NCBI RefSeq assembly: GCF_001995255.1
Contig: NZ_MUZR01000008.1
Location: 62,001 to 126,000, forward strand
DNA length: 64,000 bases
Direction of reading: 5' to 3'
Source: Thioalkalivibrio halophilus
GTDB lineage: Bacteria > Pseudomonadota > Gammaproteobacteria > Ectothiorhodospirales > Ectothiorhodospiraceae
Shown here: positions 1 to 64,000 of the stretch, piece after piece
Position numbering within the stretch: position 1 is the stretch's first letter
How the letters are laid out: each line of letters starts with the position of its first letter
Notes under the pieces: model-generated
What the model was told of the DNA's origin: nothing
Databases searched by the model: none
What the model saw: the letters and a program-made list of their open reading frames with translations, nothing else
Program-made: the position numbers and the translations under genes

Positions 1-376
1 GCAGCAGGTAGTCGGGACGAGCCCGGAACAGTGCGTCACCGAGATGGTAGTGCCCCTCGATGTGTTCGGTGGCCAGCAGCGGCGAGCCGGCGGCGACGTG
101 GCCGACCAGGGGGATGCCGTCCGCTCCCGAGGGCGTGGCGGGCGAGGGGCGCGTGTCGGGAGGCAGGCGGATCCCGCGGGCCGCCCCGCCCACCAGTTCG
201 ATCGCACCCTTGCGCGCCAGGGCCTTGAGGTGGCATTCCGCCGCATGGGGCGAGCGGAAACCGAAGGCCGTGGCGATCTCGTTGCGCGTGGGCGCGGTGC
301 CCTGGGTGGTGACCACCTCGGTGATGTAGTCGAGGATGGCCTGCTGGCGCGGGGTAAGCGAGGGGTCGGACGACAC
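1..376 (-). CDS. lexA: LexA SOS repressor, N-terminal part (runs off the left edge)
   Basis: LexA represses the SOS regulon and cleaves itself when RecA filaments form. The visible 125 residues contain the winged-helix DNA-binding domain (about residues 1-70, with LTPRQQAILDYI and RSPHAAECHLKALARKGAIE) and the start of the S24 peptidase domain. The self-cleavage Ala-Gly bond is visible in GHVAAGSPLLA, at residues 96-97. The catalytic Ser and Lys lie beyond the window. The start is GTG at 376, preceded by GGAG eight bases upstream; no ATG fits the conserved N-terminus. The SOS box lies just upstream at 392-411, so the gene is autoregulated. Family identity is certain; completeness cannot be judged. 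Confidence 0.96.
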   Translation of the reverse strand, partial: MSSDPSLTPRQQAILDYITEVVTTQGTAPTRNEIATAFGFRSPHAAECHLKALARKGAIELVGGAARGIRLPPDTRPSPATPSGADGIPLVGHVAAGSPLLATEHIEGHYHLGDALFRARPDYLL

Positions 377-391
377 GAGGGCAGCTCCGGA

Positions 392-411
392 TACTGTTCA
401 TAATTACAGTA
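392..411 (-). promoter_or_regulatory. SOS box (LexA operator) of lexA
   Basis: Read on the minus strand this is TACTGTAATTATGAACAGTA, a near-perfect match to the enterobacterial consensus TACTGTATATATATACAGTA with CTGT and ACAG half-sites separated by eight bases. It lies 15 bp upstream of the lexA GTG start. With a TTGCCG -35-like hexamer about 18 bp further upstream it would cover the -10 region. It implies negative autoregulation. Confidence 0.93.
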
Positions 412-439
412 ACCGGAGGGCGCCCGGGTCGGCAAGCGG

Positions 440-1957
440 TCAGTCGGGGTCCGCTGCGGCCCCGTCCTCGTCTGCTGCGTGCCCGGTGTAGAAGCGCCGG
501 GCGTCGTCGAACAGCTCGGCGTTGGTGTCGGCACGCATGTACAGCATGTGCCCGCCGGGATAGCGGCCGGTGACGATGCGCTCGTCGTCGCCCGGGTCCG
601 CGGCATGCGCGATCTGCCCCAGCAGCCATTCGGTGGCGAAATAGGGGGTGATCAGGTCGGCCTCGCCGTGCACGCTGAAGATGCGAAAGCGGGGATCCAG
701 TGCCAGCGCGGTGGCCAGGTCGTCCATCGCCGAGGCCGGGCCGGTCCGCTGCGAGCTGTCCCAGTCCCAGGCACCGAAGACTTCGCGGCTGAGCAGGCGA
801 TACTGATGCCCGTGTGACCAGTCCAGGGTGTTGCGCAGGTGGTCCAGCATGGCGGTGGACAGCGGGGCCACCAGACCGTCGAGGATGGCATCGGCCCGCG
901 GCCGCGTGCGGGTCGGGATCGGATCGGGCGAATCGATCCCGCCGTCGTACAGGCTGACCAGCCGGCCCTCGTCCCGCAGCAGGCCACGCTGCGCCATGTT
1001 CAGGGTGACGCGGCCGCCGGTCGCGCGCAGGTGGTCGCGGTCGATCCCGGTGAATCGGGCCACTTCATCGATCCAGTCCGCGTCGATCCGGTCCGGATGC
1101 AGCAGGCCTTCGAGATAGTCCCCCAGCGCGAATGCCTCCGCCTGCTCGAGGCTCGGCGGGTCATCGCCCAGGCGGTCATGCGCGCGGGCCGAGGCGGTCA
1201 GCGCCGGCAGCATCAGTGCGTGCGGGAGCGGGCGGCCGGTGCCGCCCTCGAGCATGCCGAAATCCAGCGCGGGGGAGACCAGCACCGTGCCCGAGACGCT
1301 GATGCCGGAGTTGCGCATCAGCCGCGCCGGCAGGGCACCGGCGCGATAGCCGCCATAGCTTTCCCCGCCGAGGTACACCGGGTCGCCGCGCCGTCCGTGG
1401 TCGTCCAGCCAGCGTTCCAGGGTTTCTTCCAGCGCGGCCAGGTCGCCCTCCGGCTCGAAGAAATCTTCGGGATCGCCGGCCTCCATGACCCGGCTGAAGC
1501 CGGTGCCCGGCGGATCCACGAAGACCAGGTCGGTAAATGCCAGCCAGGTCTTCGGGTTGTCCACCAGGCGCGGCGGGGTGGTGGCCGACAGGCCACGCTC
1601 GTCGGTCTCCAGCACCCGCGGTCCGAGTCCGCCGACGTTGAGATAGGCCGAGGCCGCCCCCGGTCCGCCGTTGAACAGGAAGGTCACCGGGCGGTCGGCT
1701 TCTTCGTCGCCCATCGTATAGGCTACGCTGAAGACCCGCGCCTCGGGGTGTTCGCGATCCTCGCCCAGCGGGGTGTAGCCGACCGTCGCGCGGTACTCCA
1801 GCCGTTCGCCGTCCACCGTTTCCAGCGAATGCGTGGTGGTCACCGGCTCGGGGAGCACCGCCGGAAGGTCCTCGCGATTGTCTTCTTCGCCCGGTGCCGG
1901 GGCGGCGAGCAGCAGCAGGACCAGACCCAGGGCACCGGGGCCGCCATGTCGCCGCAT
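440..1957 (-). CDS. S10-family serine carboxypeptidase-like protein, exported
   Basis: A secreted alpha/beta-hydrolase of peptidase family S10 (505 aa). A short hydrophobic signal segment follows MRRHGG, and the mature part begins near GEEDNRE. The family oxyanion motif FLFNGGPGAAS is present. The nucleophile Ser sits in LGGESYGG at about residue 200. The Asp is in HGEADLITP (about 430) and the His in YPGGHMLYMR (about 470). The ATG at 1957 overlaps the TGA of the upstream FKBP-rhodanese gene as TGATG, which indicates translational coupling; a TTG two codons earlier is the alternative start. Periplasmic exopeptidase activity is inferred from the family; the substrate is unknown. Confidence 0.88.
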   Translation of the reverse strand: MRRHGGPGALGLVLLLLAAPAPGEEDNREDLPAVLPEPVTTTHSLETVDGERLEYRATVGYTPLGEDREHPEARVFSVAYTMGDEEADRPVTFLFNGGPGAASAYLNVGGLGPRVLETDERGLSATTPPRLVDNPKTWLAFTDLVFVDPPGTGFSRVMEAGDPEDFFEPEGDLAALEETLERWLDDHGRRGDPVYLGGESYGGYRAGALPARLMRNSGISVSGTVLVSPALDFGMLEGGTGRPLPHALMLPALTASARAHDRLGDDPPSLEQAEAFALGDYLEGLLHPDRIDADWIDEVARFTGIDRDHLRATGGRVTLNMAQRGLLRDEGRLVSLYDGGIDSPDPIPTRTRPRADAILDGLVAPLSTAMLDHLRNTLDWSHGHQYRLLSREVFGAWDWDSSQRTGPASAMDDLATALALDPRFRIFSVHGEADLITPYFATEWLLGQIAHAADPGDDERIVTGRYPGGHMLYMRADTNAELFDDARRFYTGHAADEDGAAADPD

Positions 1958-2736
1958 CAGCAAACCGCCGTCTCCTCGGTGTCGGGGCAGTCGTGCTGCA
2001 CCACGCGGTCTTCTTCCAGCCAGTGCTTGATGCCGTCGGTGACGTTATGGACGTCCTCGTACCCGAGACCGTCGGCCAGCGCGCGGGCCAGTACGCCGGT
2101 GCGGCTGCCGGTGCGGCAGATCAGGACCACGGTGTCATCCGGGTCTACCGCATCGGTGAACGCCTGACCGAATTGCGGAATGAACTGGCCGCGTTCGTCG
2201 AAGGCGGTCATGCGCAGACTTCCTTTCACCACCCCCGTCTCGGCCCATTCGTCGGGGCGGCGGATGTCGATGATCGTGACGTCGTCGCGTTCGAGCATCC
2301 CGGCCAGCTCGTTATTGTTCAGGCCGCCGAAGGGCGCCCGCTCCACTTCCAGGATCTCCACTTCGAAGCGCAGAGTGGCGTTCGGCGGGATCACGTCACC
2401 GGCGCCGCGTGACCCGTAGCCCAGTTCCGGCGGGATGATGATCTCGCGCTTCCCGCCCTCGCGCATGCCTTCCAGGCCCTTCTCCCAGCCCGGAATGACC
2501 TCGCCGGCGCCCAGGGTCAGGGTAAACGGCTGGCCGCGGTCGCGACTGGAGTCGAAGGGTTCGCCCTGGTCCTCGCCATCCTCGTACACCCAGCCGGTGT
2601 AATGTACGGTCACGGTGTCATGACGCACGACCTCGGGGCCTTCGCCTTTTTCGAGGTCGCGGATCTGGACGTTTTCCGCCAGCGCGGTGGCGGGCAGGAT
2701 CAGAGTGATGAAGATTGCAAACAACCAGGCCTTCAT
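1957..2736 (-). CDS. Exported FKBP-type peptidyl-prolyl isomerase fused to a rhodanese domain
   Basis: A 259-aa protein with a Sec signal peptide (MKAWLFAIFITLILPATALA, cut after residue 20). An FKBP domain follows at about 25-132, with VTVHYTGWV, FDSS, VIPGWEKGL and PPNATLRFEVEIL. A rhodanese domain lies at about 140-245 with active-site loop LICRTGSRTG (Cys207). The FKBP half should catalyse prolyl isomerisation in the periplasm, and the rhodanese half sulfur transfer. The start was set at the ATG preceding the signal peptide with GGAGG upstream; in-frame sequence further upstream is not conserved-looking. It is coupled to the S10 peptidase downstream. The fusion is unusual; both domains look catalytically intact. 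Confidence 0.9.
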   Translation of the reverse strand: MKAWLFAIFITLILPATALAENVQIRDLEKGEGPEVVRHDTVTVHYTGWVYEDGEDQGEPFDSSRDRGQPFTLTLGAGEVIPGWEKGLEGMREGGKREIIIPPELGYGSRGAGDVIPPNATLRFEVEILEVERAPFGGLNNNELAGMLERDDVTIIDIRRPDEWAETGVVKGSLRMTAFDERGQFIPQFGQAFTDAVDPDDTVVLICRTGSRTGVLARALADGLGYEDVHNVTDGIKHWLEEDRVVQHDCPDTEETAVC

Positions 2737-2815
2737 GAGCCCTCCGGAACCAGTTGGCAGGAGGAATAACCTACCAGACCGGGCCCGGTGAGTGCGCGCA
2801 TGAATCCGTGTCTCT

Positions 2816-4405
2816 TCAACCCTGACGCCGCTGCTCCCAGAATTGTCGGGAGAGATTCTGCAGACCGGCCGCCAGTTCGCTGACGGAACGGGCGGCACCA
2901 TGGCTGTCCCCGGCGCGCGTGGCCGTCGTGTCGGCCGCACTGCGAATGGTTTCCACGCCGCGGTTAATCTCGCCTCCGGCGGTCCCTTGTTCTTCCACGG
3001 CGGCGGCGATCTGATTGCTCATGTCGCGTATGCGCGCGATCCCTTCGGTGATATGAGTCAGGGATTCGGCGGCCCGGCGGGCCTGGTCGACACTCGCACG
3101 GGCCTGTTCATGGCTCTGGTTCATGACTTCCGAGGCGGCCCGGGCCCGGTCCTGAAGCCTTTCGATCATCGCCTGGATTTCGGAGGTGGAGTTCTGGGTC
3201 CGGCTGGCGAGGGTGCGGACCTCGTCGGCGACCACTGCGAACCCGCGACCCTGTTCGCCGGCGCGGGCGGCCTCGATGGCCGCATTCAGGGCGAGCAGGT
3301 TGGTCTGCTCCGCGATACCCCGGATGACGTCCAGAACGCTGCTGATTTTCTCGCTTTCTTCCCCCAGTTCGCTCATGACCGCGGCTCCGCGCGCAACTTC
3401 TTCACCCAGGGTTTCGATCGAGCGGGTACTTTTCTGGACGATTTCCTGGCCTTCGCGGGCCTCGGAATCGGTCTGATCGGCGGCGTCCGCGGTGCTCTGT
3501 GCGCTGCGGGCAACGTCCTGCACACTGTTGACCATCTGGTTGGTCGCACTGGCGACCTCCTCGGTCTCCTGCTGCTGCCGGTCGCAGGCGGAGCGGCTTT
3601 CATTGACCGCGGCCGTCAGGCCTTCGGCGGTCTCGCCGAGCTGTTCCGCCGCGTCGCCCATGCGGCCGACCACCGCGCCGGCTTCGGCTTCCAGCATCCG
3701 CATGGCGAATTCCAGTTCCCCGGCTTCGTCCATGCGGCCGGTATAGATGTACTGGCTGACCGGGTTGCCGGTGAGTCGGCGCGCCCGGGCGACCGCGTTG
3801 CATAACGGAGAAAGACCGTTCCACGCCAGTCCGCCACCCACCACCAGTCCCGAAGCGGCGATCACTGCGGCACTGGGGGCTGTCAGGCCGGTAAAGGTGG
3901 CGGCCACGCCCAGCCCGGCCGCCAGCCCGCCGGCGATGGAAGCAAGGGCCCGGGTCTTGATGCCCATCCGGGGCAGGCGCAGGGCCAGTGGCGTGCGCTC
4001 CTGCATCAGATCGGCATAGACGCGTTCGGCCGCTTCTACGTGTTCGCGCCGGGGTTTGGTGCGTACGGACTGGTATTCAATCACTTGACCATCCCGCATG
4101 ACCGGAGTGACATAGGCGCTGACCCAGTAGTGGTCCCCGTTCTTGCAGCGGTTCTTCACCATTCCCATCCACGAGCGCCCGCTCTTGATGGTGTTCCAGA
4201 GATCGGCGAAGGCGGCCGGCGGCATGTCCGGGTGGCGGATGACGTTGTGGTTCTTGCCAATCAGCTCTTCGTGCTCGAAACCGCTGATCCGGAGGAAATC
4301 CGGGTTCACGTAGGTGATGGCGCCCTTGAGGTTGGTAGTGGAAAGAATATTGGCGCTCTCGGGGTAGTCCACCTCACGTTGGGTGACCGGAAGATTCTTC
4401 TTCAT
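2816..4405 (-). CDS. PAS-containing methyl-accepting chemotaxis protein (Aer-like energy or redox sensor)
   Basis: 529 aa. An N-terminal PAS domain (about 15-120) has the Aer-type pattern [29 protein letters not shown] and [17 protein letters not shown]. Two closely spaced hydrophobic segments (about 152-200) form a membrane anchor with no periplasmic domain. A HAMP-like stretch and a long cytoplasmic signalling coiled coil follow, with hairpin tip [20 protein letters not shown]. Like E. coli Aer, it probably senses redox or energy state through PAS-bound FAD and signals to CheA/CheW. No che genes are in the window. The ATG is preceded by GAGGGGGG. There is no C-terminal CheR-binding pentapeptide; it ends EQRRQG. 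Confidence 0.9.
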
Positions 4406-4518
4406 GTTTCCCCCCTCGGGAAAGGCCGTGTTGCCGGGTCTCTTGCAGGCTTACGGCGGCTGCGGGCGGAACTGAAGCTAAATCCCTTTTGTTAGCGCTG
4501 TCAATTGATTTTTCGGGG

Positions 4519-5313
4519 TCAGCGAAGAAGGCGGCGACGGATGCGGTAGCTGGCCAGGCTGATGGCCACGGCGCCGTAGCCGGTGATGACGGCAAGATGG
4601 GGCAGCCACTGCACTGGCCAGCTGCCGGTCATCAAGGGTCGGACCAGCTCGATTACGTGGGCCAGTGGCAGCATCCAGGCCAGGGTCTGCACCCAGTCGG
4701 GCAATTGTTCCAGCGGGAAGAATACTCCGGAGAGCAGCAGCATGGGCGTGACCGCCAGGGTGAAATAGTAGAGGAAGAAATCGTAGCTGCGCGCCAGCGA
4801 GGTGACGACCAGCGCCAGCGCGCCGAAGGTAAAGGCGGCGAGGAAGATCACCGGCAGTGCGAGCAGGGCGCGCGCGTCGGTCACCAGGCCCAGCAGGCTG
4901 GCGACGATCAGCACGGTGATGGCGCTGACCAGGCCCTTGGTGGCCGCCCAGATCGCCTCGCCGAAGACGATGTCGTCCAGGGTCAGCGGGGTCGCCAGCA
5001 TGCCGAGCCAGGTGTTCTGTTCTGCCATGCGCGTATAGGCCGAGTACATGCCCTCGAAGCTGGCGGTCATCATCGCGCTGGAGGCGACGATGCCGGAGGC
5101 GATGAACACCATGTAGCGCATGCCGTCGACCTCGCCCACCATGGCGCCAAAGCCGACCCCGAACGCGAGCAGGTAGAGGATCGGTTCGCCGAAATTGCCG
5201 ACCACCGCCGGCAGCATCAGTTTGCGCCACACCCGCAGATTGCGGCGCCACACCGTGAACAGGCGCGGGCCGGGGCGGGGCAGCAGGGGGTGGGTGCGCT
5301 GGCGCATGGGCAT
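4519..5313 (-). CDS. ABC-2 type transporter permease (NodJ-like)
   Basis: A 264-aa inner-membrane permease with six predicted membrane helices. It has the ABC-2 pattern of the NodJ/DrrB group, for example NFGEPILYLLAFGVGFGAMV, MVFIASGIVASSAMMTASFEG and TPMLLLSGVFFPLEQLP. It forms an exporter with the ATPase encoded immediately upstream: its ATG follows that gene's TGA with no gap. The substrate is not predictable; NodIJ exports lipo-oligosaccharides in rhizobia, and relatives export lipids or drugs. A second, YadGH-like pair lies at 38.8-40.6 kb. Confidence 0.86.
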   Translation of the reverse strand: MPMRQRTHPLLPRPGPRLFTVWRRNLRVWRKLMLPAVVGNFGEPILYLLAFGVGFGAMVGEVDGMRYMVFIASGIVASSAMMTASFEGMYSAYTRMAEQNTWLGMLATPLTLDDIVFGEAIWAATKGLVSAITVLIVASLLGLVTDARALLALPVIFLAAFTFGALALVVTSLARSYDFFLYYFTLAVTPMLLLSGVFFPLEQLPDWVQTLAWMLPLAHVIELVRPLMTGSWPVQWLPHLAVITGYGAVAISLASYRIRRRLLR

Positions 5314-6219
5314 TCAGTCCCGCAGGTCGTGGCCGGTGAGCTTGAGGAAGACGTCTTCGAGGTTGGCCTCGCGCAGGCCCATGCGTTCCCCGCGCGCCTC
5401 CAGCCGGCCGCGCAGGCCTTCCGGGTCGGGGGTGTAGATCAGCCAGGTGTCGGCGACCTGGTGGGCGCGGTCGCGCGGCCCCAGTTCGTTTTCGATGGAG
5501 GCGGCGGCGCCGTGGCCGGCGACCGTGGCCACCCACGGCTCGACGTGCTCTTGGATCAGCCCGGCGGGCGTGTCACAGGCGATGATGCGGCCATGGTCGA
5601 TGATCGCGATGCGGTCGCACAGCTCCTCGGCCTCCTCCATGTAGTGCGTGGTCAGCACCAGGGTGACGCCCGAGGCACGCAGCTCGCGCAGCTGTCGCCA
5701 GAGGTGGTGACGGGCCTGGGGATCGAGTCCGGTCGTGGGTTCGTCGAGGATCACCGCGGCCGGGTCGTTGATCAGCGCGCGGGCGAGGGTCAGGCGGCGC
5801 TTCATGCCCCCGGACAGTGACTGGATCGGCGCGTCGCGCTTGTCGCTCAGGTTCACCCGTTCCAGCAGCCGGTCGATGTGCGTGTGCAGCGCCGGGCCGG
5901 ACAGGCCGAAATACGAGGCATAGGTGGTCATGTTCTCGCTGACGGTGAAATCGGGATCCAGGGTGTCGAACTGCGGCACCACGCCCAGTCGGTGGCGGAC
6001 CGCCCGCTCGCCCTCGGGCATGCTCCGGCCGAGGACCTCGATGTGACCGGCATCAATGGGCGTGAGGCCCAGCAGCATGCGCAGGGTGGTGGTCTTGCCC
6101 GCCCCGTTGGGGCCCAGCAGGCCGAAGAACTCGCCCTCCGGGATGTCCAGGTTGACGCCGTCCACCACCGGCGTGCCGTCGTACCACTTGCGCAGGTCCT
6201 GGATGCGGATGGCGGTCAA
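5314..6219 (-). CDS. ABC transporter ATP-binding protein (NodI-like)
   Basis: A 301-aa ATPase partner of the adjacent ABC-2 permease. Walker A is GPNGAGKTTT, the Q-loop follows, the signature is LSGGMKRRL, Walker B is AVILDEPTTGLDP, and the switch His is in LTTHYMEEAEEL. The C-terminal accessory region (about 225-300) is typical of the DrrA/NodI group. No ATG fits the conserved N-terminus; the start is TTG at 6219 (LTAIRIQDLRKWY), with AAGGA eight bases upstream. Reading further upstream adds about 110 residues of unconserved sequence and crosses the REP-like repeat, so I rejected it. Confidence 0.87.
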   Translation of the reverse strand: MTAIRIQDLRKWYDGTPVVDGVNLDIPEGEFFGLLGPNGAGKTTTLRMLLGLTPIDAGHIEVLGRSMPEGERAVRHRLGVVPQFDTLDPDFTVSENMTTYASYFGLSGPALHTHIDRLLERVNLSDKRDAPIQSLSGGMKRRLTLARALINDPAAVILDEPTTGLDPQARHHLWRQLRELRASGVTLVLTTHYMEEAEELCDRIAIIDHGRIIACDTPAGLIQEHVEPWVATVAGHGAAASIENELGPRDRAHQVADTWLIYTPDPEGLRGRLEARGERMGLREANLEDVFLKLTGHDLRD

Positions 6220-6360
6220 GGGGTGTCCTTTTCGCAAAACGAGTAGTCGGGATCCCGCACAGTGTAAGGTGTTCCCGCCGGGTGCCGCGAAGGGGGCAGG
6301 ACAGCACGGGGATTTCCGGTGCCCATGGTCGTCGCCGGGGCAATGCGCTACCCTTCGCCG

Positions 6361-6385
6361 CGTTCGCGCGCAAGCGCGCTCCTGT
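6361..6385 (+). repeat. REP-like palindrome
   Basis: CGTTCGCGCGCAAGCGCGCTCC forms a hairpin GCGCGC-AA-GCGCGC. It shares its flanks (CGTTCGCG and CGCTCC) with the copy at 7821, whose stem differs by a compensating base pair. It matches the general form of Pseudomonas-type REP sequences (TTCGCG-stem-CGCTCCTACA). It lies between the divergent nodI-like and NRAMP-like genes. Confidence 0.7.
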
Positions 6386-6434
6386 AAAGGCAGCAGCTCT
6401 GCGGCAGACTGTTCCGGCCAACGCGAGGTGATCG

Positions 6435-7793
6435 ATGCAGTTGTTCTGGCAACCCCGGACGGATCTGGGCAAGGCCATCGGGCCGGGCATCCTGATGGCC
6501 GGCGCCGCGATCGGCGGTTCCCATCTGGTGTCTTCGACCCAGGCCGGTGCACTCTACGGCTGGTCCCTGCTGGGATTGTTGCTGCTGGCCAACCTGTTCA
6601 AGTACCCGTTCTTCCTGTACGCGGTGAAGTACCGCGCGGCCACCGGCGACACGATCCTGCATGGCTACCGGCGCATGGGGAAGGGCCTTCTCGCGGCCTT
6701 CTTTGGCCTGAATCTGGTCAACGCCTTCCTCAATACCGCGGGGGTCGCGTTCATCTCCGCCAGTCTGTTTCTGGCGTTCCCGTTCGTGGATGCGGCCGAG
6801 CATGTAACCGGGATCGCCATCGGCATCCTGTTGCTGTGTGCCGCCATCATCATCGCCGGGCATTATCAGCTGCTGGACAAGATCGCCAAGGTGGTGGTGT
6901 TCCTGCTGGCGGTGTCCACCCTGACCGCGGTGATCGTGGCGATCTGGCAGAGTGCGGAGATCCCCGAGGGGTTCGTCGGACGCGATCCCTGGGACCTTGC
7001 CTCCATCGGCTTCATCATCATGTTCATGGGCTGGATGCCGGCGCCCATCGACATCGCGGCGTGGCCGTCGCTGTGGCGGACTTCGCGCGAGATCGAGACC
7101 GGCCACCGCGCCACGGTGGGCGAGTCGACCACCGATTTCCACATCGGCTACATCGTGACCGTGGTCCTGGCGGTGTTCTTCCTCGCCCTGGGTGCGCTGG
7201 TGATGTATCGCGCCGGCGCAGGGATCGAGCTGGCCGACATGACGGCCGGCGAGTTCTCCGCTCGCTTCATCGAGATGTATACCTCGACCATCGGCGACTG
7301 GGCGCACTGGCTGATCGTGCTGGCGGCGTTTTCCGCGATGTTCAGTACTACCCTGACCTGCATGGACGGATGGCCGCGCTCGCTGGCGATGAGCACCTTG
7401 CTGCTGTTCGACCGCCCGGAGACGGGGCTGCGGCGCACTCTGGTCGCATGGCTGCTGTTCACGGTGGTGGCCTGCATCGTGATTATTCAGTTTCTGCTGA
7501 CCGATCTGCTGGCGATGCTGCAGTTCGCGATGGTGGTGTCGTTCCTGACCTCGCCGGTGTTCGCCTGGCTCAATTACCGCGCCATCCAGCGTCCGGAGGT
7601 GCCGGAAAAGGATCGCCCGGGTCCGGTCATGCATGTACTGTCCTGGGCGGGGATGACGTTCTTCATCGTGTTCACGCTGCTGTTCGTGGTGTGGTTCTTC
7701 GGGCTGCAGGATGCGGCCGAGGAAGAACGCGAGCGGATCCAGGAGGAGGAGCAGGCTCTGGTCGTCCCGTTCGAGCCGACGGCCCGGGTGTGA
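6435..7793 (+). CDS. NRAMP-family membrane transporter, non-canonical metal site
   Basis: A 452-aa polytopic inner-membrane protein with about 11 predicted helices. The start GPGILMAGAAIGGSHLVSST aligns with helix 1 of the NRAMP family. Canonical NRAMPs carry DPGN in helix 1 and an MPH motif in helix 6. Here helix 1 has GGSHL and helix 6 has GWMPAPIDIAAWP, so the usual Asp, Asn and Met-Pro-His ligands are not recognisable. A metal-transport role is therefore uncertain; a different cation or another solute is possible. The ATG is preceded by GAGGTG. It is flanked by REP-like repeats on both sides. The acidic, coiled C-terminal tail (AEEERERIQEEEQ) is cytoplasmic if the count is right. Confidence 0.78.
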   Translation: MQLFWQPRTDLGKAIGPGILMAGAAIGGSHLVSSTQAGALYGWSLLGLLLLANLFKYPFFLYAVKYRAATGDTILHGYRRMGKGLLAAFFGLNLVNAFLNTAGVAFISASLFLAFPFVDAAEHVTGIAIGILLLCAAIIIAGHYQLLDKIAKVVVFLLAVSTLTAVIVAIWQSAEIPEGFVGRDPWDLASIGFIIMFMGWMPAPIDIAAWPSLWRTSREIETGHRATVGESTTDFHIGYIVTVVLAVFFLALGALVMYRAGAGIELADMTAGEFSARFIEMYTSTIGDWAHWLIVLAAFSAMFSTTLTCMDGWPRSLAMSTLLLFDRPETGLRRTLVAWLLFTVVACIVIIQFLLTDLLAMLQFAMVVSFLTSPVFAWLNYRAIQRPEVPEKDRPGPVMHVLSWAGMTFFIVFTLLFVVWFFGLQDAAEEERERIQEEEQALVVPFEPTARV

Positions 7794-7820
7794 TTGCCGG
7801 GAGATTCCCGGCGCATATCG

Positions 7821-7920
7821 CGTTCGCGTGCAAGCACGCTCCCACAGGCAGGTGTGGTGGAGGTGCCGCAGGAGCGGCCCTGGCCGCGAATGCATTCGCG
7901 TGCCGGCAGGCTCCTTGTGA
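7821..7920 (+). repeat. Cluster of REP-like palindromes (three units, BIME-like)
   Basis: Unit 1 (7821-7847) has stem GCGTGC-AA-GCACGC. Unit 2, in inverted orientation (about 7868-7894), has stem GCGGCC-CT-GGCCGC flanked by GAATGC. Unit 3 (about 7894-7915) is a degenerate copy. Together they fill the gap between the convergent NRAMP-like and thioredoxin-CcdA genes and may stabilise or terminate the two transcripts. No REP-associated transposase (RAYT) is in the window. Confidence 0.72.
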
Positions 7921-7931
7921 CAGGAATTACC

Positions 7932-9266
7932 TCAGCTCGAGGCGCGCGCTCGGGTGAGCCGGCGCACGATCAGCGTCAGCAGGACGGCCACGCCGATCGC
8001 CCCGATCGCGAACGCGGGGCTGGAGAGCAGGTCCGGGCGCAGCAGCAGTAACAGGCCCAGCGCCAGCATCATCATCCCGGACAGCAGTTTGAGCAGGCGC
8101 CCCTCGTGTTCCTGCAGCTTGCGGTTGCCCAGGGTGAAGGCGAACAGTGCGACGATCGCCAGCATCGGCAGCACGTAGATCAGGTTGTACGCGAGCAGAT
8201 AGCCGTAATAGCCCACGGCCCCGGGGTCGTGGGTGGTCAGGATCCGGGTGTAGATCATCGGGAAGCCCAGGGTGCACAGGATCTCGTAGAGGTTGACCAC
8301 CACCGCCAGGACCACGGTGGCGCCCAGCACCCAGGGCAGACTGTCGGCCTGGGTCAGCTCGCGCATGCGGCGGAACAGTCCGGGCCGGGCCGAGTCCGGG
8401 ATGCTCAGCGATACTCCGCGCTTGAACAGGAAGTAGTCCTTGATGTTGATCAGCGCCATCGCCAGCGCCACGGCCCCGGCGATGCGCGTGATCAGAGGCA
8501 TCTCGCCGAGCACCAGAAAGGCGTTCAGCCAGGCGGTCATGAAGGTGAAGTAGATGACCCCCGAGATGGTTACGAAGACCCCGCCGATCAGCAGGATGCG
8601 GCCCCGACTGCGGCTGTGCACTACCACGCTCAGCAGGAACAGCAGGACGAAGAAGGCGCAGGGATTGAACGCGTCGAAGCCCGCGAGGATCAGCGTCAGC
8701 GCCGGCAGGGACAGCCGGTCGGGGTGCAGCTCGCCGAACAGGGGCAGGCGCAGCGGTTCGGCCTCGGTCCACAGCGCGCGTTCCAGCTCGGGTGGTTCGC
8801 CGGCCTGAACCCGCCGGTGACAGGTCTCCAGCAGTTCGCGCAGCCGGGCCTCCTGGCGTCCGCGCGTGTCGAACCCCTCGAGCATCGCGCCGCAGAACAG
8901 GAAACCGGGCACCGCCCGGGCCTGTTCGCCGCGTTCGGCGGCCATCTGGCGGTAGAGCGAGCCCAGTTGCGGGTGTGCGGTCAGGTCGTAGCTGCGCACG
9001 TCCAGCCAGGGGTAGTCCTGCGCCAGCTGATGGACCACGGGCAGTGCGTCGAGGCAGCGGGGGCACTCGCGGGTCCAGAAGAAATGCAGGGTGATGGCAG
9101 GGGAGGCCCCGTCGGCGTCGTCGGGTTCGCCACCCGGGGTCTGGGCCTGGGCGGTGCCGCCGGCGAGCGACAGCAGCAGGAAGCCCATCAATATCCAGGC
9201 CAGTAACGCGTACCTCCGTGCCGGATGTCCGTGACTCTTCGCGGGTGGATCGTGCCTTCCCGGCAT
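7932..9266 (-). CDS. Membrane thiol-disulfide protein: thioredoxin-like domain fused to a CcdA/DsbD-like transmembrane domain
   Basis: 444 aa. A signal or anchor helix (about 18-40) is followed by a periplasmic thioredoxin/glutaredoxin-like domain with CPRC (Cys68, Cys71; HFFWTRECPRCLDALP). A polytopic domain starts near 185 and has two embedded cysteines, in FDAFNPCAFFVLLF (Cys203) and NLYEILCTLGFP (Cys331). That arrangement matches the CcdA/DsbD electron-conducting core, which passes reducing power from cytoplasmic thioredoxin to the periplasm. I infer a one-protein electron relay across the membrane. The partner it reduces is unknown, and no cytochrome c maturation genes are nearby. The ATG is preceded by GGGGAG. 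Confidence 0.82.
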   Translation of the reverse strand: MPGRHDPPAKSHGHPARRYALLAWILMGFLLLSLAGGTAQAQTPGGEPDDADGASPAITLHFFWTRECPRCLDALPVVHQLAQDYPWLDVRSYDLTAHPQLGSLYRQMAAERGEQARAVPGFLFCGAMLEGFDTRGRQEARLRELLETCHRRVQAGEPPELERALWTEAEPLRLPLFGELHPDRLSLPALTLILAGFDAFNPCAFFVLLFLLSVVVHSRSRGRILLIGGVFVTISGVIYFTFMTAWLNAFLVLGEMPLITRIAGAVALAMALINIKDYFLFKRGVSLSIPDSARPGLFRRMRELTQADSLPWVLGATVVLAVVVNLYEILCTLGFPMIYTRILTTHDPGAVGYYGYLLAYNLIYVLPMLAIVALFAFTLGNRKLQEHEGRLLKLLSGMMMLALGLLLLLRPDLLSSPAFAIGAIGVAVLLTLIVRRLTRARASS

Positions 9267-9309
9267 GGGGCTCCCCGTACTGTTCCCTGTCGCCGAGTAT
9301 AACCGGCTT

Positions 9310-10182
9310 TCAGCGTGCCTCGTCGTCGCGCCAGCTGGCCAGCGCGTGCAGAGCCAGGGTTACCAGAACGGCCGTCCCCGCGACGAGCGTCATCAGCGGC
9401 GGCGCCTCGGCCAGGAACAGCCAGACCCACAGGGTACCGAACACCGCTTCCAGGACCAGGAACAGGGCGACTTCCCCGGCCGGGAGGTGGCGGGTGGCCA
9501 GGGCGATCATCACCAGCGCCAGTGGCAGCTGCACCGCGCCCATCAGCAGCAGTGTGGCCAGGCTGGTGGCCGACACCGCCAGCGGCGCGGCGAAGAAGAG
9601 CGCAATCACCGCGCCCAGCAGGCCGCCGGTGGCGATCACCGCGAGCCGGTCGATCTGCGGCGAACGGCGCAGCAGGGTCAGCTTGAGGCCGACCACCATG
9701 GCCGCGCCCAGCGCGAACAGGTCCCCCAGCCAGCCGCCGGTTTCCAGCGAGCCGGCGAACACGCCGACGATGCCGGCCAGGCTGAGCAGGATCGCGACCC
9801 AGGTCCGCAGCGGGATCCATTCGTGCAGGATCAGGCCCGAAAACAGGGCCGCGAACAGCGGCGAGGCGGCGAGGATGACCACGGCGTTCGCGACGGTAGT
9901 ATGCAAAACCGCGAGGACGAACAGATAGTTGGTGGCAGCGAATCCGGTCGCGGTCCACCATGCGTCCATGCCGCCGCGCTGCATGCAGGCCCAGGTCCAG
10001 CGCCCGTTCATCAGTCGCAGCACGACGGTGAGGGTGATCGCCATGAACAGGCCGCGCCAGAACAGGATGTCCGGCGCGCTGGCATCGGCGAGGCGTACCA
10101 GCAGGCCGTCGAAGCTGATCGCCATGACTCCGATGAACGCGAACAGGGCACCGGTGGCGTGCGGACTGAGGTTGCGAATCAA
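9310..10182 (-). CDS. EamA/DMT-superfamily permease
   Basis: A 290-aa inner-membrane transporter with ten predicted helices in two homologous EamA halves. Characteristic pieces are ISFDGLLVRL, FWRGLFMAI, LHTTVANAVVILAASPLFAALFSGLIL in the first half and ATRHLPAGEVALFLVLEAVFGTLWVWL in the second. The substrate cannot be inferred; relatives export metabolites or amino acids. The start is TTG at 10182 with AAGGAG six bases upstream. It is divergent from the dehydrogenase gene beginning at 10236. Confidence 0.86.
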   Translation of the reverse strand: MIRNLSPHATGALFAFIGVMAISFDGLLVRLADASAPDILFWRGLFMAITLTVVLRLMNGRWTWACMQRGGMDAWWTATGFAATNYLFVLAVLHTTVANAVVILAASPLFAALFSGLILHEWIPLRTWVAILLSLAGIVGVFAGSLETGGWLGDLFALGAAMVVGLKLTLLRRSPQIDRLAVIATGGLLGAVIALFFAAPLAVSATSLATLLLMGAVQLPLALVMIALATRHLPAGEVALFLVLEAVFGTLWVWLFLAEAPPLMTLVAGTAVLVTLALHALASWRDDEAR

Positions 10183-10235
10183 TGCGGGCTCCTTTTCTGC
10201 TACGTTGGCCGGATTTCCAGTCCGAGGAGTTTTCC

Positions 10236-11147
10236 ATGTCGTCAGCGACGATCCCCGCCGCGTTGCAGCCGGTCGGCTGCGTGGGCCTGGGCATCATGGG
10301 CGCGCCCATGACCCGCAACCTGCTTGCTGCGGGGGCCGAGGTGCATGTCTGGGCCCGACGTCCGGAACAGGCGCGGGCCTTCGAACCGGAGGGTGCCCGG
10401 GTGCACGGGGATCTGGCCGGGCTGCTCGCGCAGGTCCGTGTCCTGGTGCTCAACGTTTCGGATACGCCCGACGTCGCGGCCCTGATGGAGGGGCCCGGCG
10501 GGGTGCTCGAACACGGTCGTCCGGGCCTGATCATCATCGACCACAGCACCATCGAGCCGGTACGTTCCCGCGAGCTCGCACGCGCCGCGGCGGAGCGTGA
10601 CATGGTGTTTATCGACGCCCCGGTTTCGGGGGGCGAGCCCGGTGCCCGCGCCGGTACCCTGAGCCTGATGATCGGCGGGCCCGCGGACGCGGTCGAGCAG
10701 ATCCGGCCCCTGCTGGAGGCCGTGGGCTCCACGCTCACCCATGTCGGTGACAGCGGTGCCGGGCAGATCGCCAAGGCCTGCAACCAGCTGGTGGTCGGCG
10801 AAACCCTGGCGGCGATCGGCGAGGCCTTTGCGCTGGCCGAGGGGCAGGGCGTGGATCCCGCACGCATCCGCGAGGCGCTGCTGGGCGGTTTTGCCGGATC
10901 GCGGATCCTCGAGGTGCACGGCCAGCGGCTGCTGGACGGCGACTTCGAGCCCGGGTTCCAGCTGGGACTCTACCAGAAGGACGCCGGGATCGTGGCCGAG
11001 CTGGCCCGGCGCACGGGTCTGGAACTGGACGGGGTCCGGCGGATCGGCGCTGCCGTGGACGCCGCCTGCGCGGACGGGCGCGGTGACGCCGACGTGTCCC
11101 TGCTGGCACGCTACTGTGCCGGATCGTCGGGCGGGCGTGCCGAATAA
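10236..11147 (+). CDS. NAD(P)-dependent beta-hydroxyacid dehydrogenase (3-hydroxyisobutyrate / tartronate-semialdehyde reductase family)
   Basis: A 303-aa soluble oxidoreductase. The N-terminal Rossmann domain has GCVGLGIMGAPMTRNLL; the substrate motif is DAPVSGGEPGARAGTLSLMIGG. The catalytic Lys lies in GQIAKACNQLVVGETLAAIGEAF. The C-terminal helical domain is typical of 3-hydroxyisobutyrate and 2-hydroxy-3-oxopropionate reductases. Which of these substrates it uses cannot be told from sequence. The ATG at 10236 is preceded by GAGGAG. Its stop is five bases from that of the converging mltF. Confidence 0.86.
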   Translation: MSSATIPAALQPVGCVGLGIMGAPMTRNLLAAGAEVHVWARRPEQARAFEPEGARVHGDLAGLLAQVRVLVLNVSDTPDVAALMEGPGGVLEHGRPGLIIIDHSTIEPVRSRELARAAAERDMVFIDAPVSGGEPGARAGTLSLMIGGPADAVEQIRPLLEAVGSTLTHVGDSGAGQIAKACNQLVVGETLAAIGEAFALAEGQGVDPARIREALLGGFAGSRILEVHGQRLLDGDFEPGFQLGLYQKDAGIVAELARRTGLELDGVRRIGAAVDAACADGRGDADVSLLARYCAGSSGGRAE

Positions 11148-11152
11148 CCCGG

Positions 11153-12634
11153 CTACAGTGCCAGGGGGGTGTTGCGGTAACCGGGGGCGGGGGGCTGCGC
11201 GCGATCGCCGGGTTCGGGGAAGCGCTGCATCAGCTTGTCGTAGTAACTGCGGATATTGCGGGTGTAGCTGACCGGCTCCCAGCCGCGGGCGTAGCCGTGC
11301 CGGGTCTGTTCGTACCAGCGGGATTCGGCCAGTCGCGGCAGCCATTCCTTCACGTCGACCCAGCGGTCCGGATCGTCGCCGTTGTTGGCGGCCAGCGCAC
11401 GTGCGTCGTTCACATGCCCCAGGCCCACGTTGTAGGCGGCCAGGGTCATCCAGGTGCGGTCCGGTTCGGGGATGCTTTCGGGGAGGCGTTCGCGCATCTG
11501 CAGCAGGTAGCGCGTGCCCCCGTCCACCGAGGCCTGTGGATCGGTGCGGTCGGGGATCCCCAGATCCTGCGCGGTGGCCCGGGTCAGCATCATCAGGCCC
11601 CGCACCCCCGTGGGCGAGACCGCGTCGGGGTTCCAGTGCGATTCCTGATAGGCCACGGCGGCAATGAAGCGCCAGTCGAGGCCGTATTCCTCGCCGGCGG
11701 CCTCGAACAGATCGCGAAAGCGTTCCAGACGGTCATGGACGCGTCGTTCGAAGGTCAGGGTATCGACCAGGTCGTGGGTTTCCAGGTGACCCAGATACTG
11801 ATCGATGAGCCGCTCCAGCGCGCCGTGCCCCCGCAGTTCATCCAGGAGTGCCCGTGCCTCGCGCTCCAGGCTGGTGTCGCCACGGTCGGGCAACAGCCAG
11901 ACTACCGGGGTGTTTCCGGACAGTTCGTACCCGGCGCGCAGTTCGGGATGCAGCCGCTGCAGGCGCCGGTATTCCAGCGATGTCATCAGGGCAAAATCGA
12001 TCTCGCCGCGCTCCAGGGCGTCGCGCATGAGCTGCGGCCCGGGCAGGGGCAGGATCTCGTGCGGGTCCGTGGTGGCGACGTCATCCTGGCCATCCTCCCG
12101 GTGCGGGCGATGCAGCATGGGCGGCAGCGATGCCCCCGCGGGGACGCCGATCCGGCTGCCTGCGGGGATGTCCATGGGCGACAGCAGGGGGCCGCCGTTC
12201 GCGGAACCCCGCCAGTAGGCCAGGATACGCTGAACCTCGAGAATCTCGGGGCCCCGTCGTAGTCCGGAATCGTCGCCCGGCGGTACCAGAAGACCGGCTC
12301 CAAGATCGACGCGACCGGCCCGCAGCAGGGCGTGGACATCCGCGGGGCGTTCCACGCGCCGGACCTCCAGGGAAACGCCCAGACGTTCGGCGAGGCGGTC
12401 GAGGAGCTCCAGTTCCAGTTGTTCGCGCCCGCCGTAGTCCGCCAGGTCGGAGCGGCCCAGGGCGTGTTCCACGAAGGCCACCCGCAGTTCCTCGCGGAAC
12501 TGGATTTGCTCGGTGACCGGCGCGGGCTGCAGCCACACCCGCAGGGCGAGCGCGACCAGCACCACGATGAACACGCCCAGTTCGATCTGGTGGCGCGTGG
12601 AGAGTGCGGGGCGGAGGCGGTGGGTCGGGCGCAT
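11153..12634 (-). CDS. mltF: Membrane-bound lytic murein transglycosylase F
   Basis: MltF cleaves peptidoglycan glycan strands to 1,6-anhydromuropeptides. The protein is 493 aa: an N-terminal membrane segment (about 16-35), a periplasmic solute-binding-like module (about 45-270), then an SLT domain from about 290 to 460. The catalytic Glu is in AAVAYQESHWNPDAVSPTGVRGLMML. The C-terminal lytic domain ends with YTRNIRSYYDKL. The length and two-module order match E. coli MltF; the N-terminal anchor appears to be a signal-anchor helix rather than a lipobox. The ATG at 12634 is unambiguous. Confidence 0.93.
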   Translation of the reverse strand: MRPTHRLRPALSTRHQIELGVFIVVLVALALRVWLQPAPVTEQIQFREELRVAFVEHALGRSDLADYGGREQLELELLDRLAERLGVSLEVRRVERPADVHALLRAGRVDLGAGLLVPPGDDSGLRRGPEILEVQRILAYWRGSANGGPLLSPMDIPAGSRIGVPAGASLPPMLHRPHREDGQDDVATTDPHEILPLPGPQLMRDALERGEIDFALMTSLEYRRLQRLHPELRAGYELSGNTPVVWLLPDRGDTSLEREARALLDELRGHGALERLIDQYLGHLETHDLVDTLTFERRVHDRLERFRDLFEAAGEEYGLDWRFIAAVAYQESHWNPDAVSPTGVRGLMMLTRATAQDLGIPDRTDPQASVDGGTRYLLQMRERLPESIPEPDRTWMTLAAYNVGLGHVNDARALAANNGDDPDRWVDVKEWLPRLAESRWYEQTRHGYARGWEPVSYTRNIRSYYDKLMQRFPEPGDRAQPPAPGYRNTPLAL

Positions 12635-12697
12635 GGGCCGAAGGGTAGCGCATCGTGCCGCTCCGGATCCGTGATCCGGATCAGCGGCCGGTTCGGG

Positions 12698-13558
12698 TCA
12701 GCGCCAGTGGAGTACGAGACCCTGCTGGCGCAGGATCTGCAGGGCGGGGTCCACGCAGTCGTCGATGAACGCGGCCCGCTGCGGGTTGTTCCGCGCGATC
12801 CGGCGGTAATCGGGGCCTTCGGGCAGTCCCGCAAGGTGGTAGATGTCCGGCGTGGGGTAATAGAAGGCGTGCACGAACTGGCGGAACACCCGGCGCATCA
12901 GGGGGCGGTACAGCATCTTCTGCCAGTTCGGCAGGGTTTCCATGTGCTGTTCCAGCGTATCCCGGGCGTGGGCCATGTGCCGGGCCTCGTCGATCATGTG
13001 CGTGGTGACCACGTCATGCACGGCGGGGCTGATGTCCTCGCGGTGGCGGCGGATCAGCCGGTTCATGCGGTCGGGGACCTCCTCGCCGATCATCACCGCG
13101 ATCCAGAACACCGCCGATTCGAACGGGGCGAAGCGTCCGACCAGCGTGGCCATGCGCGGCTTGGGGAACCGCCGGATCGGCAGTTCCAGACCGCTGCGCC
13201 GCATGAACTCGATGAACATCAGGCTGTGACCGGCTTCTTCGCGCAGTTCGTGCAGACGGTAATTGAGCCGGTCGAGGCGGTCGGCGGAGTGCATCGAGAT
13301 GCGCGCGATGCGCTCCATGAACAGCCCCTCCAGCCACAGGGCCCCGCTGATGAAGTAGATGAATTCGTATTGCGACAGGCGCCGTTTGAGCGCCTCGGGC
13401 AGTTGCTCGTATTCGGGTGTCCCGTAGAGCGAGATGGCCTGTTCCGGGATCCAGAAATCGTCCAGGGATAACGTCTCCCATTCCACTCGCAGGAGCGGAT
13501 CCTCGTAGGGCGCGCTGTTGCGGCTCAGATGGTCGAGCAGCTCCTGCGACGAATTCAT
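12698..13558 (-). CDS. AurF-like diiron oxygenase family protein
   Basis: A 286-aa all-helical protein with a ferritin-like diiron site. Two ExxH motifs are visible, LREEAGHSLMF and HMIDEARHMAHA, with further candidate Glu ligands in LWLEGLFMERI and MIGEEVPDRM. This pattern matches the AurF family (p-aminobenzoate N-oxygenase and relatives), members of which oxidise amines, fatty acids or other small molecules. The substrate here is unknown; the neighbours (MltF, YceF) give no pathway clue. The ATG at 13558 was chosen over a TTG six codons upstream; neither has a good ribosome-binding site. Confidence 0.8.
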   Translation of the reverse strand: MNSSQELLDHLSRNSAPYEDPLLRVEWETLSLDDFWIPEQAISLYGTPEYEQLPEALKRRLSQYEFIYFISGALWLEGLFMERIARISMHSADRLDRLNYRLHELREEAGHSLMFIEFMRRSGLELPIRRFPKPRMATLVGRFAPFESAVFWIAVMIGEEVPDRMNRLIRRHREDISPAVHDVVTTHMIDEARHMAHARDTLEQHMETLPNWQKMLYRPLMRRVFRQFVHAFYYPTPDIYHLAGLPEGPDYRRIARNNPQRAAFIDDCVDPALQILRQQGLVLHWR

Positions 13559-13636
13559 CAGGGGATCACCGGGCAATGGCTGCAGTCAGTCGCGCGAATC
13601 ATACTCGCAAACCGCTGCGGGACCAATGTCCCGGAT

Positions 13637-14236
13637 TCAGGTACGCGGGGGAACGCTCACGCCCGCCGCGCGCAGCAGGGCGGCCAGGCGGATCAGGGGC
13701 AGGCCGACCAGTGCGGTGGGGTCCTCGGTGTCCATGCGCTCGAACAGGCTGATGCCCAGGCCTTCCGAACGGAAACTGCCGGCGCAGTCCAGCGGCTGGT
13801 CCTGGCGTACGTACGCGGCGATCTCGGCGGCGTCCAGATCGCGGAAGGTCACCCGGCAGGGGATCTCTTCCACTTGTGCCTCGCCGGTTGCGGTGTCCAG
13901 CAGGCAAAGCCCGGTGTGGAAGGTGACCGTGCCCCCCGACAGCATCGCCAGTTGCTCGCGCGCGCTTGTTTCGTCTCCGGGTTTGCCCAGGATGCGCCCG
14001 GCATGGGCGGCGTTCTGGTCGGAACCGATGATCAGGGCGTCGCCGTGGCGCCCGCTGACCGCGCGTGCCTTGGCTTCGGCCAGGCGGCGGACCAGATCCG
14101 CCGGTGCTTCGCCAGGGTACGGCCCTTCGTCAACGGTGGGGGCATCGGTGCCGAACGGCAGCGCCAGACGCTGCAGCAGCTGTGCGCGATAGGGCGAGGT
14201 CGAGGCGAGGATGACGCTGCGTTCCGGCGATGGCAT
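13637..14236 (-). CDS. yceF: Maf-family nucleotide pyrophosphatase, YceF type
   Basis: A 199-aa Maf-fold house-cleaning enzyme. The N-terminus is ILASTSPYRAQLLQRL, followed by DEGPYPGEAP and the YceF-type catalytic motif IIGSDQNAA. These residues mark the subgroup that hydrolyses m7GTP rather than dTTP/UTP. It is encoded three bases after pycB on the same strand, so it probably shares that transcript. In E. coli yceF sits beside yceD-rpmF-plsX-fabH; here it is close to that cluster but on the opposite strand, separated by pycAB. Confidence 0.91.
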   Translation of the reverse strand: MPSPERSVILASTSPYRAQLLQRLALPFGTDAPTVDEGPYPGEAPADLVRRLAEAKARAVSGRHGDALIIGSDQNAAHAGRILGKPGDETSAREQLAMLSGGTVTFHTGLCLLDTATGEAQVEEIPCRVTFRDLDAAEIAAYVRQDQPLDCAGSFRSEGLGISLFERMDTEDPTALVGLPLIRLAALLRAAGVSVPPRT

Positions 14237-14239
14237 GGC

Positions 14240-16093
14240 TCAGTCTCCCGTGGCGACGGCGGTTTCGACCGTCACCAGCACGCACCCGGCGGTCACCGCG
14301 GCGCCGCGTTCCACATGTACTGCGGTCACGGTGCCTCCGGCGGGGGCGACGAGTTCGGATTCCATCTTCATCGCCTCGACCACCACCACCGCCTGCCCGG
14401 CCTCCACCGGATCTCCCGGGGCCACCAGGATGTCCACCACGGTTCCGGGCATGGTGGTGGTGACATCGCCCGGACCGGCGCTCGGGCCCGGCTTGCTTTT
14501 TGCGACCGGCGACGACGCCGGCGGCGCCGTCGCGCTGCTGCCCCACGGGGCCAGCTCGATGCTGTCGTGGGTGACCAGGCCGATCTCTTCGGGAACGCCG
14601 TCCACGCTCAGAAACAGGTTCCGGGTCCCATCGTCGCGCGGCCCGCTGCCGCGGATTTCCACCTCGTGCGCTTCGCCGTCGAGCTGCACCGTGAAACGCC
14701 GCGGGGCGGGGCAGCCGGGACGGTCATCGCCGGGCAGGTCCAGGGGTTCCGGGGCGAGGGTCCCGGCGCGTCGGTCCTCGAGGAAGCGCCGTCCGATCTC
14801 GGGGAACAGCGCGCAGGTCAGGACGTCCTCGGGGGATTCGGCGAGGTCGCCGGCGTCGGCGGTCAGCCGTTCCATTTCCGGCTCCAGCCGGTCGGCGGGG
14901 CGTTCTTCCAGGACCGGCCCGTCGGCGATGGCCTGACGACGGACGGTTTCGTTCACCGGCCCCGGGGCCCGGCCGTAGTGGCCGCCGAGATAGCGTTTCA
15001 CCTCGTTGGTGATGCGGGCGTAGCGTTCTCCGCTCAGCACGTTCAGCACGGCCTGGGTGCCCACGATCTGCGAAGTCGGGGTGACCAGCGGCGGGTATCC
15101 TAGGTCCTCGCGGACCCGCGGCACTTCCTCCAGCACCGCGTCGAAATGGTCCAGGGCACCCTGTTCGCGCAGCTGGCTGGCGAGATTGGAGACCATGCCG
15201 CCGGGCACCTGGTTGACCTGAACCCGGGTGTCCACCCCGGTGAAGCGGCTCTCGAAGCGGCGGTATTTCGGCCGCACGTCGTGGAAATGGCGGGCGACGG
15301 TCTGCAGGGCCTCCAGATCCAGGCCGGTGTCGTGTTCGGTGCCGGCCAGCGCGGCCACCATGCTTTCCGTGGGCGGATGGCTGGTGCCGCCCGCAAACGG
15401 TGTCAGTGCGGTTTCGATGTGCCGGCAGCCGGCACGGATCGCCTCCCAGTGGCACAGCTCGGACAGGCCCGAGGTCGCGTGGGCATGCAGATGCACGGGT
15501 ACGTCCAGGGCGTCGACCAGTTCGGTGACCAGTTCGCGCGTGGCCGAAGGTGTCAGCAGGCCGGCCATGTCCTTGATCGCGATGCTCTGCGCCCCCATGG
15601 CCGTGAGTTCGCGCGCCAGCGCCACGAACTGGGCGCTGTCATGCACCGGTCCGGTGGTGTAGCAGAGCGTACCCTGGGCGTGCGCCCCGGTCTCGCGGGT
15701 CGCCTCGATCGCCACCCTCAGGTTTCGCGCATCGTTCATCGCGTCGAAGATGCGGATGATGTCGATCCCGCCGGCCACCGCGCGCTCCACGAAGGCGCGC
15801 ACCACGTCGTCGGCGTAATGGCGATAGCCCAGCAGGTTCTGGCCACGCAGAAGCATTTGTAGCGGGGTGCGGGGCAGGGCCGCCTTCAGGCGATGCAGAC
15901 GCTCCCACGGATCCTCGCCCAGGTAGCGCAGGCAGGCATCGAAGGTGGCACCGCCCCAGACCTCGAGGGAATGAAAGCCGATGGCATCCAGCTGCGCACA
16001 GGCCGGCAGCATGTCCTCGGTCCTCAGGCGGGTCGCGATCAGGCACTGGTGCCCGTCGCGGAGGGTCACGTCGGTCAGGCGAACGCGGTCCAT
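14240..16093 (-). CDS. pycB: Pyruvate carboxylase subunit B / oxaloacetate decarboxylase alpha-like (biotinylated)
   Basis: The carboxyltransferase and biotin-carrier subunit of a two-subunit pyruvate carboxylase (617 aa), which makes oxaloacetate from pyruvate. The TIM-barrel carboxyltransferase starts DVTLRDGHQCLIATRL. Metal and substrate motifs include GGATFDACLRYL, KDMAGLLTP and VHLHAHATSG. The C-terminal biotinyl domain has EAMKMES with the acceptor Lys, followed by the usual swinging-domain sequence. It lies 50 bp downstream of pycA, which is the Pseudomonas-type order. The absence of sodium-pump beta and gamma subunits favours carboxylase over decarboxylase. The ATG at 16093 has a GGA six bases upstream. 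Its partner pycA is frameshifted. Confidence 0.9.
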   Translation of the reverse strand: MDRVRLTDVTLRDGHQCLIATRLRTEDMLPACAQLDAIGFHSLEVWGGATFDACLRYLGEDPWERLHRLKAALPRTPLQMLLRGQNLLGYRHYADDVVRAFVERAVAGGIDIIRIFDAMNDARNLRVAIEATRETGAHAQGTLCYTTGPVHDSAQFVALARELTAMGAQSIAIKDMAGLLTPSATRELVTELVDALDVPVHLHAHATSGLSELCHWEAIRAGCRHIETALTPFAGGTSHPPTESMVAALAGTEHDTGLDLEALQTVARHFHDVRPKYRRFESRFTGVDTRVQVNQVPGGMVSNLASQLREQGALDHFDAVLEEVPRVREDLGYPPLVTPTSQIVGTQAVLNVLSGERYARITNEVKRYLGGHYGRAPGPVNETVRRQAIADGPVLEERPADRLEPEMERLTADAGDLAESPEDVLTCALFPEIGRRFLEDRRAGTLAPEPLDLPGDDRPGCPAPRRFTVQLDGEAHEVEIRGSGPRDDGTRNLFLSVDGVPEEIGLVTHDSIELAPWGSSATAPPASSPVAKSKPGPSAGPGDVTTTMPGTVVDILVAPGDPVEAGQAVVVVEAMKMESELVAPAGGTVTAVHVERGAAVTAGCVLVTVETAVATGD

Positions 16094-16143
16094 GGGCGAT
16101 CCATTGGCTGGGAACAAGTGAACGGTCCGGACATGTGAGCCTG

Positions 16144-17557
16144 CTAAAGTCCGTGGTGAGCGGCGATGGCGGCTGCCACCACCGCGGCGCGGTGACGCGG
16201 GTCGGGTGGCGGTTGAGCCCGTGCCAGGTGCGGTCGGGCGGCGATGAACCCGGTATCGAACACCCCCCGGCGAAAGTCCGGGTCATTCAGGATGGCCAGA
16301 TGGTAGGGCACGGTACTGCGTACGCCGCGCAGTTCCAGATCGTTCAGCGCACGTTCGCAGCGTGGCAGAAGGGATGCCCAGCCGCTGGCGTGAACGATCA
16401 GCTTGGCGCACATGGAGTCGAAATTCGGCGGGATCACGTAGCCATCGTACAGGGCGCTGTCGGTACGCACGCCCGGGCGGAACGAAACGGGTGATCCGGC
16501 CCATGTCGGGGAGGAAATCGTTCGCCGGGTCTTCGGCGTTGATGCGGAATTCGATCGCCATCCCCTGTGGACGGATGTCGGCCTGGGTGAAACCCGGCGG
16601 TTCACCGGCCGCCACGCGCAGCTGTGCCTGCACCAGATCGACACCGGTAATCATCTCGGTGACCGGATGTTCCACCTGAAGTCGTGTATTCATCTCCATG
16701 AAATGAAAGGATCCGTCGTGATCCAGGAGGAACTCGACCGTCCCGGCATTGCGGTAGCCCGCCGCCTCGGCGGCGCGCACCGCCAGGGCGCCGAGGTGTT
16801 CCCGCTGGTCGCTCGTCAGGGCCGGCGAGGGGGCGATCTCCAGGAGCTTCTGGTGACGCCGCTGGATGGAGCAGTCGCGCTCGTAGAGGTGGACGGCGCG
16901 CCCCTCGGTATCGGCGAGGATCTGGACCTCGATGTGGCGCGGATTGACCACCGCCTTTTCGAGGAAGATCTCGGTGTTACCGAAGGCACGGGTTGCCTCC
17001 GACCGCACGCGCTCGAACTGCTGTTCCACCGCCTCGGGGTCCTCGCACAGGCGGATCCCGCGGCCGCCACCACCGCTGGTCGCCTTGAGCATTACCGGAT
17101 AACCGATTGCGTCGGCGACCGCGCGTGCTTCGGCGGCGTCGGCGAGGTTGCCTTCGGACCCGGGCGTAACCGGGACACCGGCCGCCTGCATGGTCGCCCG
17201 CGCGGCGACCTTGTCGCCCATGCGGCGGATGACCTCGGCCGGCGGACCCACCCAGATCAGGCCGGCCTGCGTGACGGCCTCGGCAAAATCGGCGTTTTCC
17301 GACAGGAAGCCGTAGCCCGGATGCACGGCGTCGCAACCCCGCGTCCGGGCGGCTTCCACCAGTCGGGCGATATCGAGGTAACCGGACTCGGTGTCGGGGC
17401 CGAGGTCGACCGCTTCCGTCGCGCGATGGACATGCAGGGCGTGGCGGTCGGCGTCCGTATGCACGGCCACCGGCGTGACGCCCAGCTCGTGGCAGGCGCG
17501 GATGATCCGGACGGCGATCTCGCCGCGGTTGGCGATCAGGAGTTTGCGGATCAACAT
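16144..17557 (-). pseudogene. pycA: Pyruvate carboxylase subunit A (biotin carboxylase), frameshifted near codon 362
   Basis: ATP-grasp biotin carboxylase: MLIRKLLIANRGEIAVRI, ATP-binding loop KATSGGGGRGIRL, and EMNTRLQVEHPVTEMITG. The reading frame is intact from ATG 17557 to RITRFVPPG (about codon 362, near 16472), then runs into unrelated sequence and stops at 16283. The expected continuation (GVRTDSALYDGYVIPPNFDSM through FDTGFIAARP) sits in another frame and ends at 16144. The family motif is PGGPGVR; only PPG and GVR remain. Restoring it needs eight bases, and GCCCGG-type repeats at the site make a slippage deletion plausible. A sequencing error in a GC-rich spot is the other explanation. 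As read, the product lacks its last 100 or so residues and would be inactive. Confidence 0.85.
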
Positions 17558-17628
17558 CGCTCTCCGGGCGACCCTGGAAACCGCAGTATCGACACGCCCG
17601 GGGGGTGCCCGCAAGTTTCTGTTTCGGT

Positions 17629-17657
17629 TTGACGCCCCGTTCGCGCGCGCGCATAAT
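17629..17657 (+). promoter_or_regulatory. Sigma-70-type promoter for yceD-rpmF-plsX-fabH
   Basis: TTGACG (17629-17634) and CATAAT (17652-17657) are separated by exactly 17 bases. The predicted start near 17664 leaves a leader of about 22 bases before the yceD ATG. It lies in the divergent gap with pycA and is one of the best -35/-10 matches in the window. Confidence 0.75.
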
Positions 17658-17685
17658 CCGCGCCCTTGTACACGGTCCCGTTTGT

Positions 17686-18213
17686 ATGAGCCGCGTCCCC
17701 GCCTCACTTGATCCGCAGCAGCCCCGCGTCCAGCAGCGCGAGTTCGTCATGGACGCGCTCGTGCCCGGCGATCTGCCGCGTCTGCGTGCCGAGTCGCTGG
17801 AGGGTCATCCGCTGCATGTGGCGGCGCGGTTCGAGATCCGGCGGGGGGCGCTGGGCGAGCTGCGGCTCTCCGGGACCATCGAGGGCGAGCTGTGGCACGA
17901 GTGCCAGCGCTGTCTGCAGCCGATGGCCTGGCATTTCCGCCTGACGCCGGATGCGGTGCTGGTGCCGCTGGAGGGATCCATCGAGGGCCTCGATGCCGGT
18001 GACGACTTCGTCGAGCTGGATGCCGAGGGCCTGCTGCGCCCGCGCGACTGGGTGGAGGAAGAGGTCCTGCTGGCCTGGCCGCTGGTGCCGCGCCACGAGG
18101 ACTGCAACACCGGTCGGACGGACGAATTCGCCGAGGGCGAGGGACGCGAGAATCCATTTGCGGTGCTGGCCGGGCTGAAGGACGACCTCGCCGGCCGCGG
18201 GGACGACTCCTGA
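17686..18213 (+). CDS. yceD: YceD/DUF177 family protein (23S rRNA accumulation protein)
   Basis: A 175-aa small acidic protein of the DUF177 family, linked to 23S rRNA accumulation and usually encoded just before rpmF. A CxxC pair is visible in [10 protein letters not shown], and the conserved end [20 protein letters not shown] and [13 protein letters not shown] matches E. coli YceD. The ATG at 17686 lies 22 bases after the predicted transcription start. It is the first gene of yceD-rpmF-plsX-fabH. Confidence 0.92.
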
Positions 18214-18317
18214 CCCGACCGCAGGTACCGGGGCGGGCATTCGCCGCGGTGAAACGCTATACTGCCGCCCGTTTTACGGGCTATCCGTACCAACTGGCTT
18301 CAATCTGGAGATTCATC

Positions 18318-18515
18318 ATGGCCGTTCAGCAACGCCGCAAGACCCGTTCCAAGCGCGACATGCGCCGTTCCCACGACGGGCTCAAGGGCGCGACCCTGTC
18401 CACCGATCCGACCACGGGCGAGATCCATCGCCGGCATCACGTGACGCCGGATGGTTTCTACCGCGGCCGTCAGGTCGTGCAGCAGCCGGTCGAAGTCGAC
18501 GACGACGAAGACTGA
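18318..18515 (+). CDS. rpmF: 50S ribosomal protein L32
   Basis: A 65-aa basic ribosomal protein. The N-terminus [21 protein letters not shown] and the C-terminal [20 protein letters not shown] are diagnostic for bacterial bL32. The gammaproteobacterial form lacks the zinc cysteines, as here. The ATG at 18318 is preceded by GGAG; reading further upstream adds an unconserved 23-residue extension. It is followed by a hairpin before plsX. Confidence 0.97.
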
Positions 18516-18530
18516 ATTGCAGGACATGCG

Positions 18531-18568
18531 GGGGCCATGGGGTAACGGGCCTCGTGGCCCCGTTGTTT
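18531..18568 (+). terminator. Hairpin between rpmF and plsX, possible attenuator
   Basis: GGGGCCA (18531-18537) and TGGCCCC (18555-18561) can pair across a 17-base loop, followed by GTTGTTT. The T-tract is weak, so partial termination or processing that sets the L32 to PlsX ratio is more likely than full termination. This is inferred from sequence only. Confidence 0.4.
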
Positions 18569-18608
18569 CCGGGGAGCCCCGGTTCCGGCAGCCACAACGG
18601 TACTCGGC

Positions 18609-19637
18609 ATGAGCAGCAGCTACACCATCGCCCTTGACGTGATGGGCGGCGATTACGGCGTGCCCGTGGTGCTTCCGGCGGCGCGTCAGGCCCTGAAGGG
18701 CAAGGGTGACTTCCGGCTGCAGCTGGTCGGCGATCAGGCGGTGATCGAGCCGGAGCTGGAGGACTGGAACGCTGCGGAGCGTGAGCGGGTGGAGATCGTC
18801 CATGCGTCCCAGGTAGTGGGCATGGAGGAACTGCCCGCGGTCGCCCTGCGTACCAAGCGGGACTCCTCCATGCGGGTTGCCATCGACCAGGTGCGCAAGG
18901 GCGAGGCCCAGGCCTGCGTGAGCGCCGGCAACACCGGTGGACTGATGGCCACCGCGCGTTACGTGCTCAAGACCCTGCCCGGGATCGACCGGCCGGCAAT
19001 CGCCACCGCCCTGCCGTCGATGAACGCCCATACCCACATGCTGGATCTGGGCGCCAACGTCGATGTCGAGGCCGAGCACCTGTATCAGTTCGCGGTGATG
19101 GGCTCGGTGCTGGCGAAGGCCGTGGACGGTCTGGACAGCCCGCGGGTCGGTCTGCTGAACATCGGCTCGGAGGCGATCAAGGGCAACGACCGCGTGCGCG
19201 AAGCCGGGCGCATGCTCGAGGAATCCTCACTGAACTACGTCGGTTTTGTCGAGGGCAATGATGTCTACTGCGGTGACGTCGACGTGGTGGTCTGCGACGG
19301 CTTCGTCGGCAACGTCGCGCTCAAGACCAGCGAAGGCGTGGCGAAAATGATCACCAGCAACATGAAGGCCGAGTTCCGCAGCTCGCTGTACTCGCGTCTG
19401 GCCGGGTTGATGGCCCTGCCGGTGCTGCGCCGACTGCGCCAGCGGTTCGATCACCGGCGCTATAACGGCGCCTCGCTGCTGGGGCTGCAGGGCATCGTCA
19501 TCAAGAGTCATGGGAGCGCGGATTCGCTGGCCTTCGCCAATGCCATCCGCATCGCGCGGATCGAGGCCGAGGCCAATATCGCGACCCGCATCGACAAGCA
19601 GCTGGAGCGGCTGCTGCGGCAGGAGACGCCGGAGTGA
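18609..19637 (+). CDS. plsX: Phosphate acyltransferase PlsX
   Basis: PlsX converts acyl-ACP and phosphate to acyl-phosphate, the donor for PlsY in phospholipid synthesis. The 342-aa sequence starts [19 protein letters not shown] and contains [28 protein letters not shown] and [19 protein letters not shown], all typical of PlsX. It acts as a peripheral membrane protein. The ATG has only a weak ribosome-binding site. Its TGA overlaps the fabH GTG by four bases, so the two are translationally coupled. Confidence 0.97.
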
Positions 19638-20596
19638 ACCACGCCCGTATTGCCGGAACCGGGAGCTACCTCCCCGAGCGCATCCTCACCAACGAGGAAC
19701 TGGAATCCATGGTCGAGACCTCCGACGCCTGGATCCGCGAGCGCACGGGGATCCGCGAGCGGCACATCGCCGCGGAAGAGGAGCTGACCTCGGATCTGGC
19801 GCTGCAGGCGTCGCAGCGTGCTCTGGATGCAGCCGGCCTGAAGGCCTCCGACCTGGACCTGATCCTGGTGGCGACCACGACGCCCGACCAGATCTTCCCC
19901 AGCACCGCCTGTATCCTGCAGGCCAAGCTGGGCATCGGTGGCTGCCCGGCGTTCGATATCCAGGCGGTGTGCAGCGGCTTCGTGTACGCCCTGGCGACCG
20001 CCGACCGTTTCATGCGCAATGGTGGGCCACGGCACGTGCTGGTGGTGGGGGCCGAGACGCTGTCGCGCATCACCGATTACACCGACCGCTCGAACTGCAT
20101 CCTGTGGGGCGACGGGGCCGGCGCGGTGGTGCTCTCGCGGTCCACTGATCCCGGCATCATCTCCACCCACCTGCATGCCGACGGCCAGCACCGGTCCCTG
20201 CTGGAAGTCCCGGGGGGCATCTCGCAGCCCGGTGACAACCCCGATCTGGACTTCATCCGCATGGAGGGTCGGGCGGTGTTCCGCGTGGCGGTCAATACTC
20301 TGGACCAGATCGTCGACGAAACCCTGGAGCACAACGGGATCGACAAGTCGGAACTGGACTGGCTGGTCCCGCATCAGGCCAACATCCGCATCATCCAGGC
20401 CACCGCGAAGAAGCTGAACATGTCCATGGATGATGTGGTGGTGACCGTGGATCGCCACGGCAACACCTCCGCGGCCTCGGTGCCGCTGGCGCTGGACACG
20501 GCGGTACGCGACGGACGCATCAAGCGCGGGGACCTGATCCTGACCGAGGCCTTCGGCGGCGGCTTCACCTGGGGCTCGGCCCTGATCCGCATGTAG
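19634..20596 (+). CDS. fabH: 3-oxoacyl-ACP synthase III (FabH)
   Basis: FabH condenses acetyl-CoA with malonyl-ACP to start fatty-acid synthesis. It is 320 aa. The catalytic Cys113 is in [12 protein letters not shown], the His in [11 protein letters not shown], and the Asn in [14 protein letters not shown]; all three are present. The N-terminus [13 protein letters not shown] matches the family. The start is GTG, overlapping plsX by GTGA. In most relatives fabD, fabG and acpP follow directly. Here a CYTH gene follows instead and those three lie 41 kb downstream. Confidence 0.96.
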
Positions 20597-20609
20597 GGGA
20601 AACACCGAC

Positions 20610-21086
20610 ATGGGACGCGAAATCGAACGCAAGTTCCTGCTGGCAGGGGACGGCTGGCGCGAGCAGGCGCACCGGTCCTGTTACATGCGCCAGGGCTACC
20701 TGTGCGGCAACGAGCGGGCCTCCATCCGGGTGCGGGTGGAGTCGGGGGCCGCCAACCTCAACATCAAGAGCGCGACCCTGGGCGTGGAGCGCGACGAATA
20801 CCAGTACCCGGTTCCGGAAGCTGAAGCACACGCAATGCTGGATACCCTTGCCGGAGCGCAGGTGGAGAAGACCCGGCACTGGGTCGATCACCACGGCTGG
20901 GTGTTCGAGGTGGACGAATTCCACGGGGCGAATGCGGGGCTGATCGTCGCCGAGCTGGAACTCGACGATGCGGACGCCGAATTTCCGCGTCCGGAATGGC
21001 TCGGCGACGAGGTCTCGCACGATCCGCGCTATTACAATACCGAACTGGCGCGCCACCCCTACAGCGAGTGGGAGCGGGGTGAGTGA
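20610..21086 (+). CDS. CYTH-domain protein (inorganic triphosphatase-like)
   Basis: A 158-aa single CYTH domain. The signature ExExK is in MGREIERKFLL. Further charged strands line the tunnel: RASIRVRVESG, LNIKSATLGVERDEYQYPV, VFEVDEFHGANAGLIVAELEL. Stand-alone bacterial members hydrolyse inorganic triphosphate or related triphosphates using Mg2+. Lacking the CHAD domain of YgiF, it resembles the short NeuTTM/CthTTM type. It overlaps the downstream glycosylase gene by eight bases. Confidence 0.88.
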   Translation: MGREIERKFLLAGDGWREQAHRSCYMRQGYLCGNERASIRVRVESGAANLNIKSATLGVERDEYQYPVPEAEAHAMLDTLAGAQVEKTRHWVDHHGWVFEVDEFHGANAGLIVAELELDDADAEFPRPEWLGDEVSHDPRYYNTELARHPYSEWERGE

Positions 21087-21744
21087 CCCGGCGGAGGGGA
21101 CGCCGCCTCCGGAACCGTCCGGAGGGTTTGCCCCCGACTGTCGGCGCTGTTCCCGCCTGGTGCAGTTCCTCGACGAGGTACGTGCGGAGCACCCCCGCTA
21201 CCATGCGGCTCCGGTGCCGTCGTTCGGACCGGTCGATGCACGGCTGCTGATCGTTGGTCTCGCCCCCGGAATGCACGGGGCCAACGCGACGGGGCGGCCG
21301 TTCACCGGCGATTATGCCGGCATCCTGCTGTACGCCACCCTGCACGAATACGGATTCGCCAGCGCGCCCGAGAGCGAACGGGCGGATGATGGTCTGGCGC
21401 TGCACGACTGCCGTATCACCAATGCGGTGAAGTGTCTGCCGCCGCAGAACCGGCCGACCACCGCCGAGATCCGCGAATGCAACGGCTACCTTGCGGCGGA
21501 GATCGCCGGGGTCCGTCCGCGCGTGATCCTGGCGCTGGGCAAGGTCGCCCACGACGCGGCCCTGCGCACGCGCGGGCTGGCACTCGCCCGACACCCGTTT
21601 GCCCACGCCGCGGAGCACCGGCTGGATGACGACACCGTGCTGGTGGACTCCTATCACTGCTCGCGCTACAACACCCAGACCGGGCGCCTGACCCCGGCGA
21701 TGTTCCGGAGGCTGTTCGCCCGCATCCGTGAACAGGTATCCTGA
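21079..21744 (+). CDS. Family-5-like (UdgB) uracil-DNA glycosylase with iron-sulfur cluster
   Basis: A 221-aa DNA repair glycosylase. The motif A region is GLAPGMHGANATGRPFTGDYAG, where family 5 replaces the usual catalytic Asp/Asn position with nonpolar residues. The motif B region is DSYHCSRYNTQTGRLTPAMF. Four cysteines suited to a 4Fe-4S cluster are visible: CRRC near the N-terminus (21 and 24), one in AVKCLPPQNRPT and one in IRECNGYL. It removes uracil, and in relatives hypoxanthine, from DNA. The GTG start at 21079 has GGGAG upstream and overlaps the CYTH gene. It lies next to uvrC, so two repair genes are adjacent. Confidence 0.86.
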   Translation: MSDPAEGTPPPEPSGGFAPDCRRCSRLVQFLDEVRAEHPRYHAAPVPSFGPVDARLLIVGLAPGMHGANATGRPFTGDYAGILLYATLHEYGFASAPESERADDGLALHDCRITNAVKCLPPQNRPTTAEIRECNGYLAAEIAGVRPRVILALGKVAHDAALRTRGLALARHPFAHAAEHRLDDDTVLVDSYHCSRYNTQTGRLTPAMFRRLFARIREQVS

Positions 21745-21751
21745 AAGCGCC

Positions 21752-23578
21752 ATGAGCGCGCCAGAGACCGGATTCGACCCCGAACCCTTCCTCGAGAACC
21801 TGACCCGTTCGCCCGGCGTGTACCAGATGCTGGACGTGGACGGGAAGGTGCTCTATGTGGGCAAGGCCCGCAACCTCCGCAGCCGCGTCACCAGCTATTT
21901 CCGCGGCGGGGATGACCGCGGTCCGCGCATCCGTTCGATGGTGCGGCAGATCGCGGACATCCGCATCGCGGTCACGCACACCGAATCCGAGGCGCTGCTG
22001 CTGGAGGCCAATCTCATCAAGCAGCACCGGCCGCGCTACAACGTGCTGCTGCGCGATGACAAGAGCTACCCCTATATCTTTGTTTCCGAACACGAATATC
22101 CGCGTCTGGGGTTTCATCGCGGGGCGAAGAAAAAGGGGGTCCGCTATTTCGGGCCCTATCCGTCGGCCGGGGCGGTGCGCGAAAGCCTTGCACTGCTGCA
22201 GAAGCTGTTTCAGGTGCGCCAGTGCGAGGACAGCGTGTTCGCGCATCGCAGTCGGCCGTGTCTGCAGTACCAGATCGGTCGCTGTACCGCCCCCTGCGTG
22301 GACTATATTTCACCGGAGGAGTACGCCCGCGACGTCGAGGCCAGCGTGCGTTTCCTGGAGGGTGACAGCGAGGCGGTGATCGGTGATCTGATGGAACGCA
22401 TGGAGTCCGCCTCGGCCGCACTCGAGTTCGAGAAGGCGGCGCGCCTGCGCGATCAGATCGGCCGGCTGCGCGAGATCTCGCAGCAGCAGTTTGTAGCCGG
22501 CGGCGAGGGCAATGCCGATGTGATCGCCCTGGCGCAGTCGGGCGGGAGTTTTGCGGTGGAGGTGTTCTTCGTTCGCAATGGCCAGAATCTGGGCAACAGT
22601 GAACTGTTCCCGGACGTCCCCGAGGCGGCGGGCCACGACGAGATCATGGCTGCGGTCCTCGCCCAGTACTACGCCGAACGTGAGCCACCGCCGCAGGTGC
22701 TGCTGTCGCACGCGCCGGAAGGGGCCGAGGCCCTGGAGACCCTGCTGGGCGAACGCCGCGGGGCACGCGTGCGGCTGGCTTGGTCGCTACGAGGCGGACG
22801 CGCCCGCTGGGTCGACATGGCGCAGCGCAACGCCGAGCAGGCCCTGAAGACCCGGCTGGCCAGTCAGGCCGGGCAGACCGCACGCCTGGATGCGCTCACC
22901 GCGGAGCTGGAACTTGAGGCACCGCCGCAGCGCATGGAATGTTTCGACATCTCGCACACCCGCGGCGAGGGCACCGTGGCGTCCTGCGTGGTGTTCGGGC
23001 CGGAGGGGCCGATCAAATCCGATTACCGGCGCTTCAACATCGAAGGGATCGAGCCGGGCGATGACTATGCCGCGATGCACCAGGCGCTGAGCCGTCGCTT
23101 CGCGCGGCTGAAAAAGGGCGAGGGCCGGGAACCGGACATCCTGTTCATCGACGGCGGCAAGGGACAGGTGACCCAGGCGCTGAACGTGCTGGCCGATCTG
23201 GGGCTGGATCACATCCGGGTGGTCGGGGTGGCCAAGGGCGAAGAGCGCCGGCCCGGCATGGAAACCCTGGTGTTGAGCGGGGTGGAGGCGCCTTCTATAC
23301 TGCCGCCCCATTCGAGTGCACTGCACCTGATTCAGCAGATCCGTGACGAGGCCCATCGTTTCGCGATCAGCGGTCATCGGGCGCGGCGGGCGAAGGCGCG
23401 CAAGGAGTCCACCCTGGAGTCGGTCCGCGGGCTGGGGCCCAAGCGTCGCACTGCATTGCTCAAGCACTTTGGCGGGCTGCGCGGGGTCTCCCGCGCGGGG
23501 GTCGACGAGCTGGCCAAGGTGCCCGGCATCAATCGTCGCCTGGCGCAGGCGATCTACGACCAGTTCCACGAGGCCTGA
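21752..23578 (+). CDS. uvrC: Excinuclease ABC subunit UvrC
   Basis: The 608-aa nucleotide-excision nuclease that cuts 3' then 5' of lesions bound by UvrB. The GIY-YIG domain is at the N-terminus (SPGVYQMLDVDGKVLYVGKARNLRSRV). The UVR domain is at about 200-235, the RNase H-like 5' nuclease has CFDISHTRGEGTVASCVVF and FIDGGKGQV, and tandem helix-hairpin-helix motifs close the protein (LGPKRRTALLKHFGG and VPGINRRLAQAIY). All parts are intact. The ATG at 21752 was preferred to an upstream GTG. The pgsA gene follows after six bases, the usual gammaproteobacterial order. Confidence 0.97.
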   Translation: MSAPETGFDPEPFLENLTRSPGVYQMLDVDGKVLYVGKARNLRSRVTSYFRGGDDRGPRIRSMVRQIADIRIAVTHTESEALLLEANLIKQHRPRYNVLLRDDKSYPYIFVSEHEYPRLGFHRGAKKKGVRYFGPYPSAGAVRESLALLQKLFQVRQCEDSVFAHRSRPCLQYQIGRCTAPCVDYISPEEYARDVEASVRFLEGDSEAVIGDLMERMESASAALEFEKAARLRDQIGRLREISQQQFVAGGEGNADVIALAQSGGSFAVEVFFVRNGQNLGNSELFPDVPEAAGHDEIMAAVLAQYYAEREPPPQVLLSHAPEGAEALETLLGERRGARVRLAWSLRGGRARWVDMAQRNAEQALKTRLASQAGQTARLDALTAELELEAPPQRMECFDISHTRGEGTVASCVVFGPEGPIKSDYRRFNIEGIEPGDDYAAMHQALSRRFARLKKGEGREPDILFIDGGKGQVTQALNVLADLGLDHIRVVGVAKGEERRPGMETLVLSGVEAPSILPPHSSALHLIQQIRDEAHRFAISGHRARRAKARKESTLESVRGLGPKRRTALLKHFGGLRGVSRAGVDELAKVPGINRRLAQAIYDQFHEA

Positions 23579-23584
23579 TCCGAC

Positions 23585-24136
23585 ATGTTTCCACGACTCC
23601 CCACCTGGCTGACCTGGTCGCGCATCGTGATGATCCCGCTGATGATCGGGGCCTTCTATGCGTTGCCGATGCCGGTGGCGGGGATCGTGGCGGCCATCAT
23701 CTTTGCGCTGGCCGCGGTGACCGACTGGCTGGACGGTTATCTGGCCCGGCGCTGGTCGGTGACCAGCCGCTTCGGTGCCTTTCTCGACCCGGTGGCGGAC
23801 AAGCTGATCGTCGCCGCCGCGCTGGTGCTGGTGGTGGACCACAACCCCGGCCTGGGGCTGGCGCTGGCCGCGATCGTGATCATCGGCCGCGAGATCGCGA
23901 TCTCGGCGCTGCGTGAATGGATGGCCGAGGTCGGAACGAGCGCGAAGGTGGCCGTGTCCTGGATCGGCAAGTTCAAGACCAGCGCCCAGATGGTGGCCAT
24001 CTTCCTGCTGCTGTGGGCCGAGCCGGTGGCGGGGTTGTCGCTGTTCCTGATCGGGGAATGGCTGCTGTACCTGGCGGCGGTGCTGACGCTGGTGTCCATG
24101 GTGCAGTACATGCTGGCCGCGGCCCGGGACGCCTGA
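23585..24136 (+). CDS. pgsA: CDP-diacylglycerol-glycerol-3-phosphate 3-phosphatidyltransferase
   Basis: PgsA makes phosphatidylglycerophosphate, the committed step to phosphatidylglycerol and cardiolipin. It is 183 aa with about five membrane helices. The CDP-alcohol phosphotransferase motif D-x2-DG-x2-AR-x8-G-x3-D-x3-D is complete in DWLDGYLARRWSVTSRFGAF plus LDPVAD. It follows uvrC by six bases and precedes tRNA-Gly and tRNA-Cys, as in E. coli. Confidence 0.96.
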   Translation: MFPRLPTWLTWSRIVMIPLMIGAFYALPMPVAGIVAAIIFALAAVTDWLDGYLARRWSVTSRFGAFLDPVADKLIVAAALVLVVDHNPGLGLALAAIVIIGREIAISALREWMAEVGTSAKVAVSWIGKFKTSAQMVAIFLLLWAEPVAGLSLFLIGEWLLYLAAVLTLVSMVQYMLAAARDA

Positions 24137-24157
24137 ACGAATTTTTTGTATCCGGTG

Positions 24158-24185
24158 TTGACGACGCCGGCGCTGTCTGTAGAAT
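24158..24185 (+). promoter_or_regulatory. Promoter of tRNA-Gly
   Basis: TTGACG (24158-24163) and TAGAAT (24180-24185) are 16 bases apart. The predicted start is about 24192, ten bases before the mature tRNA 5' end. The -35 hexamer is identical to that of the yceD promoter. Confidence 0.7.
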
Positions 24186-24201
24186 ACGCATCTGTCGACG
24201 G

Positions 24202-24277
24202 GCGGGAATAGCTCAGCTGGTAGAGCACAACCTTGCCAAGGTTGGGGTCGCGAGTTCGAATCTCGTTTCCCGCTCCA
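24202..24277 (+). tRNA. tRNA-Gly (anticodon GCC)
   Basis: A 76-nt cloverleaf with acceptor GCGGGAA pairing TTCCCGC, encoded CCA, T-loop GTTCGAATC and anticodon loop TTGCCAA. It closely matches E. coli tRNA-Gly(GCC) and lies after pgsA in the conserved pgsA-glyW-cysT arrangement. Confidence 0.97.
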
Positions 24278-24290
24278 AACGATTTCCCGA

Positions 24291-24319
24291 AGCCCCGGCA
24301 CCGCCGGGGCTTTCTGTTT
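24291..24319 (+). terminator. Intrinsic terminator after tRNA-Gly
   Basis: AGCCCCGGC-ACC-GCCGGGGCT forms a nine-pair perfect stem followed by TTCTGTTT. It separates tRNA-Gly from tRNA-Cys, so the two are probably not one full-length transcript. Confidence 0.8.
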
Positions 24320-24355
24320 CGGCGGCATCCATGACCGTCGAACAAGCCTTGCCCC

Positions 24356-24429
24356 GGCTGGGTGGCAGAGTGGTGATGCAGCGGACTGCAAATCCGCGTA
24401 CCTCGGTTCGATTCCGGGCCCAGCCTCCA
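24356..24429 (+). tRNA. tRNA-Cys (anticodon GCA)
   Basis: A 74-nt cloverleaf with acceptor GGCTGGG pairing CCCAGCC, discriminator U, encoded CCA, and anticodon loop CTGCAAA. T-loop GTTCGATTC is present. It is the second tRNA of the pgsA-linked block. Confidence 0.96.
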
Positions 24430-24440
24430 TCTTCGATTGC

Positions 24441-24477
24441 AGGCCCGCCGGCTTTATGCCGGCGGGCCTTTTCGTTT
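24441..24477 (+). terminator. Intrinsic terminator after tRNA-Cys
   Basis: AGGCCCGCCGGC-TTTAT-GCCGGCGGGCCT is a 12-pair GC-rich stem followed by TTTTCGTTT. It is a strong rho-independent terminator and ends the tRNA transcript ahead of the chemoreceptor gene. The remaining bases to 24603 hold no recognisable gene. Confidence 0.87.
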
Positions 24478-24603
24478 GCGGGGTGCCTGCCGGGTCTTCG
24501 CAGCTCCCTTCGGCCATTCAAGGTTGGGGCCGAACGGCCGAAAAACCGGATGGAGGCGCCGGTGAGTCCGGGCGCCCGCAATCCATGACCTCGGGGTAAC
24601 CGC

Positions 24604-26223
24604 ATGCTGCGTCGCCTGTACGATCTTCCCATCTGGCTGAGGCTGCTCGGCGTCATCTGGCTGATCCTGGTCTTCGTCTGGTCCGGCATGATCGGATGGG
24701 CGGTGCTGGAGCAGCGTGACACCGCACAGGAGCAGGCCGGGCATTTTGCCGGCAGCCTGCACGAGATGACCTGGGCCGGACTGACGACCCTGATGATCAC
24801 CGGCACCATGGACCAGCGTCACGAGTTCATGGAACAGATCCAGGAAATGGGCAATGTGCGGGATCTCCGTGCCGTGCGCGGCGACGGCGTGATCGAACAG
24901 TGGGGTGAGGGGACGGAAGAAAGCGCCCCCCGTGATGAAATCGAGCGCGAGGTCCTCGCCGGGGGCGAATCGTTCGTCAGCGTGGACCGCGAGACGGACG
25001 AGCTCCGCGTGGTCATGCCGATCCGCAATGAGCGCGACTACCTGGGGCGCAACTGCATGACCTGTCACGGGGTCGCGGAGGAAGGCGAGGTTCTCGGGGC
25101 CACGTCCATGCGTCTCGACATGACCGAGGTGCACGAGGGAGCGACGAATTTCGGGATCCAGCTGTTCGGCTTCGCGATCCTGGTCAGCCTGCCGCTGCTG
25201 GGTGCGATCTTTCTGTTCATCCGCCGTTTCGTTACGCGCCCCCTCGCCGAGATGACGGAAGGGCTGCGTGACATCGCCGGGGGCGGGGGCGATCTGACCC
25301 GGCGGCTGGACGTGCACGGCGATGACGAGGTCGGGCGTGCGGCCCGGGCGTTCAACGACGTGATGGAACAGTTCCGCTCCCTGATCGGTGCGGTGGTCGG
25401 TTCCAGCGGGCAGCTGACTTCGGCCGCGGAAGAGGTCTCGAACGTGTCCGATCGCACGCGCGAAGGCGGGGATCGTCAGCGTCGGGAGATCGAGCAGGTG
25501 GCGACCTCGATGAACGAGATGACCGCCACGGCCCAGGATGTGGCCCGTAACTCGCAATCGGCGACCGAGGCGGCACACCGCTCTCTGGAATCTTCGCGCA
25601 GTGGCCAGGAGGTGGTGCAGCGGACCGTAACCGGGATCGAGCAGCTGGCCTCGGAAGTGCATCGTGCCGCGGAGGCAATCCAGCGGGTCGAGCAGGACTC
25701 GGAGAGCATCGGCAAGGTCCTGCAGGTGATCCAGGAGATTGCCGAACAGACCAATCTGCTGGCGCTGAACGCCGCGATCGAGGCCGCACGTGCCGGAGAG
25801 GCGGGACGTGGCTTCGCGGTGGTGGCCGACGAAGTACGGGCCCTCGCGTCGCGTACGCATGAATCCACCGAGGAGATCCGGCGCACGGTCGAGACCCTGC
25901 AGGGGGGCACGCGCAACGCGGTGGAGGTGATGCAGGCCGGCGAGGAGCGGGCGCGCGCGACCGTGGATCAGGCCGGCGAGGCCGGTTCGGCGCTGGATGA
26001 TATCCGCGAGGCGGTGCAGTCGATCACCGAGATGATTGACCAGATCGCCAGCGCGGCCGAGGAGCAGAGCCAGGTCGCGGAGACCATCAACCGCAATGTG
26101 GCGACGGTGACCGAAGAGGCCGAGCAGAACGCCGAGGGGGCGAGCCAGGCCAGTGATTCGGCAGCGGAACTGATGCGCCTGGCGCGCGAACTGCAGGAGA
26201 TGACCCAGCGCTTCCGCGTGTAA
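24604..26223 (+). CDS. Methyl-accepting chemotaxis protein with a periplasmic CxxCH (heme c-type) motif
   Basis: 539 aa. Membrane helix 1 is at about 13-33 and helix 2 at about 184-206. Between them is a periplasmic sensor of about 150 residues resembling DUF3365/Tll0287-like domains. It holds [12 protein letters not shown] (residues 150-161), a CxxCH motif for covalent heme c attachment. HAMP follows ([19 protein letters not shown]), then a cytoplasmic signalling coiled coil with tip [23 protein letters not shown]. Heme-containing chemoreceptors of this kind sense redox state, O2, CO or NO in other bacteria; the ligand here is unknown. No CheR pentapeptide is present at the C-terminus (QRFRV). 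Confidence 0.88.
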
Positions 26224-26288
26224 GGGTGGCCGTCCGCCGGAATGGTGCAGGTGGGGGTCGCGGCAGGTCCGGTCGGTCGAGACCGTGC

Positions 26289-26317
26289 GCTGCCCGCCGG
26301 GCCGGTCGGCGGGCAGC
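26289..26317. terminator. Perfect hairpin between convergent genes, probable bidirectional terminator
   Basis: GCTGCCCGCCG-GGCCGGT-CGGCGGGCAGC is an 11-pair perfect stem with a 7-base loop. It lies between the end of the chemoreceptor gene (+) and the end of the 174-aa orphan gene (-). No clear T-tract follows on either strand, so it may act through rho or as an mRNA 3' stabiliser. Confidence 0.55.
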
Positions 26318-26324
26318 CGCGGTG

Positions 26325-26849
26325 TCAGACCTGAATGTCGAGGGTGGAGCCCGCGGTGTTGATGCCACGGTTGTCCATGGTGCCGTCGGGCATCAGGGTA
26401 GCGGCCAGATTGTCTTCGGCCACCTGCTCCTCTTCGCGGGCGGCCAGCTGGACGGATCGGTCGTCACCGTTGTTGCCGGCCCCGTCGACGCTGCTCGCCT
26501 CGTCGGTGGCGCTGACGGCGTTACCGCCCTCGGGCCCGTTGATGGCACCGGCGGCCGTGGCCCCGCCCGTGGCGTTTGCTTCCTGGGTGCCGCTGGCCTG
26601 CTCGATGCCGCGCGCGGCCGAGGGGGTGTCGGCCGCCTGGGGCGACGGGGCGGTGGCGCCCTGGCTGGCGCCGACGGACGTGGCCTGACCCGGCTGGGCC
26701 GGTTGTGCTCCGGAGCTGGCCTGCGGGGCCTGGGCCGATCCGGGCTGCTGAGCCCCCTCGGCACGATTCTGGGCCGGATTCTGGTTGGCGTTCATGGCGG
26801 CGGTCTGGCTGGCCATGGCGGCCGGATTGGGTCCGATCCCGTTGATCAT
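26325..26849 (-). CDS. Hypothetical Ala/Gln/Gly-rich low-complexity protein
   Basis: 174 aa. The N-terminus is MINGIGPNPAAMASQTAAMNA, followed by about 110 residues rich in Ala, Gln, Gly, Ser and Pro with no predicted fold. A more ordered tail has QLAAREEEQVAEDNLAATLM and ends in GSTLDIQV. There is no signal peptide and no membrane segment. The short N- and C-terminal ends (MINGI and LDIQV) loosely recall YjfB-like small motility proteins, which end in a similar D[IV].V strand, but this is a weak guess. Translation is supported by AGGAGCG before the ATG. It is convergent with the chemoreceptor and divergent from the flavoprotein gene. I do not recognise its function. Confidence 0.6.
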   Translation of the reverse strand: MINGIGPNPAAMASQTAAMNANQNPAQNRAEGAQQPGSAQAPQASSGAQPAQPGQATSVGASQGATAPSPQAADTPSAARGIEQASGTQEANATGGATAAGAINGPEGGNAVSATDEASSVDGAGNNGDDRSVQLAAREEEQVAEDNLAATLMPDGTMDNRGINTAGSTLDIQV

Positions 26850-27047
26850 GGGTCGCTCCTGTTCAGGTTCGCTGTCGGCAGGGCCACGCAGGGGGTATGC
26901 CCGGAAAGGTGCGGGAGAGACGCACGAAACCAGCTTGCAAGCCCCCCGAGGCCTTTCCGGATACAAGTATAGTACAGGGAACGGGTTCCATGCCGGCAAG
27001 TTGGTGCCTGTCCGGCGGCATGGATCCGCCCGCGCGGCCTGCTCGGG

Positions 27048-27053
27048 TAGAAT
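27048..27053 (+). promoter_or_regulatory. -10 element (TAGAAT) immediately upstream of the flavoprotein gene
   Basis: TAGAAT lies only eight bases before the ATG at 27062, so transcription would begin at or within two bases of the start codon. No Shine-Dalgarno sequence is present (CCCCGCCC precedes the ATG). No good -35 box is visible. This is a candidate for a leaderless mRNA. Confidence 0.35.
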
Positions 27054-27061
27054 CCCCGCCC

Positions 27062-28249
27062 ATGAACGAATCGACGGAAATCTTCGATGTGGCGGTGATC
27101 GGGGCCGGGGCCGCGGGCATGATGTGCGCGGCGGTGGCGGGAGCGCGCGGGCGCCGCGTGGTCCTTCTGGATCACGCGGACCGGGCCGGCAAGAAGATCC
27201 TGATGTCCGGGGGCGGCCGCTGCAACTTCACCAACATGGAATGCGGGCCGGACAACTTCCTGTCCGCGAATCCGCATTTCGTGAAATCGGCCCTGGCCCG
27301 TTACACGCCCTGGGATTTCGTGGCCCTGGTGGCGGCGCACGGGATCCCGTATCACGAGAAGAAGCTCGGTCAGCTGTTCTGCGACCATTCGTCGAAGGAC
27401 ATCGTGCGCATGCTGCTGGACGAATGCGCCGCGGCCGGGGTGACCCTGCGGACGTCCACGCCCGTGGAGGTTGTATCCGATCAGGCGCCGTGGCGCCTGC
27501 GCACGCCGTCCGCGGTCATCGAGGCCGAGTCCCTGGTGATCGCGACCGGCGGCTATCCGATCCCGCGGATGGGCGCCACGGGCTTCGGCCTGGACCTGGC
27601 GCAACGTCTGGATATCCCGCTGGAGCCGACGCGGCCCGCGCTGGTTCCGCTGACCCTGGACGGTGACGCACGCGCGGCGGTCGAGGCGCTGTCCGGCATT
27701 GCGCTGGACGCGGTGGCCGAGGCGGGCGATGCGGGCTTTCGCGAGAATGTGCTGTTCACCCACCGGGGCGTGAGCGGTCCGGCGATCCTGCAGGTTTCCT
27801 CGTACTGGCAGCCGGGGCAATCGGTGACGGTGGATTTCTTCCCCGGCGAGTCCCTGGAACAGGGGCTGCGCGCAGCGCGCGAAGAGACGCCGAAGCGCCA
27901 GCTGCGTCGGGTGCTGGGCGAATGGCTCACCCGGCGGGTCGCCCGGCACTGGCTGGATCCGGAGGTGGCGGAGCGGCCGCTGGAGCGTTTCTCCGACGCC
28001 GACCTGGCCGCGCTGGCCGGTCGTCTCCAGCCCTGGGTGTTCACGCCGTCGGGGACCGAGGGCTATGCCCGTGCGGAGGTCATGGCCGGGGGCGTGGACA
28101 CCCGCGCGCTGTCGTCGCGCACCTGCGAGGCAAAGGGATACCCGGGGCTTTATTTCATCGGCGAGGTGGTGGATGTCACCGGGCATCTCGGGGGCCACAA
28201 TTTCCAGTGGGCCTGGGCCTCCGGTCACGCCGCCGGCGAGGTCGCCTGA
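27062..28249 (+). CDS. HI0933/BaiN-family FAD-dependent oxidoreductase
   Basis: A 395-aa flavoprotein. The N-terminal dinucleotide-binding motif is DVAVIGAGAAGMMCAAVAG, and the family signature SGGGRCNFTNM follows. A second conserved piece is ATGGYPIPRMGATGFGLDLA, and the C-terminal FAD contact is GLYFIGEVVDVTGHLGGHNFQWAWASG. This matches the YhiN/HI0933 family, whose physiological substrate is mostly unknown; a clostridial relative, BaiN, reduces bile-acid intermediates. No cofactor residue appears missing. The ATG at 27062 was chosen because upstream in-frame sequence is not conserved-looking. It converges on the motB-like gene with an eight-base gap. Confidence 0.86.
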   Translation: MNESTEIFDVAVIGAGAAGMMCAAVAGARGRRVVLLDHADRAGKKILMSGGGRCNFTNMECGPDNFLSANPHFVKSALARYTPWDFVALVAAHGIPYHEKKLGQLFCDHSSKDIVRMLLDECAAAGVTLRTSTPVEVVSDQAPWRLRTPSAVIEAESLVIATGGYPIPRMGATGFGLDLAQRLDIPLEPTRPALVPLTLDGDARAAVEALSGIALDAVAEAGDAGFRENVLFTHRGVSGPAILQVSSYWQPGQSVTVDFFPGESLEQGLRAAREETPKRQLRRVLGEWLTRRVARHWLDPEVAERPLERFSDADLAALAGRLQPWVFTPSGTEGYARAEVMAGGVDTRALSSRTCEAKGYPGLYFIGEVVDVTGHLGGHNFQWAWASGHAAGEVA

Positions 28250-28257
28250 TCCGGGTC

Positions 28258-29112
28258 TCAGGAGTCGGCGGGGGTTTCGAGCACGATGGATACGCGGCGG
28301 TTCTCCGCACGCCCTTCGGGGGTGTCGTTGTCGGCCACCGGTCGGGTGTCCGCGTGGCCGACCGCCTGCAGGATGCCGGGGTCGATGCCGCGGTCGACGA
28401 GATAGCGCACTACACCGCTGGCGCGCGTCGAGGAGAGTTCCCAGTTCGACGGGAAGCGCGGGGTCGCGATGGGCACGTTGTCCGTATGGCCCTCGATGGT
28501 CACGCGACCCTCGTGTTCTTCCAGCAGCGGAAGGAGGTCGTCCAGCAACGCCTGCCCGTCGGCGGCCAGATCGGCCTGCGCGGTGGCGAACAGTATGTCG
28601 TCCTGGATCCGCAGCTCGATGCTGCCGGGCTGTGCGATGACCTCGACGCCCTCCGGCGCGCGGTCGCGCATGTCGCGGACTGCCTCGGGATCGGCCTCCG
28701 GCGGCGGGTCGTCGGCCGGGGTCGCCACGGGCGAGGGCGGATCGGCGGCCAGCGGCGGATCTTCGACCGGCCCGGGGGGCACTTCCGGGGCCTCGGGTGA
28801 CAGCCGGAACAGCCGCGGATCGACCAGATTGGAGAGGTCGCGATAGACCAGCTCCACCGGGTCGTCATCGGCGGCACGGATGCTTTCGTCCCGCGGTTCG
28901 GCGAAGGTCAGCATGATCACGAAGACCACGATCACCAGAGTCAGTACGTCGAGGTAGGTCAGGATCCAGGCGTGTTCGTCCTCGCGCAGGCTGTCGGGGC
29001 TGCGCCCGGTTTCCGGCGCCAGCGCATCGCGCGCGAGGACATGATCCCCGTCGCGGGACCGAGCCTGGTCCCGAGCGGATGCGGCCGGTTCCGGTTCGCC
29101 GTTCGTGGCCAT
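28258..29112 (-). CDS. MotB-like stator protein with OmpA peptidoglycan-binding domain
   Basis: 284 aa. A short cytoplasmic N-terminus is followed by one membrane helix (about 47-69, HAWILTYLDVLTLVIVVFVIML) with Asp55 at the position of the proton-carrying Asp of MotB. A Pro/Asp-rich linker spans about 105-150. The OmpA-like domain (about 155-280) has IEGHTDNVPI, NWELSSTRASGVVRYLVDRGI and ENRRVSIVL. It should pair with the MotA-like protein to form an ion-driven stator anchored to peptidoglycan. No flagellar genes are in the window, so it could drive a flagellum encoded elsewhere or another process. It starts three bases after motA. Confidence 0.85.
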   Translation of the reverse strand: MATNGEPEPAASARDQARSRDGDHVLARDALAPETGRSPDSLREDEHAWILTYLDVLTLVIVVFVIMLTFAEPRDESIRAADDDPVELVYRDLSNLVDPRLFRLSPEAPEVPPGPVEDPPLAADPPSPVATPADDPPPEADPEAVRDMRDRAPEGVEVIAQPGSIELRIQDDILFATAQADLAADGQALLDDLLPLLEEHEGRVTIEGHTDNVPIATPRFPSNWELSSTRASGVVRYLVDRGIDPGILQAVGHADTRPVADNDTPEGRAENRRVSIVLETPADS

Positions 29113-29115
29113 GGT

Positions 29116-29928
29116 TCAGCGCCCGCCCGCTCCTGGTTCGTCTTCCTCGGTCGGCGGAACCTGACGGATTTCATCGTGGTGGTTCTCGGCGAACGAACGC
29201 AGGGTCTCGCGGATGTAGCCCGGGGTACGCCCCTTGCGCATCAGCATGATGCCTTCCAGCACCATGGTCATCACGACCACGCGTTCCTCGGTACGGCGTT
29301 CCAGCTTGATGGCAATGGGGCGGAACACAAGGTTGGCCAGCAGGATGCCGTAGAAGGTGGTGATCAGGGCAATGCCCAGGTTCACGGCGATTACCGCGAA
29401 ATCGTCCGTCTCGGTGGTCAGCAGCAGGTTGATCAGGCCGAGCAGCGTCCCCAGCATGCCGAAGGCGGGCGCATAGGTGGCCATGGTGCGGTACACCTGG
29501 GCCTCGGCGAGTTCGCGGGCCCGCAGACGCGCGAGACGCCAGTGCAGCAGATCCGAAACGTCCTCCATGGGCGTGTCGTCGATGACCAGCTGGACCCCGG
29601 TCTTGAGGAACGGGTTGCGCAGGCTCTCCAGGCGCTCCTGGACTCGGGGCAGGTTCTGGGCGAACCACAGCCGCGAGACTTCGACGATCTCCTCCATGTC
29701 CTGGGTGACGTCGTAGCGCTCGTCGCGGATGACCGTGGCCGCGAGACGGAACACCCGCACCAGCTCATGCAGGGGGTAGCTGAGCAGGGTGGCAGCGAGG
29801 GTCCCGCCCACCACGATGCCCAGACCGGGGAGGTTGAGGAATACCAGCAGGTCCTGGCTGGTGAAGGCGATGATGCTGATGAACAGCGCCAGCCCGCCGA
29901 TCATGCCCAGCAGGGATGAAACATTCAT
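29116..29928 (-). CDS. MotA/PomA-like stator protein
   Basis: 270 aa with four membrane helices, two near the N-terminus and two at about 150-205. The channel-forming helices are MATYAPAFGMLGTLLGLINLL and LGIALITTFYGILLANLVFRPIAIKL, matching the PomA/MotA family. A large cytoplasmic loop lies between. The C-terminus EGIMLMRKGRTPGYIRETLRSF is typical. Proton versus sodium specificity cannot be settled from sequence here. The ATG at 29928 was chosen to match the family N-terminus (LLGMIGGLALFISII); it has a poor ribosome-binding site, and a longer start at 30030 is possible but crosses non-conserved sequence. Confidence 0.86.
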   Translation of the reverse strand: MNVSSLLGMIGGLALFISIIAFTSQDLLVFLNLPGLGIVVGGTLAATLLSYPLHELVRVFRLAATVIRDERYDVTQDMEEIVEVSRLWFAQNLPRVQERLESLRNPFLKTGVQLVIDDTPMEDVSDLLHWRLARLRARELAEAQVYRTMATYAPAFGMLGTLLGLINLLLTTETDDFAVIAVNLGIALITTFYGILLANLVFRPIAIKLERRTEERVVVMTMVLEGIMLMRKGRTPGYIRETLRSFAENHHDEIRQVPPTEEDEPGAGGR

Positions 29929-30059
29929 GGGAGCAGTGGCCGGGATTGGATGGACATATGTCCCAAGGATAAACATCCCGCGCCCGCGCGTCGCGCTCGC
30001 GAGCCGCCGGTGGAAGGCGTACACTGCCAAGACCTCGTTGCAAGCATGGGAGAAGAGAC

Positions 30060-30644
30060 ATGGAATGGGTCCTGCTCGGGATCGTGATCCTTCTGGTGAT
30101 CTGGGGGGTCTGGACGTACAACCGCCTGGTGACGTCGCGCAATCGCTATCAGAACGCGTTCGCGCAGATCGATGTTCAGCTCAACCGCCGGTATGACCTG
30201 ATCCCCAATCTGGTGAAGGTCGCGGATCGCTACATGGCGCACGAGAAAGATACGCTGGAGGCGGTCATCCAGGCCCGGAACCAGGCTCAGAGCAGCTTGC
30301 AGAAGGCGGCGGCCGATCCTTCCAACCCCGAGGCCATGCGTGAGCTGTCGCAGTCCGAACAGGGGCTGTCCGGCGCGCTCGGGCGTCTGTTCGCGCTGTC
30401 CGAGGCCTATCCTGACCTCAAGGCGAACGAAAACATGATGCAGCTCTCCGAAGAGCTCAGCAGCACCGAGAACCGCATCGCCTACGCGCGGCAGGCATTC
30501 AACGACGCGGTGATGAGTTACAACATCCTGCGCGAAATGTTCCCCAACAGCCTGATCGCGAACAATTTCGGTTTCCGTCGCGCCGAGCTGCTGGAAATCG
30601 AGGATCCGCAGCGCCGGGAGGCGGTCGAGGTCAACTTCCAGTAA
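30060..30644 (+). CDS. lemA: LemA family protein
   Basis: 194 aa: one N-terminal membrane helix (about 3-21), then a long helical domain. The signature NRLVTSRNRYQNAFAQIDVQLNRRYDLIPNLV and the C-terminal ENRIAYARQAFNDAVMSYN are diagnostic for LemA. The molecular role of LemA is unclear. It is encoded 12 bases before an M48 metalloprotease, a pairing seen in many bacteria, which suggests shared envelope quality control. Confidence 0.92.
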   Translation: MEWVLLGIVILLVIWGVWTYNRLVTSRNRYQNAFAQIDVQLNRRYDLIPNLVKVADRYMAHEKDTLEAVIQARNQAQSSLQKAAADPSNPEAMRELSQSEQGLSGALGRLFALSEAYPDLKANENMMQLSEELSSTENRIAYARQAFNDAVMSYNILREMFPNSLIANNFGFRRAELLEIEDPQRREAVEVNFQ

Positions 30645-30656
30645 GCGAGCCCGACC

Positions 30657-32633
30657 ATGAACTTTTTCGAACACCAGGACCGGGCGCATCGCCGCACCCG
30701 GGTCCTGCTGGTCCTGTTTTCCCTGGCCGTCCTGGCCATCGTGGTGGCGATGAACGCGATCGCCCTGCTGTTTCTGGGCCACGATCCATCGGCACAGCCG
30801 GGCGAGCCCCTGCAGCTGGACAAGCTGGTCCGGAACAATCTCGATCTCCTGTTCTGGGTGACCCTGTTCACGATCGTCCTGATCGGTGGCGCGAGCCTTT
30901 ACCGGGCGTCGTCACTGCGAGGCGGGGGTGGCCAGGTCGCCCGGGAGCTGGGCGGCACGCGGGTCGAGCCGGACACCCGGGACCCGCTGCGCCGACGCCT
31001 GGTCAACGTGGTCGAGGAAATTGCGATCGCCTCCGGGGTGCCGGTACCGGAGATCTACGTGCTGGAGGAGGAAAGCGGCATCAATGCCTTTGCTGCGGGG
31101 CATGCGCCGGGCGACGCAGCCATCGCGGTGACCCGGGGGACCCTGGAAACCCTCAACCGCAACGAGCTGCAGGGCGTCGTCGCCCACGAATTCGGGCATA
31201 TCCTCAATGGCGACATGCGCCTGAACATTCGTCTGATCGGAATCCTGTACGGGATCCTGGTGCTTGCCCTGGTGGGGCAGCGGGTGCTGATCGCCATGCG
31301 TTTCTCGCGTGACAGCCGCAACGCCGCCGGTCTGATGGCCGCGGGCCTGGCACTGCTGGTGGTGGGCTACATCGGCCTGTTCTTCGGCCGCTGGATCCGG
31401 GCTTCGGTTTCGCGCCAGCGCGAGTATCTGGCGGACGCCTCGGCCGTGCAGTTTACCCGTCAGCCCGATGGCATCGCCGGGGCTCTGAAGAAGATCGGCG
31501 CACGTCATGCCCGCCTCGATGCGGACTCCGAAGAGGTGGGGCACATGCTGTTCGCCAGTGGAGGCCTCGGGCGCATGTTCGCGACGCACCCCCCACTGGA
31601 GGAACGGATTCGGGCGATCGAGCCGGGGTTCGATCCGTCCGAGTTCGAGCAGGTCGCCCGGCGCATGCGTGAAGAAGCCGAGTCGGGGCAGGCCGCGGCC
31701 GAGGCGGCCGCCGAGCAGGAGGAAAAGGAAGACCGGCGGGGCCCCGGGGGGCTGCCCCTGGATGCCGACCGGCTGGTGGACGGCATTGCCGATCCGGGAC
31801 TGGCGCAGATACTCGGTGCCGGGCTCCTGATGGCCTCGATGCCGGGGCCGCTGGAACAGGCCGCCCACAGCGATGGCTGGGCAGCGGAAGTGGTGCTGTA
31901 TCTCCTGATGAATGCCGACCCCGATGTGCGTGAGCAACAACGCCTGATGGTCGCGGAGAAACGCGGCGGGGACAGCGAGCGCAGGGTCGGACAGCTGCTC
32001 GACATGGTGCCGCAACTGCGTGACGACCTGCGGATTCCGCTGCTGGAGATGGCCTTCCCCGTGTTGCGCCGCCACCCGCGCGAGGAACGCGAGCAGTTGC
32101 AGGAGCTGGTGGAAAGCCTGATCCATGCGGATGGCCGGGTTTCGGCATTTGAATATGCCCTGGGGCGTCTGCTCAACCGGCATCTGATGGATGCCGGAAA
32201 GCCTGGTGACGACGGTGCCGGTGGACATGGGCGACTCGATCGGCACCACGAAGAGGCCCGGTTCCTGCTGGCCGTGCTCGCGCGTCATGGCCACCCCGGG
32301 GACCCGGACGCCGGACGCGCCGCACTGACGGCGGGGATCGAGCGCATCGAGGGACAGGCGCCGGCGGCGGTGGATTTCCCCGAAGCCTGGACCGAATCCG
32401 AGGGGAGCCGGGCATGGGCGGGAGTCCTCGACCAGGTGCTGGATACCCTCGATGCGCTGCGCATGGCGGACAAGGAACGCCTTGTGCGGGCCATGCTGAC
32501 GACCGTGACGCACGGGGGGCAGGTACGGACCGCCGAAGTGGAACTGCTGCGGGCCATGGCGGCGTCGATGCACGTCCCGCTGCCGCTGGCGGAATTCGAC
32601 GCCGGCGAGGAGGGAATGTCCTCCGCCGATTGA
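30657..32633 (+). CDS. M48-family membrane metalloprotease (HtpX-like) with long C-terminal extension
   Basis: 658 aa. Membrane helices flank the N-terminal region (about 17-40, 62-80) and two more sit after the catalytic site (about 192-210, 225-245). The zinc motif is HEFGH at 177-181, with the third ligand Glu in SRQREYLADASAVQFTRQP. These match HtpX-type endopeptidases that degrade damaged membrane proteins. The last 280 residues are extra relative to HtpX: a Glu/Ala-rich linker at about 345-365, then a helical region resembling TerB-like modules (ELLRAMAASMHVPLP). It forms a pair with lemA. The stop lies 24 bases before tRNA-Leu. Confidence 0.86.
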   Translation: MNFFEHQDRAHRRTRVLLVLFSLAVLAIVVAMNAIALLFLGHDPSAQPGEPLQLDKLVRNNLDLLFWVTLFTIVLIGGASLYRASSLRGGGGQVARELGGTRVEPDTRDPLRRRLVNVVEEIAIASGVPVPEIYVLEEESGINAFAAGHAPGDAAIAVTRGTLETLNRNELQGVVAHEFGHILNGDMRLNIRLIGILYGILVLALVGQRVLIAMRFSRDSRNAAGLMAAGLALLVVGYIGLFFGRWIRASVSRQREYLADASAVQFTRQPDGIAGALKKIGARHARLDADSEEVGHMLFASGGLGRMFATHPPLEERIRAIEPGFDPSEFEQVARRMREEAESGQAAAEAAAEQEEKEDRRGPGGLPLDADRLVDGIADPGLAQILGAGLLMASMPGPLEQAAHSDGWAAEVVLYLLMNADPDVREQQRLMVAEKRGGDSERRVGQLLDMVPQLRDDLRIPLLEMAFPVLRRHPREEREQLQELVESLIHADGRVSAFEYALGRLLNRHLMDAGKPGDDGAGGHGRLDRHHEEARFLLAVLARHGHPGDPDAGRAALTAGIERIEGQAPAAVDFPEAWTESEGSRAWAGVLDQVLDTLDALRMADKERLVRAMLTTVTHGGQVRTAEVELLRAMAASMHVPLPLAEFDAGEEGMSSAD

Positions 32634-32657
32634 CGCGGTATCATCCGCCGTGTCTGC

Positions 32658-32744
32658 GGGGGCGTGGCGAAACAGGTAGACGCAGCAGACTTAAAATCTG
32701 CCGGCCACAAGGCCGTGCCGGTTCGAGTCCGGCCGTCCCCACCA
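32658..32744 (+). tRNA. tRNA-Leu (anticodon TAA)
   Basis: An 87-nt class II tRNA with acceptor GGGGGCG pairing CGTCCCC (one G-U pair), encoded ACCA, anticodon stem GCAGA/TCTGC around loop CTTAAAA, and a long variable arm (CGGCCACAAGGCCGT). It reads UUA and UUG. In E. coli the matching leuZ directly follows glyW and cysT; here it lies 8.2 kb downstream of tRNA-Cys. A TATCAT hexamer at 32639-32644 is a possible -10. Confidence 0.95.
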
Positions 32745-32838
32745 GCTTCTCTGCCGGGAATCTGTGCTCTTCCGGCGGAAGGACAACAGGCAATGGTTTT
32801 CGTGCCGCTCCCGATGCATTGTGGATTCAAGGGACCCC

Positions 32839-32886
32839 GTTTGCGGGGACAGGGGAAATGAGGTTTGCGGGGACAGGGGAAATGAG
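32839..32886 (+). repeat. Perfect 24-bp tandem duplication covering a ribosome-binding site and start codon
   Basis: Two identical, adjacent 24-base copies (32839-32862 and 32863-32886) each contain GCGGGGACAGGGG followed by AAATGAG. Because 24 is a multiple of three, both ATGs are in the same frame. The second opens the diguanylate cyclase; the first would add eight residues. The unit also resembles GGGGACAGG-type repeats found near REP elements. Confidence 0.85.
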
Positions 32887-35170
32887 CCAGCCGTCCGAAG
32901 AAGATTCTGGTCGAAACCCCGGGGCCCACGACGTTGGCGGGATGGTCCTTCACGGGAGTCCGCGTTCCCTGCCACTGGCCGTCGGCTTCGTGGCAATGCT
33001 GCTGTTTGCCGGCATGTTCCTGTTGGCGGATCGCGCCTGGGAGCGGCAGCTCACGGAGCGCCATCACTCCAACCTCGCCAGCGAGGTAGCCAGCAAGCGT
33101 ACGCGCCTGGAAAGCGTGATCAACAGTCTGGTTCACGCCACCATCGGTCTTTCGGCCTATGCCGAGGCCCGGCCCGGTCTGGATGTCGAGGAATTCGAAC
33201 GCGTGGCCGAACGGCTCTATCGCCGGGATCCGGAAGTCTTCCGCTCATTGACGCTGCTGGCAGGTTCCCGCATCCATTTCGTGTATCCGCTGGAGGGCAA
33301 TCGTGAAGCCCTCGGCCTCGACGTTGCGGAGCACCCCGAACAGGGAGACTCGTTCCGTCGGGTCATGGATTCCGGACAGACGGTGGTGGCCGGGCCCTGG
33401 GAACTGGAGCAGGGCGGGGTCGGCCTGCTGGTACGCAGCCCGGTTGGAGTACCGGGCTCCGTTGACGGGGTGACGAACGGTTCGCCGTCTGCCCCCTTGT
33501 TCACGATGTCCAGCGTTGCCCTCGATTTCGAGGCGATTCTGGAGCGGGCGGGTTTCGGGCAGGGCAGCGGTCTCGTGCAGCTTGCCATAAAGGGCAGGGA
33601 CGGGACTGGCGCGCGTGGTGAGGTGTTCCATGATCCGCAGGAGATCGCGGCCGGTCCCATTGAATGGCGCCAGACGGTCAGTTTTGCCGGTGGCGAATGG
33701 GTGCTGCTGGCGCGCCCGGCGGAGGATGCCATTCCCACCGCCCGGCCACCGGCCTGGTGGGCCTTCGGGATCGTCGGTACGCTGGCCCTGGGCGGTCTCA
33801 GCTGGCGCGTGACGGGATACGTCCGCGACCGTCGTCGCCTTCTGGCGCAATATCATGCACTGGTCAGCAACCTGGAAGATGCCACGCTGGTGGTGCGGGG
33901 TACACGGTTGCTCTGGACCAATCCGGCGTTTCGCCGCGCTACCGGGCGCACCCCCGGTGTGCTCGGTACGGTTGAAGACCTTGCTCTGTTTCATCCGGAC
34001 GATATCGAAGGTCTGCCGGCCGATCTCGACTTCTCCGAAGAAGACCCGGAGCCATCCGGCCGTCAGGTCCGTGTCCTCATGGCGGATGGTCACTGGCGCT
34101 TCCATCTGCTGCGCTGGGTGCCGATCCCATGGGAGCAGGGGCAGGCCATGCTCCTCATCCTCGTGGACGTGCACGAAAACCGGATGCTGTTCGAGGCCCT
34201 TGCCCAGGCGCGCGACCTGCAGGATGCCCTGTTCGAGGCCATGCCCGGGCACGCGCTGGTCATTGGCGAAGAGGGGAGGGTATATCGCTCCTTCGGAGAT
34301 GCCTGGGCACGGGGGGAAGTCGACGCTGAGGGGCCCGGGGCGATCGTGGGCCATTGCGTGGAGGAGTTGCTGCCCGAGCCCGTGGCCCGGCAGTTTCTCG
34401 CGGTTGTAAGGCGTGCGCTCTCCGAGGGAGCCCTGCAGGAAACCGAATATCTTCTGGACCCGGGCGTTCTGCATCCGGCCGGATCGGCGGAGGGATATGC
34501 CCCGGGCGAATGCCGCGAGGACGGGCAACGCTGGTTCGAGGCCCGCGTGCGTCCCATTGCCGCGCATTTCGAAGGCCGGGCGGCGGTGGTCTGGCATGCG
34601 CTGGATGTCACGGCCCGCCGCCACCTGGAAGAGCGGCTCCAGACGCTCGCGTGGCAGGATCCACTGACCGAGGCGGCCAATCGTGCGGCGCTGGAACGCG
34701 CGTTTCCCCGCATGTCTTCCCGTGCCCGACGCCAGGGCGAGCAGCTGGCCATGATTTTCATCGATCTGGACCGTTTCAAGCCGATCAATGACCAGTACGG
34801 ACATGCGGTGGGTGACCAGCTACTGCGCAGGTTGTCCGCGGCTCTCGCGGACCAGCTGCGGGCCGAAGACCTGCTCGTGCGTCTGGGTGGCGACGAATTC
34901 CTGATACTGACGGGATCCCTCGCCTCACGGGATGAAGTGCCCCCCCTCATCGAGAGGCTCCGCGGCGTCTTCGAAACCCGATGGGAGCTGACACTGGATG
35001 ACGGTGCGCTGGTTTCGGTCGTCGTCACGGCCAGCATTGGCGTTGCGTTTCATCCGGAGCACGGCGAGAGCCTGTCCGAACTGATCGCGTCCGCCGACCG
35101 GGCGATGTACCGGGTGAAGGGGCGGGGACGCAATGCGGTGGCGTGGGTGGAGGGGGACGACGTCCGTTAA
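32882..35170 (+). CDS. CHASE-PAS-GGDEF diguanylate cyclase
   Basis: A 762-aa membrane-bound enzyme making c-di-GMP from two GTP. Helix 1 is near residues 33-55. An extracytoplasmic CHASE domain follows (VINSLVHATIGLSAYAEARP, ALGLDVAEHPEQGDSFRRVM), and helix 2 is at about 290-310. Two PAS-like regions lie at about 320-430 and 440-575. The C-terminal GGDEF domain has LGGDEFLIL, with the product-inhibition I-site RAED five residues before it, so feedback control is likely. The first ATG of the tandem repeat (32858) is an alternative start. The TAA stop lies in the TTAA that borders the MITE at 35171. Confidence 0.9.
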   Translation: MSQPSEEDSGRNPGAHDVGGMVLHGSPRSLPLAVGFVAMLLFAGMFLLADRAWERQLTERHHSNLASEVASKRTRLESVINSLVHATIGLSAYAEARPGLDVEEFERVAERLYRRDPEVFRSLTLLAGSRIHFVYPLEGNREALGLDVAEHPEQGDSFRRVMDSGQTVVAGPWELEQGGVGLLVRSPVGVPGSVDGVTNGSPSAPLFTMSSVALDFEAILERAGFGQGSGLVQLAIKGRDGTGARGEVFHDPQEIAAGPIEWRQTVSFAGGEWVLLARPAEDAIPTARPPAWWAFGIVGTLALGGLSWRVTGYVRDRRRLLAQYHALVSNLEDATLVVRGTRLLWTNPAFRRATGRTPGVLGTVEDLALFHPDDIEGLPADLDFSEEDPEPSGRQVRVLMADGHWRFHLLRWVPIPWEQGQAMLLILVDVHENRMLFEALAQARDLQDALFEAMPGHALVIGEEGRVYRSFGDAWARGEVDAEGPGAIVGHCVEELLPEPVARQFLAVVRRALSEGALQETEYLLDPGVLHPAGSAEGYAPGECREDGQRWFEARVRPIAAHFEGRAAVVWHALDVTARRHLEERLQTLAWQDPLTEAANRAALERAFPRMSSRARRQGEQLAMIFIDLDRFKPINDQYGHAVGDQLLRRLSAALADQLRAEDLLVRLGGDEFLILTGSLASRDEVPPLIERLRGVFETRWELTLDDGALVSVVVTASIGVAFHPEHGESLSELIASADRAMYRVKGRGRNAVAWVEGDDVR

Positions 35171-35315
35171 GGAAACACTGATCGGGGTTGGCACTCCCGG
35201 TTCCCCGATCCTGCGTTGCGTCGCTTGCAGGCGGAGTCACTACCCGCTGCGCGACGCGCCTTGTCTCGGAAAACCCGGGGAACCACCGCCAGCGTGCACA
35301 TGGATCAGCGTTTCC
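35171..35315. mobile_element. 145-bp MITE-like element flanked by TTAA target duplication
   Basis: Terminal inverted repeats are GGAAACACTGATC (35171-35183) and GATCAGCGTTTCC (35303-35315), 12 of 13 matching. Directly outside each end is TTAA (35167-35170 and 35316-35319), consistent with a 4-bp target-site duplication. An internal hairpin GATCGGGG...CCCCGATC lies at 35180-35210. No open reading frame of significance is inside, so it would be non-autonomous; no matching transposase is in the window. Removing the element and one TTAA joins the two flanking genes tail to tail at one TTAA. Confidence 0.75.
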
Positions 35316-37166
35316 TTAACCCGGACCCTTGTCCAGGCGCCGCGGTGAAAGGCGCCGCGCCACGGCCTTTTCAACGGGTTCCGGCAGGTCCACCAGCCGG
35401 TCGGCGGCCAGTTCACCGCTGATCGGGGCATACAGCAGCCCACGGGAGCCGTGCCCGAGCGTCAGCATCACCCGGCCGCGCGCGTCCATGCTGGATGCTC
35501 CCACTAGCGGCAGACGGTCCCGGTAGACGGCGCGGATCCCGGTCCAGCGTTCCATGATGCGGGCATCCTCCGGAGACGGCATCCCCGGTACCCATGCCAG
35601 GTGCCTCAGGTTGTGATGGTCGTCTTCGATAGTCGGTTCGGGCGGGAGGGACGGATCATCGGGCAGGCCGTCATGGCGATAGGTTGCGCCGATCCAGTGG
35701 TCGTCCGTGTCCTGGCGTATCCAGTAGCCCTGGCCGGTGCGCACCCGGAAATCGCGACTTGCCAGCGGGTAACGCAGACGGGTCATCTGTCCGCCAACGG
35801 TGTCGAGCCGTGCCTGTTCGGGACAAAGGGGCACGCCAGCCGTGGCGATGACGACGGCGTGGAACGTCGTGCTTGTTGCCGGATCCCCGTCGAACTCCAG
35901 CAGCACTTCGTCGGGTCCGGGCCGGATCTCCCTGACCCGGTAGCGTTCCACTGCCGGGAGAGCGCCGGCCAGGCCGCGACAGAGGGCGCTCATGTTGACC
36001 GCTCGTCCGCCGGGGTAGTCCAGAACCGGGCCCGGGGCGCCGGCAGGGGTGGTGGCGGCGGGATCGAACAGATACCCGCTCTCGGCCGGATCGCGCGCAC
36101 GCAGGCGCTGCACGCGCTTGCGCGCATGCCCCGAAATACCATGGAAGGCGACGCTGTCTCCCAGCAGGACCTCGGATTCATCGCCGTTCAGCCCTTCGGC
36201 GGCACGCTTGATCAGCGCATGCGTATGCCGCATCCCGGTCAGGGCGAGGGCATTGAGCCCGGCGTCGTCGGGCAGCAGGTGGGGCAGAAGCACCGCCGCG
36301 GGGTTACCGGAGGCTCCGCCGCCGGGACCGGCGGGATCGAACAGGTGGACGTTGCAGCCGCGGTCCTGCAGGGCGAGGGCGGCCGAGAGCCCGGCAATAC
36401 CCGCGCCGATGACCGCCACGCGCTCGGGCCGCGGGCGACCTTCCGGGTCGCTTGCGGGTTTGCTGTCGCCGAAATGACCGCACAGCCGTTCGCGTTTCCG
36501 GCCATGGCCGGGTTCCCGCCGCACGGTGAAGCCCGCCGCTTCCAGGTCCCGCCGCACCTGTCCGGCCGCTGCATAGGTTCCAAAGGTGGTGCCGGGCCGG
36601 GAGATCCGCGCCATTTGACGGAACACGCCAATATTCCACAGGCCGGGGTTGCGACGCGGTGCAAATCCGTCCAGGTACCAGGCATCCACGCCGGCATTCA
36701 GCTGCGGGAGGGTGACGGCCGCATCACCGAACACCAGGGTCAGGACTGCTCGTGCCTGCGGGAAATGGATCCGGTGCAGGCCGGTTACCGGAGGCGGGTA
36801 ACCGCTGCGCAGACGCTCGGCGTCAGGTCCGTCCAGCCCCAGCATCCGATGTGCGCGGTCGAGGTCGTCGGGGTGCAGGGGGCGTGATTCAAAGCCGATC
36901 AGGGACAGGAAGCCGTCGGGCTGCGCCCGCGAGCGCCACTCCCGCAGTGTCAGAAGGGCGTTGAGACCGGTGCCGAAGCCGGTCTCGGCGACCGCAAGTC
37001 GGGCGCCGGGCCGGGCAAAACGCCGCGGAAGGTCGTTGGCCTCGAGAAAGACTTCGTGCGCTTCCTCGAGCGGCGCGTCCGAGCCGAAATAGCCGTCGCC
37101 GAACTCGGGAGAGACGGGCTGTCCGTCCCTCCATTCGAGACGTGCAAAGGCCAGTGCTTCGGGCAA
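35316..37166 (-). CDS. mnmC: Bifunctional tRNA mnm5s2U34 biosynthesis protein MnmC
   Basis: 616 aa. The N-terminal MnmC2 methyltransferase domain has SAM motif AVAETGFGTGLNALLTLREW and product pocket VDAWYLDGFAPRRNPGLW. The C-terminal FAD-dependent MnmC1 domain has VAVIGAGIAGLSAALALQDRG. Together they convert cmnm5U to mnm5U at the wobble base. MnmA, which thiolates the same base, is encoded at 55.5 kb. The start is TTG at 37166, set by the family N-terminus (RLEWRDGQPVSPEFGDGYFG); its ribosome-binding site is weak. The stop TAA lies in the TTAA bordering the MITE. Confidence 0.91.
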   Translation of the reverse strand: MPEALAFARLEWRDGQPVSPEFGDGYFGSDAPLEEAHEVFLEANDLPRRFARPGARLAVAETGFGTGLNALLTLREWRSRAQPDGFLSLIGFESRPLHPDDLDRAHRMLGLDGPDAERLRSGYPPPVTGLHRIHFPQARAVLTLVFGDAAVTLPQLNAGVDAWYLDGFAPRRNPGLWNIGVFRQMARISRPGTTFGTYAAAGQVRRDLEAAGFTVRREPGHGRKRERLCGHFGDSKPASDPEGRPRPERVAVIGAGIAGLSAALALQDRGCNVHLFDPAGPGGGASGNPAAVLLPHLLPDDAGLNALALTGMRHTHALIKRAAEGLNGDESEVLLGDSVAFHGISGHARKRVQRLRARDPAESGYLFDPAATTPAGAPGPVLDYPGGRAVNMSALCRGLAGALPAVERYRVREIRPGPDEVLLEFDGDPATSTTFHAVVIATAGVPLCPEQARLDTVGGQMTRLRYPLASRDFRVRTGQGYWIRQDTDDHWIGATYRHDGLPDDPSLPPEPTIEDDHHNLRHLAWVPGMPSPEDARIMERWTGIRAVYRDRLPLVGASSMDARGRVMLTLGHGSRGLLYAPISGELAADRLVDLPEPVEKAVARRLSPRRLDKGPG

Positions 37167-37189
37167 CGGCGGGAGCGGCGGGCTGGTTC

Positions 37190-38719
37190 TTACTGCCCGG
37201 CGAGTTCGCTGAACGGCCGCAGAGCGACCTGTTCGCCGCGCTGCCCGTTCTCCAGCTGCGCGAACAGGACTTCGCCGATCTCGCGAAACTGCTCGAGGTC
37301 TTCGCCTTCGAGCGAGTCGCTCTCGGGCAACGCCACTCGCATCGGATCCTTCGGCCGTCCCTTTACGTGCACCTCGTAGTGCAGGTGCGGGCCGGTACTG
37401 CGTCCGGTGTTGCCCGACAGGGCGATGCGATCGCCCCGCTCGACATCATCCCCCGGGCTGACCAGGGCACGGTCCAGATGGAGATAGCGCGTGGAGTAGC
37501 CCTGCCCGTGCGCGATCACGATGAAGCGACCGGCATACCGGTCGTGCTCGACGCGCGTGACTCGACCATCCGCCGGTGCCTGAATGGAGGTCCCCACCGG
37601 CATGGCGAAGTCCGTTCCGTGGTGCGGAGCGACCCGGCCGGTAACCGGGTGCCGTCGCTGCGGATCGAAGCCCGAGCTGATGCGGTAGTTGCCGGAGAAG
37701 GGGCGGCGGTCGAACGGCGGCAGCAGGCTTTCGCCGTCCGGGCGATAGAAGCGTCCGTTGACGTTGCGCGCGGCTTCCTCCTGAATCCGCTCGCCGTTGT
37801 AGTCGAACGCCAGCAGTCTCAGGTTTTGCGGCGTGTCCTCGCCGACGACGGTCTCCTGTTCCACCAGCAGGGTGAATTCATCGCCGGCGCGTGCGTTCAG
37901 GCGCACCGGCAGGTGGCGGTCCATCAGCACGGCGATCGCCGCGGCTGCCCGCGAGGACAGTTCGGTCTGGCGAGAAAGGGCCGCGGAAATCGAGCCGTCG
38001 ATCTCGGCGCTGATGATCAGGTGCGAGGTCTCGCGGGCATTCTCGACCTCATGGCGGTCAAAGTCCCAGCCGTCCTCCTCGCGGACCCATTCGTAGCCCG
38101 AGGCGCTGTCGGTCCACAGCCGCATCCGGGTCAGGTAGCCTTCGTCGTCCACTTGCCACTCGATCTCCTGGCCCGGGCGGACACGGTTCAGGATGTCGGC
38201 ATTTTCGTCGTCGTCCAGCAGGCGATAAAGCGTGGCCAGCGGCAGATCCCATTCCTGTTCCCACAGCCCGGAGAGGCGCTCGTTGCGATCCAGGGTGTGC
38301 GAATTCCAGTCCGAGTGGCCGAGTTCGGCCGTTGCGGAGGGCTCGTCGTCATCCAGGTCAAAGGTTTCGTACGAAGTGGCCCCGGTCGTCGGCTCGCTGG
38401 CCGACGGCGGCTCTCCGGCATCCCGCTCCGGTTCGAACGCGAATGCCACCGTGCGGGTGTCCCCCGGCGGAACCGCGCCGCCCACCGCGGGCACCGGTTC
38501 GGCCACCGAGGCCTGGCTCCAGTCGGCACGGGTCCCCGTGTCCCGAGACCCGGAACCGTTGTACGGCGACCCGGAGTCCGCGGTCGAGAGTGGCGCGATC
38601 TGCAGGGGCTGTTCCGTTTCCTGTGGCTTGGAGGCGAGGACCAGGCCGGAACCCACTGCGAGGGCGAGGCCGGCGGTTCCCACGATGACCGAAGACGTGA
38701 TCCTGCGCTGACCGTTCAT
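37190..38719 (-). CDS. M23-family peptidoglycan DD-metalloendopeptidase (MepM-like)
   Basis: 509 aa. A membrane helix near residues 10-30 anchors the protein. An acidic linker follows, then a LysM/OapA-like segment (LPLATLYRLLDDDENADILNRVRPGQEIEW). The C-terminal M23 domain has zinc ligands in HHGTDFAMP and GPHLHYEVHV, and the family block GRVAPHHGTDF...ALSGNTGRSTG. E. coli MepM cuts D-Ala-mDAP crosslinks so new murein can be inserted. The ATG at 38719 fits a promoter just upstream. An ATG at 38827 would overlap the permease stop as ATGA and add 36 basic residues; I cannot exclude it. Confidence 0.88.
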   Translation of the reverse strand: MNGQRRITSSVIVGTAGLALAVGSGLVLASKPQETEQPLQIAPLSTADSGSPYNGSGSRDTGTRADWSQASVAEPVPAVGGAVPPGDTRTVAFAFEPERDAGEPPSASEPTTGATSYETFDLDDDEPSATAELGHSDWNSHTLDRNERLSGLWEQEWDLPLATLYRLLDDDENADILNRVRPGQEIEWQVDDEGYLTRMRLWTDSASGYEWVREEDGWDFDRHEVENARETSHLIISAEIDGSISAALSRQTELSSRAAAAIAVLMDRHLPVRLNARAGDEFTLLVEQETVVGEDTPQNLRLLAFDYNGERIQEEAARNVNGRFYRPDGESLLPPFDRRPFSGNYRISSGFDPQRRHPVTGRVAPHHGTDFAMPVGTSIQAPADGRVTRVEHDRYAGRFIVIAHGQGYSTRYLHLDRALVSPGDDVERGDRIALSGNTGRSTGPHLHYEVHVKGRPKDPMRVALPESDSLEGEDLEQFREIGEVLFAQLENGQRGEQVALRPFSELAGQ

Positions 38720-38746
38720 GGACGTGGTTCCGTTGGGCGTTGCCGA

Positions 38747-38774
38747 TTTATACCACGTTTGGCCGCGATGTGAA
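38747..38774 (-). promoter_or_regulatory. Promoter of the M23 peptidase gene
   Basis: On the minus strand TTCACA (38774-38769) and TATAAA (38752-38747) are 16 bases apart. The predicted start leaves a leader of about 20 bases to the ATG at 38719. This supports the shorter start of the peptidase. Confidence 0.55.
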
Positions 38775-38823
38775 CCACCCTCACGGATACGCCGATTCTC
38801 GCGGTGCCGTCGCTTGAATGTCT

Positions 38824-39606
38824 TCATGAGCGAATGCCCGTTCCCCGATTCAGAAGCCACAGTGCCAGACCATAGAGCACAATGATGAACATCGCGATGA
38901 TGGCAAAGGATGCGATCACGGGAAAGTCACTGGTTCCCAGACTGCCGTAACGAAAGGCGTCCACCATGTAAAAGATCGGGTTCAGCATGGACGCGCCCTG
39001 CCAGAAATCGGGCAGCAGGCTGATTGAATAGAAGACGCCTCCGAGGTAGGTCAGAGGGGTTAGAACGAACGTTGGAATCAGCGCGATATCGTCGAAAGTT
39101 CGTGCGAAGACTCCATTGATCAGCCCGGCCAGTGCGAACAGGATGGAAGTCAAAAGGACGACCAGCAGCATCACGATCGGGTTGTGCACGCTCAGGGGCG
39201 AAAAGAACAGCGAGACAATCAGAACGGCCACGCCCACGGTGAGCCCGCGTGCTACGCCGCCGAATATGAAGCCCAGGATGATGACGCTGTTGGGGATCGG
39301 CGAGACCAACAGCTCCTCGATATGACGCTGAAACTTTGAACCAAAAAATGATGATACGACGTTGGAATAGCTGTTGGTGATCACCGCCAGCATGATCAGC
39401 CCGGGAACGATGAAGTCCATGTAGCGAAAGCCTTCCATTTCGCCAATGCGTTCGCCGATCAGGCCGCCGAAGATGATGAAGTACAGCGCGGTGGTGACGA
39501 CCGGGGGCAGAACGGTCTGCACCCAGATTCTGGCAAAACGCAGTATTTCCTTGATTGCGATGGTGCGCAGGGCGGTGCCCCACAACCGGAGATCCGCGCG
39601 GGTCAT
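38824..39606 (-). CDS. ABC-2 type transporter permease (YadH-like)
   Basis: A 260-aa inner-membrane permease with six helices. TIAIKEILRFARIWVQTVLPP, GFRYMDFIVPGLIMLAVITNSYSNVVSSFFGSKFQRHIEELLVSP and LTPLTYLGGVFYSISLLPDFW match E. coli YadH. It pairs with the ATPase upstream, whose stop overlaps this ATG by four bases (ATGA). Codon usage is less GC-rich than the neighbours (several ATT, TTT and AAA codons), which is notable but not proof of transfer. The substrate is unknown. Confidence 0.88.
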   Translation of the reverse strand: MTRADLRLWGTALRTIAIKEILRFARIWVQTVLPPVVTTALYFIIFGGLIGERIGEMEGFRYMDFIVPGLIMLAVITNSYSNVVSSFFGSKFQRHIEELLVSPIPNSVIILGFIFGGVARGLTVGVAVLIVSLFFSPLSVHNPIVMLLVVLLTSILFALAGLINGVFARTFDDIALIPTFVLTPLTYLGGVFYSISLLPDFWQGASMLNPIFYMVDAFRYGSLGTSDFPVIASFAIIAMFIIVLYGLALWLLNRGTGIRS

Positions 39607-40580
39607 GCCTGGCCCTCCTGCTGCTCGGTGGCTCCGTCGCCGCCGGGTGTCAGCGGGCTGCGGGTGGCCTCGTTCTGGGTCATGCGGACAAAGAGCTCTT
39701 CCAGACGATTCGCCTTGTTCCGCATGCTCTGGACCCGGATCCCCTGGTTATCAAGGAGCTGGAACAGATCGTTCAGGTTCTGGTTGGAGTGGATTTCGGC
39801 CTCCAGGGTCAGCTCGTCGATGCGTCGCAGCGGGATCGGGCCGCCCTCCGGTACCGCCAGTGGGGGTTCCACCAGGTCCAGGACCATGGTCTCGGTCTCG
39901 AGCTTGGCCAGCAGCTGCTTCATCGTGGTGTTCTCGATGATGCGCCCGTCGTCGATGATCGCGATGTTGCGGCAGAGCGATTCGGCTTCCTCGAGATAGT
40001 GGGTGGTCAGGATGATGCTCCGGCCGTCGTCGTTGATCTTCTGCAGGAAGTCCCACATGGAGCGCCGCAATTCGATGTCGACCCCGGCGGTGGGTTCGTC
40101 GAGGATCAGCAGCCGCGGTTCGTGCACCAGGGCGCGGGCGATCATCAGGCGGCGTTTCATGCCGCCGGAGAGCGTGCGGGCCATGTTCTCGCGCTTGTCC
40201 CACAGGCCCAGTTCGTTGAGATAGTGGCCGGCGCGGTCCCAGGCCTCGCGGCGGGGAATGCCGTAGTAGCCGGCCTGGTTGACGACGATTTCGCCCACCG
40301 GTTCGAACTGGTTGAAATTGAACTCCTGCGGGACCAGACCGATCGAGCGCTTTACGCCCTGGGGATCCCGGTCGAGGTCGTGGCCGAACACCCGGACTTC
40401 CCCGGCCGTCTTGTTCACGAGCGAGGTGATGATGCCGATGGTGGTGGACTTGCCGGCGCCATTGGGCCCGAGCAGGGCGAAAAAGCTGCCGGGGGAGACC
40501 TCGAGATCGATTCCCTTGAGGGCTACGAAGCCGTTGTTGTAGGTCTTGCGCAGCCCGCGGATTTCCAGTGCTGGCGTCAT
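39603..40580 (-). CDS. ABC transporter ATP-binding protein (YadG-like)
   Basis: A 325-aa ATPase. Walker A is GPNGAGKSTT, signature LSGGMKRRLM, Walker B RLLILDEPTAGVDIE, switch His LTTHYLEEAESL. The motif FGHDLDRDPQGVKRSIGLVPQEFNFNQFE is typical of YadG. Together with the YadH-like permease it forms a two-component exporter. The ATG at 40580 faces the divergent aminopeptidase gene across about 90 bases. Confidence 0.89.
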   Translation of the reverse strand: MTPALEIRGLRKTYNNGFVALKGIDLEVSPGSFFALLGPNGAGKSTTIGIITSLVNKTAGEVRVFGHDLDRDPQGVKRSIGLVPQEFNFNQFEPVGEIVVNQAGYYGIPRREAWDRAGHYLNELGLWDKRENMARTLSGGMKRRLMIARALVHEPRLLILDEPTAGVDIELRRSMWDFLQKINDDGRSIILTTHYLEEAESLCRNIAIIDDGRIIENTTMKQLLAKLETETMVLDLVEPPLAVPEGGPIPLRRIDELTLEAEIHSNQNLNDLFQLLDNQGIRVQSMRNKANRLEELFVRMTQNEATRSPLTPGGDGATEQQEGQA

Positions 40581-40672
40581 GGCACGTTCCCTGTCGGTCG
40601 GTGGGGGCCGGGCGTCCCGGCCGCAGGTGGCGTTATTATGGGGCCTTTGCCGTGCTGATGAGGAAGCCCCCA

Positions 40673-42067
40673 GTGGAATCCGTTTTTGTTGATGAGTCGC
40701 CCGCCGCTGTTGAACTGATCCCGGTGACGCCGGAGTCCCTGCATGCCGCGCTGGAGGGGCGGCCCGCGCGCTATGCGCGCTGGGCGCGGGCGACGGGTTT
40801 TACCGGCGAGGCCGGAGGTGTTCTGCAGATCGCCGGGGACCAGGGTGAGCTGGAAGCGGTCCTGGTCGGCTACGACGTCGACCAGCCCCTGTGGATGCTC
40901 GCCGCGGCGGCGGGGTCCCTGCCGGGGGGAGATTATCGCCTGCAGGAGGCGGGACTGACAGCGGAGGCAATCGAACGGGCGGCGGTCGGCTGGGGGCTGG
41001 GAAGTTATCGCTTTCGCCGATATCGCAGCGAGCCACCGACCGACGACACGCCGGTGCGGCTGATCTGGCCGGACGGGGTGAATCGGGAGCGGGTCACATC
41101 CATGGTGGCGGCGATCGGCCACACCCGCGATCTGATCAATACGGCCCCGGCCGATCTGATGCCGGGCGAACTGGCGGCGGAGGCCGAGGATCTGGCCGAA
41201 CGTCACGGCGGAGCCGCCCGGGTGGTGGCGGATCCCGATGAGGTGGCCCGGGACTGGCCATGCATCCATGCCGTAGGGCGCGCCAGCGAACACCACCCGC
41301 GGGTGATCGAGCTGACCTGGGGGCCGGAGGATGCCCCGCCGGTGGTACTGGTGGGCAAGGGGGTCTGTTTCGATTCGGGCGGTCTGAACATCAAGCCCGA
41401 CAGTGCGATGCGGCAGATGAAGAAGGACATGGGCGGTGCGGCCACGGCGCTGGGGCTGGCCGACCTGATCATGCGGGCCGGACTTGCAGTCCGCCTGACG
41501 GTCCTGATCGGGGCGGTGGAGAATGCGGTGGGTTCGCGTTCCTTCCGTCCGGGCGATGTCCTGAGCACGCGCAGCGGGCGTACCGTGGAGATCGACAATA
41601 CCGATGCCGAGGGCCGCCTGGTGCTGGCCGATCTGCTGGACCGCGCGGGCGAACTGGAGCCGGCCCTGGTGGTGGATTTCGCGACCCTGACCGGTGCGGC
41701 GCGGGTGGCCGTGGGGCACGAGATCGCCGCGTTCTTCGCCAGCGACGACGCCTGGGCGGCCGCCCTGGAAGAGCCGGCACGGGCGTGGGACGATCCGGTC
41801 TGGCGGCTGCCGCTGCATGCGCCGTACCGGCACATGCTGGAGAGCGACGTGGCCGACGTGGTCAACGCCAGTTCGGGCGGGCAGGCCGGGGCGATCACCG
41901 CGGCGCTGTTCCTGCAGGATTTCGTGCCGGCCGAAACGCCCTGGCTGCATTTCGACATCATGGCCTTCAACACCCGCGCACGCCCGGGCCGGCCGAAGGG
42001 TGGCGAGGCGATGGGGCTGCGGGCGGTGTTCGCGGCGCTGGAGGCCCGTTTCGGTCGGGTCAGATGA
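40673..42067 (+). CDS. M17-family leucyl aminopeptidase-like protein
   Basis: 464 aa. The C-terminal catalytic domain has VVLVGKGVCFDSGGLNIKP (metal-binding Lys and Asp), KDMGGAATALGLADLIM and the family signature NTDAEGRLVLADLL. The N-terminal domain is divergent from PepA. It should release N-terminal residues from peptides using two metal ions. I set the start at GTG 40673, preceded by AGGAAG at six bases; an ATG at 40658 is an alternative. A TATTAT hexamer at 40634 may be its -10. Its last eight bases overlap the end of the converging gdh gene. Confidence 0.87.
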   Translation: MESVFVDESPAAVELIPVTPESLHAALEGRPARYARWARATGFTGEAGGVLQIAGDQGELEAVLVGYDVDQPLWMLAAAAGSLPGGDYRLQEAGLTAEAIERAAVGWGLGSYRFRRYRSEPPTDDTPVRLIWPDGVNRERVTSMVAAIGHTRDLINTAPADLMPGELAAEAEDLAERHGGAARVVADPDEVARDWPCIHAVGRASEHHPRVIELTWGPEDAPPVVLVGKGVCFDSGGLNIKPDSAMRQMKKDMGGAATALGLADLIMRAGLAVRLTVLIGAVENAVGSRSFRPGDVLSTRSGRTVEIDNTDAEGRLVLADLLDRAGELEPALVVDFATLTGAARVAVGHEIAAFFASDDAWAAALEEPARAWDDPVWRLPLHAPYRHMLESDVADVVNASSGGQAGAITAALFLQDFVPAETPWLHFDIMAFNTRARPGRPKGGEAMGLRAVFAALEARFGRVR

Positions 42068-43493
42068 CCTTCAGGTCGGGACGGGCGCGGATGATCTTGC
42101 GCAGGGCGATCAGGTACGCCGCGGTACGGTAGTCGAGGACCTCACCGTTGCTTTCCACCTCGCGCACTTCCTGCATCTCGCTGAAGGCCTCGCGCATGGT
42201 GTCGTCCAGGCCCGAGCGCACCAGATCGATCTCCTCGGCACCTCGCACGATGGAGTCGCGCAGCCACTCGGGCACATCCTGGTTGGTCATCATCTCGATG
42301 GCGCTGACGATGTGCTGGCCCTGGGCCTGGTCGTAGCGGCGTTCCATGCGGCCAAAGCGGATGTGCTGGATGTTGCGCACCCATTCGAAATAGGAGACCA
42401 CCACGCCGCCGGCATTGACGAACACGTCGGGCAGCACCGTGATTCCGCGCTGCTGCAGGATGCGGTCGCCCTCGAAGGTGCAGGGGCCGTTGGCGGCCTC
42501 GACCACCAGGCGGGCGCGGATGCGCGGCGCGTTGTCCTCGTGGATCGCGCCTTCCAGCGCGGCCGGGACCAGCACGTCACAGTCTTCTTCCATCAGGCGG
42601 TTGCCATCGCGTTCGAAACGCACGCCCGGATAGCCTTCCAGGGTGCCCGTGCGGTTCATGTAGTCATGTACCGCGTTGACATCGAGGCCCTGCTCGGCGT
42701 AGATGCCGCCGTCGCTCTTGATGATCCCGACAATGCGGACGTTGTTGTCCTGCTGCAGGAAATGGGCGAGGTGATAGCCCACGTTGCCGAAGCCCTGGAC
42801 GATGACCCGCTGCTGACTCAGGCCGCCCTCGAGGCCCGCCTCCGCGACGGCCGCCTTCGAACGGAAGAAGGCCTGCAGGGCGTACTGCACGCCGCGGCCG
42901 GTGGCTTCCAGCCGGCCACGCATGCCGCCCAGATCCACCGGTTTGCCGGTCACCGCGGCGACGTGGTTGATATCGTCCGGACGGTGCTGGCGATAGGTGT
43001 CCGCCATCCAGGCCATTTCCCGCTGGGAGGTGCCGACGTCGGGGGCCGGGACGTTCTGCGCCGGAGAGATGTAGTCGCGCTGGATCAGTTCGTGGGCGAA
43101 CCGGCGGGTGATGCGTTCCAGTTCCCATTCATTGTACTGGCGCGGGTCGATGCGCAGGCCGCCCTTGGAACCGCCGAACGGGATGTCGATGATTGCGCAC
43201 TTGTAGGACATCAGTGCCGCGAGGGCCTCGGCGTGGGCCTGGTCCATGTTGGGTGCGAAACGCATGCCGCCCTTGACCGGAAGCCGGTGCGCGGAATGCA
43301 CGGCTCGCCAGCCATGAAAGACCTCCACGCGGTCCCGGAACTGGATGGGGAAGGACACCTGGATGACCGAATCGCAGGTTTGCAGCGCCTCGCACGCCCC
43401 GTCGGGGATCTCGAGGTAGCGCATCGCGCGTTCCACCATGCGCGAAACGTTCTGCTGGAAATCGTTGGTCTGCGGGGTTGCGGGAGACGTCAT
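42060..43493 (-). CDS. Glu/Leu/Phe/Val dehydrogenase (glutamate dehydrogenase)
   Basis: 477 aa. It interconverts glutamate and 2-oxoglutarate plus ammonia with NAD(P). Substrate and catalytic motifs are LPVKGGMRFAPNMDQ, YKCAIIDIPFGGSKGG and PAPDVGT. The Rossmann domain has VIVQGFGNVGYHLAHFL. Its substitution pattern resembles the GluD/GdhB-type, so NAD specificity is possible but not shown. The ATG at 43493 lies about 25 bases after a predicted start (TACAAT on the minus strand, 43529-43524). Upstream in-frame ATGs at 43520 and 43532 fall at or beyond that start. Confidence 0.92.
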   Translation of the reverse strand: MTSPATPQTNDFQQNVSRMVERAMRYLEIPDGACEALQTCDSVIQVSFPIQFRDRVEVFHGWRAVHSAHRLPVKGGMRFAPNMDQAHAEALAALMSYKCAIIDIPFGGSKGGLRIDPRQYNEWELERITRRFAHELIQRDYISPAQNVPAPDVGTSQREMAWMADTYRQHRPDDINHVAAVTGKPVDLGGMRGRLEATGRGVQYALQAFFRSKAAVAEAGLEGGLSQQRVIVQGFGNVGYHLAHFLQQDNNVRIVGIIKSDGGIYAEQGLDVNAVHDYMNRTGTLEGYPGVRFERDGNRLMEEDCDVLVPAALEGAIHEDNAPRIRARLVVEAANGPCTFEGDRILQQRGITVLPDVFVNAGGVVVSYFEWVRNIQHIRFGRMERRYDQAQGQHIVSAIEMMTNQDVPEWLRDSIVRGAEEIDLVRSGLDDTMREAFSEMQEVREVESNGEVLDYRTAAYLIALRKIIRARPDLKVI

Positions 43494-43523
43494 CCGGCGA
43501 TTCCGTGACTGAATTCGCATCGG

Positions 43524-43529
43524 ATTGTA
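43524..43529 (-). promoter_or_regulatory. -10 element (TACAAT) of the glutamate dehydrogenase gene
   Basis: TACAAT reads on the minus strand, 30 bases before the ATG at 43493. The best -35 candidate is TTGCCT, 19 bases further upstream, which is a poor spacing. The call rests on the -10 alone. Confidence 0.35.
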
Positions 43530-43680
43530 CATGCGCAGGCCCGCATGCAGGCAAAAAGACGCCGAAGCGTTCGGGCGCGGGCGGTCGAGTCGGTCGGACA
43601 CAGCGGGTCAGGCTGACCCGTGTCGCATTGGCACAGGCAGAGTCGGGCGTTGCTGGACGTCGGGGGCGCGCCGGGACACC

Positions 43681-44784
43681 ATGGGCGGCCCATTTATGGT
43701 TCAGCCCGGAATGTCCGATCCGCCTTCTGCCAACCCCATCGTGTGCGCGCCGCAATCCGGCTCGCCGACGGCCTGCGTGCCATCGCTCGCGGGCCGGCCG
43801 GAGCGCTTTTCCGTCGCGCCGATGATGGACTGGACGGACCGCTGGTGCCGACGCTTCCACCGGCTTCTGACGCGGCATGCGCTGCTGTACACCGAAATGC
43901 TGCATGCCAACGCGGTGGTGCGGGGCGATCGCGCGCATCTCCTCGGCTACGCGGAGGTCGAGCATCCGCTGGCGCTGCAGCTGGGGGGATCCGAGCCCGA
44001 CACGCTGGCGGAGGCCGCGCGCATTGGCGAGGACTTCGGCTACGACGAGATCAATCTCAACGTGGGCTGTCCGTCGGACCGGGTACAGTCGGGTGATTTC
44101 GGAGCCAGCCTGATGGCGACACCCGACCGGGTCGCGCGCGCGGTGGAGGCCATGCAGGCGGCGGTCGACATCCCGGTGACGGTCAAGCATCGCATCGGTA
44201 TCGACGAGCAGGATTCGGATGCGGATTTGCATGCCTTCGTGCGTACCGTGTCGGATGCCGGTTGCCGGCATTTCATCGTGCATGCGCGCAAGGCGTGGCT
44301 GCAGGGACTGAGCCCGAAGGACAACCGCGACGTCCCGCCGCTGGACTACGCGCGGGTACACCGGCTGAAGGCCGAATTCCCGGGGTGCGTGATCGTGCTG
44401 AACGGAGGGCTGGATGACGTGGAGGCCGCGCGCGAACATCTGACCACCCTGGACGGGGTCATGTTCGGCCGTCATGCCTATCATCACCCCTGGAGTCTGG
44501 CGGAGGTCGACCGGCTGTATTTCGGCGAGGCCCGGCGGCCCGAGCGTGCCGAGGTGGTCCGCAAGCTGCAGGACATGGCCGAAGGGATGCGGCGCGAGGG
44601 CGTGCCGCTGGCGCGGCTGACCCGCCACATACTGGGGCTTTTCCACGGCGAACCCGGGGCCCGGCAGTGGCGGCGGATCCTGACCGAAGGGGCCCATCGT
44701 CCCGATGCCGGCCCCGAACTGATCGAACGGGCGGCGGCCGCCTGTCCGGCGGCGCAGGTCGACGCGGTGGCCCCGGCCGGCTGA
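43681..44784 (+). CDS. dusA: tRNA-dihydrouridine(20/20a) synthase DusA
   Basis: A 367-aa FMN-dependent enzyme that reduces U20 and U20a in the tRNA D-loop. Motifs are FSVAPMMDWTDRWCRRF, EINLNVGCPSDRVQSGDFGASLM (with the catalytic Cys), HARKAWLQGLSPKDNRDVPPLDY and LNGGLDDVEAA. They match DusA rather than DusB or DusC. The N-terminus is uncertain: ATGs at 43681, 43696 and 43711 are in frame, and the conserved core starts near residue 43. I used the first, which has GGGA upstream. Confidence 0.92.
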   Translation: MGGPFMVQPGMSDPPSANPIVCAPQSGSPTACVPSLAGRPERFSVAPMMDWTDRWCRRFHRLLTRHALLYTEMLHANAVVRGDRAHLLGYAEVEHPLALQLGGSEPDTLAEAARIGEDFGYDEINLNVGCPSDRVQSGDFGASLMATPDRVARAVEAMQAAVDIPVTVKHRIGIDEQDSDADLHAFVRTVSDAGCRHFIVHARKAWLQGLSPKDNRDVPPLDYARVHRLKAEFPGCVIVLNGGLDDVEAAREHLTTLDGVMFGRHAYHHPWSLAEVDRLYFGEARRPERAEVVRKLQDMAEGMRREGVPLARLTRHILGLFHGEPGARQWRRILTEGAHRPDAGPELIERAAAACPAAQVDAVAPAG

Positions 44785-44833
44785 AATCCGCTGCAGGGCT
44801 GGCCCCGGGCGGTACCGCCGCTCAGTGTTTCCC

Positions 44834-46000
44834 TCAGTCGTCGGGCTCCAGCCACCCCTCGCGCAGGCCATCTTCCAGCACCTGATGGATCGACGGAAAG
44901 CCGGCTTCCCAGTCTGCCGCGGCGAGGCTCTCCACGGTACAAAAGATCTCCAGCTGTTCCGGTTCCAGCGCCGGCGTGGGGTGATCATGCCCGGCGATGC
45001 ACAGCACCGGGCCGTCCGGACCGTGGAACCAGGCCCGACGGATGCCCGGATGGATGCGGTAACGCACACCCGGCTGCGGGGCCGGGGGCGGGGCGTCCTC
45101 GTCCGGGGCAGCGAGCCCGGTGCCTGCCGTGGGACGGGTCAGGAAGCGGCCGAGGTAGGCGTCCAGATCGGCGTCGTCCGCGGCCAGCAGGGCCCGCAGG
45201 GCATCGCGCAGTTCGCGCCGGTCGCCGGCCGGAAGCTCCCCCGGCCACTGGTCGGCGGGGCGCCCCGGGTCCTCGAAGCGGGCCTGATCCCCGATCACGT
45301 TCGCGCGTTCTTCCAGGAACCCGGTGAGCACGTCGAGGATGGCCGGGGCGCGGAAGCCGACGGACCAGGTCATGCATTCGCGATCCAGGGATTCACCGTA
45401 ATGCGGGACGCCCGGCGGCAGGTACAGCATGTCGCCCGGTTCCAGATCCCAGGAGTCGGTGGGCCGGAAGTCCCGCAGGATCGCCAGCGGCAAATCCTCG
45501 AAGCATTCCGGGTTCCCGGGCGGATCCTGGATCTGCCAGCGGCGGCGGCCCGCCGCCTGAAACAGGAAGACGTCGTACTGATCCACGTGCGGGCCCACCG
45601 AGCCGCCGGGCGGGGCGTACGAGATCATCAGGTCGTCGCGCCGCCAGCGCGGGATGAAATCGAACTGTGCGAGGAATCCGGGGCCATCGGGCCAGAACCG
45701 TTCGATATCACTGACCAGCAGGGTCCAGTCGCGTTCCGGCAGCCGGGCCAGGCGGTCCGGCTCGAACGGGCCGTATTCCACGTCCCAGTCGTTGCGCTCG
45801 CGATGGCCGAGGACCAGCCGGCTGCCGGCCTCGGGATCGGTCGCCAGACCGGCGAGATCGTCGGCTTCGATGGGGTTCTGGAACCCGGGGATCGCGCCGC
45901 GGATCAGCAGGGGTTTCTGCTGCCAGTAATCCCGCAGGAACGCGGCCGGCGTGAGTCCGCCCAGCAGGGTCAGCGGGGTATCCGGATCGGGCGCTGCCAT
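44834..46000 (-). CDS. roxA: Ribosomal protein uL16 3-hydroxylase (JmjC/cupin oxygenase)
   Basis: A 388-aa 2-oxoglutarate- and Fe(II)-dependent oxygenase of the RoxA/YcfD group, which hydroxylates an Arg of ribosomal protein L16. The iron triad is His138 and Asp140 in GSVGPHVDQYDVF and His200 in LPPGVPHYGES. The N-terminal QKPLLIRGAIPG and C-terminal winged-helix region match the family. Its ATG lies seven bases after the purB stop, so the two are probably cotranscribed. Confidence 0.91.
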   Translation of the reverse strand: MAAPDPDTPLTLLGGLTPAAFLRDYWQQKPLLIRGAIPGFQNPIEADDLAGLATDPEAGSRLVLGHRERNDWDVEYGPFEPDRLARLPERDWTLLVSDIERFWPDGPGFLAQFDFIPRWRRDDLMISYAPPGGSVGPHVDQYDVFLFQAAGRRRWQIQDPPGNPECFEDLPLAILRDFRPTDSWDLEPGDMLYLPPGVPHYGESLDRECMTWSVGFRAPAILDVLTGFLEERANVIGDQARFEDPGRPADQWPGELPAGDRRELRDALRALLAADDADLDAYLGRFLTRPTAGTGLAAPDEDAPPPAPQPGVRYRIHPGIRRAWFHGPDGPVLCIAGHDHPTPALEPEQLEIFCTVESLAAADWEAGFPSIHQVLEDGLREGWLEPDD

Positions 46001-46007
46001 GGTCGAC

Positions 46008-48841
<2,834 letters not shown>

Positions 48842-48872
48842 ACCGGCCGTTCGGCGCGGTTCGGTGTTCGCG

Positions 48873-50825
48873 TTATTCGGACTCGGGCAGCATGCGCACG
48901 TCGTTGACGATCATCTCCCGCAATTCGTCGAAGGCGACCGGCCGGGAATAGCGAAACCCCTGGGCGTAATCGCAGCCGAATTCCCGCAGCAAGTGGATCT
49001 GCGCGTCGGTTTCCACTCCTTCGGCCACCAGCTGCATGTCCAGGCTGCGCGCCATGACCACGATCGCACGCACGATCTTGGCGTCCTCGTGGCTCTTCTC
49101 CAGATCCATCACGAAGGAGCGGTCGATCTTGAGGGTGTCGGCCGGAAGCTGCTTGAGCTGGGTCAGCGATGCATGTCCGGTACCGAAGTCGTCCACTGCC
49201 AGTGACATGCCGACTTCGCGCAGGCGCTGGAACACGCGCGCGGCGGTGTCGGCGTCATCCATGATCACGCTCTCGGTGAGCTCCAGCTCGATGCGGTCGG
49301 CGGGGATCCCGTGTTCCTCGGTGATCGCGAAGAATTCCTCCGCAAGATTGGGCTGGCGCAGCTGGCGCGCGGAGACGTTGATGGCGATATGCGGAAGCGC
49401 CTGCGCGGTTCCGGGCAGGGAGGCGAGATCGCGGCAGGCCTGTTGCAGAACCCATTCTCCGATCTGTTCGATCAGGGTCATGTCTTCCGCGATTTCCATG
49501 AACTGACCGGGGGGCAGCATCCCCAGACGCGGGTGGTCCCAGCGGATCAGGGCCTCGGCACCCACGACACGGCCGGTCGCCAGCTCGATCTTGGGCTGAT
49601 AGTGCAGCCGCAGCTGGTCATCCTCGATGGCGCCGCCAAGGTCGGTTTCCAGGCGGAAGTGCCGGAAGGTTCGCGAATTGAGGTCCTGGGTGTAGAAGCG
49701 GAAGCCGTTGCGGCCGCGTTCCTTGGCATCGTACATCGCGGCGTCGGCGTTGCTGAGCAGGGTGTCGGGTTCGTCGCCGTCGTAGGGGAACACTGCGATC
49801 CCGGCCGAGCAGGAGGTCAGCACCGGATGGTCGGCCACCGTCCGTTCCACCGCCGTGGTCCGCACGATTTCGGTCACCAGACGGACGACGCCCTCCAGCC
49901 CCTGGATCCCCTCCACCAGGATGCCGAATTCGTCGCCACCCAGCCGCGATAGCGTCGGGCTGGGGCCCTGGCCACCCGTTGATCCGCGGGGGGTCTCCAG
50001 GAGGACGGAAAGATCGGTGGCTACCTTGCGGATCAGTTCGTCCCCCGCGCGATGACCCAGCGCGTCATTCAGCCGCTTGAAATTGTCCAGGTCGAGCAGG
50101 ATCAGCGCGACATGGCTGGAGCCGTTGGCATGACGCTCCATGGCCTGGGCGAGACGATCACTGAACAGCATGCGGTTGGGCAGGTTGGTCAGCGAGTCGT
50201 GCGACATGTGATGCAGGAGCTCGCGCGATTGCCGTTCGGTGATGCGTTGCAGGGCCTGCTGGCGCCGTTCCATCAGGTGGTAGAGATCGGCCGATTCGAG
50301 CGCGTAGGCCGCGTTGAACAGCACCAGGGTCAGGGCGGACATGACCAGTTCGTGACGCGGGGCTTCGTCCTGGCCCGGCCGGGCGGCGAACATCCCGCGC
50401 ACCCGGGTACGGGTGGATATGACGTGCAGCAGCACCATCCCGCCATCTTCGCCGGCGGGCAGGAACACCGGGTGGTTTTCGTGCAGGGCCCAGGAGAAGG
50501 TCCCCTGCTGGATCAGCTGTTCCACACGGTCGGGCAGGTCACCGTGGGTATCGTCTTCCGCGTCGTGCTGGGCCAGATTGAACGAGGCGTCGCCGTCGAG
50601 CAGATAGATGGCCGACTCCGGAAGCGCCAGCAGGCGGCGCACGGCTTCGAGGGTGTTGCGCACGATCACTTCGGGGCGGCGGTTGCCCTCGGTATCGCCA
50701 AAGATTGCCGTCGTCGAGGACAGCACGTCCATCACGTAGGCGTTGCCCTCGAGGCTCTGCTCCAGGTAGCGAATTCGCTCCTGCAGCTGCTCGAATTCTT
50801 CCGGCGTCCGGTACGAAGGGCTCAT
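48873..50825 (-). CDS. GGDEF-EAL bifunctional c-di-GMP protein with GAF-like sensor region
   Basis: A 650-aa soluble protein. A coiled coil (about 5-30) and a GAF-like region (about 35-185) precede the GGDEF domain, which has a conserved SRLGGDEFGIL but no RxxD I-site five residues before it. The EAL domain has GAEALIRWDHP, ELTESVIMDD, DDFGTGHASL and EGVETDAQ, so phosphodiesterase residues are intact. Which activity dominates cannot be told. It is last in a three-gene unit with the 133-aa protein and the HDOD protein, seven bases after the latter. Confidence 0.91.
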   Translation of the reverse strand: MSPSYRTPEEFEQLQERIRYLEQSLEGNAYVMDVLSSTTAIFGDTEGNRRPEVIVRNTLEAVRRLLALPESAIYLLDGDASFNLAQHDAEDDTHGDLPDRVEQLIQQGTFSWALHENHPVFLPAGEDGGMVLLHVISTRTRVRGMFAARPGQDEAPRHELVMSALTLVLFNAAYALESADLYHLMERRQQALQRITERQSRELLHHMSHDSLTNLPNRMLFSDRLAQAMERHANGSSHVALILLDLDNFKRLNDALGHRAGDELIRKVATDLSVLLETPRGSTGGQGPSPTLSRLGGDEFGILVEGIQGLEGVVRLVTEIVRTTAVERTVADHPVLTSCSAGIAVFPYDGDEPDTLLSNADAAMYDAKERGRNGFRFYTQDLNSRTFRHFRLETDLGGAIEDDQLRLHYQPKIELATGRVVGAEALIRWDHPRLGMLPPGQFMEIAEDMTLIEQIGEWVLQQACRDLASLPGTAQALPHIAINVSARQLRQPNLAEEFFAITEEHGIPADRIELELTESVIMDDADTAARVFQRLREVGMSLAVDDFGTGHASLTQLKQLPADTLKIDRSFVMDLEKSHEDAKIVRAIVVMARSLDMQLVAEGVETDAQIHLLREFGCDYAQGFRYSRPVAFDELREMIVNDVRMLPESE

Positions 50826-50832
50826 GGCGGGG

Positions 50833-51678
50833 TCAGTCCAGGAGGATTCGGGCCAGCTGATCGAGCTGTTCGCGTGCCGTATCGGCGATATCTTCACAGG
50901 CGGCGGTCTCCAGTCCTATCCGTTCGAAAGCCTCGGCCCGGACCGGCGGCACCATGCGCTCCCCGGAGGAACCCAGGCGCAGGGCGTTGGCCAGCGAATC
51001 GGCGACGTGCACGATGCCGGCCTCGACCGGGAAGGCGGGCGCGGCCAGCGGGTCGTGGTGATAGCGGGTGGCTTCCACGTGAGCGGGCGTCATGCCCCAT
51101 TGCTCCAGCAGGCCGCTGCCGATGGTCGTATGGTCGAATCCGAGAAAACGCTGTTCCGTGACGAACAGCAGCTCACCGTCGCGTTCGCGCAGGTTGATCA
51201 GGTCCTCGGTATCGCGGCCGAGGCGCAGGAACAGAATCAGACGGCCGATGTCGTGCAGCAGCCCGAACAGGTACAGCCGGTCAACGTTGGCTTCGCGACG
51301 GAAACGGGCGATCCCGCGGGCGATGATCGCGGTCGCCAGACTGTGTCGCCAGAACGAACTCATGTCCACGCCGATCACCGGCAGGCCGCGGAAATGTTCG
51401 ATCACCACGGTGGACAGTACGATCTGCCGGATCTGCTGCAGGCCGATGATGGCCACTGCCCGATGCAGGGTCTCGATCTCCTGCGGGAACCCGTACAACG
51501 ACGAATTGGCCAGGCGCAGGGTCTTGGCTGCGACTGTGGGGTCCAGTTCGATCGCCTCGGTGATGTCGGCGACGCTCGCGGTTGGATCGTTGATGCGTTC
51601 GACGATGGCATTGAACGCACCGGAGAAGCTGCACAGCGCGTCATCCGCCTGCAGGAAATCTTCCAACCGCATAGTCAT
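50833..51678 (-). CDS. HDOD-domain signalling protein
   Basis: A 281-aa single HDOD domain. Typical pieces are LDPTVAAKTLRLANSSLYGFP, AVAIIGLQQIRQIVLS, FWRHSLATAIIARGIARF and LFGLLHDIGRLILFLRL. HDOD proteins are HD-related but often lack a full metal site and act as regulators in motility and signalling. Its ATG overlaps the stop of the preceding 133-aa gene by ATGA, and it precedes the GGDEF-EAL gene, so it likely works in the same c-di-GMP circuit. Confidence 0.88.
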   Translation of the reverse strand: MTMRLEDFLQADDALCSFSGAFNAIVERINDPTASVADITEAIELDPTVAAKTLRLANSSLYGFPQEIETLHRAVAIIGLQQIRQIVLSTVVIEHFRGLPVIGVDMSSFWRHSLATAIIARGIARFRREANVDRLYLFGLLHDIGRLILFLRLGRDTEDLINLRERDGELLFVTEQRFLGFDHTTIGSGLLEQWGMTPAHVEATRYHHDPLAAPAFPVEAGIVHVADSLANALRLGSSGERMVPPVRAEAFERIGLETAACEDIADTAREQLDQLARILLD

Positions 51679-52076
51679 CGCGAGCCCGCACCCCTGGACT
51701 GCCGAAGTTCGTCGATCATCGCACGTCGCGCGATGCGGTAGATCCCGTCCATCGGAAAGCGCTCGATGTCGCAGTGCTGGAAGCGTTCCGCCAGCGCTTC
51801 GTCCGCGGTGGCGCCAAGGCGCGCCTCGGCGGCATCCGGATCCTCTTCGCCGGCGGTCGGCTGCGTACCCTCGGCCGCATCCGGGACGGGTTCGGTCGCG
51901 GGCGGGTCCCCGTCCTGGATCCGCACCTCGCTGACGCCCCAGGCCCGCAGGACCCGCAGATGCTTGTCCTGCAGGGTCATGCCCGCGGGGATCAGCAGGC
52001 GACCGGAACGGTCATGCACCGGGGCGGCCAGCGTCATCCCGGCACGCAGTTCCGCAGTGGGGGCGATTCGCGACAT
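51675..52076 (-). CDS. Small conserved protein upstream of HDOD (DUF3391-like N-terminus)
   Basis: 133 aa. The first 50 residues (ELRAGMTLAAPVHDRSGRLLIPAGMTL, then HLRVLRAWGVSEVRI) resemble the beta-rich module seen at the start of some HD-GYP and HDOD proteins. An acidic linker (about 55-88) and a helical tail (ALAERFQHCDIERFPMDGIYRIARRAM) follow. No catalytic motif is visible. The gene overlaps the HDOD gene, and the tail could be a docking helix for it. Function unknown. Confidence 0.7.
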   Translation of the reverse strand: MSRIAPTAELRAGMTLAAPVHDRSGRLLIPAGMTLQDKHLRVLRAWGVSEVRIQDGDPPATEPVPDAAEGTQPTAGEEDPDAAEARLGATADEALAERFQHCDIERFPMDGIYRIARRAMIDELRQSRGAGSR

Positions 52077-52084
52077 GATGCGAT

Positions 52085-54838
<2,754 letters not shown>

Positions 54839-54855
54839 GATGCGTCCATCCGAAG

Positions 54856-55485
54856 TCAGGTGTTGAGACGTTGAAGAATGTGGCCGGCCTCGTTCATCAG
54901 GCGCTTGCGCCCGAACAGGAGCTTCCAGCGCGAGCCGCCGGCCTGGCGCCACAGCACGGCGCCGCGAATGCCGGCCAGCAGCAGCGCGCGAATACGGGCC
55001 GCGGTATCCGGGTTGGAGAGATTGTTCTGTTCGCCCTGGACGATGATGCGCGGGCCGAGCTCGGAGATGGTCTCCTTGTAGATCTCGCCCAGCCGCGAGA
55101 TCACGCTCTCGTGGGCCAGGGTGAAGTAGTCCACCTGCCGCTGGGCGCCCTGCAGGCCGTCGGCCAGCTGCTGCATCATGTCGCCGCGCTTCTGCAGCTT
55201 GCGTTCGAGGAAGATCAGCCCCACCGCGTAGCGGGTGATCTCCATGTCCGGCGGCTTGCCACCGCTTTCCAGCTGGGTGCGCACGCGTTCCAGCCCGGTA
55301 CGCAGGCTGACTTCGCCGCGATAGATCTCCTCGGGCGTGGTCGAGTCGAAGGCGAACAGGCTTCCGATCAGGACCTCCAGCTCGTATTCGTCGCAGGAGC
55401 CTCGCCAGGCCAGGTCCTTGACCAGGCTCGCGGCCTGAAAGATGGCCGCCAGTGCCAGGGTGCGGTTGTGGTCGCTGCGCTCCAA
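54856..55485 (-). CDS. hflD: High-frequency lysogenization protein HflD homolog
   Basis: A 209-aa all-helical, membrane-associated protein of the HflD/YcfC family. In E. coli it binds phage lambda CII and modulates lysogenisation; its housekeeping role is unclear. Conserved pieces are [49 protein letters not shown]. It sits between mnmA and the acnA gene, as the mnmA-hflD neighbourhood predicts. The start is TTG at 55485; no ATG precedes the conserved N-terminus. Confidence 0.9.
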
Positions 55486-55546
55486 GCCGTGTCCGTCCGG
55501 GTCTGGGTATCAGGGGAGGCACTATACCGGAAACCGCCCTCCGGAC

Positions 55547-56677
55547 TCATGCCCCGGCGGCAACCGGGGTGTCCGCGGACAGGGTGTGGCGTGTGGCGAT
55601 CACGCCGCCCCCCAGGCAGGTGCCGTCGCGATAGAACACGATGGACTGGCCGGGCGTGGCCGCACGCTGCGGCTGTTCGAAGACCACGCGCGCGCGTCCG
55701 TCCGCCTCCGGATAGACTCGACAGTCCTGCAGCGGCTGGCGATGACGCAGACGCGCCTGCAGGGTTTCCCCGTCGGCCGGAAAGCGGTGGATCCAGTGCA
55801 CGGGTTCGGTCGTCAGCTCCGGGCTCATCAGCAGCGGATGGGCCGAATTCTGCGCCACGATCAGTCGGTTGCCCGCGAGGTCCTTGTCGACCACGTACCA
55901 GGGGGCATCGGCCGCGCCTTCGACCCCGCCGATGCCCAGTCCCTGACGCTGCCCCAGGGTGTAGAACATCAGGCCGTGATGGCGGGCGACCACGCGACCG
56001 TCCGGGGTGCAGATGTCGCCCTCGCTGCCCTCGAGATAACGGGCGAGGAATTCGCGGAACGGGCGTTCGCCGATGAAACAGATGCCGGTGGAATCCTTGC
56101 GCGCGTGATTGGGCAGACCGTGCTCGTATGCCAGTTCGCGCACCCGTTCCTTGGGCAGGTCCCCCAGCGGGAAACGGGCCGGGCGCAGCTGTGCCTGATC
56201 CAGGGCGTGCAGGAAATAGGTCTGATCCTTGTTGGCGTCCTCGGCGAGTCGCAGTTCGCTGTGGTCGGGGCCGTGCCAGGCGCGGGCATAGTGGCCGGTG
56301 GCGATGGCGTCGGCGCCCAGTGCCTGGGCCTGCTCGAGAAAGGCGCGGAACTTGATCTCGCGGTTGCACAGGATGTCCGGGTTGGGGGTGCGGCCGGCGC
56401 GGTACTCGTGGAGAAAGTGGGCGAAGACCCGCTGGCGGTAATCCTCGGCGAAGTTCGCCTTGTGCAACGGGATCTCGAGGGTGGCCGCGACCTCGCGGGC
56501 CATCGCGTAGTCGTCTTCCGCGGCACAGTGGCCGTCCGCGTCATCGTCTTCCCAGTTCTTCATGAACAGGCCTTCGACGCGGTGTCCCGTCTGCAGGAGG
56601 CGCAGGGCGGCGACCGCCGAATCCACGCCGCCGGAGAGCCCGACGATGATGCGTTCACTGGTGGCCATGCGGCTCAT
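55547..56677 (-). CDS. mnmA: tRNA-specific 2-thiouridylase MnmA
   Basis: A 376-aa enzyme that thiolates U34 of tRNA-Lys, -Glu and -Gln with sulfur relayed from IscS/Tus proteins. The PP-loop is IIVGLSGGVDSAVAAL. The two catalytic cysteines lie in NPDILCNREIKF and DSTGICFIGERPF. The C-terminal beta-barrel is complete. The ATG overlaps the nudJ stop by four bases. Acts on the same wobble base as MnmC. Confidence 0.97.
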   Translation of the reverse strand: MSRMATSERIIVGLSGGVDSAVAALRLLQTGHRVEGLFMKNWEDDDADGHCAAEDDYAMAREVAATLEIPLHKANFAEDYRQRVFAHFLHEYRAGRTPNPDILCNREIKFRAFLEQAQALGADAIATGHYARAWHGPDHSELRLAEDANKDQTYFLHALDQAQLRPARFPLGDLPKERVRELAYEHGLPNHARKDSTGICFIGERPFREFLARYLEGSEGDICTPDGRVVARHHGLMFYTLGQRQGLGIGGVEGAADAPWYVVDKDLAGNRLIVAQNSAHPLLMSPELTTEPVHWIHRFPADGETLQARLRHRQPLQDCRVYPEADGRARVVFEQPQRAATPGQSIVFYRDGTCLGGGVIATRHTLSADTPVAAGA

Positions 56678-57156
56678 TCCTCGGGGCGTGCGGGGGCGGG
56701 CCGCACGTTGTCGACGAGTTCGCCGGCAGATTCCAGCGGCAGGCGCAGACCCGATTCCCAGCGTCGCAGGCTGCGGGCCACCAGCGGGCTGCGCAGGCGA
56801 TGACCGTTCAGCGCGGTGGCGGCATCCAGCCAGTGGGTGGCAAGGATTGCGGGGTCGCGGCGGATCGGCTGCGCCGGTGTCGACACCGTGCCGGTGAAGG
56901 CCACGCGCAGGATGACCGCGCCGTCGGCCAGACGCAGCAGGTCGCAGCCCAGCGAGTGCTGCGGGGCGAATTCGAGGGCCGTCTCTTCGCGGACCTCGCG
57001 CCGCACTGCGGCGATCAGGTCCTCGTCCGGGTCCAGGTGGCCCGCGGGCTGATTGAGAACGCGCAGGCCCGCATCCTCTTCCTCGACAAACAGGAAGCGG
57101 CCTCGATCCTCGATGACCGCAGCGACGGTGATATGGCAGCGCAGGCGTTCATTCAT
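56674..57156 (-). CDS. nudJ: NUDIX phosphatase NudJ
   Basis: 160 aa. The NUDIX box G-x5-E-x7-REVxEE is complete in GHLDPDEDLIAAVRREVREET. In E. coli NudJ removes phosphates from HMP-pyrophosphate and nucleoside tri- and diphosphates. It leads the nudJ-mnmA-hflD unit, in the order conserved among gammaproteobacteria, and is divergent from icd. The ATG at 57156 is set by the N-terminus MNERLRCHITVAAVIE. Confidence 0.9.
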   Translation of the reverse strand: MNERLRCHITVAAVIEDRGRFLFVEEEDAGLRVLNQPAGHLDPDEDLIAAVRREVREETALEFAPQHSLGCDLLRLADGAVILRVAFTGTVSTPAQPIRRDPAILATHWLDAATALNGHRLRSPLVARSLRRWESGLRLPLESAGELVDNVRPAPARPEE

Positions 57157-57203
57157 GGCGCAATGATACCCGCCGCCCGGCGGCGAAGGCCACGGAGGCC
57201 ATG

Positions 57204-57209
57204 TATAAT
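57204..57209 (+). promoter_or_regulatory. -10 box (TATAAT) of icd
   Basis: A perfect TATAAT lies 47 bases before the icd ATG in the 100-bp divergent gap with nudJ. The -35 region is not recognisable at the usual spacing, so an activator may be needed. Confidence 0.45.
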
Positions 57210-57256
57210 CGCCGGCATCCAAATCCCAATGACACGGCGCTGCAAAAGGAGTCTTC

Positions 57257-58519
<1,263 letters not shown>

Positions 58520-58553
58520 ACGACCCGGGCGCAGGCAGCCAGTGGAGATACAG

Positions 58554-58624
58554 CCTGTGGGAGGCCAGCCCCCTGGCCGATCGGCCATGCCTGATCGCGC
58601 AGAGGGCTGCGCTCCCACCACAGG
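58554..58624 (+). repeat. REP-like paired palindromes (BIME) in the icd-clpS gap
   Basis: Outer arms CCTGTGGGAG and CTCCCACCACAGG face each other. Inside are two hairpins, GGCCAG-CCCC-CTGGCC (58563-58578) and GCGCAG-AGGG-CTGCGC (58597-58612), in opposite orientation. The stems differ from those at 6.4 and 7.8 kb while the CTCC(C)ACA flank is shared. The rest of the 229-bp gap (58520-58748) holds nothing else I recognise. Confidence 0.7.
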
Positions 58625-58748
58625 CGGGCTGGCCTCCCGCGCCATGCGGACACTTGGCAAGCGCCGGGAACCGTTCGATGATGTCAGGACTCTACAGAAA
58701 TGAACACGCGGTGCCCGAGGGCGCCACGAGTGCGAGCTGGACCGAAAG

Positions 58749-59075
58749 ATGAGTGACGATAAGCCCCGCCAACCCGATCACGACGATTCCGTTGCGGTCG
58801 ATGAATCGAGGCCGGAACTCAAGCCGCCACGGCAGTACAAGGTCGTGTTGAACAACGACGACTACACGCCGATGGAATTCGTGGTGGAGGTCCTGGAGAC
58901 CTTCTTCGGCATGGATCGCGAGAAGGCCACCCGGGTGATGCTGCAGGTGCATACCCGGGGCAAGGGCGTGTGCGGCATCTACACTCGAGATGTCGCCGAG
59001 ACCAAGGTGGCCCAGGTGAATGAATACGCCCGGAGCCATCAGCACCCACTGCTATGCTCGATGGAGGAGGCCTGA
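58749..59075 (+). CDS. clpS: ATP-dependent Clp protease adaptor ClpS
   Basis: A 108-aa N-end-rule adaptor that delivers substrates to ClpAP. The conserved core is [27 protein letters not shown], with the substrate-pocket Asn-Asp-Asp, then [24 protein letters not shown]. It is encoded five bases before clpA, the standard pair. Confidence 0.96.
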
Positions 59076-59080
59076 CCCCC

Positions 59081-61357
59081 ATGCTCGACAAGGAACTCGA
59101 ATTCAGTCTGAACCTGGTCTTCAAGGAGGCCCGCGAGAAACGCCACGAGTTCGTGACCGTGGAGCACTTGCTGATGGCCCTGGCCCAGAACCCCAGTGCA
59201 GCCACCGTACTGCGTGCCTGCGGTGCGGATCTTGACCGGATCCGCGACGAACTGGAGGCCTACATCGACGAAAACACCCCGCGGATCCCGCCGAACGACA
59301 CGCGCGAGACCCAGCCGACCCTCGGTTTTCAGCGGGTCCTGCAGCGCGCGGTGTTCCACGTGCAGTCCAGTGGTCGCAAGGAGGTCTCCGGGGCCAACGT
59401 CCTGGTGGCGCTGTTCGGCGAGCAGGACAGTCAGGCGCTGTACGTGCTGGGCCAGCAGAACATCTCGCGTCTGGACGTGGTCAACTTCATTTCCCACGGT
59501 ATCTCGAAGGTCGGCGAGGACGAGCTCGGCCAGATTCACCAGGAGCAGGCGGAGGAATCCTCCGAGCAGCAGGGCGAGACGGTGACCGAAGAAAAGACCA
59601 ACGCGCTGCAGCTGTACGCGACCAACCTCAACGAGAAGGCGCGCAATGACGAGATCGACCCGCTGATCGGGCGGGACCACGAGATCGAGCGCACCATCCA
59701 GATCCTCTGCCGGCGGCGCAAGAACAACCCGCTGCTGGTGGGCGAGGCCGGGGTCGGCAAGACCGCGATCGCCGAGGGGCTGGCGCGGCGTGTGGTCGAT
59801 GGCCAGGTGCCGGAAGCGATCGAGGAAGCCACGGTCTATGCCCTGGACCTGGGCGCGCTGGTGGCCGGAACCAAGTATCGCGGCGACTTCGAAAAACGCC
59901 TGAAAGGGGTGCTCGCCCAGCTCAAGAAGGAACCCGCCGCGGTCCTGTTCATCGACGAGATCCATACCATCATCGGGGCCGGTGCCGCGTCCGGCGGGGT
60001 AATGGATGCCTCGAACCTGATCAAGCCGATGCTGGCCTCCGGTGAGCTCAAGTGCATCGGTTCGACCACCTATCAGGAGTATCGCGGGATCTTCGAAAAG
60101 GACCGCGCACTGGCGCGGCGTTTCCAGAAGATCGAGGTACCCGAGCCCACGGTGGATGAAACCTATCAGATCCTGCGAGGGCTCAAGTCGCGTTTCGAGT
60201 CGCACCACAACGTGCGCTTTACCAAGCCGGCGCTGCAGGCTGCGGCGGAGCTGTCGGACCGCTACATCACCGATCGCTTCCTGCCGGACAAGGCGATCGA
60301 CCTGATCGACGAGGCCGGTGCCAGTCGCCAGCTGCTGCCGGTGAGCCAGCGCAAGAAGACCATCGGCGTGCAGGACATCGAGAACATCGTGGCCAAGATC
60401 GCGCGCATCCCGCCGAAATCGGTGTCCAGCACCGACAAGGAGACCCTGCGCAACCTGGAACGCAACCTGAAGATGACGGTGTTCGGTCAGGACGAGGCGA
60501 TCGGCACCCTGAGCACGGCCATCAAGATGTCGCGTTCCGGCCTGGGTGATCAGGACAAGCCGATCGGTTCCTTCCTGTTCGCCGGTCCGACCGGTGTCGG
60601 CAAGACCGAGGTCACGCGTCAGCTGGCCCAGCAGATGGGCATCCATCTGGCACGCTTCGACATGTCCGAATACATGGAGCGCCACACGGTCTCGCGCCTG
60701 ATCGGTGCCCCGCCGGGTTATGTCGGCTACGACGAGGGCGGCCTGCTTACGGACGCGATCCTCAAGCATCCGCATTCGGTGCTGTTGCTGGACGAGATCG
60801 AAAAGGCGCACCCGGACGTGTTCAACGTGCTGCTGCAGGTGATGGACCACGGCACGCTGACCGACGCCAACGGGCGGGAAGTGGATTTCCGCAACGTGAT
60901 CCTGGTGATGACCACCAACGCCGGTGCCGAAGCGGCTTCGCGGCCGTCGGTGGGCTTCACGCGCAAGGATCACTCCACCGACGCGATGGAGGCCATCAAG
61001 CGGACGTTCACCCCGGAATTCCGCAACCGTCTGGATGCCACCATCCAGTTCGGCCCGCTGGACGAGGCGACCATCCTGAACGTGGTCGACAAGTTCCTCA
61101 CCCAGCTCCAGGCCCAGCTGGACGAGAAGAAGGTGACCCTGACGGTGGAATCCGAGGCGCGCGCCTGGCTGGCCGAGCACGGCTACGACGCGCAGATGGG
61201 TGCGCGGCCGATGGGGCGGACCATCCAGGAGCACATCAAGAAGCCGCTGGCGGACGAACTCCTGTTCGGCAAGCTGGCGCAGGGTGGCGAAGTGACCGTG
61301 CGCCTGGGCGAGGACGGTCTCGAGCTGGATATCCACGAACCCGCCGTCTCTTCCTGA
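59081..61357 (+). CDS. clpA: ATP-dependent Clp protease ATP-binding subunit ClpA
   Basis: A 758-aa AAA+ unfoldase, the exact length of E. coli ClpA. The Clp N-domain binds ClpS (MLDKELEFSLNLVFKEAREKRHEFVTVEHLL). D1 has Walker A GEAGVGKTA and Walker B AVLFIDEIHT; D2 has GPTGVGKTE and LLLDEIEKAHPD. The ATG at 59081 is favoured over one 27 bases upstream because it matches the family N-terminus. Followed by two hairpins that end the clpSA transcript. Confidence 0.97.
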   Translation: MLDKELEFSLNLVFKEAREKRHEFVTVEHLLMALAQNPSAATVLRACGADLDRIRDELEAYIDENTPRIPPNDTRETQPTLGFQRVLQRAVFHVQSSGRKEVSGANVLVALFGEQDSQALYVLGQQNISRLDVVNFISHGISKVGEDELGQIHQEQAEESSEQQGETVTEEKTNALQLYATNLNEKARNDEIDPLIGRDHEIERTIQILCRRRKNNPLLVGEAGVGKTAIAEGLARRVVDGQVPEAIEEATVYALDLGALVAGTKYRGDFEKRLKGVLAQLKKEPAAVLFIDEIHTIIGAGAASGGVMDASNLIKPMLASGELKCIGSTTYQEYRGIFEKDRALARRFQKIEVPEPTVDETYQILRGLKSRFESHHNVRFTKPALQAAAELSDRYITDRFLPDKAIDLIDEAGASRQLLPVSQRKKTIGVQDIENIVAKIARIPPKSVSSTDKETLRNLERNLKMTVFGQDEAIGTLSTAIKMSRSGLGDQDKPIGSFLFAGPTGVGKTEVTRQLAQQMGIHLARFDMSEYMERHTVSRLIGAPPGYVGYDEGGLLTDAILKHPHSVLLLDEIEKAHPDVFNVLLQVMDHGTLTDANGREVDFRNVILVMTTNAGAEAASRPSVGFTRKDHSTDAMEAIKRTFTPEFRNRLDATIQFGPLDEATILNVVDKFLTQLQAQLDEKKVTLTVESEARAWLAEHGYDAQMGARPMGRTIQEHIKKPLADELLFGKLAQGGEVTVRLGEDGLELDIHEPAVSS

Positions 61358-61370
61358 TCCGACCACGAAC

Positions 61371-61396
61371 GGGACACCACGAGCCTGTGGTGTCCC
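61371..61396 (+). terminator. Perfect hairpin just downstream of clpA
   Basis: GGGACACCAC-GAGCCT-GTGGTGTCCC is a 10-pair perfect stem. There is no T-tract after it; it stands five bases upstream of the true terminator hairpin and may protect the clpA mRNA 3' end. Confidence 0.5.
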
Positions 61397-61401
61397 TCAC
61401 G

Positions 61402-61438
61402 AAAAAGGCCGGCACCCTTCGGGGGCGCCGGCCTTTTG
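61402..61438. terminator. Bidirectional intrinsic terminator between clpA and infA
   Basis: AAAAGGCCGGC...GCCGGCCTTTT forms an 11-pair stem around CACCCTTCGGGGGC. T-tracts follow on both strands (TTTT on plus, TTTTTC on minus). It serves the convergent clpA and infA transcripts. Confidence 0.88.
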
Positions 61439-61462
61439 CATGCCGGGGAGACTGTGGCGCGC

Positions 61463-61681
61463 TTACTTGTTGCGGTAGACGATGCGACCCTTGCTCAGGT
61501 CGTAGGGCGTCATCTGCACGATGACCTTGTCGCCGCGCAGGATCCGGATATAGTGCTTGCGCATCTTCCCGGAGATGTGCGCGGTGACCGTGTGCCCGTT
61601 CTCGAGCTCCACCCGGAAGGTGGTGTTGGGGAGCGTCTCGACGACGGTTCCTTCGAGCTCGATTTCGTCTTCCTTCGCCAT
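61463..61681 (-). CDS. infA: Translation initiation factor IF-1
   Basis: A 72-aa OB-fold protein that binds the 30S A-site with IF-2 and IF-3. The sequence [20 protein letters not shown] and [20 protein letters not shown], ending [10 protein letters not shown], is near-identical to gammaproteobacterial IF-1. GAGGAA precedes the ATG. Its place after clpA on the opposite strand is conserved in Pseudomonas and E. coli. Confidence 0.98.
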
Positions 61682-61714
61682 GCAGTTCCTCGCGTAATGA
61701 ATCAGGGTTGCGAC

Positions 61715-61742
61715 ATTATGCGGATGCATGGATGGAACTCAA
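61715..61742 (-). promoter_or_regulatory. Promoter of infA
   Basis: On the minus strand TTGAGT (61742-61737) and CATAAT (61720-61715) are 16 bases apart, with the infA ATG 33 bases downstream. Confidence 0.65.
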
Positions 61743-61796
61743 GGGAAACTCCCGGTTTTTCGTTCGATGGACACGAAACCGGTCGCGTTTCGGGGT

Positions 61797-61825
61797 TTGC
61801 CGGGGCCGGCATCAGCGCCTAAACT
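61797..61825 (+). promoter_or_regulatory. Promoter of fabD
   Basis: TTGCCG (61797-61802) and TAAACT (61820-61825) are 17 bases apart. The start would be about 61832, 33 bases before the fabD ATG. It suits the fact that fabD is detached from plsX-fabH here and needs its own promoter. Confidence 0.55.
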
Positions 61826-61864
61826 ACGCCCGCTTTCTCATCCAGTGAATTTCGGACACGAACC

Positions 61865-62809
61865 ATGACAGTTTCCTGGGCAGCGGTTTTTCCGGGACAG
61901 GGGTCCCAGTCGGTGGGCATGCTCGCCGATGTCGGTGATGAATTCGCCGTGGTACGCGATACCTTTCAGGAAGCCTCGGACTGCCTGGACGCCGACCTGT
62001 GGAGCCTGGTTCAGCACGGACCGGCGGAACAGCTTGACGAGACCCGCTGGACCCAGCCCGTGATGCTGGCGGCTGGCGTGGCCTGCTGGCGGATGCTGCG
62101 TGAACAGGGGGTTCCGGAGCCCATGGCGGTGGCCGGACACAGCCTGGGCGAATACAGCGCCCTGGTGGCGGCCGGGGCCCTGCGGTTTCCGGATGCCGTT
62201 AGTCTGGTCGCGGAGCGCGCCCGGGCCATGCAGGAGGCCGTGCCCGCAGGCGAGGGGGGCATGGCCGCGATCCTTGGCCTGGAGGATGCCGACGTGATCG
62301 CCCTGTGCGAGGCACAGGCCGAGGGCGACACCCTGGAGGCAGTGAACTTCAATGCACCGGGACAGGTGGTGATCGCCGGCACGGCCGGGGCCGTGGACCG
62401 CGCGGTGTCGGCGGCTCGCGATGCGGGCGCCAAACGGGCGCTGAAGCTGCCGGTGTCGGTCCCTTCCCACTGTGCGTTGATGCGCCCGGCGGCCGAACGT
62501 CTGCAGGCGGCGCTGGACACCGCCGAATTCCGTGCCCCGCAGATTCCCGTGTGGCAGAACGCGACCGCCGCACCGGCGAGCGACGTGGACAGCCTGAAGA
62601 CCCGACTGGCGGAGCAGCTCTACCGCCCGGTCCGCTGGGTCGAAACCGTTCAGGGGCTGCGCGATGCCGGCGCCGGGGTGCAGGTGGAATGTGGCCCCGG
62701 TCGGGTGCTGACCGGGCTGGCGAAACGCATCGACCGTTCGATTGATCATCCGGACGTGGCCGATCGGGCCACCCTGGAAAGCGTCCGTGACCGGCTGACC
62801 GCCGGCTGA
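61865..62809 (+). CDS. fabD: Malonyl-CoA:ACP transacylase FabD
   Basis: A 314-aa enzyme that moves malonyl from CoA to ACP. The N-terminus is WAAVFPGQGSQSVGML, the nucleophile Ser93 is in AGHSLGEYSAL, and the catalytic His is in LPVSVPSHCALM. All family residues are present. It starts a fabD-fabG-acpP block whose usual upstream partners plsX-fabH lie 41 kb away on the same strand. Confidence 0.97.
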   Translation: MTVSWAAVFPGQGSQSVGMLADVGDEFAVVRDTFQEASDCLDADLWSLVQHGPAEQLDETRWTQPVMLAAGVACWRMLREQGVPEPMAVAGHSLGEYSALVAAGALRFPDAVSLVAERARAMQEAVPAGEGGMAAILGLEDADVIALCEAQAEGDTLEAVNFNAPGQVVIAGTAGAVDRAVSAARDAGAKRALKLPVSVPSHCALMRPAAERLQAALDTAEFRAPQIPVWQNATAAPASDVDSLKTRLAEQLYRPVRWVETVQGLRDAGAGVQVECGPGRVLTGLAKRIDRSIDHPDVADRATLESVRDRLTAG

Positions 62810-62840
62810 CGCCCATTTCCCAACAGCAAGGAAACCGTTG

Positions 62841-63578
62841 ATGTCGGAAAACCAACGAATCGCTCTCGTGACCGGGGCGAGCCGCGGCATTGGCGCGGCC
62901 ATCGCCCGCCGTCTGGCGGAACAGGGCATGCAGGTGGTGGGCACCGCCACCAGCGACGCCGGCGCCGGCCGGATCTCGGAGGCCCTGGCCCCCTGGGGCG
63001 GCCGCGGTGTCGCCATGGACGTCACCGATGCCGAATCGGTCAGGACCGCGCTGGAGGACATTCAGGCGACCGAGGGCGGCATCGAGGTGCTGGTGAACAA
63101 CGCGGGCATCACCCGCGACAACCTTTTTATGCGCCTGAAGGACGAGGACTGGGATGCGGTGATCGACACCAATCTGACCGCGGCCGCTCGACTCACGCAG
63201 AAGGTCATCAAGGGCATGATGAAGGCCCGCCGCGGGCGGGTTGTGCTGATCGGCTCGGTGGTCGGGACGGCCGGGAATGCGGGACAGACCAACTACGCCG
63301 CCGCCAAGGCCGGGCTGGCCGGCTTCGCCCGCTCCCTGGCGCGCGAGGTGGGCGCCCGCAATATCACGGTCAACACGGTGGCCCCCGGATTCATCGACAC
63401 TGACATGACGCGCGAGCTGGACGAGGCGACGCGCGAACGGCTGCTGGGCGAGATCCCGCTGGGCCGTCTGGGTGACGCCGAGGAAGTGGCGGCGGCGGTG
63501 GGCTTTCTGGCGTCCGACGAGGCCGGTTACATTACCGGCGAGACCCTGCACGTCAACGGCGGCATGTTCATGCACTGA
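62841..63578 (+). CDS. fabG: 3-oxoacyl-ACP reductase FabG
   Basis: A 245-aa short-chain dehydrogenase reducing 3-oxoacyl-ACP with NADPH. Motifs are TGASRGIGAAIARRL, NNAGIT, the catalytic Ser in LIGSVVGTAGNAGQ, and YAAAKAGLAGF (YxxxK). The C-terminal GETLHVNGGMFMH is diagnostic. The ATG at 62841 has AAGGA eight bases upstream; a TTG directly before it is not needed. Confidence 0.97.
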   Translation: MSENQRIALVTGASRGIGAAIARRLAEQGMQVVGTATSDAGAGRISEALAPWGGRGVAMDVTDAESVRTALEDIQATEGGIEVLVNNAGITRDNLFMRLKDEDWDAVIDTNLTAAARLTQKVIKGMMKARRGRVVLIGSVVGTAGNAGQTNYAAAKAGLAGFARSLAREVGARNITVNTVAPGFIDTDMTRELDEATRERLLGEIPLGRLGDAEEVAAAVGFLASDEAGYITGETLHVNGGMFMH

Positions 63579-63705
63579 TTCATGCACTGAGCCGCGGGCC
63601 CGTTACGCGGAGTCCTCCGCCGGGGTTGTGGATCACGGCGGTGCTTTTCAATAGAATGGCGGACCTTTACCGGACCCGCCTCATATCCAAGGGGATGTTT
63701 CAACC

Positions 63706-63945
63706 ATGAGCAGCATTGAAGAACGCGTCAAGAAAATCGTTGTCGAGCAGCTGGGAGTCAAGGAAGAGGATGTCACGAACGCCGCCGCTTTCGTCGACGA
63801 TCTGGGCGCGGATTCGCTTGACACCGTCGAACTCGTGATGGCGCTCGAGGAGGAATTCGAAACGGAAATCCCCGACGAGCAGGCCGAAAAGATCACCACC
63901 GTGCAGCAGGCGATCGACTACATCAACGAGCACGCCAAGGACTGA
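63706..63945 (+). CDS. acpP: Acyl carrier protein
   Basis: A 79-aa acidic four-helix carrier. The phosphopantetheine Ser37 is in [27 protein letters not shown] lies upstream of the ATG. A TAGAAT hexamer at 63652-63657 may be a -10 for a separate acpP promoter, in line with its usual high expression, but no good -35 is visible. fabF would be expected next, beyond the window. Confidence 0.98.
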
Positions 63946-63964
63946 TCGGGTCCATGGTCGCGGC

Positions 63965-63995
63965 GAGGGGCGCGCCAACACGGCGCGTCCCCCTC
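63965..63995 (+). terminator. GC-rich hairpin after acpP
   Basis: GAGGGGCGCGCC-AACAC-GGCGCGTCCCCCTC forms a long stem with one mismatch. The window ends five bases later, so a T-tract cannot be judged. It would terminate or attenuate acpP transcription ahead of the next gene. Confidence 0.5.
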
Positions 63996-64000
63996 TTCGC

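Follow-up and report, generated by a model that had tools for sequence, protein, structure and literature searches.

IS5 is about 1.2 kb long, and the target of the family to which it gives its name is known as YTAR. In E. coli, the IS5 target consensus is written CA/TAG/A, and insertion is biased towards intergenic and AT-rich sites (PMC11677980). Among the non-autonomous transposons (MITEs) covered by one review, RUP, whose movement is tentatively attributed to IS630-Spn1, is located between genes, and most of the bacterial MITEs presented there have TA termini or targets and are A+T-rich (PMC2229807). A structured sequence of another kind, the smtA motif, is longer than 350 nt, lies upstream of smtA, is restricted to one genus and is supported by covariation (PMC11109978).

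In the window analysed here, i.e., a stretch of 64,000 nucleotides from Thioalkalivibrio halophilus, a 145-bp element lies between two convergent genes. It is very probably a decayed MITE derived from a 265-297-bp form, which was moved by an IS5-type transposase into a YTAR site (TTAA), was neutral at two stop codons and was later internally deleted. Like the RUP and Correia/NEMIS MITEs as the review presents them (PMC2229807), the family to which it belongs is short and non-coding, shares its terminal inverted repeats with an insertion sequence (IS), duplicates its target and forms RNA stem-loops; unlike them, it uses YTAR, is GC-rich, has IS5-type ends and is frequently located on stop codons. 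The parent IS resembles the IS5 family in its 4-bp CTAG/CTAA-type duplication (PMC11677980), its DDE transposase and its length of about 1.2 kb, whereas the window element differs from IS5 in that it carries no transposase, TTAA is the second commonest duplication and the parent matches NF033581. Genus restriction, structure and covariation support are shared with the smtA motif, which is set apart by its length and its position upstream of smtA (PMC11109978). Among the matches listed in literature searches on Thioalkalivibrio MITEs, ISs or transposases, stop-codon insertion and IS5 targets, titles and the opening parts of abstracts described neither the family nor its habit. The family is thus a further member of a known MITE type, with an unusual insertion habit.

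The element between the cyclase and mnmC genes

The upstream gene, which encodes a CHASE-PAS-GGDEF diguanylate cyclase (32414..35170, plus strand; the listed open reading frame is over-long at its start, where it takes in a tRNA gene), ends in ...CGT TAA, and the downstream convergent gene, mnmC (35316..37166, minus strand), ends in ...GGT TAA. The latter encodes the bifunctional enzyme for tRNA mnm5s2U; it passes the cut-off of the MnmC2 domain model but not that of the full-length NCBIfam model. Inverted ends GGAAACACTGATC (left) and GATCAGCGTTTCC (right) bound the element at 35171-35315, with a perfect TTAA duplication on either side, of which the left copy (35167..35170) carries the cyclase TAA stop and the right copy (35316..35319) carries the mnmC TAA stop on the minus strand. 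Counting the TTAAs and one further base outside them, each arm is 18 nt long, and the arms are 94% complementary. The first-pass annotation had described the 13-bp ends, the TTAA on both sides and the placing of one stop codon in each copy, and all of these hold; its proposal that both proteins were preserved agrees with the finding that both reading frames retain their stop codons. When the flanks are joined by eye, a single palindromic GTTAAC holds both stops, and the element-free junction would be expected to read ...CGTTAACC... / ...GTCCGTTAACCCGG....

The same annotation had taken the 145-bp element as the unit, whereas comparison with other copies shows it to derive from a 265-297-bp element by a private deletion. 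Matches and alignment identify 35171..35315 (plus strand) as an internally deleted MITE copy that keeps 145 of approx. 266 bp. Its left terminal inverted repeat, GGAAACACTGATC (35171..35183, plus strand), has been shortened to 13 bp by the deletion, and the outer stem of the 265-bp MITE class comprises 28 pairs. The alignment places the deletion joint at 35183..35184, where approx. 121 bp of left-half sequence, and with them the first inner hairpin arm, are gone; the right half with the second inner hairpin arm is retained (35184..35302, plus strand) and is followed by the right terminal inverted repeat (35303..35315), read on the minus strand as GGAAACGCTGATC. None of the 92 other aligned copies has the same joint. 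The window copy is 89% identical to the MITE consensus, compared with a family median of 95%, and is among the most diverged copies; it is an old copy.

It might be argued that the 145-bp form is instead a mobile subfamily that inserted at its present size, given that there are further short copies (L181 at 157 bp, with perfect CTAA repeats; L111 at 190 bp; and two of approx. 202-203 bp in genome G029) and that the window copy has perfect repeats. However, no second copy with the window joint occurs among the 93 aligned, the left end is cut to 13 bp, whereas the MITE and IS left ends agree across 17 bp save for a variable seventh base, and the copy is one of the most diverged, which makes such a subfamily quite improbable. 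In the preferred history, the internal loss of approx. 121 bp would have followed insertion; since copies might remain mobile with a left end of just 13 bp, the deletion might also have come before it.

The MITE family and its parent insertion sequence

The window element is not a product of chance. The T. halophilus genome contains at least 21 matches to it, including itself (among the best 40 of 59 candidates scored), and 10 of the others are longer than 100 bp, with 79-87% identity. The exact end GGAAACRCTGATC is found 45 times in this genome vs. 0 times for the reversed control, a control that is too lenient because it contains CTAG, which is rare here. Among the 58 genomes searched, the family is present in 16 of the 30 from the genus Thioalkalivibrio and in 0 of the 28 from outside it. 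Copy sizes cluster at 265-267, 279-282 and 295-297 bp, and the consensus is 266 bp. The 92 copies form a sample drawn mostly from the best-scoring matches rather than all copies in the genus; 10 with similar flanks were removed and 82 were retained. Perfect 4-bp repeats flank 31 of these 82 (CTAG 20, TTAA 10, CTAA 1); most repeats are imperfect, and 12 of the 79 copies with long enough flanks have YTAR in neither repeat copy.

The parent is an IS5-family IS of approx. 1.2 kb, whose copies L069-L072, L082 and L088 carry GGAAAC(A/G)CTGATC-type ends matching those of the MITE. Its transposase, an IS5-type DDE enzyme, is recognised by the NF033581 model 'IS5 family transposase' with 319 bits (cut-off 140) and by PF01609 with 99.6 bits. 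Among the seven copies that are not cut by a contig end, five have perfect 4-bp repeats and two imperfect ones; the repeats are of the YTAR type in L071 and L082 (CTAG) and in L069 (TTAA), and are 4 bp long but not YTAR in L088 (GTAG) and L072 (TAAG). At L071, a MITE variant lies directly against an IS copy. Of 26 related IS loci tested, 10 carry ends of the GGAARC type next to CTAG, CTAA or TTAG, and 16 gave different pairs or none in a simple end search; these include L221 and L222, which that search missed and which are copies of ISs whose ends were found by another search. In the T. halophilus genome itself, a transposase remnant only and no full-length copy was found, and a full-length transposase relative was not seen in 11 of the 16 MITE-bearing genomes. 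The window copy is probably immobile at present because its own genome has the remnant only.

Mixed repeats of this kind bear on the nature of the transposase. Elements such as piggyBac and IS1380 target TTAA exclusively, and the TTAA on both sides of the window element, together with the 10 of 31 perfect repeats, could suggest a TTAA-specific element of one of these types. Within the family, however, CTAG is twice as frequent as TTAA, and the transposase encoded by the end-sharing IS belongs to the IS5 family; given this enzyme and the mixture of YTAR repeats, a TTAA-specific transposase is ruled out for practical purposes. The first-pass annotation had considered the TTAA duplication unusual, but TTAA is one YTAR form of the IS5-family target, with CTAG the commoner one, which corrects the notion that a TTAA repeat signals an unusual transposase. 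Its identification of a MITE is, by contrast, supported by the terminal repeats, the 4-bp duplication, the other copies and the transposase with matching ends, and the bounded transposase that it proposed to look for exists in the genus as the IS5-family IS.

The further copies that it proposed to look for have likewise been found, and the family is present at some orthologous sites and absent from others. An exact empty site is that of the T. halophilus copy L006, for which genome G012 (L306) has a single CTAG between flanks that are 94% identical. Among seven cases in which joined flanks were compared with element-free loci, this is the only exact one: L166 has one extra base, three others show a single-base difference within the 4-mer and the remaining two are ambiguous. 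Solitary ends also appear to derive from the MITE. Exact ends number 0-5 per genome in the 14 genomes of the genus without a MITE match and 6-47 in the 16 with one, and one locus carries a 13-bp end at a position that is occupied by a full copy in one relative and empty in another (L166 vs. L304 and L305). A host operator as the origin of these ends is therefore not favoured.

The gene pair in other Thioalkalivibrio genomes

A match to mnmC is found in all 30 genomes of the genus (weak in G007, E = 7.7e-4, and partial in a few). A GGDEF gene faces it at 14 of the first 15 mnmC loci (L191-L205, of which L191 is the window's own and L198 the exception), and no GGDEF motif was obtained at mnmC loci L206-L216. 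In all 13 relatives in which the pair was recognised, the element is absent. In one of them, G024, the cyclase and mnmC stops lie on one shared CTAG, so the ancestor previously postulated, with tail-to-tail genes ending on one 4-bp palindrome, exists in element-free form with CTAG replacing TTAA. CTAG is present at the junction in 6 of the 13 element-free relatives and TTAA in 0 of 13, and the closest relative, G012, has overlapping TGA stops. Thus, of what was anticipated for this junction, the element-free state was observed and the TTAA was not, in relatives that are all far diverged (their MnmC proteins are 55-76% identical); because of this divergence, the missing TTAA does not refute the shared-palindrome reading.

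The position between convergent genes may also bring to mind a structured repeat that serves the host as a bidirectional terminator, RNA element or REP-like unit. The full-length consensus indeed folds with z = -14.35, and both partners change in 18 of 97 pairs, compared with a shuffle mean of 5.6, although compensatory change in an inverted repeat may also arise by copying of one arm from the other. However, the window copy lacks half of the outer stem along with one of the hairpin arms, the 13 relatives keep the convergent pair without the element, and a pattern search of 35050-35450 gave no terminator- or promoter-like site. Across the window and six MITE or IS loci, the only Rfam matches at gathering score were three tRNAs, and a known RNA family is rejected for the element. 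A host function of this kind is accordingly very improbable.

Insertion at stop codons

In the history proposed for the window copy, the IS5-family transposase would have acted in trans to carry the MITE into TTAA, and the 4-bp YTAR site would have been duplicated on insertion, each side receiving its own copy. Since YTAR contains TAA or TAG, a site at a gene end can hold the stop codon of that gene, and since the duplication leaves a stop on each side, insertion there is nearly neutral; at the window, it would have been neutral for two convergent genes together. Insertions on a gene's stop codon are indeed enriched, at 22 of 67 classified insertions vs. 28 of 365 control sites (p = 2.0e-7), a count for which, if one repeat copy alone was YTAR, that copy was placed into the joined site. 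The odds ratio is 4.8-8.5 across six threshold settings, and a stricter count in which no repeat was replaced gives 21 of 82 on a stop codon (odds ratio 4.1, p = 1.9e-5).

The cause of this enrichment is probably neutrality, i.e., the survival of harmless insertions. Active targeting, e.g., by terminating transcription complexes, is an unlikely though not negligible alternative: the enrichment remains when sites scored as lying within genes are left out (22 of 62 vs. 28 of 312 control sites), but the site classes come from a crude coding score, so that some 'between' sites may be within genes, and the depletion inside genes (5 of 67 insertions vs. 53 of 365 controls) goes in the direction expected of selection, although it is not significant (p = 0.17).

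A broader and tentative reading, which we regard as plausible rather than probable, is that this is an IS5-powered MITE living on stop codons, whose YTAR target is the stop codon itself, renewed on both sides by duplication, and whose decayed 13-22-bp ends may become the entire intergenic spacer, sometimes supplying a stop codon, or else a start codon together with a ribosome site. The target that contains a stop and renews it on insertion provides transposons with a concrete, countable way of spreading in a compact genome while genes stay intact. As the genus contains complete and partial copies as well as 13-bp remnants and empty sites, a bacterial MITE can be traced within it, step by step, through its life and its decay. 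If the broader reading is true, gene ends would be the main safe harbour of the element in a GC-rich genus in which YTAR is rare, and gene junctions would be slowly rewritten.

The window element and its family

The 145-bp element (35171-35315), whose ends are GGAAACACTGATC and GATCAGCGTTTCC, is flanked by TTAA repeats at 35167-35170 and 35316-35319; counting these repeats and one outer base each, its arms comprise 18 nt that are 94% complementary. It lies between two convergent genes in which domain searches identified, respectively, CHASE, PAS and GGDEF domains (the diguanylate cyclase ORF, 32414-35170, forward strand) and Methyltransf_30, DAO and the MnmC2 domain model (mnmC, 35316-37166, reverse strand). 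As the first-pass annotation had stated, the TAA stop of each gene sits inside one copy of the repeat. A tRNA-Leu (anticodon taa) is located at 32658-32744 on the same strand within the 918-aa cyclase ORF, and the real start of the cyclase must therefore be farther downstream.

The T. halophilus genome (97 contigs, 2.87 Mb) contains at least 21 matches to the element, itself counted, and 10 of the others exceed 100 bp (40 of 59 candidates scored); further copies, which the first-pass annotation had proposed to seek, are thus present. Among 58 genomes searched (its own, 29 others of the genus and 28 beyond it), the element occurs in 16, all within the genus, and was not found in the 28 outside. 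Copy lengths group at 265-267, 279-282 and 295-297 bp, and the alignment shows that these classes differ by hairpin tips gained or missing. Set against a majority consensus built from 93 copies, the sequence in the window is 89.0% identical where aligned (median, 95.1%) and lacks approx. 121 bp after the left GATC and before the inner GGGG; the joint of this deletion was not found in any other aligned copy. The element is therefore a MITE, as first described, but most plausibly an old copy with part of its inside lost rather than a mobile unit of 145 bp. It belongs, in decayed form, to a new family of IS5-type MITEs, a kind already known.

The fold of the 266-nt consensus (-178.7 kcal/mol, z = -14.35) consists of an outer stem plus inner hairpin arms; that of the window copy is weaker (z = -3.0), and pattern matching across 35050-35450 gave no terminator- or promoter-like site. 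Among 40 copies of the 265 class, from which copies with similar flanks were not removed, so that relatedness inflates the count, 18 of 97 pairs changed on both sides, compared with a mean of 5.6 in shuffles and at most 5 when the pairs were slid; 12 of these 18 fall within the 28 pairs of the outer stem. In the alignment A1 of full-length copies (columns 1-29 with 241-268), compensatory changes are numerous in the outer stem, and some occur in the inner arms. Such a pattern may arise because the ends must match, because one arm is copied from the other, or because the structure has a role.

Target duplication and the parent insertion sequence

The TTAA duplication had been considered unusual for bacterial elements. 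However, perfect 4-bp repeats flank 31 of 82 copies (the set left once 10 with similar flanks were dropped), namely CTAG in 20, TTAA in 10 and CTAA in one, and E. coli IS5 makes a 4-bp duplication of the CTAG/CTAA kind (PMC11677980). In this family, therefore, the duplication is nothing out of the ordinary.

A transposase bounded by the same ends, also anticipated in the first-pass annotation, does exist within the genus. When 30 genomes of the genus were searched with PF01609 and, in addition, with an 81-aa fragment, the two results together gave eight closely related transposase loci in genomes G010, G012, G021, G022 and G029. One of them (L068) is interrupted by a contig end; perfect 4-bp repeats lie directly outside matching ends in five of the seven assessable loci (CTAG at L071 and L082, GTAG at L088, TAAG at L072 and TTAA at L069) and are lacking at L070 (CTAA/CTAC) and L083 (CTAG/TTAA). 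The left end of this insertion sequence, GGAAACGCTGATCAATG, equals the MITE end over 17 bp, the variable seventh base excepted, and the 321-aa transposase from L071 scores 319 bits against NF033581. At L071 (1002-2515), a 310-bp MITE variant stands beside a 1200-bp copy of the insertion sequence, with CTAG alone between them and CTAG outside each. In T. halophilus itself only a transposase fragment adjoining a MITE end (C62) was found, and no full copy. Of 80 named related loci, 26 were tested for end pairs: 10, including loci of Massilia, Azoarcus, Sulfuricella and Nitrosomonas, have GGAARC-type ends with CTAG, CTAA or TTAG repeats, and 16 gave other end pairs or none, including both loci of Thioalkalivibrio sp. 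ALJ24, where the search missed ends already found and is therefore insensitive.

The dgc-mnmC junction and other empty sites

Of the first 15 mnmC loci (L191-L205), 14, counting that of the window, have a GGDEF gene facing mnmC; no GGDEF motif was found at L198 or L206-L216. The element is absent from the junction in all 13 relatives with the gene pair, in which the spacing of the stops ranges from a 49-bp overlap to 77 bp apart; in G012, the closest of them, where mnmC is 76% identical, the genes end on TGA stops and overlap by 21 bp. The mnmC stop is a TAG within a CTAG in 6 of the 13. In L204 (genome G024), a single CTAG ends both genes, with the cyclase TAG on one strand and the mnmC TAG on the other, and the stop spacing equals that given by the window's joined flanks with TTAA. 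This junction is an empty double-stop target of the same kind as the site of the window element. The tail-to-tail arrangement of the two genes is thus ancient, and a palindrome of the YTAR type (Y, C or T; R, A or G) shared by both gene ends is a state actually observed. The arrangement proposed for the ancestral genes is the one seen in G024; because TTAA itself was seen in none of the 13, we only infer from the joined flanks that it stood at the junction in the window's own ancestor. The insertion is neat, yet ordinary in mechanism.

The joined flanks of 11 copies were searched against the genus and then aligned to 14 of the resulting loci; seven align across the junction to loci without a full element. 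For L006, a copy in the T. halophilus genome, the matching empty site in G012 is exact (a single CTAG, 94% identity), and its TAG is the stop codon of the preceding gene. For L166 (CTAA), the empty relative L305 has one extra base and L304 carries CTAA and a 13-bp end only. Relatives of L028, L042 and L135 differ by one base in the 4-mer, and the alignments for L142 and L177 are less clear than the others.

Remnants and the stop-codon habit

MITE ends often occur unpaired. Of 31 such solo-end sites scored in G000 and G029, 14 carry a gene-like stop or start at the remnant, in a count made by eye with no control. The L346 remnant consists of TTAA and GGAAACACTGATC, where its relative L357 reads TTAATC, the outcome expected of a deletion between short repeats of ATC. 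Palindromes of 22 bp made of two fused ends (L112 1577, L113 833, L114 1590, L131 2618 and L171 1459) recur in three genomes (G000, G029 and G005), and look like products of deletion between the TGATCA copies of two inverted ends. In the own-genome loci L125 (1642), L123 (1666) and L122 (1644), solo ends of 13-14 bp lie ahead of a convergent gene-like frame whose TGA stop is within the solo end CTGATCAG; in L125 and L123 the stop of the first gene is also at the solo end. At L347 (1504, in G029), L353, L354, L355 and L356, a MITE end contains the ATG start of a gene that, judging by its N-terminus, resembles proline iminopeptidase. At 92-96% identity the L347 arrangement recurs in G001, G025, G005 and, in shortened form, G020; such an end may supply both start codon and ribosome site.

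A copy was scored as lying on a stop codon when the TAA or TAG of its YTAR repeat closed a gene-like frame, judged by a length of at least 60 open codons and by a score of codon use for which 27 long ORFs in the window served as training set. By this measure, applied to a sample of copies without curated gene calls, 22 of 67 copies lie on a stop codon, compared with 28 of 365 control YTAR sites elsewhere in the same loci, near MITEs (odds ratio 5.9, Fisher p = 2.0e-7). Only the window copy is two-sided; the other 21 are one-sided. The ratio ranges from 4.8 to 8.5 over six settings, and the excess persists among sites not scored as inside genes (22/62 vs. 28/312, p = 5.7e-7), although some interior sites may have been scored as lying between genes. 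If each flank is judged solely by the repeat on its side, 21 of 82 copies qualify (odds ratio 4.1, p ~2e-5), or, by side, 22 of 161 vs. 34 of 814 control sides (odds ratio 3.6, p ~2e-5). Frames ending exactly at the repeat account for 23 of 134 sides; the remaining two frames, where no stop was demanded, gave 10 and 0 of 134. Taken singly, CTAG shows a weak effect (13/36 vs. 16/90, p = 0.036) and TTAA a stronger one (4/11 vs. 2/70, p = 0.003).

The simplest explanation for this enrichment is survival, since a gene whose stop codon is renewed by the insertion suffers no damage. Copies are scarcer than controls inside genes (5 of 67 vs. 53 of 365), the direction that survival predicts, but the difference is not significant (p = 0.17). 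It is this stop-codon habit that is the part of the finding worth pursuing.
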